Assembly (NCBI GenBank): GCA_030765505.1
Contig: JAVCCL010000010.1
Location: 1-50,468 of the forward strand
Direction of reading: 5' to 3'
DNA length: 50,468 bases
Source: Candidatus Kaelpia imicola
GTDB lineage: Bacteria; Omnitrophota; Gorgyraeia; Kaelpiales; Kaelpiaceae
Of the stretch, positions 1 through 50,468 are shown piece after piece. Below the pieces are notes generated by a model. It was not told the origin of the DNA, did not search any database, and worked only from the letters and a program-made list of their open reading frames with translations. Each line of letters opens with the position of its first letter. The first letter of the stretch is position 1. The translations under genes and the position numbers were made by a program.

Positions 1-39
1 CTGTAGACCTATTGATATGTCTAATAAACGCATTGCAAG

Positions 40-75
40 AAGGGCTGAGTGAATGCCCTTTTGAGACTTTTTTTT
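40..75 (+). terminator. possible weak terminator
   Basis: AAGGGC (40-45) and GCCCTT (55-60) can form a 6-bp stem with a 9-nt loop. A run of eight T follows at 68-75, seven bases after the stem. It would suit a plus-strand gene entering from the left and converging on the minus-strand dehydrogenase at 105-1055. The gap between stem and T-run is longer than in a classical intrinsic terminator, so the call is weak. Confidence 0.3.
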
Positions 76-104
76 CACCAATAATCAAAAGCGCTTTTTC
101 CATA

Positions 105-1055
105 TCACAAAGTATAATTTTCAGGATCAACAATAGCATCCCGAATGGATTTAGGAAGTTTTTTTAAAGATACTGATGCAATTTTTAACAAAATAGGTAA
201 AACTTGCTTTGAATATACTTGTGAACTTGATATGGGAGCTAATTTCGGATAACCATATATACTAATACATCGTACTCCATTAACAGTATAAACTGGATCA
301 TTGTGCGCCGAGGGATGGCACGGTTCAATAGGGTTGGGATAATCTACAGCAAGATCTAAAATTACCGCACCTTTATTAAGAAGTGAAAACATCTCTTTAG
401 TAATGAGATACTTTTTTTTATCCCTCTTTCCTTTGGGCCACTGGATACCATTAACTACAATATCTTTTCCTTTAACAAATTGTTTTATATAAGCATATTC
501 TTGTTTTCTCAAAATTTTGACCTTAGCGCCTAAACCAAAGGCTACTTTCAAAGCACCGGAAGCAACAGAACCGTAGCCTAAAACTAAAACATGACAATCA
601 GAAGGGGTTTTTTCTGCAAGATGAAAAGCCATGATCATTCCCTGTTCACCGGACATATCCGAACAGCGGATAAGACGTTCACCGGCCCTATTACGGATCA
701 TCTCCATGGCAATAGCCTTAGCATTTCTCTCCTTCAACGCCTTAATATAATGCGGGTTTTGCTCGGCATGAAGCATAGAGAACAAAAGATTATTGTGAAG
801 TAATTTAAATTCTTGAACTAAAGGCGGTTTGAGTTTAACCACAATGGATTTATTAAAAATTGTCTTACGATCAAGGACTACTTTCGCTCCGGCCTGCCTA
901 TATTCATCATCACTCACGTATATACCATTCCCCAGGCCTTTCTCTACAAACACCCGATGACCTGCTTCTACTAATCTATTAACCTCTTTAGGTAAAAGAA
1001 TTACTCTTCTCTCAAAATTCTTTGTTCCATTTTCTTTGAGTATTCCTATATCCAT
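105..1055 (-). CDS. alanine dehydrogenase/PNT-family dehydrogenase, possibly CEOS-like
   Basis: 316 residues, clearly of the alanine dehydrogenase / pyridine nucleotide transhydrogenase family. Visible marks are ERRV near residue 15, KLKPP at 74-78 and LHAEQ with His96 (the alanine dehydrogenase Lys/His pair), and a Rossmann loop LGYGSVASG at about 159-167. It is about 50 residues shorter than ordinary alanine dehydrogenase. The region after the Rossmann fold (VNGIQ near 201, then LDLAVDYPNPIE near 233) resembles N5-(carboxyethyl)ornithine synthase, an opine-type enzyme of about 313 residues. The reaction is therefore either oxidative deamination of alanine or a reductive amino acid-pyruvate condensation; the sequence alone does not decide. 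The ATG start has only a weak upstream AGAGAT. It stands alone, downstream of a 247-base gap. Confidence 0.75.
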   Translation of the reverse strand: MDIGILKENGTKNFERRVILLPKEVNRLVEAGHRVFVEKGLGNGIYVSDDEYRQAGAKVVLDRKTIFNKSIVVKLKPPLVQEFKLLHNNLLFSMLHAEQNPHYIKALKERNAKAIAMEMIRNRAGERLIRCSDMSGEQGMIMAFHLAEKTPSDCHVLVLGYGSVASGALKVAFGLGAKVKILRKQEYAYIKQFVKGKDIVVNGIQWPKGKRDKKKYLITKEMFSLLNKGAVILDLAVDYPNPIEPCHPSAHNDPVYTVNGVRCISIYGYPKLAPISSSQVYSKQVLPILLKIASVSLKKLPKSIRDAIVDPENYTL

Positions 1056-1270
1056 AATTTTTTTATCTCTTATATAAAAATTTCATTTTTTTTAAGTTTT
1101 GCTTCAAGTGTTACCAATTTGAATCATTATACATTGTTATTCAAAAATTACCATAATTAACACAAAATATGTTACACTACTCAAAATATTTATCCAATTA
1201 GAATATCTATTACTGTGCCTATTGATCAACTAAATGTTCAGATATAGATTTTCTTTACAACTTTACTGAT

Positions 1271-1294
1271 TCTAACCAGATAAATATGGTTAGA
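1271..1294. repeat. 8-bp perfect inverted repeat
   Basis: TCTAACCA (1271-1278) and TGGTTAGA (1287-1294) are perfect complements around an 8-nt loop. It lies just after the stop of the NapH-like gene, reading leftward. No T-run follows on the minus strand, so it is not a classical intrinsic terminator. It may stabilise the 3' end of the operon transcript or bind a protein. The rest of the 1056-1302 gap is AT-rich and shows only an isolated TATAAT on the minus strand with no convincing -35. Confidence 0.45.
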
Positions 1295-1302
1295 TTAAGA
1301 GA

Positions 1303-2466
1303 CTATTTCATGATTTTCTTCAAAAAAGATATATACTGAATAGCATCAACCGGACAAACATTCAAACAACGAGCACAACTAAAACAATCTGCTGGTGATT
1401 TTTTGCCGTTAACTCTCCCTTCTGCAGCTTCCAGGGGACATGCTCTTATGCAGGCACCGCATTGGGTACACTTCTCTTTGTCAATCTGAACATGAAAAAT
1501 ACTAAACCGCTCAGCCACCCAAGAAACAAGGCCAAAAGGACAGATTAGCTGACAGAATGGACGATAGATAATAAGTGATACCAATAAAGCAATAACAACT
1601 GTCAGCAAGATACTGAATGTCTCGAAATCAAGATTAAATAGATTAAAAGGGTTGAGATAATGATAAATTACAAACCCTCTGCGTCCTCCGATAATTCCAA
1701 ACAGGAAAATAAGCACAATAATAAAAAGAGATACACGGATTGTGTTTGTGAATATAAATGGAAGCTTCTTCTTTTTAACTTTTTGAAAAATTGGCATATT
1801 GTAAACAAGCTCTTGTAAAGCGCCGAAAGGGCACGCCCAGCCACAGATAATCTTATTTCCAATAACAGCAAGTACGATGAAAAAACTAAAGGCAATTATT
1901 TTGACCACTGGATCAGGATAGATCCCCACCATAGACTTAAATACCTTCACGATACTCTCCATTGGGTTAGGCGATTTGCCAAGAAGAAATCCAGCTACTG
2001 CTACAGAAAGCAGGAGAGAGATAATATGTGGAGTACAAGGGTACCAATGACGGCGATTCTCAATGTTCGAACCATCGGGACGTCCAAGCTTTACAAGAAA
2101 TACAAATCCCCATATAAACAATGCGGCATAAACATAATATTTGAGGATGGAATCACGGTGAGAGAGAATATGCTCAGCGGCATGATCAAGTTCTTCACGT
2201 ATTATACCCAACATTCGAACTGGTTTTTCTTTAGAAACGTCGAGCGATAGCTCAAGCTCCCTGGCAAGACCCTTACCTGTAATTCCAAGCTTAGGAGCAA
2301 TATCTCGAATAGACATGTTAATATTAAAATTATTTGCTTCTTTTAACTCGCCCGGTGAATCCATCAAAATTCCAAGAGCTATAATTACAAATATCCCTAT
2401 TAAGGTTAAAAACAACCAAATTCGTTGTTTAAAAGAAATTTGTGAGAACCAAGAACTAATAATCAT
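1303..2466 (-). CDS. NapH/MauN-like membrane 4Fe-4S protein
   Basis: 387-residue inner-membrane iron-sulfur protein, of the type that passes electrons between a quinone pool or soluble carriers and a periplasmic reductase. In order: TM helix (about 15-34); a soluble segment (about 45-103) containing a helical motif MSIRDIAPKLGITG; about four more TM helices carrying the NapH-type motifs CGWACPFG (208-215) and CQLICPFG (305-312); and a C-terminal 2[4Fe-4S] ferredoxin with Cys333/336/339/343 and Cys361/364/367/371. All eight ferredoxin cysteines are present. A strong AGGAGG precedes the ATG, which overlaps the carbonic anhydrase gene by 11 bases, so the two are probably translationally coupled. 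The redox partner cannot be named because no reductase is adjacent. Confidence 0.85.
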   Translation of the reverse strand: MIISSWFSQISFKQRIWLFLTLIGIFVIIALGILMDSPGELKEANNFNINMSIRDIAPKLGITGKGLARELELSLDVSKEKPVRMLGIIREELDHAAEHILSHRDSILKYYVYAALFIWGFVFLVKLGRPDGSNIENRRHWYPCTPHIISLLLSVAVAGFLLGKSPNPMESIVKVFKSMVGIYPDPVVKIIAFSFFIVLAVIGNKIICGWACPFGALQELVYNMPIFQKVKKKKLPFIFTNTIRVSLFIIVLIFLFGIIGGRRGFVIYHYLNPFNLFNLDFETFSILLTVVIALLVSLIIYRPFCQLICPFGLVSWVAERFSIFHVQIDKEKCTQCGACIRACPLEAAEGRVNGKKSPADCFSCARCLNVCPVDAIQYISFLKKIMK

Positions 2467-3010
2467 TTACTCCTCCTTCAGTTTTTAATCTTTTATATCT
2501 CTTGGTTAAATCCAAATTGGTTTCAACAACTTTCGTTACAAAATCTTTTATTTCTTTATCTGCATATTTTAACCTCTTTACATCTTCTTCGCTCCTTATT
2601 ACCTTACCATTCTCTACTACTCTCCCTGCCGGAATATTAACTCCATCCACTACTACCAAATGTTTAATAACTACATCTTGATCAAGTTCAGAATCAAAAA
2701 TAACCGAGCCGAACCCAATAAAACACCTTTTGCTAATCTTGCAAGGGCCATGAATTATGCAGCCATGGGTTAAAGAGACGCTTTCTTCTATTAAAACTGA
2801 GGTATTTTCTAGGGCGTGAATTATTACCCTATCCTGAATATTACAGTTATCTTTAATGATTATTGAACTTCCCGGTTCATCTGCTCTGATAACTGCCCCC
2901 GGACCAACGAAGAGATGCCTACCTATGCTTACCTTACCGATTATTACTGCTGTAGGATCAATGTAAGCACTCTTATCTATTTGTGGATAATCGCCTTGAG
3001 GATTTCGCAT
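2456..3010 (-). CDS. gamma-class carbonic anhydrase-like hexapeptide protein
   Basis: 184 residues with a left-handed beta-helix built of hexapeptide repeats, followed by a C-terminal helix. The trimeric gamma-carbonic anhydrase (Cam/CamH/YrdA) signature is intact: Arg42 and Asp44 (VIRAD), Gln59 (NIQD), and zinc ligands His65 (IIHAL), His82 and His87 (THGCIIH). The acidic loop of Methanosarcina Cam is absent, so it is of the shorter CamH type. CO2 hydration is the likely reaction, but some family members have no measurable activity. A GAGGAAGAGGGG lies at the end of the upstream permease gene, 11 bases away. Its place between a permease-EIIA fusion and a membrane ferredoxin protein suggests bicarbonate or pH balance linked to transport; that is inference. 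Confidence 0.85.
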   Translation of the reverse strand: MRNPQGDYPQIDKSAYIDPTAVIIGKVSIGRHLFVGPGAVIRADEPGSSIIIKDNCNIQDRVIIHALENTSVLIEESVSLTHGCIIHGPCKISKRCFIGFGSVIFDSELDQDVVIKHLVVVDGVNIPAGRVVENGKVIRSEEDVKRLKYADKEIKDFVTKVVETNLDLTKRYKRLKTEGGVNDY

Positions 3011-3021
3011 CTTAATTAATT

Positions 3022-4866
3022 TTAACCCCTCTTCCTCTCAGCCAAAAAGATAACGTGTTTTAATTCTTCCTCGCCTTTTGCCTCAAGCCATTTCTTTTCA
3101 AAATCCTGACTTTGGACAATCGTAGCGATAGCCGCCAAAAACTTTAAATGTAAAACGCGCTCGCCAGAAGAACTTACAAGAATAAAGGCAGTATGAACTA
3201 ACTGATCTTTGGGAAAAATAATTCCTGCTCGCGCTCGAACCAGAACCAATCTGTTAACGTCATTACCGCTAACAAAAATATGAGGAATGGCTAATCCTTT
3301 TGCTATTACTGTACTTGATTCCTTTTCCCTCTCTATAAACTTATTGAAAAGCTCTTCGGAATTCAAGTTTAGACTTTTGCCTAAACCAAGCGAAACTTCT
3401 TTAAAAAAATCTCCTAACTTTAAAGACCCCTCTATATCCAAAAACATGCTTTCCTCAACAAGATTATAGAATTTTTGTCCAATAATACCCTCCCTTTGAA
3501 CAACAATATCCTTAAGCTCTGTAAGAAGATTATCTGAAGATAGCTCTTTATCCTTAACTGTCAGCTTTTCCAAAACATAAATCAAAGCAGAGTCCTGCGC
3601 TGCTCTTTTCTGGGCATAGATTTTATACCAGATAAATCCTAATAGAAAAAACACTGTAGTTAGAAATGCAATAAACGATCCCATCTCAATTAGAAGAAAC
3701 CCTCCCCCTAATATTCCTAAGATCTGCAAGTAGGGATAGAAAGGAGAATGAAATTTCGGCCTATAGCTTAAAATTTTACTCTCCCTAAATAAAATCACGG
3801 TTAGATTAGCTAAGATATAAAGCAAAATTAATATGCTTGAGGCAACTTTAACCAGCAATTCCAACCTGAAAAACAAAATAGCAAAAACCATAAAAGCACC
3901 AGTAAAGAAAATAGAGATATAAGGTGTGTTGAATTTAAAGCTTATTTTTTGAAAAACAGCTGGTAAAAGCTTATCTCTACTCATACCTAAAGGATATCTT
4001 GAGGCAGTCATAATTCCTGCATTAGCAGTAGAGATAAAAGCCAAAAACGCCCCTATGCTTATAACAATTTTCAAAACATCTCCGCCAAAAACTGCTGCCC
4101 CGTCTGAAATTGGAGTAAGGGTTCCTTCTAAACCTTCAGGATTTAAAACCCCTATAGTTACAAAGATAACTAAAACATAAAAAATAGAAGTTACAACAAG
4201 AGAAAGAATCATACCTAAGGGCAAATTTCTACCCGGGTTCTTTGTCTCTTCAGCTAAAGCAGCTACCTTAGTTAAACCACCATAAGAGATAAAAACAAAA
4301 CTAGCTGTAGCAAATATAGAACCTATCCCTTTAGAAAAGAATGGCGAAAAATTCACGGGGTTAACTGTTTTTACACCCCAAAAAACATAGCTAAGTAGTA
4401 TACATAGGAGTCCTAAGACTAAAAATACCTGAAATCTCCCAGCCTCTTTTACCCCCATCAGATTTAAAGCAATAAAAAACACGCATAACCAAAAAGCAAT
4501 AACATTTATAGATAAGGGAGTTATTATACTTAAATAAGCACCCATACCTACTAAAGCAAATGCTCCCTTTAAACTCAAAGAGAACCAGGTACTGAAACCG
4601 GCAAGGGTCCCCAGGAGAGGGCCAAATCCTCTCATGATATAAAAATAGTCTCCTCCAGCCTTAGGCATGGCTGTGGTTAATTCTGCCATGCTTAAAAGTG
4701 CAGGAAGGCAAAAAATTCCTGCTATTATGTAAGATATAATGACTGCAGGGCCTGCCAAAGCAAAAGCTAATCCAGGCAGAATAAATAACCCTGAACTAAT
4801 CATTGCCCCAGTTGCTACACAGAAAACATTTAAAAGAGTGAGCTCTTTTTTTAACTCCTTTTCCAT
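3022..4866 (-). CDS. APC-superfamily amino acid permease fused to PTS EIIA domain
   Basis: 614 residues. Residues 1-420 form an APC-family transporter with about 12 TM helices: the TM1 segment ATGAMISSGLFILPG (18-32), the conserved AGGDY (70-74), and FISYGGLTKVAALAEET near 192-208. Residues about 450-614 form a PTS EIIA domain of the fructose/nitrogen (EIIA-2) class, with the phosphorylatable histidine at His529 in GLAIPH. The fusion suggests amino acid uptake or exchange controlled by phosphorylation or by sensing through the PTS. No EI, HPr or EIIB/C gene is in the window. The ATG has a good AGAGGTGG eight bases upstream. It is the first gene of a tight three-gene set with the gamma-carbonic anhydrase and the NapH-like protein. 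Confidence 0.9.
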   Translation of the reverse strand: MEKELKKELTLLNVFCVATGAMISSGLFILPGLAFALAGPAVIISYIIAGIFCLPALLSMAELTTAMPKAGGDYFYIMRGFGPLLGTLAGFSTWFSLSLKGAFALVGMGAYLSIITPLSINVIAFWLCVFFIALNLMGVKEAGRFQVFLVLGLLCILLSYVFWGVKTVNPVNFSPFFSKGIGSIFATASFVFISYGGLTKVAALAEETKNPGRNLPLGMILSLVVTSIFYVLVIFVTIGVLNPEGLEGTLTPISDGAAVFGGDVLKIVISIGAFLAFISTANAGIMTASRYPLGMSRDKLLPAVFQKISFKFNTPYISIFFTGAFMVFAILFFRLELLVKVASSILILLYILANLTVILFRESKILSYRPKFHSPFYPYLQILGILGGGFLLIEMGSFIAFLTTVFFLLGFIWYKIYAQKRAAQDSALIYVLEKLTVKDKELSSDNLLTELKDIVVQREGIIGQKFYNLVEESMFLDIEGSLKLGDFFKEVSLGLGKSLNLNSEELFNKFIEREKESSTVIAKGLAIPHIFVSGNDVNRLVLVRARAGIIFPKDQLVHTAFILVSSSGERVLHLKFLAAIATIVQSQDFEKKWLEAKGEEELKHVIFLAERKRG

Positions 4867-5231
4867 TTTTAATCCACCTCTTTTTTATCACTATATTATA
4901 TCTTGTCAAATATCGCAAGTTATTTAGGGAAAGGGGCTTTGAACACAGGCAGAAGCTCAAAAGGCTACACCGAAACAAGTTTAATGTATTACTTAGCCGC
5001 CTTACCTCTTAAATCGTGGAATTTGATAAATTTCATGGGGCAGCCAGCTAAAAAAAGAAATTTTTATATATTGTAAAACCCATATAAAAGATCTGTTGGC
5101 AGATGTTTTAATATCGCCTCTACCCTAGCAATAAAACAACTGTTATTAATACAGTCACCTATTTTAATAGTAAAAACTTTTTGATAATTTATATAGGTAA
5201 TACTGTATTTTCATTTATTAGTTTTTACATT
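4867..5231. other. 365-base gene-free stretch
   Basis: No convincing reading frame in either direction; the longest start-to-stop runs are too short and lack ribosome binding sites. It holds the ribosome binding site of the permease gene, and on the minus strand a TATAAT at 4895-4900 whose best -35 (AACTTG, 15-nt spacing) is poor. It also holds a compound inverted repeat at 5139-5209. The middle part (about 4920-5090) shows nothing I recognise. It lies at the point where the base composition of the coding strand seems to change. Confidence 0.6.
5139..5209. repeat. compound inverted repeat with two possible pairings
   Basis: AATACAGT at 5148-5155 plus ACCTAT at 5157-5162 pair with ATAGGT at 5193-5198 plus ACTGTATT at 5202-5209. 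This gives 8 and 6 bp separated by a small bulge, around a 30-nt AT-rich loop. ACTGT at 5139-5143 can instead pair with ACAGT at 5151-5155, so the middle arm can fold in two exclusive ways. It lies 23 bases after the stop of the GIY-YIG gene and about 270 bases upstream of the permease operon. It may be a transcript 3' end, an attenuator or a small mobile repeat. Confidence 0.55.
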
Positions 5232-5519
5232 TTATCCAACACTAATTTTTAGATAAGAATTCACAAGCTCTTCTTTTTTCTTTCTACTCATCCTCTTTAT
5301 CTCTAACTCTTTCATGAATGCTCTTTTAAAATATTTATACTTCTTAACCCAGGTTAATTTGACCGGTCTTCTATCTTTTGTATATTTAGCCCCTTTACCG
5401 CTATTATGCAGCTTTATACGCGCTTCAATATTATTTGTATAGCCGGTATAATAAGTTTTATCTTTACACTCCAGGATATAGACGTAGAAGCTATCTCTGC
5501 GTTTTATTTTACCCCGCAT
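5232..5519 (-). CDS. GIY-YIG nuclease superfamily protein (UPF0213/YhbQ-like)
   Basis: 95 residues, the usual length for stand-alone single-domain GIY-YIG proteins. The core reads YVYILECKD, then YYTGYTNN, with the conserved Arg in NIEARIKLHN and a KYTKDRRP segment. Homologues are predicted to cut DNA at branched or damaged sites, but most are uncharacterised. The start codon lies two bases after the stop of the upstream 477-residue gene and lacks its own Shine-Dalgarno, which suggests translational coupling. It is not part of a homing intron or insertion sequence here: no interrupted gene or terminal repeat surrounds it. Confidence 0.85.
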   Translation of the reverse strand: MRGKIKRRDSFYVYILECKDKTYYTGYTNNIEARIKLHNSGKGAKYTKDRRPVKLTWVKKYKYFKRAFMKELEIKRMSRKKKEELVNSYLKISVG

Positions 5520-5521
5520 AG

Positions 5522-6955
5522 TTAAATAGCTTCTGATCTGTTTTTATCAATATAGCCAATCAGCAACTCCCTCTCCCTATCATTGGGCTCTGATTCTCTT
5601 AAATATTCTAAGGCCCTGGAGAAATCTCCTTTTATAGCATAATGTAATGCCAATAAAAAAGAGCTATCGACAGGGATTAGCAGAGATATCTCATTATCCA
5701 AAGAACTCAAAGACAGATTTTTGAGGCTTGCAGAGACCACGCAATCCTCATTGTCAAACATTTTCTCTCCATTAAATCCCTGCTGCAATCTATTCAGAAT
5801 GCCTGCCTCCAATAAATACAAGCCTAATAGCTCATAGATATTGGGAGCTTCTACTCTTTTTAACCTGACTATATTTAATGCTTCATTATAAGTTACTTGC
5901 CTTAATCCATCTTTTAAGAAGAAGGATGTAACGATGTTGAGAGGCTGCTGTTCTCTCTCTGGCATAATATTCAGCCTCTCTCTCTTTTCTCTTAAATCAG
6001 CCCTGAATCTATTTAACTGACTTAAAGCATACTTTTTAGTGTTGCAATCAAAACTAACATCTACCCCTGTTCTCTGACGAAGAAACGATAAGAAACTCTT
6101 AAATTCAACTGATATGTTCTTTTTTAACTCTATGAATCTTTTAATGTTGAGAGATTCTATATTATTTTCACTCAATAGAAAAGATATATAATCAGAGTCA
6201 AAATCTTCAACATAACATATAAAATCAAAAGGAATCTGTAATTTCCAATCGTCGAAAGACTTTAAATATTCATCCCAGAAGCGAGTAAAAACCTCATATT
6301 TAGGTATCTCCTTTCGATAAAAAAACTTCTCCTCAAGACTGCAAGGTGAAGGATATGATCGGTTAAAATACTTCAAAACATACTTAAGGTCTATAGAATA
6401 AATATCCCCTTTTTTATCTAAAATCAGATGATAGAATGCATCTTCTCTCTTATCTATTAACCAATGGAAAATGTGTAATTTTATTATCTCTTCTTGCTTC
6501 TGCCTCATGATTAATGGGTCCACCAAATCAATGCTTCTATCGGCTTCAATAAATCTTTGAATAGAGCCATTGATATTTCTACCATTTATAACCAGGGAGA
6601 GACGAAAAATTTCAGGGCTATCTATCCCAAAAATATAGGCCAATTTGGCAGCAGTCAAAGCCTTCCCTGATTCTCCCTGTTTAAACAACCATAGGTTGCC
6701 ATCAGAACCCCGAAGAAAGAATTTAACGCTCTCCCCTCCTAATATCGGCTGATCGTCGGCTATCTCAAAAATTAATCTATTTAAAAACAGTTTGTCAATT
6801 CTCTGAATAGAATCATAGATTTTAATAATCTCTGAGATAGAACCATTATAGCTTCGCTTCTCTATCAAACAAAAAACTATAACAACAAAAAGAACTGTAA
6901 ATATACAAAAGAAGCTGTATAAAGCTCTCTGAATGTTATTTTTATTATATCTCAA
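5522..6955 (-). CDS. membrane-anchored protein resembling a degenerate PI3K/HipA-fold kinase
   Basis: 477 residues, not a family I can name. Residues 11-31 are a hydrophobic anchor, so the rest is probably extracytoplasmic. Residues about 75-195 look like the PI3K/HipA-type kinase fold: a possible ATP lysine Lys92 in LWLFKQG, then a helix and LAYIFGIDSPEI, a hinge-like QRFIE, and WLIDKREDAFYHLIL (165-179) at the catalytic-loop position. Family members there usually read like GNxDRHxGN. Here Glu171, Asp172, Ala173 and His176 take those places, while the later metal aspartate survives in SID (Asp189). Loss of activity is therefore predicted. The C-terminal third is helical and ends with a TPR-like ALHYAIKGDFSRALEYL. 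The only possible start is TTG at 6955, because an in-frame stop lies just upstream. It is coupled to the GIY-YIG gene downstream. Confidence 0.6.
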   Translation of the reverse strand: MRYNKNNIQRALYSFFCIFTVLFVVIVFCLIEKRSYNGSISEIIKIYDSIQRIDKLFLNRLIFEIADDQPILGGESVKFFLRGSDGNLWLFKQGESGKALTAAKLAYIFGIDSPEIFRLSLVINGRNINGSIQRFIEADRSIDLVDPLIMRQKQEEIIKLHIFHWLIDKREDAFYHLILDKKGDIYSIDLKYVLKYFNRSYPSPCSLEEKFFYRKEIPKYEVFTRFWDEYLKSFDDWKLQIPFDFICYVEDFDSDYISFLLSENNIESLNIKRFIELKKNISVEFKSFLSFLRQRTGVDVSFDCNTKKYALSQLNRFRADLREKRERLNIMPEREQQPLNIVTSFFLKDGLRQVTYNEALNIVRLKRVEAPNIYELLGLYLLEAGILNRLQQGFNGEKMFDNEDCVVSASLKNLSLSSLDNEISLLIPVDSSFLLALHYAIKGDFSRALEYLRESEPNDRERELLIGYIDKNRSEAI

Positions 6956-7036
6956 TTTATCGCTTTAAGTAATATTACAACTTTTCCATACAATGCCTAT
7001 AAGAGTAAACATTTAAACAAATAGTATTTTGAGTAA

Positions 7037-7672
7037 TCATTGAACCTTTTTAGCAATTATCAGAAACAGACTAAACTTTCCCATCTTTCCTCTATCGTCA
7101 GGCTTTACTACTTTAGCTGCTGTAGTATCGTAAACATCACAAAAACTCACTTCTTTTAAAAGTCCCTTCAAATTCTCTCTATCAAATCCATAATGAAAAA
7201 GTCCATCCTGATTATTATGGTACCTACCATCCTCTTTATCTAAATCTGAGATGCAGAGATAACCTGGGCTTTTTAGTAATCGATAAAACTTTACAAGAAG
7301 AGAGCCTACATCTTCTATATGGTGAAGCGTCATATTAGTTACTATTAGATCATACTCTCCTCTTAAGATACCTTCAGCCTCAATATCAAAGCAGAGTGTT
7401 TTCGTATTTTTTATACCTTCTCGCTCAATCTTGCTATTTAAAACGTTGAGCATGCCTTCTGAGCTATCAACCCCCACTATAGAACGCACAAAAGGCTGCA
7501 GTTTAAGGGTAAAGAGACCGGTGCCGCACCCAAAATCAAGGATATCCATATCAGACCGCAGCACAATATGGCTTGATAAAACATCAAAGAGATCATCTCT
7601 AAGTTTTAAACGTACCGGATTATCATCCCAAAAAGCAGCCTCTTTATCGAAATCTCTCTTCTCTTTATGCAT
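7037..7672 (-). CDS. class I SAM-dependent methyltransferase
   Basis: 211 residues with the class I methyltransferase fold. Motif I is ILDFGCGTG (44-52); the acidic residue ending strand 2 is VGVDSS (67-72); LCFDIEAE (about 98-105) follows; and TNMTLHHIED near 120 is the post-II segment. The substrate is unknown. Its overall pattern fits the small-molecule Methyltransf_11/25 group (UbiE/BioC-like) rather than an RNA or DNA methylase, and no neighbour fixes a pathway. The ATG start has no strong Shine-Dalgarno (GGTAG only). A reasonable promoter lies 42-70 bases upstream. Confidence 0.85.
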   Translation of the reverse strand: MHKEKRDFDKEAAFWDDNPVRLKLRDDLFDVLSSHIVLRSDMDILDFGCGTGLFTLKLQPFVRSIVGVDSSEGMLNVLNSKIEREGIKNTKTLCFDIEAEGILRGEYDLIVTNMTLHHIEDVGSLLVKFYRLLKSPGYLCISDLDKEDGRYHNNQDGLFHYGFDRENLKGLLKEVSFCDVYDTTAAKVVKPDDRGKMGKFSLFLIIAKKVQ

Positions 7673-7713
7673 TGTAGCTACCGGTTATTGCAAAAGTGTT
7701 TTTCATGATGAAT

Positions 7714-7742
7714 ATTATAACAACAGAGGCTAAAAGAGTAAA
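7714..7742 (-). promoter_or_regulatory. sigma70-type promoter for the methyltransferase gene
   Basis: On the minus strand TTTACT (7737-7742) and TATAAT (7714-7719) are separated by 17 bases. The -10 is perfect and the -35 matches at four of six positions. Start of transcription would be near 7707, giving a leader of about 35 bases. It sits in the 76-base gap after the maf gene. Confidence 0.4.
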
Positions 7743-7748
7743 ACAGGC

Positions 7749-8330
7749 CTATTGAGCTGAAAGGGAGACTCCCATTTTTTTAAGCATTTTCATTAACCTG
7801 GCAAGCGGTAAACCGACTACATTATAGAAACAACCCTCAATACGCTCAATAAAAACTGCACCCAAACCCTGGATATCAAATGCCCCTGCTTTATCCAGCG
7901 GATCAACCTTCTTAAAATAACCTGCTATATCCTGATCAGACAGTTGATGCATAAAGATCTCTGTCTTCTCATAGCCTACCTCTTTCGATCCACCGCAGAG
8001 ATTGATTACAGCCAAACCGCTATATACCCAGTAAGATTTTCGGGATATCTCTTTAAGCATAAGACGGGCTTGAGCAATATTGGCTGGCTTACCTATTATT
8101 TTATCACCGGATAAGACAACTGTATCCGCAGCGATGACTATTCCAGACTTAAACTTAGAGGCAACATCCTCTGCTTTCTTCAATGCATTAGAGATAACAA
8201 GATCTTCGGGCTTTGATTTTAATGCCCTCTCTTCTTTAACAGCTGGTACTACGACACTAAAATATAGTCCTACCTGTCTTAAAAGCTCCTTTCTCGCTTT
8301 TGATTCTGAAGCCAAAATAATTTTAACCAT
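7749..8330 (-). CDS. maf: Maf family nucleotide pyrophosphatase
   Basis: 193 residues from the ATG at 8330. An earlier in-frame ATG at 8408 would add 26 residues foreign to the family and lies deep in the upstream gene, so 8330 is preferred. The family pattern is complete: ILASESKARKELL at the N-terminus, AADTVV, GKP, and DKAGAFDIQGLGA followed by IERIEGCFYNVVGLPL. The last block is of the YhdE (dTTP/UTP pyrophosphatase) type. These enzymes hydrolyse non-canonical or modified nucleoside triphosphates and were first linked to septum formation. The start overlaps the stop of the flavoprotein gene by eight bases, with GGGGG just upstream, so translation is coupled. Confidence 0.92.
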   Translation of the reverse strand: MVKIILASESKARKELLRQVGLYFSVVVPAVKEERALKSKPEDLVISNALKKAEDVASKFKSGIVIAADTVVLSGDKIIGKPANIAQARLMLKEISRKSYWVYSGLAVINLCGGSKEVGYEKTEIFMHQLSDQDIAGYFKKVDPLDKAGAFDIQGLGAVFIERIEGCFYNVVGLPLARLMKMLKKMGVSLSAQ

Positions 8331-9588
8331 CCCCCGCGCTCCTTCCGGCAATATAACCTGTCGAGAAAGCCTGCTGGAGATTATAGCCTCCGCTTTTGGC
8401 ACAGCCATCTATAATCTCACCCGCAAAATAAAGACCCGGAGCAATCTTTGACTCCATAGTTCTGGGATTAATCTCTTTTATAGATACCCCGCCATTGGTC
8501 ACCATTGCACTATCAATAGCCAGAGAGCCTGTAACTGTTAAAGGCAGACCTTTTAAAAGCTGGATTATCCTCTGCCTCTCTCCTCGACTTAAAGTATTCA
8601 CTTTTTTATCCTCAGATATACCTGAGATATAGAGAAAGACAGAGGCCATCCTCCTGGGTAATAGACTGCGGATAACATTTTTAATCTTCATCTTACTTTT
8701 AGACTCAATCTCTTTTAAGAGTCTTTTTTCAAGTCTCTCATTACTCAATCCCGGCTTGAGGTCAACTAACATATCGATCTGATCATACTTTTGAAGTAAA
8801 GAGACAACATCTGCACTCAAATCCAGTATCAGAGGACCAGAGACTCCAAAATGCGTAAAGATTATCTCTCCAACAGGAGAGACTATCTTCTTCCTCTTTT
8901 TACTCTCCTTAATCTTATCAAAGCTGAATATAACCCTGATATTCTTGAGTGATAACCCCTGCAATCTCTTAACCCAAATCTCTTCTGTCTTAAGCGGTAC
9001 AAGCCCGGGTTTTAAAGGTATTATGGTATGGCCCAGTTTTTTAGCAAAATCAAAACCATCTCCAAGAGAACCTGTCATCTTATAAGAGGCCCCTCCTGTT
9101 GCAACAATTACCTTCTTAGCATAGACACTCTTATTATTTTTCAAACCTAAGCTAAAAAAATCACTCTCCCTGTTTATGCTCTTAAGAGGTGCATTGAAGA
9201 GAGTTTTTATATTCTTACTCTCTAAGATAGCTCTCTCTAATACTTCTACAACCGAAGATGATCTATCAGTAACAGGAAAGACACGTCCCTGCCTTTCAAC
9301 CTTCATTTTGAGTCCTCTGTTTTTGAAAAAATAGATTAAATCATCGTTAAAGAAAGAGTTGAATGATTGCCTCAAGAAACGGCCCTGCTTACCAAATACC
9401 TCGATAAAACTATCGATATCGGCAGAGTTGGTAATATTACACCGCTTCTTACCGCTAAGTAGGATCTTATGGCCAATAGAGCTATTCCTTTCAACCAAAA
9501 CGATGTTCTTACCGGATAAAGCGGCAGTTATAGCGGCTATAGAACCAGCTGCTCCACCACCGATAACAGCTATATCGTAACTATACAA
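8323..9588 (-). CDS. HI0933/YhiN-family FAD-dependent oxidoreductase
   Basis: 421-residue flavoprotein. The dinucleotide-binding GGGAAG is at residues 10-15, the ribose-binding glutamate in LVERN (31-35), and the family blocks LLSGKKRCNITN (43-54) and a C-terminal AGEIIDGCAKSGGYNLQQA. These proteins are often annotated as aminoacetone oxidases, but their physiological role is mostly unknown. Translation starts at TTG 9588: GAGGAG lies eight bases upstream and no ATG is nearby. The gene overlaps maf by eight bases at its 3' end. The 189-base gap before gpmA shows only a weak promoter-like TTAATA-17-TACTAT near the start. Confidence 0.9.
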   Translation of the reverse strand: MYSYDIAVIGGGAAGSIAAITAALSGKNIVLVERNSSIGHKILLSGKKRCNITNSADIDSFIEVFGKQGRFLRQSFNSFFNDDLIYFFKNRGLKMKVERQGRVFPVTDRSSSVVEVLERAILESKNIKTLFNAPLKSINRESDFFSLGLKNNKSVYAKKVIVATGGASYKMTGSLGDGFDFAKKLGHTIIPLKPGLVPLKTEEIWVKRLQGLSLKNIRVIFSFDKIKESKKRKKIVSPVGEIIFTHFGVSGPLILDLSADVVSLLQKYDQIDMLVDLKPGLSNERLEKRLLKEIESKSKMKIKNVIRSLLPRRMASVFLYISGISEDKKVNTLSRGERQRIIQLLKGLPLTVTGSLAIDSAMVTNGGVSIKEINPRTMESKIAPGLYFAGEIIDGCAKSGGYNLQQAFSTGYIAGRSAGDG

Positions 9589-9777
9589 AATAATATCTCC
9601 TCTATTCTTCTAAGATAGTACCTTTACATATGATAAGTATTAATATGAATTCTGTCCAGAAACAACAAATACTTTTAATCTATCAGGCGCCCAAAAGAAC
9701 AGGTTAAAGACTTAAGCCGCAGTAAAAGGGAGATGCTTTTTTAGTTTTTCTTTAAGCAAAGCTGAGCATTAAAGCTG

Positions 9778-10524
9778 CTATTTGGATTTGCCCTGATTGG
9801 CTACACTCTGCATAGCTTTTTTGACCTCTTCCTCATCACCGAGATAGTAATGCTTTAACGGTTTTAGCCCGTCATCTAGTTCATAGATAAGAGGTATACC
9901 GGTTGGAATATTCAATTTCGGGATCTCTTCATCTGAGATATTATCCAAATACTTAACTAAAGCTCGCAAGCTATTTCCATGGGCAGCAATCATGATAGTA
10001 TCTCTCTCTCTTAAGACAGACACTATCTCATTATGCCAATAAGGCAGGAACCTATCTACTGTGTTCTTTAAACACTCCGTAAGAGGAAGTTCATCTTCTG
10101 TTAAATCTTTATATTTAACCTCATTGCCGGGATACCTTGGATCCGTCTTCTCGAGAGCGGGAGGCGGAGCATCATAACTTCTTCTCCAGATATGAACCTG
10201 CTCTTCTCCAAACTTCGCAGCAGTCTCTTTCTTGTTTAAACCCTGCAAAGCTCCGTAATGCCTCTCATTTAACCTCCAGGAACGCTCAACCTTAACCCAG
10301 GTTAAATCCATCTTATCCAGTACTATCCAGAGTGTCTTAATAGCCCGTTTTAAGACAGAGGTAAATGCAATATCGAAACTATAGCCTTCCTTCTTTAAAA
10401 TCTCCCCCGCCCTCTCTGCCTCCTGAATACCATTCTCTGATAAGTCAACGTCTGTCCAGCCTGTAAACCTGTTATCTTTATTCCAGATGCTCTCTCCATG
10501 CCTTAAGAGTATAAGCTTCTTCAT
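9778..10524 (-). CDS. gpmA: 2,3-bisphosphoglycerate-dependent phosphoglycerate mutase
   Basis: 248 residues, full length for the cofactor-dependent enzyme that interconverts 3- and 2-phosphoglycerate in glycolysis and gluconeogenesis. The phosphohistidine is His9 in [20 protein letters not shown] (20-32), Arg60, Glu87 in [13 protein letters not shown] and His182 in [15 protein letters not shown] complete the active site. The ATG has GGAG ten bases upstream and a plausible promoter further up. It is probably transcribed on its own or together with the downstream flavoprotein gene. Confidence 0.96.
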
Positions 10525-10570
10525 CTCTAATAATCTCCTTTTTTAAAATATTATCTAATTAACTCAATAC

Positions 10571-10598
10571 ATTATATGAAATATTATAATTACAGCAA
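10571..10598 (-). promoter_or_regulatory. sigma70-type promoter for gpmA
   Basis: TTGCTG (10593-10598) and TATAAT (10571-10576) on the minus strand with a 16-base spacer. The -10 is perfect. Predicted start of transcription near 10564 gives a leader of about 40 bases carrying the GGAG. The surrounding 118-base gap is very AT-rich, so chance matches are possible. Confidence 0.4.
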
Positions 10599-10642
10599 CC
10601 ATTAATTAAATCAAAAAAACAATCTATCTTTAGTATTAAAAC

Positions 10643-11998
10643 CTATATACCGGATAAAACAGAGTACTTGATCTTTCTAAACTCTCTTATAATCAAAGTA
10701 CCCGTTATAAGAAGAGCTATTATATCGGTAGCAGGACCGCTGAGCCAGACACCTTCTAAGCTATATAGATGCGAAAGAACAAAAAGAACAGGAATAAAAA
10801 TAACCATCTGCCTTAACAACCCAAGGAATACAGCATAACCTCCTTTACCGATAGACTGGAAGAATCGCGTACCTAAAATGTGGATAGTCGCAAAAGGACT
10901 CATAACCAAAAATACCCTAAGAGCATGACTGCTCAATCCAATAAGCTCACTATCACTTTTTGAGAATAGCCCGGAGATAGGCCTTACAAAGAACCAGATA
11001 GCCAGAACTATTAAGAGTGTAATCAGAAATCCGCTTAAAGAAGCATAAAAAAATGTGTCTCTAACACGCTTATATAGTTTAGCCCCATAATTATAACCAA
11101 CGATAGGCTGTATCCCGGCCGCTATACCAAAAGAGAGCATCCTGACAATCGAGCCTATAGAGAAAACAACACCCAAAGCAGCGATAGCAATCTCACCGCC
11201 ATGGAGAATGAGCCTCTTATTTAAAAAAGCAATCTGAATACTGCCTGCGATATTGGCTAAAGCAGGTGATAGACCCAAAACAGATATCTTTTTGAAATTA
11301 ACCAGATTTAGGCGCAGATGACTCCTGCGAATATGTAAGAGTCCTCTCTTTCTCATAACATAAAAAATTCCCATCAATGCAACAGCAGCCTCTGATATTA
11401 TTGTTGCAAGAGCAGCACCTGAGATACCCATTGAAAAAACAAATATAAATAAATAATCGAGCAGAATATTTAAAAGCGTTCCAAAGACAATCATCAATGT
11501 TGCATATATTGGATTACCCTCTGCTCTTATAATAAATGTTAAAGTAAAACCATAGAAAAAGAATACCGCTCCGCTTATGAATATGCTTAAGTATTCACGT
11601 GCATATAAAAATGTCTCGGGACCAACAGAGAAAAAATCCAATATTCGGTCTTTAAACATAAGTCCCAAAAAAGAGGTTAAGAAACCAAGAAACGTTATAA
11701 TAACAAGAGTATTACCAAAAATATCCTCTGCTCTCTTTTTATCCTTTTGACCCAGATATATTGATATTAGAGCAGATGAACCGCTAGCACAAAATATAGA
11801 TAGAGCAAAGACTATATGGAGTACAGGAAAAGCAATAGTTACGCCTGCTAAGGCAAGTGGACCTATCCCGCGCCCTATAAATATTCTATCAACTATAATA
11901 TATAAAGAGTGGAGAACTAGACTAAATATTGAAGGTAGAGAGAACTTAAGCAGAAGATATGCTATTGACCTCTGGCCCATCTCTTGTGCACGATTCAT
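10643..11998 (-). CDS. MATE family efflux transporter
   Basis: 451 residues with about 12 TM helices in two halves, typical of MATE (NorM/DinF-like) exporters that expel cationic drugs or metabolites in exchange for Na+ or H+. The first half carries LPSIFSLVLHSLYIIVDRIF (25-44) with the conserved Asp, and IRAEGNP near 156. The second half repeats the pattern with AAGIQPIVGYNYGA near 293, a family signature. The substrate is unknown. No Shine-Dalgarno is visible before the ATG at 11998, and the 70-base upstream gap is almost pure A/T. Confidence 0.9.
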   Translation of the reverse strand: MNRAQEMGQRSIAYLLLKFSLPSIFSLVLHSLYIIVDRIFIGRGIGPLALAGVTIAFPVLHIVFALSIFCASGSSALISIYLGQKDKKRAEDIFGNTLVIITFLGFLTSFLGLMFKDRILDFFSVGPETFLYAREYLSIFISGAVFFFYGFTLTFIIRAEGNPIYATLMIVFGTLLNILLDYLFIFVFSMGISGAALATIISEAAVALMGIFYVMRKRGLLHIRRSHLRLNLVNFKKISVLGLSPALANIAGSIQIAFLNKRLILHGGEIAIAALGVVFSIGSIVRMLSFGIAAGIQPIVGYNYGAKLYKRVRDTFFYASLSGFLITLLIVLAIWFFVRPISGLFSKSDSELIGLSSHALRVFLVMSPFATIHILGTRFFQSIGKGGYAVFLGLLRQMVIFIPVLFVLSHLYSLEGVWLSGPATDIIALLITGTLIIREFRKIKYSVLSGI

Positions 11999-12068
11999 GA
12001 TTAAATAATTAAAAAGATGTCAACTAAGGATTAATTTAAAATTAATTTTCTTTAAATTGTTGAAGATA

Positions 12069-12680
12069 TTATTTTTTCTCTTTCACAAATAGGAGTGGAA
12101 ATACTATATCGCTAATACAACAAGGAAGCCAGACAGCAAGAAACAAGAATATAAATACAACTATATAGCCAAGAGCATAAGAAGAGTCTCCTTTGGCCAT
12201 CATAATGTGAAATAGAGATGCCCATGTGCTTAAAAGAACATGGCTGTAATGAGGTATCTTTGTTGAAGTTCTGAAATATGCTATCGCTATACCTATAATA
12301 GCCAGAGGATTCACTAGATACCACTTCTCAATAAATCCGATATGGATATGCCTGTGAGGCATATTAAGCCAAATCTCACTTATATAGGGAATTATGGAGT
12401 CACTTATTGTGGCAATACCTATAGAACCAAAATAACCTATAACGAGAAGAACAAAAATATTACATCTTATCTTATGAGTTTTACACTTATAGAGTCTATA
12501 CATTGAGGCAGTAACTAAGGCACTGAAAAGCACATGTAAAGGATGTAAGAGATAAAAGATATTATAAGATACCTCTCTGGATATCCCGGAGAAGAGAACC
12601 ATAAGAATAACACCCGACACTGCACCTAAAGCAGTAAAAGGTGCATGCTCTTTTAGTTCTCTAATAATAAGTTCAAACAT
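12069..12680 (-). CDS. conserved polytopic membrane protein of unknown function
   Basis: 203 residues with about five or six TM helices and no family I can name. Polar residues are placed in or beside the membrane: KEHAPFTALGA (10-20), LLHPLHVLFSAL (44-55), GIATISDSIIPY, MPHRHIHIGF, HYSHVLLSTWASLFHIMM, and a C-terminal LPCCISDIVFPLLF. The density of His, Asp and a Cys pair in otherwise hydrophobic segments looks like a metal- or proton-handling protein; that is inference. I recall similar sequences of this length in other bacteria and archaea, but without a known role. It has its own promoter at 12717-12745. Confidence 0.7.
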   Translation of the reverse strand: MFELIIRELKEHAPFTALGAVSGVILMVLFSGISREVSYNIFYLLHPLHVLFSALVTASMYRLYKCKTHKIRCNIFVLLVIGYFGSIGIATISDSIIPYISEIWLNMPHRHIHIGFIEKWYLVNPLAIIGIAIAYFRTSTKIPHYSHVLLSTWASLFHIMMAKGDSSYALGYIVVFIFLFLAVWLPCCISDIVFPLLFVKEKK

Positions 12681-12716
12681 AACTTTAGCACTATAAATCT
12701 TATTAATTTCTATTTC

Positions 12717-12745
12717 ATTATTATTAAAATACTTTAAGCTGTCAA
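12717..12745 (-). promoter_or_regulatory. sigma70-type promoter for the membrane protein gene
   Basis: A perfect TTGACA (12740-12745) lies 17 bases from AATAAT (12717-12722) on the minus strand. The predicted start near 12710 gives a leader of about 30 bases for the gene beginning at 12680. Confidence 0.5.
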
Positions 12746-12776
12746 TAGTACAGAATAGATATTAGAGAAGAGAGGG

Positions 12777-13151
12777 TTACTTTCTAAGTTTAACAGCACT
12801 CTCAATGGCTGCTATCACATCTAAAGGATTGAAAGGCTTTATCAGACATTCAGCGATACCGCAGATTGTCATATAGGTCTTATGCTCTTTTTCAGTATAG
12901 TAACCGGTAATACCGACGATAGGAATATTTTTTAGCTTACTGTTCTTACTTAGCGTATCCGCTATCTTAAAACCGCTTACCCCATCCATTCTTAAATCAA
13001 GTAAGATTACATCCGGTTTTAGCGATTGGATCTTTTTAAGAGCCTTCCTGCTTTCAGAGATAGCTATAGTTTCATAGCCGCTCAGTTGCAACATCTTGGA
13101 GATTTCATCTAAGAACTCCCTGTCATCGTCTATTACCATTACCTTGCTCAT
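12777..13151 (-). CDS. stand-alone response regulator receiver protein (CheY-like)
   Basis: 124 residues, a single receiver domain with no output domain. The acidic pocket is Asp8-Asp9-Asp10, the phospho-acceptor Asp52 in LLDLRMDG, the switch Thr82 in GITGYYT, and Lys105 in LIKPF. It would relay phosphate to, or act through, a protein partner. It starts 16 bases after the stop of another receiver protein with a DNA-binding domain, and AGAGAG lies just upstream. The pair is probably co-transcribed. No histidine kinase is in the window. Confidence 0.92.
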   Translation of the reverse strand: MSKVMVIDDDREFLDEISKMLQLSGYETIAISESRKALKKIQSLKPDVILLDLRMDGVSGFKIADTLSKNSKLKNIPIVGITGYYTEKEHKTYMTICGIAECLIKPFNPLDVIAAIESAVKLRK

Positions 13152-13167
13152 CTCTCTCTATCAAAAC

Positions 13168-13737
13168 TTAGACTTTAATGCCTAAGACATCCTTAATAGT
13201 TTTAATCAACCTATCCATATCAATCGGTTTTGAAAAATACCCCTTAACTCCGCAATCTTTGATCCTTTCAATCTCAGCCTTTGAAGAAAGCACCGTAACA
13301 GCAATAATAGGTATACCTTGGGTCTCTTCATCCCTGTGTAATATATCGCAAACTTGAAAACCATCCAATCCTGGCATCTTAAAATCAAGAAGAATTAAAT
13401 TCGGTCTCTGACGATACATCTTCATGCCGGCCTCAAAACCGCCGGCTGCAAAACCCAGTTCAAACCCAGAGCCGCTTAAAGCATCTTTATATTCCTCTAA
13501 CGCCTCAGGGTCATCGTCTACCACGAGAATCTGCTTAAACTTCCTATGCATTAAATCAGGGATGGGTATCTCATACCTCTGCATAAATTCAATCAAATCT
13601 TCTTTTTTAACTCTTCTATGTCCGCCAGGGGTTGTATAAGCTTTAAGTATACCCTCCTTGACCCAATTTATAACTGTCGTATGGTGAGCATTGCAGACAC
13701 GTGCAGCCTGATATGTTGAAAATACTTCTCTATTCAT
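13168..13737 (-). CDS. MerR/excisionase-like HTH fused to a receiver domain
   Basis: 189 residues. Residues 5-53 are a winged helix of the MerR/excisionase/BldC type: STYQAARVCNAHHTTVINWV, then TTPGGHRRVKKEDL as the wing. Residues 69-187 are a complete receiver domain with Asp74-76, phospho-acceptor Asp118 (LLDFKMPG), Thr148 and Lys170. The order is the reverse of most response regulators, where the receiver comes first. It is predicted to bind DNA under phosphorylation control. A TATAAT at 13756-13761 lies upstream, but no -35 of quality is seen. It sits between the PilZ gene and a second receiver gene. Confidence 0.9.
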   Translation of the reverse strand: MNREVFSTYQAARVCNAHHTTVINWVKEGILKAYTTPGGHRRVKKEDLIEFMQRYEIPIPDLMHRKFKQILVVDDDPEALEEYKDALSGSGFELGFAAGGFEAGMKMYRQRPNLILLDFKMPGLDGFQVCDILHRDEETQGIPIIAVTVLSSKAEIERIKDCGVKGYFSKPIDMDRLIKTIKDVLGIKV

Positions 13738-13820
13738 AATATAATTAAAAAATATATTATAACTATTCTAACTCTTAACTAGGGCAATGGCAAGAAAAAA
13801 TAACTCAATCAGGGATACCA

Positions 13821-14213
13821 TCAACCTGAACGCGCATTTATGAAAGAGAATACTGCCCGCCTCTCTTGCGGTGCAATACTTCTAAATGATATACCGAACC
13901 TATGCAGGTCTTCTCTAAAAGGAAGATTATAGCAAACCTCACCCATGATACTTACAGGACTATAGCGTTCAGTCTCTCTCGCCCCCAGATTAACCAAGGT
14001 AAATTTTGTCTCGATACTGGTCCTAGGAGAAAAATCGTAGTCCGATATAAATCCTGCTCCGCCTTCGCTTATATCGAACATTTTAACAACAATATCTCTG
14101 GGCTCAACAACGGTTCTAGACTTAAAAAGCTCCTGAGTTGTACATACTGCGGTAAAACTTACCTTAAATCTCTCATGTCTTCTTCTTTCAATCCCTAAAG
14201 AATCTGACTCCAT
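13821..14213 (-). CDS. PilZ domain protein (predicted c-di-GMP binding)
   Basis: 130 residues from ATG 14213. An in-frame TTG at 14225 directly abuts a GGAGG and leaves no spacing, while the ATG lies 12 bases after the same GGAGG and is preferred. The PilZ signature is present: the arginine-rich ERRRHERF near the N-terminus and DISEGGAGF for the D/NxSxxG motif. It would bind cyclic di-GMP and act on motility, secretion or polysaccharide export. It has its own promoter and lies just upstream of the two receiver genes. No GGDEF or EAL gene is nearby. Confidence 0.88.
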   Translation of the reverse strand: MESDSLGIERRRHERFKVSFTAVCTTQELFKSRTVVEPRDIVVKMFDISEGGAGFISDYDFSPRTSIETKFTLVNLGARETERYSPVSIMGEVCYNLPFREDLHRFGISFRSIAPQERRAVFSFINARSG

Positions 14214-14237
14214 ATTGAATTTCAACCTCCAATCAAC

Positions 14238-14265
14238 ATTATAAATCCGGAGCTAATTTTTACAA
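14238..14265 (-). promoter_or_regulatory. sigma70-type promoter for the PilZ gene
   Basis: TTGTAA (14260-14265) and a perfect TATAAT (14238-14243) with a 16-base spacer on the minus strand. Transcription would start near 14231, leaving a leader of about 18 bases that contains the GGAGG. This short leader supports the ATG at 14213 as the translation start. Confidence 0.45.
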
Positions 14266-14275
14266 TAAAAAAATA

Positions 14276-14989
14276 TTAATCAACCTCACAAAGTTTTGAC
14301 CTTATATTTTCAAGCTTACCGAAACATATCAGGGTATCATCCTGCATTATCTTCATGCTAGCCTGAGGATTTGGTATCGTCTCTCTGTTTCTCTCTATTG
14401 CAAGCACGGTTATATCCCAACTTCTAAGATTAGATTCCTGCAAAGTCTTATCTATCACAGGACTACTATCGCATATCTTTATACTGGATATACCATATCC
14501 GCCAGTTGATATGACCAGCTCTTCAAACGATATACGCTTAACCATATCTCTATTTATTATTCTTGTTCTGATTGCCCTGGTCAATTTGCGGGAAATATTT
14601 GTCTTATTAAAGATTTTATAGCCAAAATAAAGTACGGAGACTATAATTGCCACATTCAGAAGGGGTAATACTTGATAAGGCACAACTGAACCTATGAAAG
14701 GAATATTAAACTCCAGAACATCCGATCTCAAAGAGTTGGCAAAAGTAGCTATAAGAGAGACTAGCCCGGCATTGCCAAGCACCATAAGAACCGAAGCAAT
14801 ACGCCGTCTCTGTGAATTAGCAGTAATAAGCTCAGACTCTCTGGTTGTAAAACCTGTCCCGGTAAAACAGGAGAGTGCCTGAAACTTTGCAAGCGACCAG
14901 TCAACTCCGGTAAGCTCAAAGGCAATAGCTCCAATTCTAACAGCTATGAAGGATATAACCAGAATAACAAAAAACAATAATAGATTCAT
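14276..14989 (-). CDS. membrane protein with TrkA_C (RCK_C) domain
   Basis: 237 residues from ATG 14989, chosen over an in-frame TTG at 15010 because GGGAGG lies five bases before the ATG. TM helices at about 2-25, 62-86 and 103-124. Between the first two lies SCFTGTGFTTRESEL (40-54), which resembles the selectivity-filter region of TrkH/KtrB potassium channels. Residues about 158-232 form a TrkA_C domain (SFEELVISTG, then SNLRSWDITVLAIER), known to bind nucleotides such as c-di-AMP or other ligands in potassium transport proteins. A role in K+ or other ion transport is likely but unproven. The PilZ promoter begins just after its stop. Confidence 0.75.
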   Translation of the reverse strand: MNLLLFFVILVISFIAVRIGAIAFELTGVDWSLAKFQALSCFTGTGFTTRESELITANSQRRRIASVLMVLGNAGLVSLIATFANSLRSDVLEFNIPFIGSVVPYQVLPLLNVAIIVSVLYFGYKIFNKTNISRKLTRAIRTRIINRDMVKRISFEELVISTGGYGISSIKICDSSPVIDKTLQESNLRSWDITVLAIERNRETIPNPQASMKIMQDDTLICFGKLENIRSKLCEVD

Positions 14990-15050
14990 AAGTCCTCCCT
15001 TAGTTAACAAAAATATTATATCTGGATATAAAACAAAATGGAAGGAATAT

Positions 15051-15080
15051 AAAAACGGGGTAGAAAAAATATCTACCCCG
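15051..15080 (-). terminator. intrinsic terminator of the HU gene
   Basis: On the minus strand CGGGGTAGA and TCTACCCCG form a perfect 9-bp stem (15056-15064 with 15072-15080) around a 7-nt loop, followed by TTTTT and more T-rich sequence. It starts 14 bases after the HU stop codon. This is the clearest terminator in the window. Confidence 0.85.
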
Positions 15081-15093
15081 AATTAAATCAACT

Positions 15094-15363
15094 CTATTTT
15101 AGAGCGTTCTTCAAGCCAGCTCCTGCTTTAAATACAGGTGCTTTTCTTGCAGCTATCTGAATAGTCTCGCCTGTTCTAGGATTTCTACCTATTCTCGCTT
15201 TTCTCTGAGAAACCTTAAAAGTTCCAAAACCTGCGATTGAAATAGAGTCACCTCTCTTTAAAGCAGCAACGATGCTATCCAAGACAACATCTACAGCCTG
15301 AGAAGCTGCTTTTTTTGTACAAGTTACTTTGGATACTGCTTCCACCAAATCACCCTTATTCAT
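15094..15363 (-). CDS. hup: HU family DNA-binding protein
   Basis: 89 residues, the typical length of HU/IHF subunits. The N-terminal helices begin MNKGDLVEAVSKV, the signature GFGTFKVSQRKARIGRNPRTG covers the DNA-binding arm, and the end reads PVFKAGAGLKNAL. It bends and compacts DNA as a dimer. It forms a self-contained unit: a near-consensus promoter upstream, a strong AAGGAGG before the ATG, and a classical terminator downstream, as expected for an abundant protein. Confidence 0.97.
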   Translation of the reverse strand: MNKGDLVEAVSKVTCTKKAASQAVDVVLDSIVAALKRGDSISIAGFGTFKVSQRKARIGRNPRTGETIQIAARKAPVFKAGAGLKNALK

Positions 15364-15400
15364 CCTTACACCTCCTTTATCTTCGTAGGATTAGGAAAAC

Positions 15401-15429
15401 ATTTTATGACTTATAGCGGTTAAAGTCAA
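15401..15429 (-). promoter_or_regulatory. strong sigma70-type promoter for the HU gene
   Basis: TTGACT (15424-15429) and TAAAAT (15401-15406) on the minus strand with the ideal 17-base spacer. Each hexamer has one mismatch to consensus. The predicted start near 15394 leaves a leader of about 31 bases carrying AAGGAGG. Confidence 0.65.
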
Positions 15430-15440
15430 TAGTTCTATTA

Positions 15441-16877
15441 TCAAACAGAAATAGAATTACCATTTTTCTTGCAGGGCAACTTAGAGCACCCAGTCCAACA
15501 CTGCAGACAGAGCTTCTCTTTGGGCAACCCTATTGCTTTAACCATGTCCTCCATAGCTTGATAACGTAAACTGCTGACTCCTGTATCCTCTCTCACCCAA
15601 TCAACCATCTTCCTATGTTTATCTGTCTCAGAATCAAGATACTCAGTCAGATCATCTATATCCTTACCCTCTATATCTTTTATAGCACGCCTGGCTACCA
15701 ACTCTTTTGTAGTCCGGGTTGAGATATTATATTTACAAGGGAACATAAGCGGAGGAGATGCCACCCTGACATGGATCTCAGAAGCACCTGAATTCCAGAG
15801 CTTCGTTATCGCAAAATTTTTAAGCTGAGTACCCCTGACAATAGAATCCTCACAGAGAACTATCTTATTACCCTCAACAATATCACGGATAGGAATAAGC
15901 TTCATCGTGGCTATAATATCTCTCATAGATTGATTGGAAGGAGTATAGGACCTGCCATAACCGGGGGTATACTTAACAAGCGGGCGGCGGAAAGAAACTT
16001 TAGACTCCATAGCATAACCAATTGCATGAGCAGTACCGGAATCAGGAACGCCGCAGACAAGATCGGGCTTTAAATCTTTGTCTCTCTGAGCTAAAAGACG
16101 ACCGCTGCGCTCTCTGGCAACTTCAACATTTATACCTTCGTAATTTGAGGCAGGAAAACCCGTATATATCCAAAGAAAAGAGCATATCTGCATATCATCT
16201 CTCGGCTCTGATTTTAAAGTCAACCCACTCCTGTTGATCAAGACTATCTCTCCAGGCTCAAGATACTTAACGATCTCAAAGCCAAGATTGTGAAATGCCG
16301 TAGTCTCAGTCGTCACAGCCCAGGAAGAATCCTTCTTCCCGACTACCAATGGAGAATAACCCAGCCTATCTCTCGCAGCATAGATACCGTCCTCATTTAC
16401 AATAAGAAGAGAGCAAGCCCCGTCGATCAGCTCAAATAATTTTTCAATTCCGGAAACAAAGCAGCTCTCTCTTGCAATAAGCTTGGCAACTAATTCTGTC
16501 ATGTTTATGCCGCCCTTCGTAACCTCGCTTAATGTAATACCGTCTTCAAACATTCCATCAGCCAGAGATTGGGCATTGACAAGATTACCGTTGGTAACTA
16601 TGCAGAAAGAACCTAATTTGGAGTTTTGAAAGATCGGCTGCTCATCAGAATCGCTTACTACACCCAGACCCCTATCTCCTTTGACACTTTCTATCTCATC
16701 ATAAAATTTAGATTTAAACTGGCTCTGGCTTATACTATGGATTCTACGGAAAAAACCGTCTTCTCCCGAAATAGCAATACCGCCATACTCTGCCCCCAGA
16801 TGCGAATGGTAGTCCACTCCGTAAACCAAATCCTGAGAACAATCTTTTTTTGAAATAACACCAAAGATTCCGCTCAT
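15441..16877 (-). CDS. PurF-like amidophosphoribosyltransferase with a lost glutaminase site
   Basis: 478 residues, full length for PurF, the first enzyme of purine synthesis. The phosphoribosyltransferase half is intact: CGVPDSGTAHAIGYA (275-289), the PRPP-loop region GYGRSYTPSNQSMR (306-319), and the PRPP motif VLCEDSIVRGT (340-350). All four iron-sulfur ligands appear conserved (Cys232, Cys381, Cys457, Cys460). The glutaminase half is not: the nucleophile Cys of MCGIFG is Ser2 (AGC), the VRYST strand is replaced by GVVSDSDEQ (72-80), and the expected acidic residue before TEL is Met126. Only NGN (96-98) remains. It should use ammonia or a separate glutaminase, or do something else. The start is supported by GGGGGA just upstream; no alternative start restores a Cys. 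Confidence 0.85.
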   Translation of the reverse strand: MSGIFGVISKKDCSQDLVYGVDYHSHLGAEYGGIAISGEDGFFRRIHSISQSQFKSKFYDEIESVKGDRGLGVVSDSDEQPIFQNSKLGSFCIVTNGNLVNAQSLADGMFEDGITLSEVTKGGINMTELVAKLIARESCFVSGIEKLFELIDGACSLLIVNEDGIYAARDRLGYSPLVVGKKDSSWAVTTETTAFHNLGFEIVKYLEPGEIVLINRSGLTLKSEPRDDMQICSFLWIYTGFPASNYEGINVEVARERSGRLLAQRDKDLKPDLVCGVPDSGTAHAIGYAMESKVSFRRPLVKYTPGYGRSYTPSNQSMRDIIATMKLIPIRDIVEGNKIVLCEDSIVRGTQLKNFAITKLWNSGASEIHVRVASPPLMFPCKYNISTRTTKELVARRAIKDIEGKDIDDLTEYLDSETDKHRKMVDWVREDTGVSSLRYQAMEDMVKAIGLPKEKLCLQCWTGCSKLPCKKNGNSISV

Positions 16878-16931
16878 TCCATCCCCCGATCTTTTAAATT
16901 AAATAAGAACTACCATACCTAATACTCCAGC

Positions 16932-16937
16932 ATTATA
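16932..16937 (-). promoter_or_regulatory. possible -10 element for the PurF-like gene
   Basis: A perfect TATAAT on the minus strand about 55 bases before the start codon, in the gap after the 62-residue gene. No good -35 is found at 16-18 bases, so an activator or another sigma factor would be needed if it is real. Confidence 0.3.
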
Positions 16938-16954
16938 CAGCAGATGGAATGAAT

Positions 16955-16991
16955 ATCCATAAAAATTTTGGGAAATTTGAAAAAAATGGAT
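16955..16991. repeat. inverted repeat, possible weak terminator of the 62-residue gene
   Basis: ATCCAT (16955-16960) pairs with ATGGAT (16986-16991), and inside it AAATTT on either side of a short spacer can pair as well. It begins eight bases after the stop of the small gene. The stem is AT-rich and interrupted, so termination would be inefficient. Confidence 0.35.
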
Positions 16992-16998
16992 TTTTGAC

Positions 16999-17187
16999 TT
17001 AATTCATACAATCCGGATCAGCCAAAAACAGCCTTATCTTCTCTGCTTCACTTGAAGGAAGATCCCAATCTCTAATCATTCTCAGAATAACCTCTTCCCG
17101 GGATTCTCTTCCCTGGTTACAGTGAGAGATACTCTTGATTCGACTCTTTAAATATTCAGTTACATACCAGTAGTTAACATACTTCAT
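16999..17187 (-). CDS. 62-residue hypothetical protein
   Basis: Small protein with no recognisable family. It begins with an aromatic-rich MKYVNYWYVTEYLKSR, has a central basic and Cys/His-containing ISHCNQGRESREE, and ends with a helix rich in acidic and hydrophobic residues and a final Cys (DPDCMN). No signal peptide or TM helix. Support for it being real: AGAGG eight bases before the ATG, and a near-consensus extended -10 promoter 35-70 bases upstream that serves nothing else. It has no operon partner: the PurF-like gene downstream has its own -10 candidate. Confidence 0.6.
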   Translation of the reverse strand: MKYVNYWYVTEYLKSRIKSISHCNQGRESREEVILRMIRDWDLPSSEAEKIRLFLADPDCMN

Positions 17188-17228
17188 AGCTCTGCCTCTA
17201 TTTTATTTAACCTCTTCATCTTAGTATA

Positions 17229-17257
17229 ATTATACCATATTCTTAACTTAAATACAA
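17229..17257 (-). promoter_or_regulatory. strong promoter with palindromic -10, for the 62-residue gene
   Basis: TTGTAT (17252-17257), a 17-base spacer, then TATAAT (17229-17234) preceded by TGG, an extended -10. The 12-base perfect palindrome GTATAATTATAC (17224-17235) covers the -10 and could be an operator. The predicted start near 17222 gives a 35-base leader. It lies in the 123-base gap after recG. Confidence 0.6.
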
Positions 17258-17310
17258 ACATCGTTAATATTTTTAAAAAGTAATTACATAAAGTATCGTC
17301 AACGTAATAC

Positions 17311-19353
17311 TTAAAGAAATCTAAACCTGGACCTTAGTTCCTCAGCTAAAGGTCTATTCGCCGAATCTTCTAAGAACGGGTCTCTCTCAAGAAGCTCAAA
17401 AGCCTCACCTTTGATGCTCTCCAGAAGGTCTAGATTCTGATAAGCAAGCTGAAGAGACTCGGTAGATATAAACCCATGCTGTCTAATACCTAAAATTTCA
17501 CCACTACCCCTGATCTTGAGATCCTCTTCCGATATCCTGAAACCATCCTCTATATTCACCATAGCATTAAGCCTCCTGCGAGCTTCATCTGTTTTAGGAT
17601 CAGCTAATAATATGCAGTAAGCGTTTTGAGAAGCTCGGCCAACCCTGCCTCTTAATTGATGGAGCTGTGACAGACCGAATCGATCTGCATCTTCTATTAT
17701 GATAATTGAAGCATCCGGGACATCAATGCCAGCCTCAATAACAACAGTACTAACCAAGACGGATATCTCGCCTTTTTTAAACTCATCAACTATTCTCTTC
17801 TTATCCTCTCCGTCCATCTTGCCATGTAAAAGCGCTACCCTATCCGGACCCAGAAAAGATTTCAGCTCTCTGTAAACCTCTTCAACATTTCTTAACTCAT
17901 CCTCTGAGTCTTCTATTCTTGGGCAGACCATAAAACCCTGAGCACCGCTATCGACCAACTCTTTTAAAAAACCATAGACATACCTCCTTCTCTCAGTACC
18001 AACCCAGTAAGTATTTATCTTCCTCTCCCCGAAAGGAGTCTCTCTTATCGTTGATATGTCCATATCTCCAAATATAGTCAAAGCCAACGTTCTAGGTATA
18101 GGCGTTGCCGTCATTGTCAAATAATCCGGAGTAGAGCCTTTCTTCTTCAATATTCTGCGCTGCTGGACTCCAAATTTATGCTGTTCATCCACTATGACAA
18201 GGCCGAGATTGTTGAATTTAACATCTTCTTGCAAAAGAGCATGAGTTCCGACAACAACAGATATCTCACCCACCGCAATATCTCTCTTTATCTCTCTATT
18301 GCTATCTTTCTTAAGACCGCCTACAAGTAAACCTGTCTCAATATTAAAAGGAGAGAGAAACTCCAATATTCTAATATACTGCTGCTGGGCTAAAATCTCG
18401 GTAGGAACCATAATAGCTGTCTGATAGCCTCCTGATGCCCCAAGCAGAGAAGCATAAGCTGCTACAACAGTCTTACCTGTTCCAACCTCTCCCTGAAGCA
18501 ATCTATTCATAGAAGATTGAGAGAGCATATCTTTCTCAATCCTCCTTAAAACTCTCTCCTGAGCTTCAGTCAAATCAAACGGTAGAACATTCTTAAAATC
18601 CAACATTGTATCGGGAGTAAAGTTATGGCTGATACCTTGCTTCAAAAATTTTCTTTTAACTCTTTTCATACCTATTGCAAGCTGTATCATGAATATATCT
18701 TCGAATGCCAATCTATATCTGGCCTTCTCTATAGTGTCGATATTCTGCGGAAGATGGAGATTGATCAAAGCATCAACCCTGCTTATAATCGAGTAGTTCT
18801 TGATTATAAAATCAGGCATAAACTCTTTTATTTTACCTCTATATCTCTCTAATTGATCGCGAACCAGTTTCCGTATAAACTTCTGAGTCAATCTTCCGGA
18901 AAGAGGATATACTGCAACAATACCCATGTCCGGATCTCCTGAAGTCAATATCTCATAATCAGGAGAGTTCATTCTTAATCCTCTATAAAAGTTAACCTTA
19001 CCGTAAAGAATAATATCAGAACCTTTTTTAACTACATTCTTGAGGTAAGGCTGATTAAACCAGCTAACATGAATGCTTGAACTACCGTCATCAACAACAG
19101 CTTCGTATATAGGTCTATTTCTCCTGGAGCGCCTAAGATGGGTAAGCCGTACCTCTCCTCTAATTGCTGCTCTATCTCCTGGTTTAAGCTCCGATATCTT
19201 TTTGATTATACGCCTATCTTCATACCTTCTCGGAAAAAGATAGAAAAGATCCCGCAAACTGCTAACACCTATACGGTTAAAATCAAGAGCTCTCTTGGGA
19301 CCAACCCCTTTAATATAGCGAATATCATTGAATAGATTATTTACTTCTTGCAT
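17311..19353 (-). CDS. recG: ATP-dependent DNA helicase RecG
   Basis: 680 residues from ATG 19353; an in-frame TTG at 19365 would add four, but neither start has a Shine-Dalgarno. The order is that of RecG: an N-terminal IKGVGPKRA and wedge/OB-fold domain, helicase motifs LLQGEVGTGKT (Walker A), VDEQHKFGVQQR (DEQH box), TATPIPRTLALT, then HGKM and QLRGRVGR, and the RecG-type end KIRGSGEILGIRQHG. It remodels stalled replication forks and Holliday junctions. It is transcribed divergently from rpmB, and the two promoters overlap. The predicted leader is only about eight bases, so the transcript may be nearly leaderless. Confidence 0.97.
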   Translation of the reverse strand: MQEVNNLFNDIRYIKGVGPKRALDFNRIGVSSLRDLFYLFPRRYEDRRIIKKISELKPGDRAAIRGEVRLTHLRRSRRNRPIYEAVVDDGSSSIHVSWFNQPYLKNVVKKGSDIILYGKVNFYRGLRMNSPDYEILTSGDPDMGIVAVYPLSGRLTQKFIRKLVRDQLERYRGKIKEFMPDFIIKNYSIISRVDALINLHLPQNIDTIEKARYRLAFEDIFMIQLAIGMKRVKRKFLKQGISHNFTPDTMLDFKNVLPFDLTEAQERVLRRIEKDMLSQSSMNRLLQGEVGTGKTVVAAYASLLGASGGYQTAIMVPTEILAQQQYIRILEFLSPFNIETGLLVGGLKKDSNREIKRDIAVGEISVVVGTHALLQEDVKFNNLGLVIVDEQHKFGVQQRRILKKKGSTPDYLTMTATPIPRTLALTIFGDMDISTIRETPFGERKINTYWVGTERRRYVYGFLKELVDSGAQGFMVCPRIEDSEDELRNVEEVYRELKSFLGPDRVALLHGKMDGEDKKRIVDEFKKGEISVLVSTVVIEAGIDVPDASIIIIEDADRFGLSQLHQLRGRVGRASQNAYCILLADPKTDEARRRLNAMVNIEDGFRISEEDLKIRGSGEILGIRQHGFISTESLQLAYQNLDLLESIKGEAFELLERDPFLEDSANRPLAEELRSRFRFL

Positions 19354-19375
19354 TTTACTTAACAAATATGATAAT
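19348..19375 (+). promoter_or_regulatory. promoter for rpmB, overlapping the recG start
   Basis: TTGCAT (19348-19353) and GATAAT (19370-19375) with a 16-base spacer on the plus strand. The -35 overlaps the recG start codon. The predicted start near 19382 gives a leader of about 32 bases with AAGGAG. Confidence 0.35.
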
Positions 19376-19396
19376 ATTTAAAACTGTTTTTTACAA
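19368..19396 (-). promoter_or_regulatory. promoter for recG, facing rpmB
   Basis: TTGTAA (19391-19396) and TATCAT (19368-19373) with a 17-base spacer on the minus strand. Its -10 overlaps the -10 of the rpmB promoter on the other strand, so the two units probably compete for RNA polymerase. Confidence 0.35.
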
Positions 19397-19413
19397 GCAA
19401 GGAGAAAATAATT

Positions 19414-19641
19414 ATGAGCAGAGTATGTCAAATGTGTGGTAAAGGACCAACCGCCGGGCGCACAATAAAGAGGCGTGGTATGGCCAAAAAAAAAGGTGGT
19501 GTCGGAAAAAAGACCACTGGAATATCAAAGAGACGATTCTTGCCTAACCTGCAGAATGTAAAAGTTAAAGTAGATGGAAAAATAGAGACTATAAAAATCT
19601 GTACATCTTGCATCTCAAAAGGAAAGATTAAAAAAGCTTAA
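19414..19641 (+). CDS. rpmB: 50S ribosomal protein L28
   Basis: 75 residues. The N-terminal CQMCGKGPTAGRTIKRRG and the SKRRFLPNLQNVKV block are L28. The pairs CxxC at 5-8 and again in ICTSC make this the zinc-binding form. It is the only plus-strand gene in the window, with AAGGAG before the ATG. Its stop overlaps the recJ stop: the palindrome TTAA (19638-19641) supplies TAA to both strands. No terminator hairpin is visible within the following recJ end, so its transcript may run antisense into recJ. Confidence 0.96.
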   Translation: MSRVCQMCGKGPTAGRTIKRRGMAKKKGGVGKKTTGISKRRFLPNLQNVKVKVDGKIETIKICTSCISKGKIKKA

Positions 19642-21338
19642 GCACCACCTTTAGACAATCTAAAATCTTCCAGAAAAAGCGTAACACTCTTGACTCCTTC
19701 CCAGACGCCAATTGAAGGTATATAGGCAATATCTATTAACTCTCCTACTTTGGGTAAATTATCGCCATCTCTATCCTTGTAAAGAACCTGCTGGGAAAAA
19801 TCACCCTTCTTAACCAAAAACTTATAGAAATTGCGCGCCAGAGGCCTGACATTAGAAACAACTTTAACTGAAGAAGTCAAAAAGAGGGGTTCAGGATTCT
19901 CAGTTCCAAAAGGTTCAAGCAACTTTAAATCTTTAAAAAAACTATCATCTATTCGACCAAAATCCAATTCCCCATCCAGCTCAATTTTAGGAACCAGAGA
20001 GACATCTTTAAAGGCTTCCAGAGTGAGATCAGACATTCTATCTTTAAAATTATCCCAATTCTCTCTCTTTAAGGATATTCCACAGGCTGCGGCATGACCG
20101 CCAAACTCTTCCAGAATATCGGTACATAACGCTACAGCTTTAAAGATATTAAAATCGGGAATAGAACGCCCTGAGCCCTTAAGAAGCATATCAGACTCTG
20201 AGAAAACTATTGAAGGCCTATAATACTTATCTGCTAACTTTGAAGCAACAATTCCTAAGACTCCAGGATGCCAATCTCTACCCTTTACTATAACAATATT
20301 ATCCCTTGAAAAATCAATCTCTCGTTCAACAGCCCTTAAAGACTCCTTAAGGATGTCAGCCTCTATCTCTCTGCGCTTTCTATTAGACTCTTCAAGCTTA
20401 GAAGCCAGAGCCTCTGCCTCAGTCCTATCCTTTGACATTAAAAGCTTGAATGCATCTTCAGCCGAATCAACTCTTCCTGCAGCATTGAGTCTAGGACCTA
20501 AGACAAAAGATATATTTTTAACACTTACCTTCTCCTTCTTTAAAGAGGCTATATTGAAGAGTTTTTCTAAACCCACTCTCTCTGTCTTCGCTAAAATTTT
20601 AAGCCCCTCCTTAACAAGTATCCTGTTCTCCCCTTTTAATGATGCAACATCAGCAACGGTACCTAGACATACAAGATCCAGAAAACCTAAAAGCCTCTTA
20701 TCCTCTATACCTAAAATAGCCTCTAACACCTTAAATACAAGCCCAACCGCTGCAAGATCTCTATCAGGATAATTGCAATCCCTCTGCCAAGGGTCTATTA
20801 TCGCATCTGCAGGAGGGTGAAGGTCTCCTTTAGGCCTATGGTGGTCTATTACGATGACATCTATACCGGAATTTTTAAGTCTCTCTATCTTACCTATTGC
20901 GGTAATACCGCAATCAACAGATATAAACAGATCTATTTTAGAACTAATCGCCGCACTGACTGCAGAGTCGCTGATACCATAACCTTCATCTATCCTGTGT
21001 GGAAGATATGGAATAGGCTCAAGACTGTTTATCCTGAAGAATTCATACAACAGAGCTAGTGAAGTTATACCGTCAACATCATAATCTCCCAACACCATAA
21101 CCCTCTCTCCTTTAACTATCGCCCTCTTTATTCTAGCTACCGCTAAACCCATATCCTTAAGCAGATAAGGGTCATAGAGATCATAGAGAGTATGGAAGAG
21201 AAACCTTTCGGCTTCAACTATTTCAGATATACCTCTATTTAAAAGAAGACGGGAAAGAGCAAGAGAGATACTAAGGTTAGCACTAAGAACCTCAGCTTTT
21301 TTGGAATCAAAATCACGGAGATGCCAAACCTTGCTCAT
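19638..21338 (-). CDS. recJ: single-stranded-DNA-specific exonuclease RecJ
   Basis: 566 residues, the usual bacterial length. DHH-family motifs: GDYDVDG (85-91), VDCGIT (141-146), DHHRP (165-169), and the DHHA1-type GGHAAACG near 414. RecJ degrades ssDNA 5' to 3' in RecF recombination and base excision repair. The start ATG overlaps the stop of the PIG-L gene (ATGA), so it is translationally coupled and ends a run of tgt, yajC, secDF, PIG-L, recJ. Confidence 0.97.
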   Translation of the reverse strand: MSKVWHLRDFDSKKAEVLSANLSISLALSRLLLNRGISEIVEAERFLFHTLYDLYDPYLLKDMGLAVARIKRAIVKGERVMVLGDYDVDGITSLALLYEFFRINSLEPIPYLPHRIDEGYGISDSAVSAAISSKIDLFISVDCGITAIGKIERLKNSGIDVIVIDHHRPKGDLHPPADAIIDPWQRDCNYPDRDLAAVGLVFKVLEAILGIEDKRLLGFLDLVCLGTVADVASLKGENRILVKEGLKILAKTERVGLEKLFNIASLKKEKVSVKNISFVLGPRLNAAGRVDSAEDAFKLLMSKDRTEAEALASKLEESNRKRREIEADILKESLRAVEREIDFSRDNIVIVKGRDWHPGVLGIVASKLADKYYRPSIVFSESDMLLKGSGRSIPDFNIFKAVALCTDILEEFGGHAAACGISLKRENWDNFKDRMSDLTLEAFKDVSLVPKIELDGELDFGRIDDSFFKDLKLLEPFGTENPEPLFLTSSVKVVSNVRPLARNFYKFLVKKGDFSQQVLYKDRDGDNLPKVGELIDIAYIPSIGVWEGVKSVTLFLEDFRLSKGGA

Positions 21339-22027
21339 AACGACTCGGTACGCAGAAAACCTTCGGCATATTTCGTTTTAAGCCCTAAACTGCCGGCAAG
21401 CTTCATATCTCTATCCAGAACTCTCTGGACGAGAGAGCTCTCCTGACTATTAAAATCGGGGTTCCCTGACTGGGAGCAATGCTCCCTTAAGGATAGCGCC
21501 TTAAGCTCCATCAGGTGATCATCAAACCCAACAAAGAAATTAACATCCCTTTTATTGAAGCTCTCCCAAACACTCTTATAGCAATATATTATAGTCCTTA
21601 TACTGTACTGCACCAGAGCCTCATCTATTATCTGCGCCCCCATAATATGGGTAGAATTAGGATCTCTGTCCGTAGCAACAAAGATAATATCCGGCATAAA
21701 TGTAGTCAATAGATTATAAATAATCTCTGTATCTTCTGAGTCTGGAATTCGATTGGCGTAAAAAGGTAAGTTTAAAAATACAAGATCCTTCTCTTTTACG
21801 CCTAAAACAGCCATAGATTTAACAGCCTCTTTAGTTCTTATTTTTTTCTTCTTGTAATTAGGAATATTGGAGAATACCCCTCTCTCTCCGTTTGTAAGGT
21901 AAGCAATCTTAAATATATTTCCCCTTTGGGCAATCTTACAGATTGTTACCCCCATACCCACAACCTCATCATCGGGATGAGGAGAGAATATTAATATCTT
22001 TTTGTGCCTGGGAATAGAGTCTATCAA
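21335..22027 (-). CDS. PIG-L (LmbE) family deacetylase
   Basis: 230 residues. The zinc site is visible as SPHPDDE (15-21: His17, Asp20) and His127 in NSTHIMG; Asp19 is the likely base. The family removes acetyl groups from N-acetylglucosamine-type substrates (GlcNAc-PI, mycothiol or bacillithiol precursors, chitooligomers). The substrate here is unknown. Translation must start at TTG 22027: no ATG lies before the catalytic motif. That TTG overlaps the secDF stop (TTGA), and its 3' end overlaps recJ by four bases. Confidence 0.87.
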   Translation of the reverse strand: MIDSIPRHKKILIFSPHPDDEVVGMGVTICKIAQRGNIFKIAYLTNGERGVFSNIPNYKKKKIRTKEAVKSMAVLGVKEKDLVFLNLPFYANRIPDSEDTEIIYNLLTTFMPDIIFVATDRDPNSTHIMGAQIIDEALVQYSIRTIIYCYKSVWESFNKRDVNFFVGFDDHLMELKALSLREHCSQSGNPDFNSQESSLVQRVLDRDMKLAGSLGLKTKYAEGFLRTESL

Positions 22028-24189
22028 CTCTTTTTACCCCTCATCCAATCTACTACCACAGGAGATGCAATAAAGACAGAAGAGTAGGTTCCCACTATTA
22101 CACCCACAAGCAATACAAACGAGAATGGGTTTATAATCTCTCCTCCAAAAAGAAAGAGGGATAAGACCGTAAGAAGAGTGGTAAAAGAAGTTAGAAATGT
22201 ACGGCTCAGGGTTTGATTGATTGAAAGATTGACAAGCTTTGAAAACTTCATCTTCTTTTGAAAATGCATGTTCTCTCTTATTCTGGCGAAGACAACAATA
22301 GTATCATTGATAGAATAACCGACGATGGTAAGCAGTGCTGCAATAACAGGCAGAGAGAATTCACGCTGGAAGAGGCTCATAGCTCCGACACATATCAATA
22401 CATCATGCATCAATGCTATGATTGCTGCAATTGCAAATTTAAATTTAAACCTTATAGTTATATAGATACACATCGCAATAAGAGCAAAGGTTATAGCTGA
22501 TATCGCTTTTTTTCTTAAATCCTCCCCCACTATAGCACCGACATTCTCTGTCCTTAAGATTATAGTATCATCCTTTCCAAAGACATCTCTTAATTTCGAA
22601 ATTACATCTTCGGTAACACCAGAATAAGTACGGATTATAAACCTCTCTGTATTCTTGACACGCTGAATAAGAGAGTCTCCCAGCCCTATCTCGGACAAAG
22701 CAGTTCTTATATCATTCGTTGAAACTTCATTCTTAAATTCATACTCCTGAAGAATTCCACCTGTAAAATCGATGCCGAAATTCTTCTCCCCTCTGTTATA
22801 AAAAGAGAAGAAACCTACAACTATAAAAACCAGAGAGAGAAAGTAAGCAAGATGCCGCTTCGATATTAATTTTAACTTAGGAGTCGCCGAAAAGAAAGTA
22901 AGCATTGGTAATCTCTTCAAACCATAATAGGTCAAACAATCAAATATAACTCTGGTTACAAAGAGTGCGGTAAACATGCTGGCTGCTATACCTATACTTA
23001 AGGTAGTTGCAAAACCACGGATCGGACCGGTACCAAATTGAAATAGTATCAGGGCAGCTATAAGAGTAGTCAGGTTAGCATCTAAGATGGTAACAAAAGC
23101 CTTCTGATAACCGGATTGAATAGATGCAGAGAGAGGTTTACCCAACCTTAACTCTTCTCTTATCCTTTCATAGATTAAAACATTGGCATCTACTGCCATG
23201 CCTATAGTAAGAACAATACCTGCGATCCCAGGCAGAGTAAGTGTAGCGCCAAAATAACCTAGAGCACCGAATATTATAACCATATTCAATATAAGAGCAA
23301 TTAAGGCAACAATACCTGCAATTAGATAGTAGAGGAGCATAAATAACGCAACTGCAGAACCGCCTATCGCTATAGCCTTAAAACCTTTAACTATGGAATC
23401 TTTGCCCATGAGAGGCCCGACAGTTCTCTCCTCTTCAATAACGAGAGGAGCTGGGAGAGAGCCGGCCTTTAAGACTATTGCCAGATCTCTTGCTTCCTGT
23501 AAACCAAACCTGCCGCTTATAACAGCCTCACCGGAAGGTATTCTCTCTTTTATAACAGGGGCTGACTTTATCTTCCCATCCAACAGTATTGCAAGTCTCT
23601 TACCTGTATTATCAGCTGTAATCCTGGCAAATTTACGGGCACCCTCAGCATCAAACTTAAGACCCACAATAGGCTGATTAAACCGTGACTGATCAAACCT
23701 TACCTCTGCATCCACAAGGTGTTCACCCATTAAAACCGCATTGCTATATAACAACAGAAGCTTCTCGTTGAGATACCTGACCTCATAACCTATGGGAATA
23801 TTACCTGATAAAGCCCTCCTTACAAGCTCAGTATCGGAACTCACAAGCTTAAACTCTAAAATTGCAGTCTGACCGATAAGATTAACCGCTCTATCTCTAT
23901 CGGCTATACCCGGCAGCTGAATCAGTATCTTATTCTTGCCTTGCTTCTGTAATACAGGCTCTTTAACCCCGAATTGATCAATTCTATTCCTTAATATCTC
24001 AAGCGCTCTATCAACAGCTCCCTCTCTTGCCTCCTCAAGAATCTTCTCAGTCTCGACTCTTAAAACAAGATGCATTCCACCTTTTAAGTCCAACCCAAGG
24101 TTAATCTTCTCCTGAAGCGGATAGAGACTGGCAATAGAGAAACCGACAATAGCCAGAATCAACAATATCTTCCAAAAAACATTCCTCAT
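22024..24189 (-). CDS. secDF: protein translocase SecD-SecF fusion
   Basis: 721 residues combining SecD (about 1-425) and SecF (about 440-721), 12 TM helices in all. The SecD half opens with NLGLDLKGGMHL after TM1 and has a large periplasmic domain, then the RND-like GMAVDANVLIYERIREE. The SecF half has NFGIDFTGGIL and GYSINDTIVVFARIRE. The pair uses the proton gradient to pull secreted proteins out of SecYEG. Fusion occurs in Bacillus and several other phyla. AGGAGG precedes the ATG. yajC is just upstream. Confidence 0.97.
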   Translation of the reverse strand: MRNVFWKILLILAIVGFSIASLYPLQEKINLGLDLKGGMHLVLRVETEKILEEAREGAVDRALEILRNRIDQFGVKEPVLQKQGKNKILIQLPGIADRDRAVNLIGQTAILEFKLVSSDTELVRRALSGNIPIGYEVRYLNEKLLLLYSNAVLMGEHLVDAEVRFDQSRFNQPIVGLKFDAEGARKFARITADNTGKRLAILLDGKIKSAPVIKERIPSGEAVISGRFGLQEARDLAIVLKAGSLPAPLVIEEERTVGPLMGKDSIVKGFKAIAIGGSAVALFMLLYYLIAGIVALIALILNMVIIFGALGYFGATLTLPGIAGIVLTIGMAVDANVLIYERIREELRLGKPLSASIQSGYQKAFVTILDANLTTLIAALILFQFGTGPIRGFATTLSIGIAASMFTALFVTRVIFDCLTYYGLKRLPMLTFFSATPKLKLISKRHLAYFLSLVFIVVGFFSFYNRGEKNFGIDFTGGILQEYEFKNEVSTNDIRTALSEIGLGDSLIQRVKNTERFIIRTYSGVTEDVISKLRDVFGKDDTIILRTENVGAIVGEDLRKKAISAITFALIAMCIYITIRFKFKFAIAAIIALMHDVLICVGAMSLFQREFSLPVIAALLTIVGYSINDTIVVFARIRENMHFQKKMKFSKLVNLSINQTLSRTFLTSFTTLLTVLSLFLFGGEIINPFSFVLLVGVIVGTYSSVFIASPVVVDWMRGKKS

Positions 24190-24236
24190 GCCATCCTCCT
24201 AATCATTAGAATAGATACTGTATTACCCGGTTAACT

Positions 24237-24530
24237 CTATTCGGAGCTCTTCTTGACCCTTGCGATAGCGCTTCTATCCAGGAGAACCTTTGTATTGTCA
24301 TCTATCTTCAATAGAAACTCTCCCTTTTTGATATCTTGAATTACTCCATGCACTCCACCTATAGTAACAACCGAATCCCCCTTTTCAAGAGATCCTATCA
24401 TCTTATCGTGCTCTCTCTGTTTATTGCGTTGAGGTCTGATAAGAAGAAAATAAAAGATAACAAAGATGAGAATCAAAGGAAAGAGAGTAGCCATAGGATT
24501 CGGCTGTGCTTGTACCTGTGCTAAAATCAT
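24237..24530 (-). CDS. yajC: preprotein translocase subunit YajC
   Basis: 97 residues. One TM helix (about 13-31) followed by RPQRNKQREHDKMI and a small beta-domain with GDSVVTIGGVHGVI, the YajC signature. It binds SecDF. A strong AAGGAGG lies within the end of tgt, whose stop is one base from the yajC start, so the order tgt-yajC-secDF familiar from other bacteria is kept here. Confidence 0.96.
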   Translation of the reverse strand: MILAQVQAQPNPMATLFPLILIFVIFYFLLIRPQRNKQREHDKMIGSLEKGDSVVTIGGVHGVIQDIKKGEFLLKIDDNTKVLLDRSAIARVKKSSE

Positions 24531-24531
24531 A

Positions 24532-25605
<1,074 letters not shown>

Positions 25606-25639
25606 TTAAATATCCAAGAAGCACTCAAGAGGCTCTACT

Positions 25640-28600
25640 TCAACGAATAAAGATCTCCATTCCTAATCTATCTCTTACTTCTTTCAAGAGTTCTTTTTTT
25701 ACACTTATCTTCTGCTGAGTTTCAAAGATCACATCTGCACCTTTTTCTTTACATACTACTCTCAAGGGGATTTCACCTTTGTACCTCTCCAAGATTTCAA
25801 ATAACGGGCCCATCTTAGAGTCGATATCTTCGGATACGTCTATCTCTATAAAAGCAGATGAAAGGAACTTGTAAGGAGCCTCGTCTACTCCAAGAATCTC
25901 TGCCGCAACTATTTGCGGCTCTTCTCCTCTAAACATAAATCTCCCTTTTACAAAAACTATATTACCTTCTACGATAATATCCGCATTCTTACTGTAGACC
26001 TCTGGAAAAGCAATGACATTGATGCTTCCTTCTGAATCTTCTATCTTCATTATAGCCATGCGTTGATTCTCACCTTTTGTAACTTTTTTATTTAAAAAAG
26101 AGATCAATCCTCCAATCGTAACCTCAGAACCTTCTCTAAGATTAAGCAAACCTTTAGTATCTGTCGTAGAATATCTGCTTATAATATCCTCATACTCCTG
26201 AAGAGGATGGCCTGAAATGTAAAAACCCAAGAAATTTCTCTCAAATTTAAGCAGCTCTTCTTTTGGCCATTCTTCTATGTCGGGAATATATTTTTCCAGA
26301 TTTACATCAAAAGACCCCCCATCTGAATCGAAGAAAGAGAGTTGCCCTTTAAGAGTATCTTTTTGAAAAAATTGGGCTACCTCAAGCGCTCTATCTAAAA
26401 CAGTTAGAAGTGCTGAGCGTTTATGGCCCATGGAGTCGAAAGCTCCAACCCTTATAAGACTCTCGATAACCTTCTTATTTACAGCACGGGAATCAACCCT
26501 CTTACAAAAATCAAATATAGATTTAAATCTGCCCTTCTCTTTTCTAGCACCTATCATCGACTCCACTGCATGAATACCTACGTTCTTAACCGCATAGAGC
26601 CCGAAGCGTATCACATCCTCTTTGACAAGAGTAAAGCGTGTAAAACTCTCGTTGACATCAGGACCTAAAATCGTAAGACCCTTTTTCTGCGCATACTGTA
26701 AATAATCCCTCAATTTATCCGTATTGTGCATCTCGCTGCATAGCAACGCAGTAACAAACTCCGAAAAATAATGAGCCTTAAGATAGGCAGTGCGATAAGA
26801 TATTATTGCATATGCAGTAGAGTGGCTCTTATTAAAACCATAGCCGGCAAACTTCTGTATCAAATTGAATATCTTCTCTGCCTTTCTCTCCCTGACATTA
26901 TTGACCTGAGCACCTTTAATAAATTTATCCCGCTGCTCATTCATCATCTCAGGTAACTTCTTACCCATAGCACGTCTTAAGATATCTGCTTCAGCCATTG
27001 TAAAACCAGCTAAGTCGGATGCAATCTGCATAGCCTGTTCCTGATAGAGTATTATTCCATAAGTCTCTGACAATATAGGTTTTAGCAAAATATGTTCATA
27101 GCTTATATGAACTTCATTATTCTTCCTTTTGATAAAATCATCTACCATGCCTGAACCCAATGGCCCAGGCCTATAGAGAGCAAGTATAGCTATCAGGTCT
27201 TCAAACTTGTCAGGCTTTAACCTCTTGAGCAAAGAACGCATCCCGGAACTCTCAAGTTGAAAGACACCGCTGCTATCCCCTTCTGAAAGAAGCCTATAGG
27301 TATCCTTTTCGTCTGTTGTAATGTTTTCTACATTGACATCCTCACCCCTGGTCCTCTTGATTATTCTCTGACACTCATCTATCATCGTAAGAGTTCTAAG
27401 GCCAAGAAAATCCATCTTCATAAGGCCTACCTTATCAATGGAAGACATATCATAACCGGTTATGATTTCACCGTCGGGAACCTTATACAAGGGGATAAGT
27501 TCGACTAATGGCTTACCGCTTATGACCACTCCAGCGGCATGAGTAGAGACATGCCTTGCAAGACCTTCCAAAACTTTGGCCGTGTTAATCAAATCTTTCA
27601 ATTTAGCATCGGTCATCATATTGGCCAGGGCAGGTTCAATCTTTACTGCCTTTTCAATATTCATATCCGGCTCTTGAGGAACCAACTTTGCAATCTTATC
27701 CGCCTCCTGATAAGGAATATTGAGGGCTCTGGCAACATCTCTTATTGCAGCTCTGGCCTGTAAGGTTCCAAAGGTTATGATCTGGGCAACATTATTTTCG
27801 CCATATTTCTCAATAACATAATCAATTACCTGCTGTCTTTTCTCGTAACAGAAATCTATGTCTATATCCGGCATAGAGACCCTATCAGGATTAAGAAACC
27901 TTTCAAAGAGCAATCCATATTTTAAGGGGTCTATTGTGGTGATATTTAAAAGATAACTTACAATGCTTCCCGCTGCAGAACCCCTGCCTGGACCTACAGG
28001 TATATCATGCTCCCTTGCAAAGTTTATAAAATCTCTGACTATTAAAAAATAATTTGTAAAACCAAGATTATTTATGACATTGAGCTCATATTCCAGCCGT
28101 CTCTTAACTCTATCAGTTATGTTCGGATATTTTTCAGATAGACTCTCCCGGCAGATCAAGCTCAAATATTCTCTCTGATTATATCCTTTGGAAACTTTAA
28201 AATTAGGCAGCCTAACCTTGTTAAATTCAAACTCAACATTACATCTACCAGCTATCAAGATAGTATTTGATATAGCTTCAGGAATCTCTGTAAATAACTC
28301 CTTCATCTCCTGGGGAGACTTAAAATAAAACTGATCAGTGCTAAACCTTAACCTATTTGGATTATCCATAGTGGTTTGAGTCTGGACAGCCAGGAGAACT
28401 TCATGAGCATGAGCATGTTCTTTTCTTAAATAGTGCACATCATTGGTCGCAACATAGAGCGTACCGGTCTCCTTGGCAAGTTTCAATGCACCTTTTATTA
28501 AATCTCTCTGCTCGGGTAAGAATTGATCCTGCATCTCTATGTAGAAAGAGTCTTTATCGAATATACTCTTATAGAAAGAGATACTATCTTTTGCTTTTTG

Positions 28601-29065
28601 AATATTACCGCCCAACAGAGCCTGATTTATCTCTGATTTCAAACATCCGCTTAAACAGATCAAACCTTTGGAATATTGAGAGAGAGCCTCCCTGTCTATT
28701 CTAGGTTTATAGTAAAAACCTTCCAGGTAGCCTAGGCTTACAAGTTTTACCAGATTCCTGTAACCATCTTCATCTTTTGCCAAAAGGGTGATATGATGAA
28801 GTCCCCTGCTCTTAATTCCACCGGATTTGTCAAACCTGGAACCAGGAGTTAAATAGAGTTCTGCCCCCATTAGAGGTTTTACTCCTCCCGCCATCGCTTT
28901 AGAGTAAAAATCTACGGCTCCAAAGAGATTGCCATGGTCGGTCACTGCAACTGCAGGCATTTTATGATGATTGCAGAGTTCTATTAACTCCTTAATCTTA
29001 CATGCACCATCCAGCAGGCTATACTGAGAATGCAAGTGAAGGTGTACAAAATCTGAATGAATCAT
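25640..29065 (-). CDS. dnaE: DNA polymerase III alpha subunit
   Basis: 1141 residues, replicative polymerase of the DnaE1 type. The PHP domain begins VHLHLHSQYSLLDG (7-20) with VTDHGNLFG. The Pol-beta-like palm has VGPGRGSAAGS (357-367) and the catalytic PDIDIDF (399-405). A tandem helix-hairpin-helix region and a C-terminal OB fold (VTIGGLIS near 985) follow. The PHP metal residues seem intact, so proofreading within the subunit is possible. The ATG lacks a Shine-Dalgarno. It follows guaA by 31 bases. Confidence 0.97.
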   Translation of the reverse strand: MIHSDFVHLHLHSQYSLLDGACKIKELIELCNHHKMPAVAVTDHGNLFGAVDFYSKAMAGGVKPLMGAELYLTPGSRFDKSGGIKSRGLHHITLLAKDEDGYRNLVKLVSLGYLEGFYYKPRIDREALSQYSKGLICLSGCLKSEINQALLGGNIQKAKDSISFYKSIFDKDSFYIEMQDQFLPEQRDLIKGALKLAKETGTLYVATNDVHYLRKEHAHAHEVLLAVQTQTTMDNPNRLRFSTDQFYFKSPQEMKELFTEIPEAISNTILIAGRCNVEFEFNKVRLPNFKVSKGYNQREYLSLICRESLSEKYPNITDRVKRRLEYELNVINNLGFTNYFLIVRDFINFAREHDIPVGPGRGSAAGSIVSYLLNITTIDPLKYGLLFERFLNPDRVSMPDIDIDFCYEKRQQVIDYVIEKYGENNVAQIITFGTLQARAAIRDVARALNIPYQEADKIAKLVPQEPDMNIEKAVKIEPALANMMTDAKLKDLINTAKVLEGLARHVSTHAAGVVISGKPLVELIPLYKVPDGEIITGYDMSSIDKVGLMKMDFLGLRTLTMIDECQRIIKRTRGEDVNVENITTDEKDTYRLLSEGDSSGVFQLESSGMRSLLKRLKPDKFEDLIAILALYRPGPLGSGMVDDFIKRKNNEVHISYEHILLKPILSETYGIILYQEQAMQIASDLAGFTMAEADILRRAMGKKLPEMMNEQRDKFIKGAQVNNVRERKAEKIFNLIQKFAGYGFNKSHSTAYAIISYRTAYLKAHYFSEFVTALLCSEMHNTDKLRDYLQYAQKKGLTILGPDVNESFTRFTLVKEDVIRFGLYAVKNVGIHAVESMIGARKEKGRFKSIFDFCKRVDSRAVNKKVIESLIRVGAFDSMGHKRSALLTVLDRALEVAQFFQKDTLKGQLSFFDSDGGSFDVNLEKYIPDIEEWPKEELLKFERNFLGFYISGHPLQEYEDIISRYSTTDTKGLLNLREGSEVTIGGLISFLNKKVTKGENQRMAIMKIEDSEGSINVIAFPEVYSKNADIIVEGNIVFVKGRFMFRGEEPQIVAAEILGVDEAPYKFLSSAFIEIDVSEDIDSKMGPLFEILERYKGEIPLRVVCKEKGADVIFETQQKISVKKELLKEVRDRLGMEIFIR

Positions 29066-29096
29066 ATATTATTTACTAATCACAGGTTATGCAATA

Positions 29097-30629
29097 TTAT
29101 TCCCACTCTATAGTAGCGGGAGGCTTAGAGCTGACATCATAAACCACCCTGTTAATACCTTTAACCTCATTAATAATTCTGTTTGATATCAATCCGACGG
29201 TACTGTAGGGCAGTTTAGCCCAATCTGCAGTCATACCATCAACGCTTTTGACAGCTCTGATAGCAAGCGTATTTTCATAGCTGCGGCCATCACCCATAAC
29301 TCCGACGCTCTTAACAGGCAGAAGCACTCCAAATACCTGCCATACCTTACCATATAAACCCTGGGCCTTTATCTCTTCAATTATAATAGTATCGGCAGCC
29401 CTTAAGATCTTTAACCTCTCTTTTGTAATCTCCCCTATGATTCTAACCCCGAGCCCAGGACCAGGAAAAGGATGTCTATGTACTATCTCATCAGGCAGCT
29501 TAAGTAACTTAGCTATCTTTCTTACCTCATCTTTAAAGAGAAATCTAAAAGGCTCTATTAATTTTAAATTCATCTTAGGAGGAAGTCCGCCTACATTATG
29601 GTGACTCTTTATTTTAGCAGAAGGGCCTCCGAATGCAGGTAGAGACTCTACTACGTCCGGATAGAGAGTACCTTGGGCAAGATACTTAATACCTCCTATC
29701 TTCTTGGCGATAGACTCAAAAACTTTTATGAACTCATTGCCGATTATCTTTCTTTTCTCCTCAGGATCGACTATACCTCTAAGAGCACCTAAAAACCGCT
29801 CTGCTGCATCAATATAATGGAGGTTGATATTAAAATCTTTCTTAAAGATGCGGTTTATCTTATCTGCCTCTCCCTCTCTAAGCAAACCATTGTTTACAAA
29901 AACGGAATGGAGTCTATTGCCTATCGCTTTATTAAGAAGTATTGCAGCAACAGAGGAGTCAACCCCTCCGGAGAGACCTAAAATAACCCTCCCCTCGCCT
30001 ACTCTAACCTTAATATCCTCTATTGATTCTTTAACAAAAGAAGAGAGTCTCCATTTTCTTTTACAATTACATAGATCTAAAAAGTTGCTCAGAATTTTTT
30101 TTCCATACTGAGTATGAACAACCTCGGGGTGAAACTGAACAGCATACAGACCCTCTTTAGACTCCATAGCAGCAACACTGCAATTATCAGTATAGGCAGT
30201 CTTTTTGAAACCCCGGGGTAATCTGCCAACCTCATCCCCATGACTCATCCAGCAGATAAAATCTTTTTTGATTGATTTAAAAATCCTGCTCTTACCATCA
30301 CCAGAGTATATTCTGACCTTGCCGTATTCCCGCCTTTTTGAATTTAAGATTCGCCCGCCTAAGGATTTGGCCATAACCTGCATACCGTAACAGATACCAA
30401 GCACAGGAATCCCAAGCTTAAAAATATCTTTATCTGGAAGAGGAAATCTTTCCAGCTCAACGCTGCCTGGACCTCCGGAAAGGATTAAACCAGAGGGCGC
30501 TACTCTAGTCACCTCAGGGGCTTTAACACTAAAAGGAACTATTTCAGAGAAAACATTTAGTTCTCTTATCTTCCTTGCTATAAGTTGAGTATATTGAGAA
30601 CCAAAATCGAGTATTAATATCTTATCCAT
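29097..30629 (-). CDS. guaA: GMP synthase (glutamine-hydrolysing)
   Basis: 510 residues. The class I amidotransferase triad is intact: Cys80 in LGICYGMQ, His167 and Glu169 in QFHPEV. The ATP pyrophosphatase loop is LSGGVDSS (219-226), and the dimerisation domain has HRHPFPGPGLGVRI and ends KPPATIEWE. It converts XMP to GMP. It lies directly downstream of guaB3, giving the two-step IMP to GMP branch in one unit. Its active glutaminase contrasts with the degenerate one in the PurF homologue at 15441-16877. Confidence 0.97.
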   Translation of the reverse strand: MDKILILDFGSQYTQLIARKIRELNVFSEIVPFSVKAPEVTRVAPSGLILSGGPGSVELERFPLPDKDIFKLGIPVLGICYGMQVMAKSLGGRILNSKRREYGKVRIYSGDGKSRIFKSIKKDFICWMSHGDEVGRLPRGFKKTAYTDNCSVAAMESKEGLYAVQFHPEVVHTQYGKKILSNFLDLCNCKRKWRLSSFVKESIEDIKVRVGEGRVILGLSGGVDSSVAAILLNKAIGNRLHSVFVNNGLLREGEADKINRIFKKDFNINLHYIDAAERFLGALRGIVDPEEKRKIIGNEFIKVFESIAKKIGGIKYLAQGTLYPDVVESLPAFGGPSAKIKSHHNVGGLPPKMNLKLIEPFRFLFKDEVRKIAKLLKLPDEIVHRHPFPGPGLGVRIIGEITKERLKILRAADTIIIEEIKAQGLYGKVWQVFGVLLPVKSVGVMGDGRSYENTLAIRAVKSVDGMTADWAKLPYSTVGLISNRIINEVKGINRVVYDVSSKPPATIEWE

Positions 30630-30692
30630 AATAAATACTAAACAGTGAAATCAAAAATAAGAAAAACCCGCAACCGGACGACAAAAGCCAAT

Positions 30693-31853
30693 CTATTTTC
30701 CCATTCCAACTCTCTGCGCACGCTGGAAAAGCTTTCCCTCTGTCTGTATTGAAGGGGCTATGATAATCTCAACCTTCTGCATCTGAGATATATTTTTTGC
30801 GCCTAAAGAACCCATGGCGGTCTGAAGAGCCCCGATAAGATTCTGAGAACCATCGTCAACTCTGGCAGGACCAAGCAGTATCTCCTCCAGAGTCCCAGTA
30901 CTCCCTACATATATCCTAGTACCACGCGGTAAATTATAATGCGGAGTCGCCATACCCCAATGATAGCCTCTGCCGGGAGCCTCTTTTGCGCGCGCTAAAG
31001 ATGATCCTATCATTACAGAATCAGCTCCGGAGGCAAAAGCCTTACAGATATCTCCCCCCGTACGCATACCTCCATCTGTAATCACGGGTACATACCGTTC
31101 TGTCTTTTTGAAGTAGTCGTCTCTTGCTCTTGCAACATCACAGGTTGCTGTCACCTGAGGCACACCGATACCTAAGACCCCCCGTGTCGTACAAGCTGCA
31201 CCAGGCCCTATACCTACAAGGAGAGCGGCAGCACCAGTCTGCATCAAATCCATTGCAACATCATAGGTTACACAATTCCCCACTATAACCGGCATATTCA
31301 TATCCCTACAGAACTTTTTATAATCTAAAACAGGGTATTCATCGGAGATATGCTCCAGAGATGCAACTGTTGATTGAATGACAAATATGTCACAACCTGC
31401 ATCCTGAGCAATCTTTCCAAGTTTCTCAGCTCGCTGAGGAATAGCAGAGACAATACAATCGCAGCCTGAATCCTTGATCTCCTTTATTCTCCTGGAGATA
31501 AGTTCTTCCTTGATAGGCTCTTTGTATACCTTCTGCACCAATTTAGTTGCCTCGTCAGGATCTTCGCTTGTTATCTTCTCCAATACCTCATCAGGATATT
31601 CATACCTTGTCTGAACTCCCTCTAGATTTAAAACAGCCAATCCACCCAATTCGCCCATCTTGATAGCAAACTTTACATCTACGACACCATCCATAGCAGC
31701 AGCCATGATAGGTATTTTGTATTCTTTGCCGGCGAGAGACCATTTAACATCGACCTCACTGGAATTGATAGTTATACGTCCAGGAACGAGAGCAATCTCA
31801 TCAAAACCATATGCTCTTCTTGCCTCTCTATTGCCTCCAATTATAACTTTCAT
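30693..31853 (-). CDS. guaB3: IMP dehydrogenase, GuaB3 family
   Basis: 386 residues, an IMPDH-type barrel without CBS domains. GuaB3 features: an N-terminal [23 protein letters not shown], and the catalytic cysteine Cys221 in [17 protein letters not shown]. The end of the barrel reads [19 protein letters not shown]. GuaB3 proteins are best known from actinobacteria and cyanobacteria; at least some oxidise IMP to XMP. Placed right before guaA with no other guaB in the window, it is likely the IMPDH of this organism. GGGAGAGG directly precedes the ATG. Without CBS domains, ATP/GTP control of the usual kind is not expected. Confidence 0.92.
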
Positions 31854-31873
31854 CCTCTCCCCTTTTTAATTTG

Positions 31874-31901
31874 AAATTATTTCACAAAAAGAAAGTTGCA
31901 A
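31874..31901 (-). promoter_or_regulatory. possible internal promoter for guaB3-guaA
   Basis: TTGCAA (31896-31901) and TAATTT (31874-31879) with a 16-base spacer on the minus strand, in the 56-base gap before guaB3. Moderate match in AT-rich DNA. Confidence 0.3.
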
Positions 31902-31909
31902 TAACTATA

Positions 31910-32347
31910 TCACCAGGAAGAAGTATTGCCTGCTTCATCTGATAGAGTCGTACTCATAGGCAATACAGAACGTGCGTACTTCTCTTCTCCTTTTTGATCG
32001 TAGCTGCCGTATATCCAGCCAGATAGATGAGATCCTCTCTGAGAGATAAAGTCAGCTTCCTTTTTGGCAATCAATATCTTTGAAGACCCTTTAATGGAAG
32101 AGAGAAATTCCCTCGGCATCTTCTTTAAATATTTTGGGGTCAACTTAGACAGAGAAGATGGCCATCCTTCTTTGTCTTTATGATAACTTAGTAAGGCCAC
32201 CCTTATTGATTCTAAATTTGTCTGAGTGGTTAAGTCGCATATCCGATATATATTCTTCTGGAATCTCGGAGTAATAAGATAGATAAATATAAGAACTCCG
32301 GTGATTATCAGCAACAGTTTTACTAAAACCCAACCTTTTTTATCCAT
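31910..32347 (-). CDS. pseudopilin-like small membrane protein
   Basis: 145 residues from ATG 32347; an in-frame TTG at 32365 would add six. The N-terminus MDKKG-WVLVKLLLIITG has the layout of a type IV prepilin: a short charged leader, Gly, then a hydrophobic helix. However the usual Glu at mature position 5 is Lys. After the helix, TQTNLESIRVALLSYHKDKEGWPSSL and KYLKKMP match the alpha-1 C region and first loop of type II pseudopilins (GspG-like). A role in a secretion or pilus machine is inferred. Neighbours are an equally pilin-like gene upstream and guaB3 downstream. No Shine-Dalgarno is seen. Confidence 0.6.
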   Translation of the reverse strand: MDKKGWVLVKLLLIITGVLIFIYLITPRFQKNIYRICDLTTQTNLESIRVALLSYHKDKEGWPSSLSKLTPKYLKKMPREFLSSIKGSSKILIAKKEADFISQRGSHLSGWIYGSYDQKGEEKYARSVLPMSTTLSDEAGNTSSW

Positions 32348-32411
32348 GATTTTTAAATCATACAATTAAAACATCTAAACTGCAAGCAATTTTTAGCGGT
32401 AAAGCCTGCTG

Positions 32412-32732
32412 CTAAGAGACAAAACCCCAGACTTTGTCAAAAGCAACCATGGAGCCGCCAGCTGAAGGCTTAAACCATATTGTAACTGCAAGCAGAGAGA
32501 ATCTTATATTATAACGCCAGACTTCCGATGCACCATGGCAAGAACAATAATGCCTAGATACTCTGACCGGGCTCCCCAAAACGGCCTTCACCTGCTCTAT
32601 ATCCATATCTGACTCTATACTCTGATACTGTTTCAAGTCTACACTGCGATAGAAGAAGCGGAACGAAAAAACAGCAACCATAAGCACTATTAAAGCTATC
32701 AAAATATAACCCTGCTTTCCCTTATTAACCAT
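32412..32732 (-). CDS. small membrane-anchored protein with BamE/SmpA-like fold
   Basis: 106 residues. The N-terminus MVNKGKQGYILIALIVLMV is a TM anchor that also resembles a prepilin helix (Gly then YILIAL), but with Ala where Glu5 should be. The rest, MDIEQVKAVLGSPVRVSR followed by EVWRYNI, is the SmpA/OmlA (BamE) pattern of a short amphipathic helix, Gly-x-Pro turn and a strand. A CSCHG motif lies between. BamE proteins are normally lipoproteins; there is no lipobox here. The ATG lies one base after the stop of the LeuC-type gene, so translation is probably coupled. Function is unknown. Confidence 0.6.
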   Translation of the reverse strand: MVNKGKQGYILIALIVLMVAVFSFRFFYRSVDLKQYQSIESDMDIEQVKAVLGSPVRVSRHYCSCHGASEVWRYNIRFSLLAVTIWFKPSAGGSMVAFDKVWGFVS

Positions 32733-32733
32733 A

Positions 32734-33990
32734 TTATTTATCCAGATACTTCCGAGGATCGGCTATCTTTCCTTCTAAAACAGAGGCTGCAACCGTAGCG
32801 GGAGAACCCAGATATATGAAGCTGTTTGGATTGCCCATCCTGCCCTTAAAATTTCTATTTGCAGTTGATATCACAATCTCTTTATCAGCAGGTACTCCTC
32901 CGTGAGTACCCACACACGGTCCGCACCCGGGAGAAAGTATTAATGCACCCGAGGAAAGAAGTATATCTATCAGACCTTTCTCTTGAGCCTGATTTAACAC
33001 ACTCTTGGATACCGGAGCAACTATCAACATGGACCTGACTCTCTTATCTTTAAGAATTCTCGCTGCTAATTCTAAATCTTCCAATCTCCCGTTGGTACAG
33101 GTACCGATAAATCCCTGATCTATCTTAACCCCGATAAGACCATCAATGTCAACAACATTGTCCACTTGATGAGGTTTAGCTATCTGAGGAGAGAGGGTAG
33201 AGAGGTCAAACTCTTTGACCCACTCGTATTCAGCTCCAGAATCAGCCCTAACAGGGTTAAATTTCATGCTGTCGGTCTTATCCTTAAGCCACTCAGCTGT
33301 CTTATCATCAAACTGCATTAGCCCTGCCTTTGCACCCAATTCAACAGCCATATTGGTTATTGTAAAGCGGGCTGCCATGCTTAAATCAGATAGAGCATCA
33401 CCTTCAAATTCAATTGCTTTATAAGTACAGGAACTCGCACCAAGGGCACCTATAATATGAAGTATTATATCTTTTGAAAAAACACCCTGAGGAAGTTTAC
33501 CGTTTAATACAATCTTCACGCTATAAGGAACCTTGAACCAATTCCTCCCTGTTGCAGCAACTATCGCAATATCAGTTGAACCCATTCCGGTTGAAAAACA
33601 GTTCAAGGCACCGTAAGTACAGGTATGAGAATCGGCACCTGTTATAAGATTCGAAGGCAATACATGGCCATGCTCCATAATAACCTGATGACAGACCCCC
33701 TCTCCTTCTGTATATATTATTGCTCCGGTCGAGAAAGCAAAATCTTTCATCTTTTTATGGATATTTGAAACACCCAGGTTGGGCGAAGGAACGCTATGAT
33801 CGATAACAAGAGCATACCTCTTGGGAACCTTCAAAGTTTTAGTACCAAGAGCATTAAATGCATCTATTACAAGCGAACTTGTCCCGTCTTGAGAAAGGGC
33901 AAAATCAACTTTGGCCCTTACGATACCACCTGCCCTTGCTTCTGATTCAGACTTAAGGCTAAAAATCTTCTCGGATATAGTCTTAACCAT
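32734..33990 (-). CDS. LeuC/homoaconitase-type dehydratase large subunit
   Basis: 418 residues, the short aconitase-superfamily large subunit (isopropylmalate isomerase or homoaconitase type). The 4Fe-4S ligands are Cys298 (GTCTNGR), Cys356 and Cys359 (SPGCGPCVGTHGG). GADSHTCTYGAL and MGSTDIA are active-site blocks. The partner small subunit (LeuD/swivel domain) is not adjacent: next downstream is the BamE-like gene. No leuA or leuB is in the window, so leucine synthesis, lysine synthesis through homoaconitate, or another 2-hydroxyacid isomerisation remain open. The start overlaps the aminotransferase stop by eight bases. Confidence 0.88.
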   Translation of the reverse strand: MVKTISEKIFSLKSESEARAGGIVRAKVDFALSQDGTSSLVIDAFNALGTKTLKVPKRYALVIDHSVPSPNLGVSNIHKKMKDFAFSTGAIIYTEGEGVCHQVIMEHGHVLPSNLITGADSHTCTYGALNCFSTGMGSTDIAIVAATGRNWFKVPYSVKIVLNGKLPQGVFSKDIILHIIGALGASSCTYKAIEFEGDALSDLSMAARFTITNMAVELGAKAGLMQFDDKTAEWLKDKTDSMKFNPVRADSGAEYEWVKEFDLSTLSPQIAKPHQVDNVVDIDGLIGVKIDQGFIGTCTNGRLEDLELAARILKDKRVRSMLIVAPVSKSVLNQAQEKGLIDILLSSGALILSPGCGPCVGTHGGVPADKEIVISTANRNFKGRMGNPNSFIYLGSPATVAASVLEGKIADPRKYLDK

Positions 33991-35137
33991 TAAAAAACTT
34001 CCCTATCCTATCTATCCCTTCTTTGATATTCTCTATAGATGTTGCATAACTCAAACGGATATAATCATCAGCCCCAAAAGGCTCACCCGGTATAACACCG
34101 ACCAACTTCTTATCCAGAAGCTCCTGAGCAAAAAAGAGAGAACCGCCTTTAAACCTCGATATATCCATAAACAAGTAGAACGCGCCCTCAGGTTTTATAA
34201 AAGATATCCCATAGCCATCCAACATCTGCATCATAACATCTCTTCTCTCTTTAAACTTCTTCTTTATAAAAGAGAGCCAGCTATCATCCATCTTCAAAGC
34301 CGCAAAAGCAGCCTTCTGACTTATGCTCGATGCGTTTGACGTCATCTGAGACTGCATCTTTGTTATCTCAGAGACCAGTTCTATATCCGCACCAATCCAG
34401 CCGATTCGCCAGCCTGTCATAGCATGTGACTTAGAAACACCGTTTATCGTTATAGTATTTCTAAAGATCTCACCCGACAAGGATCCGATAGAGATATGTT
34501 CACTCTCATATATGAGGTGCTCATAGATCTCATCGCTTATTATAAATATACCTCTCTCTAAAGCTATCCTTCCAAGAGACTGCAGCTCGTCTTCTCTCCA
34601 AACTATGCCGGTTGGATTAGTAGGGCTGTTCAATATAATACATTTTGTATTTTCGGTGATAGCTGCTTTCAGCTTGTCAAAGTCAGGCCTAAAGCCACTC
34701 TCCCTGCTGAAACTTACGATAACAGGAACCCCCGATGACAGCTTCACCATCTCAGGATAACTCAACCAATAAGGAGCCATAATGATCACCTCGTCGCCTT
34801 CGTCTATCAGGGTCATCAAAACATTTATCAGGGAATGTTTTGCGCCGCTGGAAACTACTATTTGGTTAGGGCTATATTTAAGATTATTCTGAAGCCTAAA
34901 CTTCCTTGCAATCTCTTCTCTCAACTCAAGTATACCTGCAACCGGAGTATATTTTGTAAAACCGCTATCAATGGAATCTTTGGCATAAGATTTTATCTCA
35001 TCTGGAGTATCGAAATCAGGCTCACCTGCGGCAAAGTTTATTACAGACCTGCCTTCTCTCCTAAGCTTCTTGATGAGAGAAGTTATTTTTAAAGTCTGGG
35101 AAGCTGATATACTTTTTACTCTCTTTGAAAAATCCAT
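33983..35137 (-). CDS. class I PLP-dependent aminotransferase (AspB-like)
   Basis: 384 residues, fold type I aminotransferase of subgroup I-gamma. AAGEPDFDTP (35-44) is the N-terminal substrate region, NSPTNPTGIVW the Asn-containing PLP site, ISDEIYEHLIYE the Asp/Tyr pair, and SKSHAMTGWRIGW carries the Schiff-base Lys and a phosphate-binding Arg. Aspartate aminotransferase is most likely; other 2-oxo acids are possible. Its coupling by overlap to a LeuC-type dehydratase suggests joint work in branched-chain or 2-aminoadipate-like synthesis, which is inference. It follows the L17 gene by 32 bases. No Shine-Dalgarno is visible. Confidence 0.92.
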   Translation of the reverse strand: MDFSKRVKSISASQTLKITSLIKKLRREGRSVINFAAGEPDFDTPDEIKSYAKDSIDSGFTKYTPVAGILELREEIARKFRLQNNLKYSPNQIVVSSGAKHSLINVLMTLIDEGDEVIIMAPYWLSYPEMVKLSSGVPVIVSFSRESGFRPDFDKLKAAITENTKCIILNSPTNPTGIVWREDELQSLGRIALERGIFIISDEIYEHLIYESEHISIGSLSGEIFRNTITINGVSKSHAMTGWRIGWIGADIELVSEITKMQSQMTSNASSISQKAAFAALKMDDSWLSFIKKKFKERRDVMMQMLDGYGISFIKPEGAFYLFMDISRFKGGSLFFAQELLDKKLVGVIPGEPFGADDYIRLSYATSIENIKEGIDRIGKFFNG

Positions 35138-35169
35138 GCTATCTATTTTAAAACACTTAAAAGAACACT

Positions 35170-35799
35170 CTATTTTTCTTTTCTGGATTTTAAAAACCCT
35201 TTTAACCCCTGGAAGAAACCCTTACCTTTATCATCTCCTTTGTCTTCTTTCTTTTTAGAATCTTTATCTACCTCCTTTCTTTCTTTTTTCTTATCCTCTT
35301 TTTCGGTCTTCGGCTTCTTAACCGCTCTCTCTTCCTCCACCTCTACCTCGCCAACATCACCTGACAATTCTTTTTCCATTTTCATGGCTCTCTTCTCTTT
35401 TCTTAAACGGCGTGATTTCTTCTTATCTTCAATCACTTCTTCTTTTATCTTTGTAAACTCCAGAATAGCCATTAAGGCATTATCACCGCGCCTATTGTCT
35501 GCTTTTAAAACACGGGTATAGCCTCCCGATATGTCCTTAAAACGGGGAGCAATGTCATCAAAGAGTTTTTTAACCAAACTTCTATCCTGCAATAACTTAT
35601 AGACCTCTCTTCGGGAATGTATATCGCCTCTCTTACCTAAGGTTACAAGCTTATCTATATAGCGAGACGCCGCCTTAGCGCGCTTATAGGTTGTCTTTAT
35701 ACTCTCATTTTTGATTAAAGATATAGCAAGACTTTTAATCAAAGCTTTCCTTTGATCGGCAGGCTTAGATAGCAAGATAATCTTTTTACGGTGTCTCAT
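35170..35799 (-). CDS. rplQ: 50S ribosomal protein L17 with long charged C-terminal tail
   Basis: 209 residues, against roughly 115-130 in most bacteria. Residues 1-117 are the L17 core: MRHRKK, DQRKALIKSLAISLI, LVTLGKRGD, and GGYTRVLKADNRRGDNA. Residues 118-209 form a tail made almost wholly of Lys, Glu, Arg and Asp, ending in a short hydrophobic GFFQGLKGFLKS. The tail has no match I know and is likely disordered. A strong AGGAGGAGG precedes the ATG. It is the last gene of the alpha operon, directly after rpoA. Confidence 0.95.
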   Translation of the reverse strand: MRHRKKIILLSKPADQRKALIKSLAISLIKNESIKTTYKRAKAASRYIDKLVTLGKRGDIHSRREVYKLLQDRSLVKKLFDDIAPRFKDISGGYTRVLKADNRRGDNALMAILEFTKIKEEVIEDKKKSRRLRKEKRAMKMEKELSGDVGEVEVEEERAVKKPKTEKEDKKKERKEVDKDSKKKEDKGDDKGKGFFQGLKGFLKSRKEK

Positions 35800-35800
35800 T

Positions 35801-36802
35801 TTATACTGCCTCCTCCTGCAATTTTGTCTTTATCTCCTGGGGTAATTCCATTCCGAAAGACATTTTCATCTCTTTTAGAATATCTTGCAGTTCGTTCAGA
35901 GACTTTTTACCAAAATTACGATGCTGAAGCAACTGCTGTTCTGTTAACCGAACAAGATCTCCTATCGTATTGATGTTGGCATCTTTAAGGCAATTGGCAC
36001 TTCTGACAGAGAGCTCTAGCTCAGTTATAGGCATCTTAATCTTATTTAAAAAATCATGATCAAGCACATCTACAACCTCTTCCTCTCCCTCTTCAACAAC
36101 CTCTCCCATCTGCGTAAAAACATCCAGATGCCTCTGCAAGATATATGCTCCATAGACCAGAGCTTCTTTAGGTTCAACACTCCCATCTGTTGTTATCTCT
36201 ATTATCAGTCTCTCATAATTTGTTACAGCTCCGACTCTTGTATTCTCCATTCTAAAATTCACTCCGGTAACAGGAGAGAAAAGAGAGTCAATTACAATAA
36301 CTCCTATAGAATCGTCTTCTCTTTTGTTTCTATCTGCTGGAACCCAACCGCGGCCACGTCCTATCTCCATCTCAATATCAACGTCTATATTCTCAGTAAC
36401 GGTTAAAATCCGATGCTCAGGGTTGATAATCTCTACAGTCTCATCTGCTGTAATATCACCGGCCTTATAATCTCCCTTTTTAGAAAGTTTTAAAGTAACT
36501 CTCTTAGGCGCACGAGAATGAGACTTTAAAATCAAACCCTTAAGATTCAATACTATTTGAGGTATATCCTCAAGAACTCCTTTTATGGTAGAGAACTCAT
36601 GGTCCACTCCTTTTATCTTCAAGGATGTAACCGCGCTACCTTCAATAGAAGAGAGCAGTATCCTCCTTAATGAGTTACCTACTGTCACAGCATAGCCTCT
36701 TTCAAATGGCTCAGCAATAAATTTTCCATAAGTAGGAGAGTAGCTATCTTCATCCCACTCTATCTTAACGGGCATCGCAAATTCTTTCATTCTTATTCCC
36801 AT
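35801..36802 (-). CDS. rpoA: RNA polymerase alpha subunit
   Basis: 333 residues. The N-terminal domain has FIAEPFERGYAVTVGNSLRR and the dimerisation and assembly segments. The C-terminal domain has LELSVRSANCLKDANI and LLQHRNFGKKSLNELQ, the helix-hairpin-helix part that contacts UP elements and activators. AAGGAGG lies six bases before the ATG. It sits between rpsD and rplQ as in most bacteria. Confidence 0.98.
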   Translation of the reverse strand: MGIRMKEFAMPVKIEWDEDSYSPTYGKFIAEPFERGYAVTVGNSLRRILLSSIEGSAVTSLKIKGVDHEFSTIKGVLEDIPQIVLNLKGLILKSHSRAPKRVTLKLSKKGDYKAGDITADETVEIINPEHRILTVTENIDVDIEMEIGRGRGWVPADRNKREDDSIGVIVIDSLFSPVTGVNFRMENTRVGAVTNYERLIIEITTDGSVEPKEALVYGAYILQRHLDVFTQMGEVVEEGEEEVVDVLDHDFLNKIKMPITELELSVRSANCLKDANINTIGDLVRLTEQQLLQHRNFGKKSLNELQDILKEMKMSFGMELPQEIKTKLQEEAV

Positions 36803-36814
36803 ATCTAACCCTCC

Positions 36815-37441
36815 TTATCTGGAATAAAATTCAACAATAAACTGTTCTTCTATCGGAACTACAATATCTTCTCTGGCAGGAAAATTTCCGACCCTAACTT
36901 CTAATTTTCCTTTGGGAACCTCCAGCCAAGAAGGAACAGGCCTATCTTCGGCCATCTCTTCGTTGGCTTTTATAATACTCTTGGAAGCCTCTCTTTTCTT
37001 AACTGTTATCACGTCATCAACAGAGACAACGCAGGAAGGGATATTTACCCGTCTTCCGTTAAGATATATATGCCCATGATTAACCAGCTCTCTAGCCTGC
37101 GATCTGCTTAAAGCAAAGTTTGCCCTGAAGATAACATTATCAAGACGCCTCTCAAGAAGCTGAAGCATAATCTCACCTGTTACCCCTTTGGTCTTGGCTG
37201 CAATTTGATAATATTTCTTCATTTTCTTCTCACTAACACCGTAAATATTCTTAACCTTCTGCTTCTCTTTTAAACGAACACCATAATCTGAATGCCTTAT
37301 ACGCCTCTTCCCATGCTGCCCCGGCGGATAAGGTCTCTTATCTACTGCGCATTTATCTGTATTACACCGCCTACCTTTTAAGAAAAGCTTCATACCAGCT
37401 CTTCTACATAACCTACAGACTCCAGTTCTTAATTGACTCAT
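36815..37441 (-). CDS. rpsD: 30S ribosomal protein S4 (zinc-binding form)
   Basis: 208 residues. PPGQHGKRRIRHSDYG and the S4 RNA-binding segment ARELVNHGHIYLNGRRVNIPS are diagnostic. Four cysteines near the N-terminus (Cys9, Cys12, Cys26, Cys31) form the zinc knuckle present in only some bacterial S4 proteins. S4 nucleates 30S assembly and represses the alpha operon in E. coli. AAGGAGGAG lies before the ATG. Confidence 0.98.
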   Translation of the reverse strand: MSQLRTGVCRLCRRAGMKLFLKGRRCNTDKCAVDKRPYPPGQHGKRRIRHSDYGVRLKEKQKVKNIYGVSEKKMKKYYQIAAKTKGVTGEIMLQLLERRLDNVIFRANFALSRSQARELVNHGHIYLNGRRVNIPSCVVSVDDVITVKKREASKSIIKANEEMAEDRPVPSWLEVPKGKLEVRVGNFPAREDIVVPIEEQFIVEFYSR

Positions 37442-37453
37442 CTATGCTCCTCC

Positions 37454-37849
37454 TTAAACTCTTCTTCTCTTTGGCGGCCGACACCCATTATGCGGTATCG
37501 GTGTTATATCTTTAATCACTCTTATGTTAAGACCTGCTGCCTGAAGAGACCTAACGGCAGTCTCTCTACCTGCCCCGGGACCGTTGATATAAACCGTAAT
37601 CTCTTTAACACCATAATCCAGAGCACGCTTTGCAGCCTGCTTAGATGCAATCTGCGCGGCAAAAGGAGTAGACTTCCTGGTTCCTTTAAAACCGGCAACG
37701 CCGCCTGCTGCCCAAGAAAGCACATTGCCATCTTTATCGGTTATAGTGATAATTGTATTATTAAAAGGAGCCTGGATATGAGCAATTACAAATTCGACTC
37801 TCCTTGTAATCTTCTTTTTTTTAACTCTCTTCTTTAGCTGTTGAGCCAT
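37454..37849 (-). CDS. rpsK: 30S ribosomal protein S11
   Basis: 131 residues. [30 protein letters not shown], and the C-terminal [18 protein letters not shown] are the S11 signatures. It lines the platform of the 30S subunit near the E site. A strong AAGGAGG precedes the ATG, two bases after the rpsM stop. Confidence 0.98.
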
Positions 37850-37851
37850 AA

Positions 37852-38229
37852 CTAAGCCTCCTTTTTCTTCTTCTTGATCTTAATCGCACTAGGCCCCTTC
37901 CTTGTTCTGGCATTTGTCTTTGTTCTCTGCCCTCTTACAGGCAGGCCTAACTTATGCCTTCTGCCCCGATAAGAGCCTATCTCTATCAGATGTCTTATAT
38001 TCTGCTGAACCTCGCGCCGAAGCTCACCTTCTACCGTATAAGTCTTCTGTATAAAATCAGCTAATTGAGAAATCTCATCATCGGTCAATTCATCTGTCTT
38101 CTTACTGCTATCCATACCGCAGCCCTTGAGTATCTCCTGAGCCCTTGAGCGACCAATTCCAAAAATATAAGCTAAAGCAAACTCTATTCTTTTATTTTTA
38201 GGAAGTTCAACACCAACTATTCTTGCCAT
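37852..38229 (-). CDS. rpsM: 30S ribosomal protein S13
   Basis: 125 residues. [30 protein letters not shown] and the [21 protein letters not shown] block define S13, which contacts tRNA and the 50S head bridge. The end is a basic [15 protein letters not shown] lies eight bases before the ATG. It follows rpmJ in the alpha operon order. Confidence 0.98.
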
Positions 38230-38274
38230 ACTATCCTCCTACTCAACACTTTTATCATTTCTCATTTTAAGTTA

Positions 38275-38388
38275 TTATCCCTGCTTCTGTTTATGCTTCG
38301 GAATGGTGCAGATAACCCTTAAAACACCTTTCCTTTTTATGATTTTGCACTTATTACAAATCTTACGTACTGACGATTTTACTTTCAT
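38275..38388 (-). CDS. rpmJ: 50S ribosomal protein L36 (zinc-binding form)
   Basis: 37 residues, read directly from the minus strand: [17 protein letters not shown], then [20 protein letters not shown]. The zinc ligands Cys11, Cys14, Cys27 and His32 are all present, so this is the C+ form. AGGTGG lies seven bases before the ATG. It occupies its standard place between infA and rpsM. Confidence 0.95.
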
Positions 38389-38402
38389 AAAAAACCACCT
38401 TA

Positions 38403-38618
38403 TTACTTCCTATAGATTATCCTTCCCCTGGTAAGATCGTATGGAGAGAGCTCCAATAATACCTTATCGCCAGGCAATATTTTAATATAATGCATCCGCA
38501 TCTTACCCGATACATGCGCTAAAACCTTATGCCCACCTTCAATCTCTACTTTGAAAGTTGCATTTGGCAAAGTCTCCGTTATCTTACCCTCTACCTGAAT
38601 AGGTTCTTCTTTAGCCAT
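38403..38618 (-). CDS. infA: translation initiation factor IF-1
   Basis: 71 residues, a single S1/OB-fold domain: [36 protein letters not shown], and [14 protein letters not shown]. It blocks the ribosomal A site during initiation. GGAG lies upstream inside the end of map, and the two genes are one base apart. Confidence 0.98.
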
Positions 38619-38619
38619 A

Positions 38620-39381
38620 TTAAAACTCCGTCAATACCTGAGGTTTACTTCCCCAGATAAGAATAGTATGTTCAAAATGGGCTGAGAGACTATTATCCTC
38701 AGTTACAGCGGTCCAGCCATCCTCTAAAATATTGACCCTATAATCTCCATCATTAACCATAGGCTCCAGTGCGAAGACCATACCGTTTTCAAGATAAGGC
38801 CCTATAGAAGGAGAGCCAAAATTAGGAATCTCAGGCTCCTCATGCAGTTCTCTCCCTATGCCGTGCCCGACAAACTTTCTCACGATAGAATAACCTCTAT
38901 CTTCAACATAGCGCTGTATAGCTGATGATATATCCCCTAAAGTATTTCCGTTTAAGGCAGACGATATTCCATTGTAGAGAGCCTCTCTTGCTGTCCTGAT
39001 TAACGTTTCCGCTTCAGCGGTTATCTCACCAACTGCAAAAGTAGCTGCCATATCACCGTAAAAACTTTTATATACAACACCAATATCTAAACTTAAGATG
39101 TCTCCCTCAGAGAGAAGACGACCTTCAGCCGGTATCCCGTGCACAACCTCATTATTTATAGAAGTACATATGCTCTTTGGATAACCCATATAGCCTTTAA
39201 ACGCGGGTTTACAATGGAGTTCGGCAATCAATTCTTCGGCTGCACTATTCAAAGACTCAGTAGTTACGCCCGGCTTAATCTTCCTGCTTAACCTCTTCAT
39301 AACAGAGGCAGTCTTCTTGCAAGCCTTCTTAACTCCTGCTATCTCTTCTTTGCTTTTTATTGGTATAGCCATCGTCAACAT
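38620..39381 (-). CDS. map: methionine aminopeptidase type I
   Basis: 253 residues. The dinuclear metal site is traceable: the Asp pair in [16 protein letters not shown], His in [12 protein letters not shown], Glu in FALEPMV, and Glu in the C-terminal FEHTILIW. It removes the initiator Met from new proteins. The ATG at 39381 follows the adk stop directly (TAATATG); an in-frame ATG at 39372 is possible too. Confidence 0.97.
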
Positions 39382-39382
39382 A

Positions 39383-40060
39383 TTAGAGAACCTTAATATT
39401 AATATCTTTTAGCTTTTTCTCAACATGACTGAATACATCTTGAGCACTCAGATCTCCTGAGACCTTAAAGAGAATGCCTCTCTTGTCATAAAAATTTATA
39501 ATATTTTCAATCTGCTCTCTATAGACTTCCAACCGTCTTTTGATAGTATCTTCCTTATCATCCTCTCTCTGGTAGAGCTCGCCACCGCACCTGTCGCATG
39601 TCCCCTCTTCTTTGGCTGGAGAATATTTTATATGATAATTAGCTCCGCAATGTATGCAGACGCGCCTTCCAGTCAAACGCTCAAGTATAACATTAACGCT
39701 GGCATTTAAATAAAGTACTATATCTACCCCTCTCTCTATCTCTTTGAGAAGAATATCTAAACCTTTGGTCTGTTCTATGGTTCTGGGAAAACCATCTAAA
39801 ATAAAACCGCTATTTGCATCTTCTCCAGACAATTTCATCCTTACCATCTTAAGCACAACATCATCGGGAACCAATTCTCCCTTCTCAACATATCTCCTAA
39901 GCTCAGCTGCAATCTCACTACTGCTATCTTTAAGAATCTCTCTAAACATATCTCCTGTTGAGATATGAGGTATCTTATAATGACGTGCTATTAAATCCGC
40001 CTGAGTGCCCTTCCCTGCACCCGGAGAACCCATTATGATCATATTTAGATGTTCTCTCAT
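39383..40060 (-). CDS. adk: adenylate kinase with zinc-binding lid
   Basis: 225 residues. P-loop GSPGAGKGT (11-19), AMP-binding STGDMFR and GFPRT, and a long LID containing CIHCGANYH and CDRCGGEL, whose four Cys bind zinc as in Gram-positive and other long-form kinases. It balances ATP, ADP and AMP. The ATG overlaps the secY end by four bases, with GGGGTAG upstream. Confidence 0.98.
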   Translation of the reverse strand: MREHLNMIIMGSPGAGKGTQADLIARHYKIPHISTGDMFREILKDSSSEIAAELRRYVEKGELVPDDVVLKMVRMKLSGEDANSGFILDGFPRTIEQTKGLDILLKEIERGVDIVLYLNASVNVILERLTGRRVCIHCGANYHIKYSPAKEEGTCDRCGGELYQREDDKEDTIKRRLEVYREQIENIINFYDKRGILFKVSGDLSAQDVFSHVEKKLKDINIKVL

Positions 40061-41400
40061 CTTCTACCCCTAATACGTCCTTTTCTCATAAAACCTTCGT
40101 ACTGCCTCATCAGAAGTTGAGACTCAAGCTGCCTCTCTGTATCCAGCAATACACCTACGATAATCAATATACCCGTGCCTCCGAAGAAACTTGCTACCAA
40201 GAAAGGAATATGCAAAATAGCAGATATAATCGAGGGAAGGACTGCAATGACTGCAAGAAATACTGCACCAGGTAAGATAATCCTGGTCATAATCTTATCT
40301 AAGTATTCTGAAGTATTATTACCAGGTCTTACTCCAGGGATAAAACCGCCATACTTCTTCATGTTCTCCGCAACATCTTTAGGATTAAAGACAAGGGCGG
40401 TATAAAAATAACTGAAAAATATAATCAAACCACTGTAAAAAATATAATAAAGAATTCCTTGCTGACTAAATAGTGAGACTATTTTTGAGACAACCGGGTT
40501 ATCGATAAAACCTCCAATAGTCGCCGGGAACATCAACACAGACTGTGCAAAGATAATAGGAATAACTCCAGCCTGATTTATTCGTAGAGGAATAAAGGTG
40601 CTCTGCCCGCCGTATACACGCCTACCTATAACACGCCTTGCATATTGAACGGGAATTTTCCGTTGCCCCTGAGTTATAAGAACCACTGCTACGACCACAA
40701 GAACAAGCATCGCAGCCATAATAATCAGAGTGAAAGGCTGAATCTGACCTCCTGTAGGAGAGAATGGATCAAGGAGAGAATAAAGCTGTATCATAGCAGC
40801 AGGTATCCTCGATATTATACCGGCTGTTATTATAAGTGAGATACCATTACCGATGCCGAACTCTGTTATCTGTTCTCCCAGCCAGACTATAAACATAGTA
40901 CCTGTAACAAGGGTAAGAACAGTGGTAAACCTAAAGCTCCAACCAGGATTAAATACTATCTGGTAACCCTGAAAATATTGAGGGTTCTCAAGCCAGAGAC
41001 CTATAAAGAAAGCCTGAAAGATTGTAATGATCACCGTAAAATATCTTGTATATTGATTGATTTTCTGTCTGCCGTTATCCTGATGAGCAAGTCTCTCCAG
41101 AGCCGGAATAACAGGAGTAAGAACCTGCAGTATAATAGATGCAGAGATATAAGGCATAATACCCAGAGCAAAAATAGTAAGCCTTCTCATAGCACCGCCG
41201 CTAAACATATTTATCATTCCAAACAGAGTTCCGCCTGGTGTCTCTGCAAGGCTTTTAAAAAACTCAGATAAAGCCTGACCATTTATGCCTGGTGTAGGTA
41301 TGTACGACCCTATCCTGTATACAGCGATAAGAGCCAAAGTTATTAAGATCTTACGGCGTAAATCTTTGATTTTAAAAGTATTAACTAAACCTCTAATCAT
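40057..41400 (-). CDS. secY: preprotein translocase channel SecY
   Basis: 447 residues with 10 TM helices. IPTPGINGQALSEFF and the plug region NMFSGGAMRRLTIFALGIMPYISASIIL-type sequence (about 63-92) are typical. Cytoplasmic loops hold ITQGQRKIPVQYARR and NPKDVAENMKKYGGFIPG, the SecA and ribosome contacts. It lies between rplO and adk, as in the classic spc operon. Confidence 0.98.
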   Translation of the reverse strand: MIRGLVNTFKIKDLRRKILITLALIAVYRIGSYIPTPGINGQALSEFFKSLAETPGGTLFGMINMFSGGAMRRLTIFALGIMPYISASIILQVLTPVIPALERLAHQDNGRQKINQYTRYFTVIITIFQAFFIGLWLENPQYFQGYQIVFNPGWSFRFTTVLTLVTGTMFIVWLGEQITEFGIGNGISLIITAGIISRIPAAMIQLYSLLDPFSPTGGQIQPFTLIIMAAMLVLVVVAVVLITQGQRKIPVQYARRVIGRRVYGGQSTFIPLRINQAGVIPIIFAQSVLMFPATIGGFIDNPVVSKIVSLFSQQGILYYIFYSGLIIFFSYFYTALVFNPKDVAENMKKYGGFIPGVRPGNNTSEYLDKIMTRIILPGAVFLAVIAVLPSIISAILHIPFLVASFFGGTGILIIVGVLLDTERQLESQLLMRQYEGFMRKGRIRGRR

Positions 41401-41406
41401 CTTTTA

Positions 41407-41847
41407 TCATATTACCTTAACCTCTCCGCCATTAGACTCTATTTTCTCTTTTGCTGCTGCACTAAAAGCGTGGGCAGAGATTTTAATTTTTTTCTTTAAC
41501 TGACCGTCTCCTAAAACTTTAACCGGCTTATTTGAATACCGTATCAAACCATTGCTCTTTAAAACTTTGGGATCTATCTCAGATAAACTTATATTTTCTA
41601 AGTCAGAGAGATTGATAGTCTGAAAAGAACGAGCAAATCTTTTATTATTAAAACCCCTTTTAGGAATTCTTCTAATAAGAGGCATCTGTCCACCTTCAAA
41701 ATAGGCTGCTATGCCGGGGCTCTTTCTGGATTTCTGTCCATCCATTCCTCTTGTACAAGTCTTACCTCTTGTCGACCCGACTCCACGGCCAACTCTCTTT
41801 CTATTCTTTTTAGCACCGCGAGGTGCTTTTAAATCATTCAACTGCAT
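41407..41847 (-). CDS. rplO: 50S ribosomal protein L15
   Basis: 146 residues. The N-terminal KNRKRVGRGVGSTRGKT loop and EGGQMPLIRRIPKRGFNN are L15. It binds 23S rRNA late in assembly. Its start lies inside the rpsE 3' end (14-base overlap), so there is no room for rpmD, which normally separates the two. Confidence 0.98.
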   Translation of the reverse strand: MQLNDLKAPRGAKKNRKRVGRGVGSTRGKTCTRGMDGQKSRKSPGIAAYFEGGQMPLIRRIPKRGFNNKRFARSFQTINLSDLENISLSEIDPKVLKSNGLIRYSNKPVKVLGDGQLKKKIKISAHAFSAAAKEKIESNGGEVKVI

Positions 41848-42346
41848 CTTTCACCTCTTGAGCTTTTTCCACTTCCTCTTTCGCTATATCTACACCGCTT
41901 TTACTGACTCTTAACTGTTTTAAACCGTCCATCATCGCTTTTGCTAAATTTATAGCAGTAGGAGAACCCAGAGACTTTGTAAGAATATCCTTTATTCCCA
42001 CCATCTCACATATCGCACGTACAACACCGCCAGCGATAACACCGGTACCGGCTGAAGCAGGTTTTAAAACGATCTTAGAAGCGCCGAACTTACCAAGCAC
42101 ATCATGAGGAATCGTAGAACCTAAAAGCTTTATTGTAACTACATCTCTCTGTGCAGACTTTATGCCTTTCTTAATTGCCTCGACAACCTCATGAGCTTTG
42201 CCAAGACTAATACCGACTCTGCCTCTTCCATTACCAACGGCTACAAGAGCATTAAAGGATATGGTCTTGCCTCCTTTATTCGTCTTGGTAACCCGATTAA
42301 TTGCTATCACTTTTTCCAGTAATGTAATTTCCTGATTTTCAGGCAC
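41834..42346 (-). CDS. rpsE: 30S ribosomal protein S5
   Basis: 170 residues, starting with GTG at 42346. A perfect AAAGGAGG lies seven bases upstream and there is no better ATG. KTNKGGKTISFNALV and GRVGISLGKAHEV are the dsRNA-binding part; PASAGTGVIAGGVVRAICE is the second domain. S5 controls decoding accuracy and mRNA unwinding. It overlaps rplO by 14 bases. Confidence 0.98.
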   Translation of the reverse strand: MPENQEITLLEKVIAINRVTKTNKGGKTISFNALVAVGNGRGRVGISLGKAHEVVEAIKKGIKSAQRDVVTIKLLGSTIPHDVLGKFGASKIVLKPASAGTGVIAGGVVRAICEMVGIKDILTKSLGSPTAINLAKAMMDGLKQLRVSKSGVDIAKEEVEKAQEVKDAVE

Positions 42347-42358
42347 TATATACCTCCT

Positions 42359-42736
42359 TTAAAATTCCAACCCTGCTTCTCTTGCCGCATCGGCTAGAGT
42401 CTTTACTCTTCCGTGGTATTTATATCCGCTGCTATCAAAAACAACTTTCTTTACTCCGGCTTCTTTAGCCTTCTCTGCAATGTGAGCACCGACTATCTTT
42501 GCAGCCTCCAGAGAGACCTTAGACTTAACCTCATCCTTTAACTCTGACTCTAAAGAAGAGAAGGAGGCTAAAGTCTGACCCTTGATATCATCGATAAGCT
42601 GCACATAAATATAGGATAGACTGATATAGATAGACAGCCTGGGTCTCTCAGGAGTCCCTGAAACCTTTCTTCTTATTCTACCATGTCGCCTCTTGTGTGC
42701 CGCTCTTTTCTTCTTAATGAATGTTCTTAATTCCAT
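42359..42736 (-). CDS. rplR: 50S ribosomal protein L18
   Basis: 125 residues. [20 protein letters not shown] and [20 protein letters not shown] lead the protein, and [25 protein letters not shown] ends it (in shorter terms, the HGRV...REAGL block). It carries 5S rRNA into the central protuberance together with L5. Only a weak Shine-Dalgarno is seen; it follows rplF by two bases. Confidence 0.97.
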
Positions 42737-42738
42737 AA

Positions 42739-43278
42739 TTATTTAATTCCTGCTTTGCCTGCTTTCTTTCTCACATATTCACCTTTATATCTTATTCCCT
42801 TGCCCTTATAAGGCTCGGGCGGATAATAAGCTCTTATCTCAGCAGCTACTTCTCCAACAAACTGCTTATCAATACCCTTAACAATAATTACCGTAGGCTT
42901 GGGTATCTCTATAGAGATACCATCGGGTATTGAGTATTCCACGGGATGAGACTTACCGATCTGCAAGCTCAACTTCTTACCCTGAACTTGAGCCTTGTAA
43001 CCTACACCTATAATCTCCAATTCTTTTTGAAAACCTTCAGTTACTCCTGTCACCATATTGTTAACCAGAGACCTGGTCAAACCATGCAAAGCACGAAATC
43101 TCTTCTCCCCGCTACTCCTCTTTACAACGATTTGATTCTCGCCAACCTCAACAATTATACCCTCTGGAATGGGAGACTCCAACTTCCCTTTGGAACCTTC
43201 AACGTACGTAATGCTATTCTCTATTCTTACTTTTACTTTAGCATTGATACTAATGGGTTTTTTACCTATACGTGACAT
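42739..43278 (-). CDS. rplF: 50S ribosomal protein L6
   Basis: 179 residues with the two repeated L6 domains. MSRIGKKPI at the start, [19 protein letters not shown] in the middle, and the C-terminal signature [20 protein letters not shown]. It sits near the factor-binding centre. GAGG lies nine bases before the ATG. Confidence 0.98.
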
Positions 43279-43288
43279 CTTTTATACC

Positions 43289-43687
43289 TCAGTATACTTG
43301 GCAGATCACTTCGCCGCCCAGATTGTTTTTCCTGGCATCTTCATCGCTGAGGAGACCGCCTGAAGTTGTTAATATAGCCAAACCTATTCCGTTTAAGACT
43401 TTCGGGATATTATCTTTGTCAACATATATCCTGCAACCCGGCTTAGATATTCTCTTTATATCCTTAAGAGCAGGTTTATTTCTAGCTAAATATTTAAGAT
43501 ATACCCGAATAACACCCTGAATATTATCCTCCATAACTTTAAACTCTTTAACAAACCCTTGGGCTTTTAAAATCTCAACAACCTTAAGGAGTAATTTGGA
43601 AAATTTTATATCAACACTCTCCTTGCTTACTCTATAGCCATTTTTAATTTTAACAAAAGCATCCGCTAAAGGATCAGATATACTCAT
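43289..43687 (-). CDS. rpsH: 30S ribosomal protein S8
   Basis: 132 residues. SDPLADAFVKIKNGYRV at the start and LTTSGGLLSDEDARKNNLGG at the end are S8. It binds the 16S central domain and, in E. coli, represses the spc operon by binding its mRNA. GGAGG lies seven bases before the ATG. Confidence 0.98.
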   Translation of the reverse strand: MSISDPLADAFVKIKNGYRVSKESVDIKFSKLLLKVVEILKAQGFVKEFKVMEDNIQGVIRVYLKYLARNKPALKDIKRISKPGCRIYVDKDNIPKVLNGIGLAILTTSGGLLSDEDARKNNLGGEVICQVY

Positions 43688-43696
43688 TTAAACCTC

Positions 43697-43882
43697 CTAC
43701 CAGCTGGCCTTTGTAACACCAGGCAACTCACCTTTAAGCGCCATCTCTCTGAAGCAGATTCTACAGAGACCAAATTTTCTTATATAACCGTGTCGTCTAC
43801 CACAGATCTGACATCTATTGTACTCTCTTACTTTAAATTTTTGTTTCTTCTGTTGTTTTAAGACTTGAGACTTCTTTGCCAT
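43697..43882 (-). CDS. rpsN: 30S ribosomal protein S14, type Z (zinc-binding)
   Basis: 61 residues from ATG 43882. A longer frame reaches back into rplE, but AGGAGG lies eight bases before 43882 and the product then has the normal type Z length. [20 protein letters not shown] is the CxxC-x12-CxxC zinc ribbon. It follows rplE with one base between them. Confidence 0.97.
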
Positions 43883-43883
43883 A

Positions 43884-44432
43884 CTATTTCCTCCTAAACG
43901 GAAAATTAAACGCTGATAGCAGCGCATAGACCTCATCGCGGTTCTTGGCAGTTGTAACAAAGCTTATATCCATCCCCTGAACCCTCTTTACTTTATCCAG
44001 ATTAATCTCAGGGAATATAGTCTGTTCTTTAAGCCCCAAGGTATAGTTACCTCCAGCATCGAAACCCTTATTGCCGGGAATGCCCTGAAAATCTCTGACA
44101 CGAGGCAAAGCTATATTTATCAATCTATCCAGAAACTCATACATTTTATCTCTGCGCAAAGTAACCTTACACCCTACAGAATCTCCCTGCCTAATCTTGA
44201 AATTAGCAATCGACTTCTTGGCTCTGCGTATCGCGGGCTGCTGACCGGTTATCATAGAGAGCTCTTCCATTGCTCTCTCTAAAACCTCAAGGCTTTGCGA
44301 GCCTTCACCTACACCCATATTTACAACTATTTTTTTTAGAGAAGGAACTTGGTGGATATTTCGAAACCCAAATTTATCTTTGAGTTCTGCTACAATCTTA
44401 TTTTTGTATATTTCGTAAAGTCTTGCTTGCAT
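43884..44432 (-). CDS. rplE: 50S ribosomal protein L5
   Basis: 182 residues. [34 protein letters not shown], and RGLDKV-like [15 protein letters not shown] near the end identify L5, which binds 5S rRNA and touches the P-site tRNA. No strong Shine-Dalgarno is seen; it starts two bases after rplX, so coupling is likely. Confidence 0.98.
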
Positions 44433-44434
44433 AA

Positions 44435-44746
44435 TTAGATAGCCTCTTTACACTTTCTACATATTCTTATCTTCGTACCATCCTCCAGAGTCTTAAACCC
44501 AACCTTAACACCTCTACCGCACTTATTACAAAGAGGTAGAAGATTGGCTAAAGTAAGCGGGCTCTCTAACTCAATTATACCGCCCGGAGTATCCTGAGAC
44601 CTCTGCTTCATATGGCGTTTTGTTATATTGACACCCTGAATAAGAGCTCTCTCTCTCTTAGGGTAGACTCTTAAAACCTTACCTTTTTTACCTTTATCTT
44701 TACCTGCAATAACCTCAACGGTATCATCCTTTCTTAACCTCTTCAT
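44435..44746 (-). CDS. rplX: 50S ribosomal protein L24 with zinc-ribbon end
   Basis: 103 residues. The KOW motif is [20 protein letters not shown], then [10 protein letters not shown]. The C-terminus [12 protein letters not shown] and ICRKC adds a CxxC...CxxC ribbon, found in many but not all bacterial L24. It starts 50S assembly. GTGAGGAG lies before the ATG. Confidence 0.97.
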
Positions 44747-44756
44747 AAGATACTCC

Positions 44757-45125
44757 TCACAACACTTCCGGTGCTAAAGATATTATTTTCATAAAATCCC
44801 TATCTCGCAACTCTCTGGCCACAGGACCAAAGACACGAGTACCTCTAGGATTCTTCTGCTTATCTATTATAACAGCAGCATTGCCGTCGAACCTTAACAT
44901 CGAACCATCACTTCTTTTGATTGGAAAAGCGGTCCTAACAACTACAGCATTAACAACTTCGCCTTTCTTGACAACCCCATCCGGAGCCGACTCTTTCACG
45001 GAAGCAACAACGGTATCACCGATTGAAGCAAACTTCTTATTAGAACGTCCTATTACTTTTATGCAGGCAATCTTCTTAGCTCCTGTATTATCGGCAACTT
45101 TTAAAAGTGATCTCATCTGTATCAT
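44757..45125 (-). CDS. rplN: 50S ribosomal protein L14
   Basis: 122 residues from ATG 45125, the canonical length. An in-frame ATG at 45149 would add eight residues and lies inside rpsQ; GAGG stands nine bases before 45125, and the ATG overlaps the rpsQ stop (ATGA). [18 protein letters not shown] and [24 protein letters not shown]-type end (about 101-122) are diagnostic. Confidence 0.97.
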
Positions 45126-45370
45126 TTTATAACCTCGACCAATCTCCACCTCTTCTCTTTCGAAAGAGGCCTTGTCTCCATTATCTTGACCTTCTGACCT
45201 TCCCTACCTTCATTCTTTTCATCATGCACTTTAAATCGCTTATATTTTCTGATCCTCTTTTTATAAAGAGGGTGCTTTATAGTCCTGCCTACTCTAACTA
45301 TAAGAGTCTTCTCCATCTTGCCAGAGAGAATCACTCCTGTTAATTCTTTTCTTCTAGCTCTATCTTTCAT
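45122..45370 (-). CDS. rpsQ: 30S ribosomal protein S17
   Basis: 82 residues, OB fold. [37 protein letters not shown] and [19 protein letters not shown] are the S17 blocks. Its start ATG shares a base with the rpmC stop, and its stop overlaps the rplN start, so three small genes are tightly coupled. Confidence 0.97.
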
Positions 45371-45579
45371 TACGAGGCCTCACTTTTCTTTTTCTTACTT
45401 CTTTCGCTGATTACTGTATGAATTTTCGCAATATCAGACCGGTAAACTCCAATCTCGTGGGGTTTCTGCAGCTTACCGACTTTAATATCGCTACGCAGAT
45501 GCAATAGCTTATCATATAAATCCTCAAGCTTATGATTCAGCTCTTCGTCGGTCATATTTCTTAAATCCTTGACTTTCAT
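45370..45579 (-). CDS. rpmC: 50S ribosomal protein L29
   Basis: 69 residues, two long helices: [20 protein letters not shown] and [21 protein letters not shown]. It lies at the polypeptide exit site beside L23 and binds chaperones and SRP. It overlaps rplP by four bases. Confidence 0.96.
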
Positions 45580-45992
45580 ATTATCTCTCTCTTTACAAAC
45601 TTACAGTTTATGGGCAGCTTATCTGAGGCCAGTTTAAAAGCCTGGCGAGCTAAATCTTCTGGAACACCTTCAAGCTCAAAGATAACTCTTCCTCTTTTAA
45701 CAACAGCCACCCAATGCTCAACCACACCCTTACCTTTACCCATTCTGGTCTCAAGCGGTTTTTTTGTCACAGGTTTATCCGGAAATATTCTAATCCAGAG
45801 CTTACCGCCACGCCTAAGACGCCTCATGATAGCAACACGTCCAGCCTCTATCTGTCTATTTGTAATCCAGGCATTCCCTAACGCCTGAAGCCCGAACTCT
45901 CCAAATGCTATCTTAGTAGCACCCTTAGATACTCCCTTGCGTTTTCCACGCTGGGTTTTACGATATTTCACTCTCTTAGGCATTAAAACCAT
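45576..45992 (-). CDS. rplP: 50S ribosomal protein L16
   Basis: 138 residues. [36 protein letters not shown], and [19 protein letters not shown] identify L16, which organises the A-site region. The ATG at 45992 is favoured by GAGGAG nine bases upstream; an in-frame ATG three codons later would also give a normal protein. Confidence 0.97.
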
Positions 45993-45995
45993 AAC

Positions 45996-46655
45996 TTAAG
46001 ACTCCTCTCCTATCTCTTCCTTCTCTAAAACAGCATCGCCTCTATAGATCCACACTTTTACACCTATTAATCCTACCGTAGTCCTTGATTCAGCAAAACC
46101 ATAATCGATATCCGCCCTTAAAGTTTGAAGAGGAACCTTTCCGCTCTTGTAGGACTCTGCTCTTGCAATCTCATGTCCGCCAAGCCTACCAGAACAGTTT
46201 ATCTTTATACCTTTAACACCATTTTCATTAGCCATCTGCATCGCTCTCTTCATAGCTCTTCTATGTGAGACCCTTTTTTCCATTTGAAACGCAACATTTT
46301 CAGCAACAAGCTGTGCATCGGCAGCAGGAAATTTAATCTCTTTTATATCGATTGCGATATCCTTATTTTTGACAATCACCTGCAAAGCTTCTTGAATTTT
46401 GTCTATCTCAACCCCCCGCCGACCTATGATAACTCCGGGACGTGAAGTATGTATGACTACCTTTACTTTTTCAGGATATCTTTCAATCTCTATACTAGAG
46501 ATACCAGCGTATCTCAAACTATTTTTAATATATTTACGTATCTTATAGTCTTCGCCTATAAAAACCTTAATATTTTCAGGTTGCGTAAACCACCTGGATT
46601 TCCACTGTTTTATATATCCAAGCCTATACCCAAAAGGGTGCACTTTATGACCCAT
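45996..46655 (-). CDS. rpsC: 30S ribosomal protein S3
   Basis: 219 residues. MGHKVHPFGYRLGYIKQWKS at the start, the KH domain with GVIIGRRGVEIDKIQ, and GCKGIKINCSGRLGG-like GVKGIKINCSGRLGGHEIAR. It forms part of the mRNA entry helicase. GGAGG lies upstream of the ATG. Confidence 0.98.
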   Translation of the reverse strand: MGHKVHPFGYRLGYIKQWKSRWFTQPENIKVFIGEDYKIRKYIKNSLRYAGISSIEIERYPEKVKVVIHTSRPGVIIGRRGVEIDKIQEALQVIVKNKDIAIDIKEIKFPAADAQLVAENVAFQMEKRVSHRRAMKRAMQMANENGVKGIKINCSGRLGGHEIARAESYKSGKVPLQTLRADIDYGFAESRTTVGLIGVKVWIYRGDAVLEKEEIGEES

Positions 46656-47045
46656 CTATCTCTTTCCTCCTTCTTTTACTGTTTTAGCTTTAGTTACTGC
46701 CGACCTTTTGCTTTTATAATCGAGCTCTATTGTAACGTGAGAAGTCCTTCTCTTTATCGGAGAGACCCTACCCATAGTAGCAGCCCGGAACCTGTTTAAA
46801 GCAGGACCCTGATTTGCATAGGCACTTGATATATAAAGAAGATCTCTTTCAAGAGAGTTGTTGTTCAGGGCATTAGCTGCTGCAGATTTAAGCAGTTTGG
46901 CTATAATCTGAGCCCCTCTCTTATTCATATTCAAAAGCAGACCTTCAGCAGAGATAATATCCCTGCCTCTAATTAGATCCAAAACCAATCTCACCTTCAG
47001 AGGTGAAATCTTTACAAACCGTGCATGTGCTTTTGTAACCGCCAT
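46656..47045 (-). CDS. rplV: 50S ribosomal protein L22
   Basis: 129 residues. AHARFVKISPLKVRLVLDLI opens the protein; the exit-tunnel hairpin and GRVSPIKRRTSHVTIELD close the core. A short basic tail follows. It is one base from rpsC. Confidence 0.98.
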   Translation of the reverse strand: MAVTKAHARFVKISPLKVRLVLDLIRGRDIISAEGLLLNMNKRGAQIIAKLLKSAAANALNNNSLERDLLYISSAYANQGPALNRFRAATMGRVSPIKRRTSHVTIELDYKSKRSAVTKAKTVKEGGKR

Positions 47046-47054
47046 AATAATACC

Positions 47055-47342
47055 TTATTTTTTAGTTATCTTTGCTTTTGATTTAATACCGCTATGTCCT
47101 CTAAAAATTCTGGTCGGAGCAAACTCTCCCAGTTTATGACCAACCATCTTCTCCGTAACATGGAGTGAAACAAAACTTCTGCCATTATGTACCTCAAAAG
47201 TAAAACCTACGAACTCAGGTATCACAGTTGAACGGCGAGACCAAGTTTTAATAGGTCTCTTCTCGCTGCTCTTTGACATCTTCTCTACCTTTTTCATTAA
47301 ATGTTCATCCACAAATGGACCCTTTTTCAATGACCTGGGCAT
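47055..47342 (-). CDS. rpsS: 30S ribosomal protein S19
   Basis: 95 residues. [34 protein letters not shown] and [15 protein letters not shown] are the S19 signatures. It pairs with S13 at the top of the head. AAAAGGAG precedes the ATG, one base after rplB. Confidence 0.98.
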
Positions 47343-47343
47343 A

Positions 47344-48159
47344 CTATTTTCTCCTTTTTACAATGAATTTATTAGATTGCTTATTTTTATTGCGTGTCTT
47401 AAGCCCCTTAGACGGCCATCCCCATGGAGAGGACGACGGTCTACCGCCAGCTGTATCACCACCCATAGGATGATCTACCGGGTTCATCGCTACACCTCTA
47501 ACCTTGGGTCTCTTCCCAAGCCATCTATTTCTTCCTGCTTTACCAATCGATATGTTCATATGATCGGAATTTGCTACCTGACCTATAGTCGCATAGCAGT
47601 TGACATCTATCCGTCTAACTTCGCCTGAAGGCATCTTTATGTGTGCAAAATTACCCTCTTTTGCCATAATCTGCGCCCAACAACCGGCAGAGCGCACAAT
47701 CTGAGCTCCCTTGCCTTCTGCTAATTCTAAATTATGAATAGATACCCCGCTGGGGATATTCTTAAGAGGCATAGAGTTACCGGACTTTATCTCGGCATTC
47801 TCAGAAGAGATGACAGTATCGCCTACTTTTAAACCCAAAGGCCAGATAATATATCTTCTCTCTTTATCTGTATATTCTAATAATGCAATTCTAGCACTTC
47901 TATTAGGATCATACTCAATCGCTATCACCTTTGCTTCCATATCCCTCTTATCTCTTTTAAAATCAATCCTTCTGTAGCGCCTTTTAACTCCGCCACCACG
48001 TCTACGCATTGTAATGTGGCCATGATTATTCCTGCCAGCTTTCTCACTCAAAGGCTCAAGGAGAGATTTCTCTGGGCTCTTCTTTGTTATCTCTTTAAAA
48101 TCAGAGTAACTCTGAAACCTTAACGATGGATTTAATGGTCTTCTTTTCTTAATAGCCAT
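47344..48159 (-). CDS. rplB: 50S ribosomal protein L2
   Basis: 271 residues. [20 protein letters not shown], the SH3-like middle, and [15 protein letters not shown] with the histidine implicated in peptidyl transfer. The following loop, [15 protein letters not shown], is a little unlike the usual GGGEG-GHPVSPWG form but keeps the length. GAGG lies before the ATG. Confidence 0.98.
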
Positions 48160-48166
48160 AATTACC

Positions 48167-48439
48167 TCATTCTATCGTATAACCTTTAACTAAGGTTACT
48201 ATCGCTTTTTTACCGCTGGAAGTCTTACCAGGTTCAGTCCATCTCAATCTTCTTGGTTTCGGAACTATCCTAACCGTAGCAACAGACTCAACTTTTACCT
48301 TGTAGATCTTCTCAACAGCCTTTTTGATATCTATTTTATTAGCTCTCTTATCAACCTCTACCGTATACTTGTTATACTGAGATAGCATAGCGCCCTTCTC
48401 TGTTGTTAATAACCTCTTTATCACTTTAAACTCATTCAT
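48167..48439 (-). CDS. rplW: 50S ribosomal protein L23
   Basis: 90 residues. [20 protein letters not shown], then [20 protein letters not shown] and [17 protein letters not shown]. It docks trigger factor and SRP at the tunnel exit. It overlaps rplD by four bases. Confidence 0.97.
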
Positions 48440-49080
48440 TTTCTCTTTATCCTCTCACTAACCCCACTTAAAGCCCCTTTAGATAAAACTATCTTTTTAC
48501 AATTTAAAACATCATAAGCATTTAAATTTGCAAAGCTCTTTATGAAAACACCCTCTACATTTCTACAAGATAGACGCATATTATCTGATACATTCTCCGA
48601 CACAAAAAGGGCTTTCAATTTATCTAATCCTAAATTTTTAACTATTTTTACAAAACCTTTGGTCTTAGGTTCCTCTATCTGAAAATCTTCAATTAAGACC
48701 AGCTCCTGGTCTAATAGTTTAGCGTTTAGCGAGGATTTCAAGGCTTCCACCTTCATTCTCTTAGGAATCCTTACAGAATAATCCCTCATCTTAGGCCCAA
48801 ATACAGTTCCACCGCCTCTCCAGATAGGAGACCTGTTGCTCCCTACCCTGGCACGTCCGGTACCCTTCTGTTTCCAAGGTTTACTACCACCGCCACTCAC
48901 TTCTGCTCTGGTTTTGGTTGAAGCTGTACCCTGCCTTTTATTTGCAAGATAAGATGTTATAACCTGATGTAAGAGTTTTCTGTTTACATTGCCATTAAAA
49001 ACGTCCTTATCCAGCTCAAAATCAGCAACCTTATCTCCAGAGATATTGAGAATATCTATTGTATAATCAGTCTTCTTCAT
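48436..49080 (-). CDS. rplD: 50S ribosomal protein L4
   Basis: 214 residues. The long tunnel loop is visible: KQKGTGRARVGSNRSPIWRG and GGTVFGPKMRDYSVRIPKRM. L4 also regulates the S10 operon in E. coli by attenuation; no such leader hairpin is in the window because tuf directly precedes rpsJ. Its start lies within the acidic tail of rplC (14-base overlap). Confidence 0.97.
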   Translation of the reverse strand: MKKTDYTIDILNISGDKVADFELDKDVFNGNVNRKLLHQVITSYLANKRQGTASTKTRAEVSGGGSKPWKQKGTGRARVGSNRSPIWRGGGTVFGPKMRDYSVRIPKRMKVEALKSSLNAKLLDQELVLIEDFQIEEPKTKGFVKIVKNLGLDKLKALFVSENVSDNMRLSCRNVEGVFIKSFANLNAYDVLNCKKIVLSKGALSGVSERIKRK

Positions 49081-49996
49081 TATCTTTTTCTGAATCCTTA
49101 AGGCCTTGTTCTATTTTCTTTGGTCTACCCGTCTCTTCCTTTTTATTATTATCTAAATCTTCTTCTGTTTTCTGACCTTTGATAGACTCTTGCTCTTCTT
49201 GAGACTTAATTACAACGTCTTCCTGTGCAACCTGTCCTTCTTCTGCTTCAGCTAATTCCTCAGCCTTACCAGAGACCTCTTCACCTATATTTTTATCTTT
49301 TCTCTCTTCTTTAACATTCTCTTGTTCTTCAGGTTTAAAAAACTCGGAGCTTTTCTTCTTAGCACTCCTTAATATAACCATAGAGTTTCTGGCCCCGGGT
49401 ATGCCACCCTTAAGCAGAATAAGATTGTTCTCAAGATTTAAATCTACAATTTCAAGATTCTGAATTGTCACTTTATCATCACCCATATGGCCTGCCATAT
49501 GCAGCCCTTTAAAAACACGGGACGGGGATGAGCTCTGCCCTATAGAGCCAATAGATCTATGCGACCTGCTACCGTGAGACTTAGGACCAATGCTCCATCC
49601 CCAACGTTTTACACCGCCCTGAAAACCCTTACCTTTAGAATATGATGTAACATCTAAAAACTCACCTTGTTTAAAGATGTTTACCTTTAGCTCCTCTCCT
49701 ACTTTATAATTATCTAACACAGAGCCATCCTCTATCCTTATCTCACGCACATCTTTTAAAGGTTTTATCTTCAATTTATTGAACTCACCCAAGCGAGGCT
49801 TAGTCAATCTCCTCTTTTTCGGCTTAACTTGTTCATAGCCTATCTTTATAGCATCATAACCATCAATCTCTCTTCTCTTAACAGCCATGACATAACAAGG
49901 ACCTGCAGAGATAACTGTAACAGGTATAGCTCTATTCTCTTGAAAAACCTGCGTCATTCCTATTTTTTTACCTAATAAGCCTTTTACCACAGCCAT
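49067..49996 (-). CDS. rplC: 50S ribosomal protein L3 with long acidic C-terminal tail
   Basis: 309 residues, against roughly 205-215 in most bacteria. Residues 1-215 are a normal L3: GLLGKKIGMTQVF, KGKGFQGGVKRWG, GPKSHGSRSHRSIGSIGQSS and MAGHMGDDKVTIQN, including the loop that reaches the peptidyl transferase centre. Residues about 220-309 form a low-complexity tail rich in Glu, Lys, Asp and Gln, with net negative charge and probably disordered. The reading frame is open to the rplD start and shows no frameshift. The weak GATAAAG before the ATG suggests coupling to rpsJ. Confidence 0.96.
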   Translation of the reverse strand: MAVVKGLLGKKIGMTQVFQENRAIPVTVISAGPCYVMAVKRREIDGYDAIKIGYEQVKPKKRRLTKPRLGEFNKLKIKPLKDVREIRIEDGSVLDNYKVGEELKVNIFKQGEFLDVTSYSKGKGFQGGVKRWGWSIGPKSHGSRSHRSIGSIGQSSSPSRVFKGLHMAGHMGDDKVTIQNLEIVDLNLENNLILLKGGIPGARNSMVILRSAKKKSSEFFKPEEQENVKEERKDKNIGEEVSGKAEELAEAEEGQVAQEDVVIKSQEEQESIKGQKTEEDLDNNKKEETGRPKKIEQGLKDSEKDNEED

Positions 49997-49997
49997 A

Positions 49998-50312
49998 TTA
50001 CTTTATCTCCACATGTACTCCTGCAGGAAGATTTAACTTCCTTAAGGCATCAATAGTTTTAGCTGTCGGCTCCAACATCTCAATCAATCTCTTATGCGTA
50101 CAAAGCTGAAACTGCTCTCTGGATCTCTTGAAGACATGAGGAGACCTTATAACAGTAAATATCTCTTTACGGGTAGGCAATGGTATCGGACCTGAAACTT
50201 TTGCTCCTGTCCTCTTTGCAGTCTTGACTATCTCTTCTGCAGATTGATCTATCAATCTGTGATCGTAAGCCTTCAATTTTATTCTTATTTTCATTTTGCT
50301 TTCTTTAGCCAT
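49998..50312 (-). CDS. rpsJ: 30S ribosomal protein S10
   Basis: 104 residues. [24 protein letters not shown] and [20 protein letters not shown] are S10. It is also NusE in antitermination complexes. It follows tuf by 25 bases, with only AGAGAG upstream, so the S10 genes here are probably read through from the tuf (str-type) unit. Confidence 0.98.
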
Positions 50313-50337
50313 CTCTCTATGCTCTCTATTCTATGAT

Positions 50338-50468
50338 TTATTCTATAATTTCAGAAACAACCCCGGCACCTACCGTTCTACCGCCTTCACGGATAGCAAA
50401 ACGCAGTTCCTTCTCAAGTGCTACGGGCTTGATTAACTCTATTACAAATTCAACATTATCACCGGGCA
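50338..50468 (-). CDS. tuf: elongation factor Tu, 3' end (partial)
   Basis: The last 43 codons of EF-Tu, cut by the window edge. [17 protein letters not shown], then [20 protein letters not shown] and the TAA at 50338-50340, all in the third beta-barrel domain. EF-Tu delivers aminoacyl-tRNA to the ribosome. The order tuf-rpsJ is standard for a str-S10 junction. Confidence 0.97.

Follow-up and report, generated by a model that had tools for sequence, protein, structure and literature searches.

The minus strand of the window, the whole 50,468-nucleotide stretch of DNA analyzed here, encodes at positions 5522..6955 a pseudokinase-like protein of 477 residues with a TTG start codon. This protein belongs to a divergent family of membrane-anchored proteins with the HipA/FAM20/PI3K fold, which carries no name and has a patchy distribution. 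The fold itself is known; what is new is the family, with its membrane anchor, recurrent catalytic loss, and envelope context. We lean, by a small step beyond even chances, toward the view that the window protein is a periplasm-facing, ligand-binding pseudokinase that acts by binding and not by phosphotransfer.

The gene, its family, and its phyletic distribution

The sequence-only reading is borne out. The frame named there, without mention of a strand, does exist, and it is identified as a gene by its homologs and its codon use. The codon-use score is 0.143 per codon, with the 27 other window genes at 0.066 to 0.237. Among the 191 open frames of at least 60 codons in the window, this protein is the sole match of a profile built from seven family members that keep the catalytic motif. 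The gene lies between a SAM-dependent methyltransferase gene upstream (7037..7672, minus strand; Pfam Methyltransf_23) and a GIY-YIG gene downstream (5232..5519, minus strand), and a HipB-type HTH antitoxin neighbor is absent. A scan for promoters and terminators found no more of them than in shuffled sequence.

The GIY-YIG flank is common to the sister species G001, where the flanking genes occur in identical order at the syntenic site. There, only ~265 bases separate the GIY-YIG and Maf genes, and these bases hold pieces of a methyltransferase gene (tblastn 2.3e-6). Fragments alone of the methyltransferase gene are thus left in G001 (L067, 7934-8199), and their presence indicates that this species lost at least the methyltransferase. 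Comparison of the flanking interval revealed no significant trace of the kinase-like gene. No match to it is found in any of the genomes G001 to G004, representing two other members of the genus and two others of the family (completeness 75% for G002 and 59% for G004; 97% for the window genome), so the gene looks dispensable. A second family member and a HipA_C protein were both searched for in the 97% complete window genome, and neither was found.

Single-sequence searches of 384 genomes of the class show matches at an E value of ≤0.01 in 15 of them, the best one outside the protein's own genome having an E value of 4.8e-20. A profile search at 0.001 retrieves 14 of the 384 class genomes and 18 of 384 phylum genomes; some genomes are common to both samples, and the rows with the weakest matches were later dropped. 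The counts given below refer to 19 domains drawn from 15 genomes or records. They omit L016 (G100), which is cut by a contig end, the weak or chance matches L003-L008 and L019-L021, and the weak matches L038, L071, L072, and L073 (E values of 6e-6 to 8e-4). Duplicates of listed loci (L025-L035, L037, L039-L041, and L043) were left uncounted.

Some of these loci have peculiarities of their own. L047 is recorded under Clostridia, while the rest of the family is found in Omnitrophota, and its contig may be misbinned. The homolog at L010:1501-2373 in G149 is broken by an in-frame TAG, and a second, uninterrupted homolog is found elsewhere in the same genome. Two very large Omnitrophota frames, L071 (2952 residues) and L073 (9042 residues), contain a stretch that resembles the kinase catalytic region (E values of 6e-6 and 7.6e-4, respectively); in L071 it reads NPDLHQENFL and then HIDHETAF. 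L072:1108-2703 in G410, a 532-residue frame with a lipoprotein-like N terminus and a weak match to the family profile (E value of 3.9e-4), is a possible surface kinase-like lipoprotein.

The kinase fold and the degenerate catalytic loop

Taken alone, the window protein has no real match in Pfam (TPR_2 at an E value of 0.58), no family in NCBIfam, and nothing real among PDB sequences (tryparedoxin at an E value of 1.1), and it does not reach the curated cutoff of HipA_C (PF07804). Its homolog L002 from genome G017 passes that cutoff (33.4 bits versus 30.5). L002, which is the same protein as L046, reads WLLANYDAHAKNFLI...RIDNDGAF and retains the classic NYDAHAKNFL and IDNDGAF motifs. The relationship of the window protein to the family is beyond chance. 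It is detected with an E value of 4.1e-44 by a family profile from which it had been left out, and with an E value of 1.2e-33, over residues 54-296, by the profile of the seven members with an intact catalytic Asp; in the latter case there is a small bias, as the alignment of these members had included the window protein. In hhalign comparisons with ten Omnitrophota HipA_C proteins, the family without L002 gives a P value of 4.1e-4, nine degenerate members give 1.7e-3, and the window protein alone gives 0.08; the controls, one reversed and five shuffled, range from 0.37 to 0.76. Matches of the family profile to PDB sequences are weak (E values of 0.32 for FAM20B, 0.76 for FAM20A, and 0.77 for FAM20C), and the Fam20C profile of Pfam matches neither the window protein nor the homologs tested.

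The fold assignment comes from a structural model of this relative. AlphaFold2 modeled the L046 domain from five sequences, the window domain among them, with a pLDDT of 64.7 and a pTM of 0.64. Among 1000 chains compared, limited to those that Foldseek had ranked, the top match is PI4KII-alpha (Z 9.8, rmsd 3.7, 195 aligned residues), followed by FAM20A (Z 8.2, rmsd 4.4, 198 aligned), the Golgi casein kinase FAM20C (Z 8.1, rmsd 4.1, 187 aligned), and CtkA (Z 8.0, rmsd 4.4, 171 aligned), and then by VPS34 and further kinases of the PI3K type; HipT reaches 6.8. Although top Z values of 8 to 9.8 barely exceed the background, which is usually 7 to 8, the fold claim is convincing because a single kinase type fills the top rows. 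Foldseek alone gives the L046 model no match below an E value of 0.001, its best match being CtkA at 0.021. The model of the full-length window protein itself is too poor for a verdict on the fold (pLDDT 51.3, pTM 0.31) and is quoted here for the N-lobe only: in 49 of the 50 rows displayed, residues of about 61-138 align with the N-lobes of kinases. By homology to the modeled relative, the assignment of the window protein's domain to the PI3K/HipA/FAM20-type kinase fold is well supported, and the relative's model matches the very folds (PI4K, FAM20, and CtkA) against which the PI3K/HipA-like layout noticed in the sequence was to be checked.

The kinase-like domain, whose fold is predicted from the relative's model, occupies about residues 56-300 (6056..6790, minus strand). 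It contains the predicted nucleotide-binding lysine Lys92 in a WLFK motif (6680..6682, minus strand), a G110-I111 helix end, the degenerate catalytic loop DKREDAFYH at residues 168-176 (6428..6454, minus strand), and the predicted metal-binding Asp189 (6389..6391, minus strand); the sequence-only reading had placed all of these elements correctly, and its numbers for Lys92 and Asp189 are exact. The loop had been described there as degenerate, and L002 bears this out, having an intact NxDxHxxN (NYDAHAKN) at precisely that position. Residues 169-176 of the window protein read KREDAFYH instead of the catalytic NxDxHxxN. Glu171 occupies the position of the catalytic Asp, His176 that of the loop Asn, and Lys191 that of the second Asp of the DxD motif; altogether, Lys169, Glu171, Ala173, His176, and Lys191 stand against Asn, Asp, His, Asn, and Asp in L002. 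The kinase fold is thus combined with replacement of the catalytic Asp, the Asn, and the second Asp of DxD, and the absence of the usual catalytic residues, as judged from the alignment, is well supported. Positions that are invariant in an 11-row alignment (K78, W89, K92, G110, N124, G130, and D189) are intact in the window protein. The C-terminal part (residues 301-477; 5525..6055, minus strand) is helical, with a weak TPR-like stretch at residues 433-454 (E value of 0.58); clear TPRs are present in the relative L012.

Conservation of the two nucleotide-site residues had been predicted, and they are indeed nearly universal in the family: position 92 is Lys in 17 of the 19 domains (Glu in L047 and Arg in a G088 fusion protein), and Asp occurs at position 189 in 18, the same G088 fusion having Glu. 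The catalytic Asp and both loop Asn residues are found in only 7 domains, and the other 12 are degenerate. Eleven of these 12 have Lys92 and eleven have Asp189, and the two columns rank 8 and 10 among the 245 of the alignment, while the first Asn of the loop ranks 116, the catalytic Asp 164, and the second Asn 118. The catalytic position itself is occupied by E, G, N, S, A, I, or P in the degenerate members, with gaps in several and Glu in 3 of the 12. Such retention of Lys92 and Asp189 next to a variable loop would be expected under continued selection for ligand binding once phosphotransfer has been lost.

On a tree built without the loop columns, the catalytic Asp changes state five times (4 to 6 in bootstraps), with two changes forced by well-supported branches; 165 of 500 shuffles do equally well, branches are long, and gain and loss are indistinguishable on this tree. 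The window protein groups provisionally, again with long branches, with the members from G390, G176, G305, and G311, all of them degenerate (support of 87/77). Four genomes encode two family domains, both motif-keeping in G324 and both degenerate in G149, G088, and G347; a motif-keeping domain paired with a degenerate one is found in none of the four.

Membrane anchor and envelope context

Residues 13-31 of the window protein (6863..6919, minus strand) form a single clear N-terminal hydrophobic segment with a mean Kyte-Doolittle value of 2.85, in line with the transmembrane helix proposed earlier. A single signal-anchor-like segment close to the start is present in all 16 N termini checked, and the flank that precedes it is net positive in 15; the exception, G088_L013, starts inside the segment. 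This charge bias, together with fusions in relatives, suggests an N-in/C-out signal anchor with the domain probably facing the periplasm. In two such fusions, L047:1249-4878 (1209 residues, with TPRs on both sides) and L060:6917-9322 (801 residues), a membrane region with multiple passes precedes the domain in one protein. These membrane parts have no sequence match in Pfam (TPRs apart), NCBIfam, or PDB; they might be GT-C-like.

In 3 of 19 loci (G017, G311, and G390), an LPG_synthase_TM (PF03706) gene is located directly upstream of the family gene. With ~22 such genes in 27 Mb, roughly 0.03 adjacent pairs would be expected, which gives a P value of ~5e-6, or 3e-4 at four times that density, for a test conceived post hoc with the neighbors already known. 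The family gene of G017 also adjoins an O-antigen ligase gene. The LPG_synthase_TM neighbors and the multi-pass fusions point to the cell envelope. No glycan gene is found beside the window gene, and PF03706 has no match in the window genome; a role of the window protein in envelope synthesis is suggested by the gene context of its relatives and not by its own.

Two other candidate links were set aside. PMT_2 neighbors in G324, G149, and G258 were downgraded as a glycosyltransferase link because such genes are common, with 18 PMT_2 matches in the window genome, and a membrane gene upstream in G267 that looked by eye like LPG_synthase_TM has no Pfam match and was not counted. A further link to the envelope that does count is found in G176, where a degenerate family member (L053:8882-10372) adjoins MraY inside a cell wall gene cluster.

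Possible functions and relation to known kinases and pseudokinases

In the proposed mechanism, one N-terminal helix would anchor the protein to the inner membrane and leave the domain on the periplasmic side, where Lys92 and Asp189 would hold a nucleotide or another phosphorylated ligand like it. With Glu in place of the catalytic Asp, His in place of the loop Asn, and the second DxD Asp lost, the usual phosphate transfer would not take place. The protein would instead bind, in a ligand-dependent manner, a partner in the synthesis of envelope glycans or lipid-linked sugars, as the gene context of relatives suggests, and the helical C-terminal part could be the docking surface. Several points stand against this reading: the window gene lacks a glycan neighbor and looks dispensable, the protein has no HipA_C match of its own, and the model obtained for it is poor. 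An active partner of the kind that FAM20A has is likewise absent from the family members and HipA_C proteins of the window genome, and little ATP is available outside the cytoplasm.

Retention of Lys92 and Asp189 in degenerate members would also be compatible with an enzyme of changed chemistry, one that binds a nucleotide or sugar nucleotide and carries out another transfer, with Glu171 or Asp172, two acidic residues at the loop, lending help. SelO, which AMPylates, and SidJ, which glutamylates, would be models for such a transfer, and PMC7948968 cites precedents of pseudokinases with other activities. However, the loop is free to vary among degenerate members and thus shows no sign of a new active site common to them, and we regard this explanation as rather unlikely. 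Still active but weak kinase function, in which Glu171 takes over from the catalytic Asp and a residue located elsewhere takes over from the Asn, draws on the conservative nature of the Glu substitution and its recurrence in three degenerate domains, but would have to accommodate three more changes (Asn169 to Lys, Asn176 to His, and the second Asp to Lys191), which makes it very unlikely.

The patchy spread (14 of 384 class genomes), the in-frame TAG in the G149 relative, and the syntenic site of G001, with methyltransferase pieces alone, could all indicate that the window gene once encoded an active membrane kinase and is now decaying, devoid of present function. A run of 477 stop-free codons with gene-like codon use, the integrity of the invariant positions, and a catalytic loss that recurs in 12 of the 19 domains and spares the nucleotide site all argue against such decay, which we consider improbable. 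A regulatory role toward an active kinase from its own family, in the way FAM20A serves FAM20C, is brought to mind by the fold match of the relative to both proteins, and we give it hardly any credence. FAM20A-like activation of an active paralog in the window organism is unlikely because its genome contains neither a paralog nor a HipA_C protein, and mixed pairs are found in none of the two-domain genomes.

Binding without phosphotransfer remains the favored reading for the window protein. It can be extended, tentatively and with the chances clearly against it, to a wider picture in which Omnitrophota possess a FAM20-like family of extracytoplasmic kinases that work with membrane glycosyltransferases and lipid-sugar transporters and have repeatedly surrendered phosphotransfer while keeping ligand binding. 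Such a family would be an independent bacterial counterpart of the kinases and pseudokinases of the animal FAM20 set, and the window protein would be a pseudokinase that stands alone, without the need for an active paralog. A membrane-anchored family of this fold, with motif-keeping and degenerate members in one phylum, would make it possible to test the conversion of a kinase into a binding protein and to ask what maintains kinase folds that face a periplasm poor in ATP. The family also offers a handle on envelope building in Omnitrophota, a phylum without an isolate in culture as of PMC10066038; the available text of that paper describes the lifestyle and giant frames of these bacteria and contains no mention of HipA.

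The literature found on bacterial pseudokinases deals mainly with Ser/Thr-type and tyrosine-type kinases and Legionella effectors, some of these (pseudo)kinases grouping with FAM20 and CotH (PMC9758233). In the text available, a survey of HipA-type kinase families does not contain the word transmembrane (PMC8262856), and a survey of bacterial Ser/Thr pseudokinase families does not include HipA (PMC12599244). No membrane-anchored bacterial pseudokinase family of the HipA/FAM20 fold was found in searches of open-licence PubMed Central full text. The sequence-only reading had called such a protein unusual, a description to be qualified, as FAM20A is a known secreted animal pseudokinase of the same fold (PMC7948968).

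With the HipA_C kinases (PF07804: HipA, HipT, and CtkA), the window protein shares the fold and the order of the WxxK strand, the Gly-Ile-x-x-Pro helix end, the position of the NxDxHxxN loop, and the metal Asp. It differs from them in the N-terminal membrane segment, the degenerate loop, the lack of a HipB-type neighbor, and the absence of a PF07804 match; in the HipBA and HipBST toxin-antitoxin systems, a soluble kinase is combined with a HipB-type HTH protein, whereas the window protein has an N-terminal hydrophobic segment. EcpK of Myxococcus is of the tyrosine-kinase (BYK) type, with a different fold and a location on the cytoplasmic side. Like the window protein, it is a bacterial pseudokinase, and it has been proposed to be a binding-based scaffold for exopolysaccharide synthesis (PMC12004946). 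EssB/YukC differs from the window protein in being of the Ser/Thr-kinase type, with all three motifs degraded, and part of a secretion apparatus, but is also bacterial and single-pass, with a pseudokinase domain that acts as a scaffold (PMC12599244). The spore-coat kinase CotH (PF08757) is bacterial and resembles FAM20C; it keeps the catalytic Asp (PMC12189002) that the window protein has lost, and there is no significant match, L002 scoring a weak 15.3 bits against a cutoff of 23.8. FAM20A, B, and C differ from the bacterial window protein in sequence, with no significant match (E values of 0.32 to 0.9), and FAM20A has an active partner, whereas the window genome shows none. Nevertheless, FAM20A has the same fold as predicted from the relative's model and is likewise described as devoid of kinase activity, being a secreted pseudokinase that activates FAM20C (PMC7948968).
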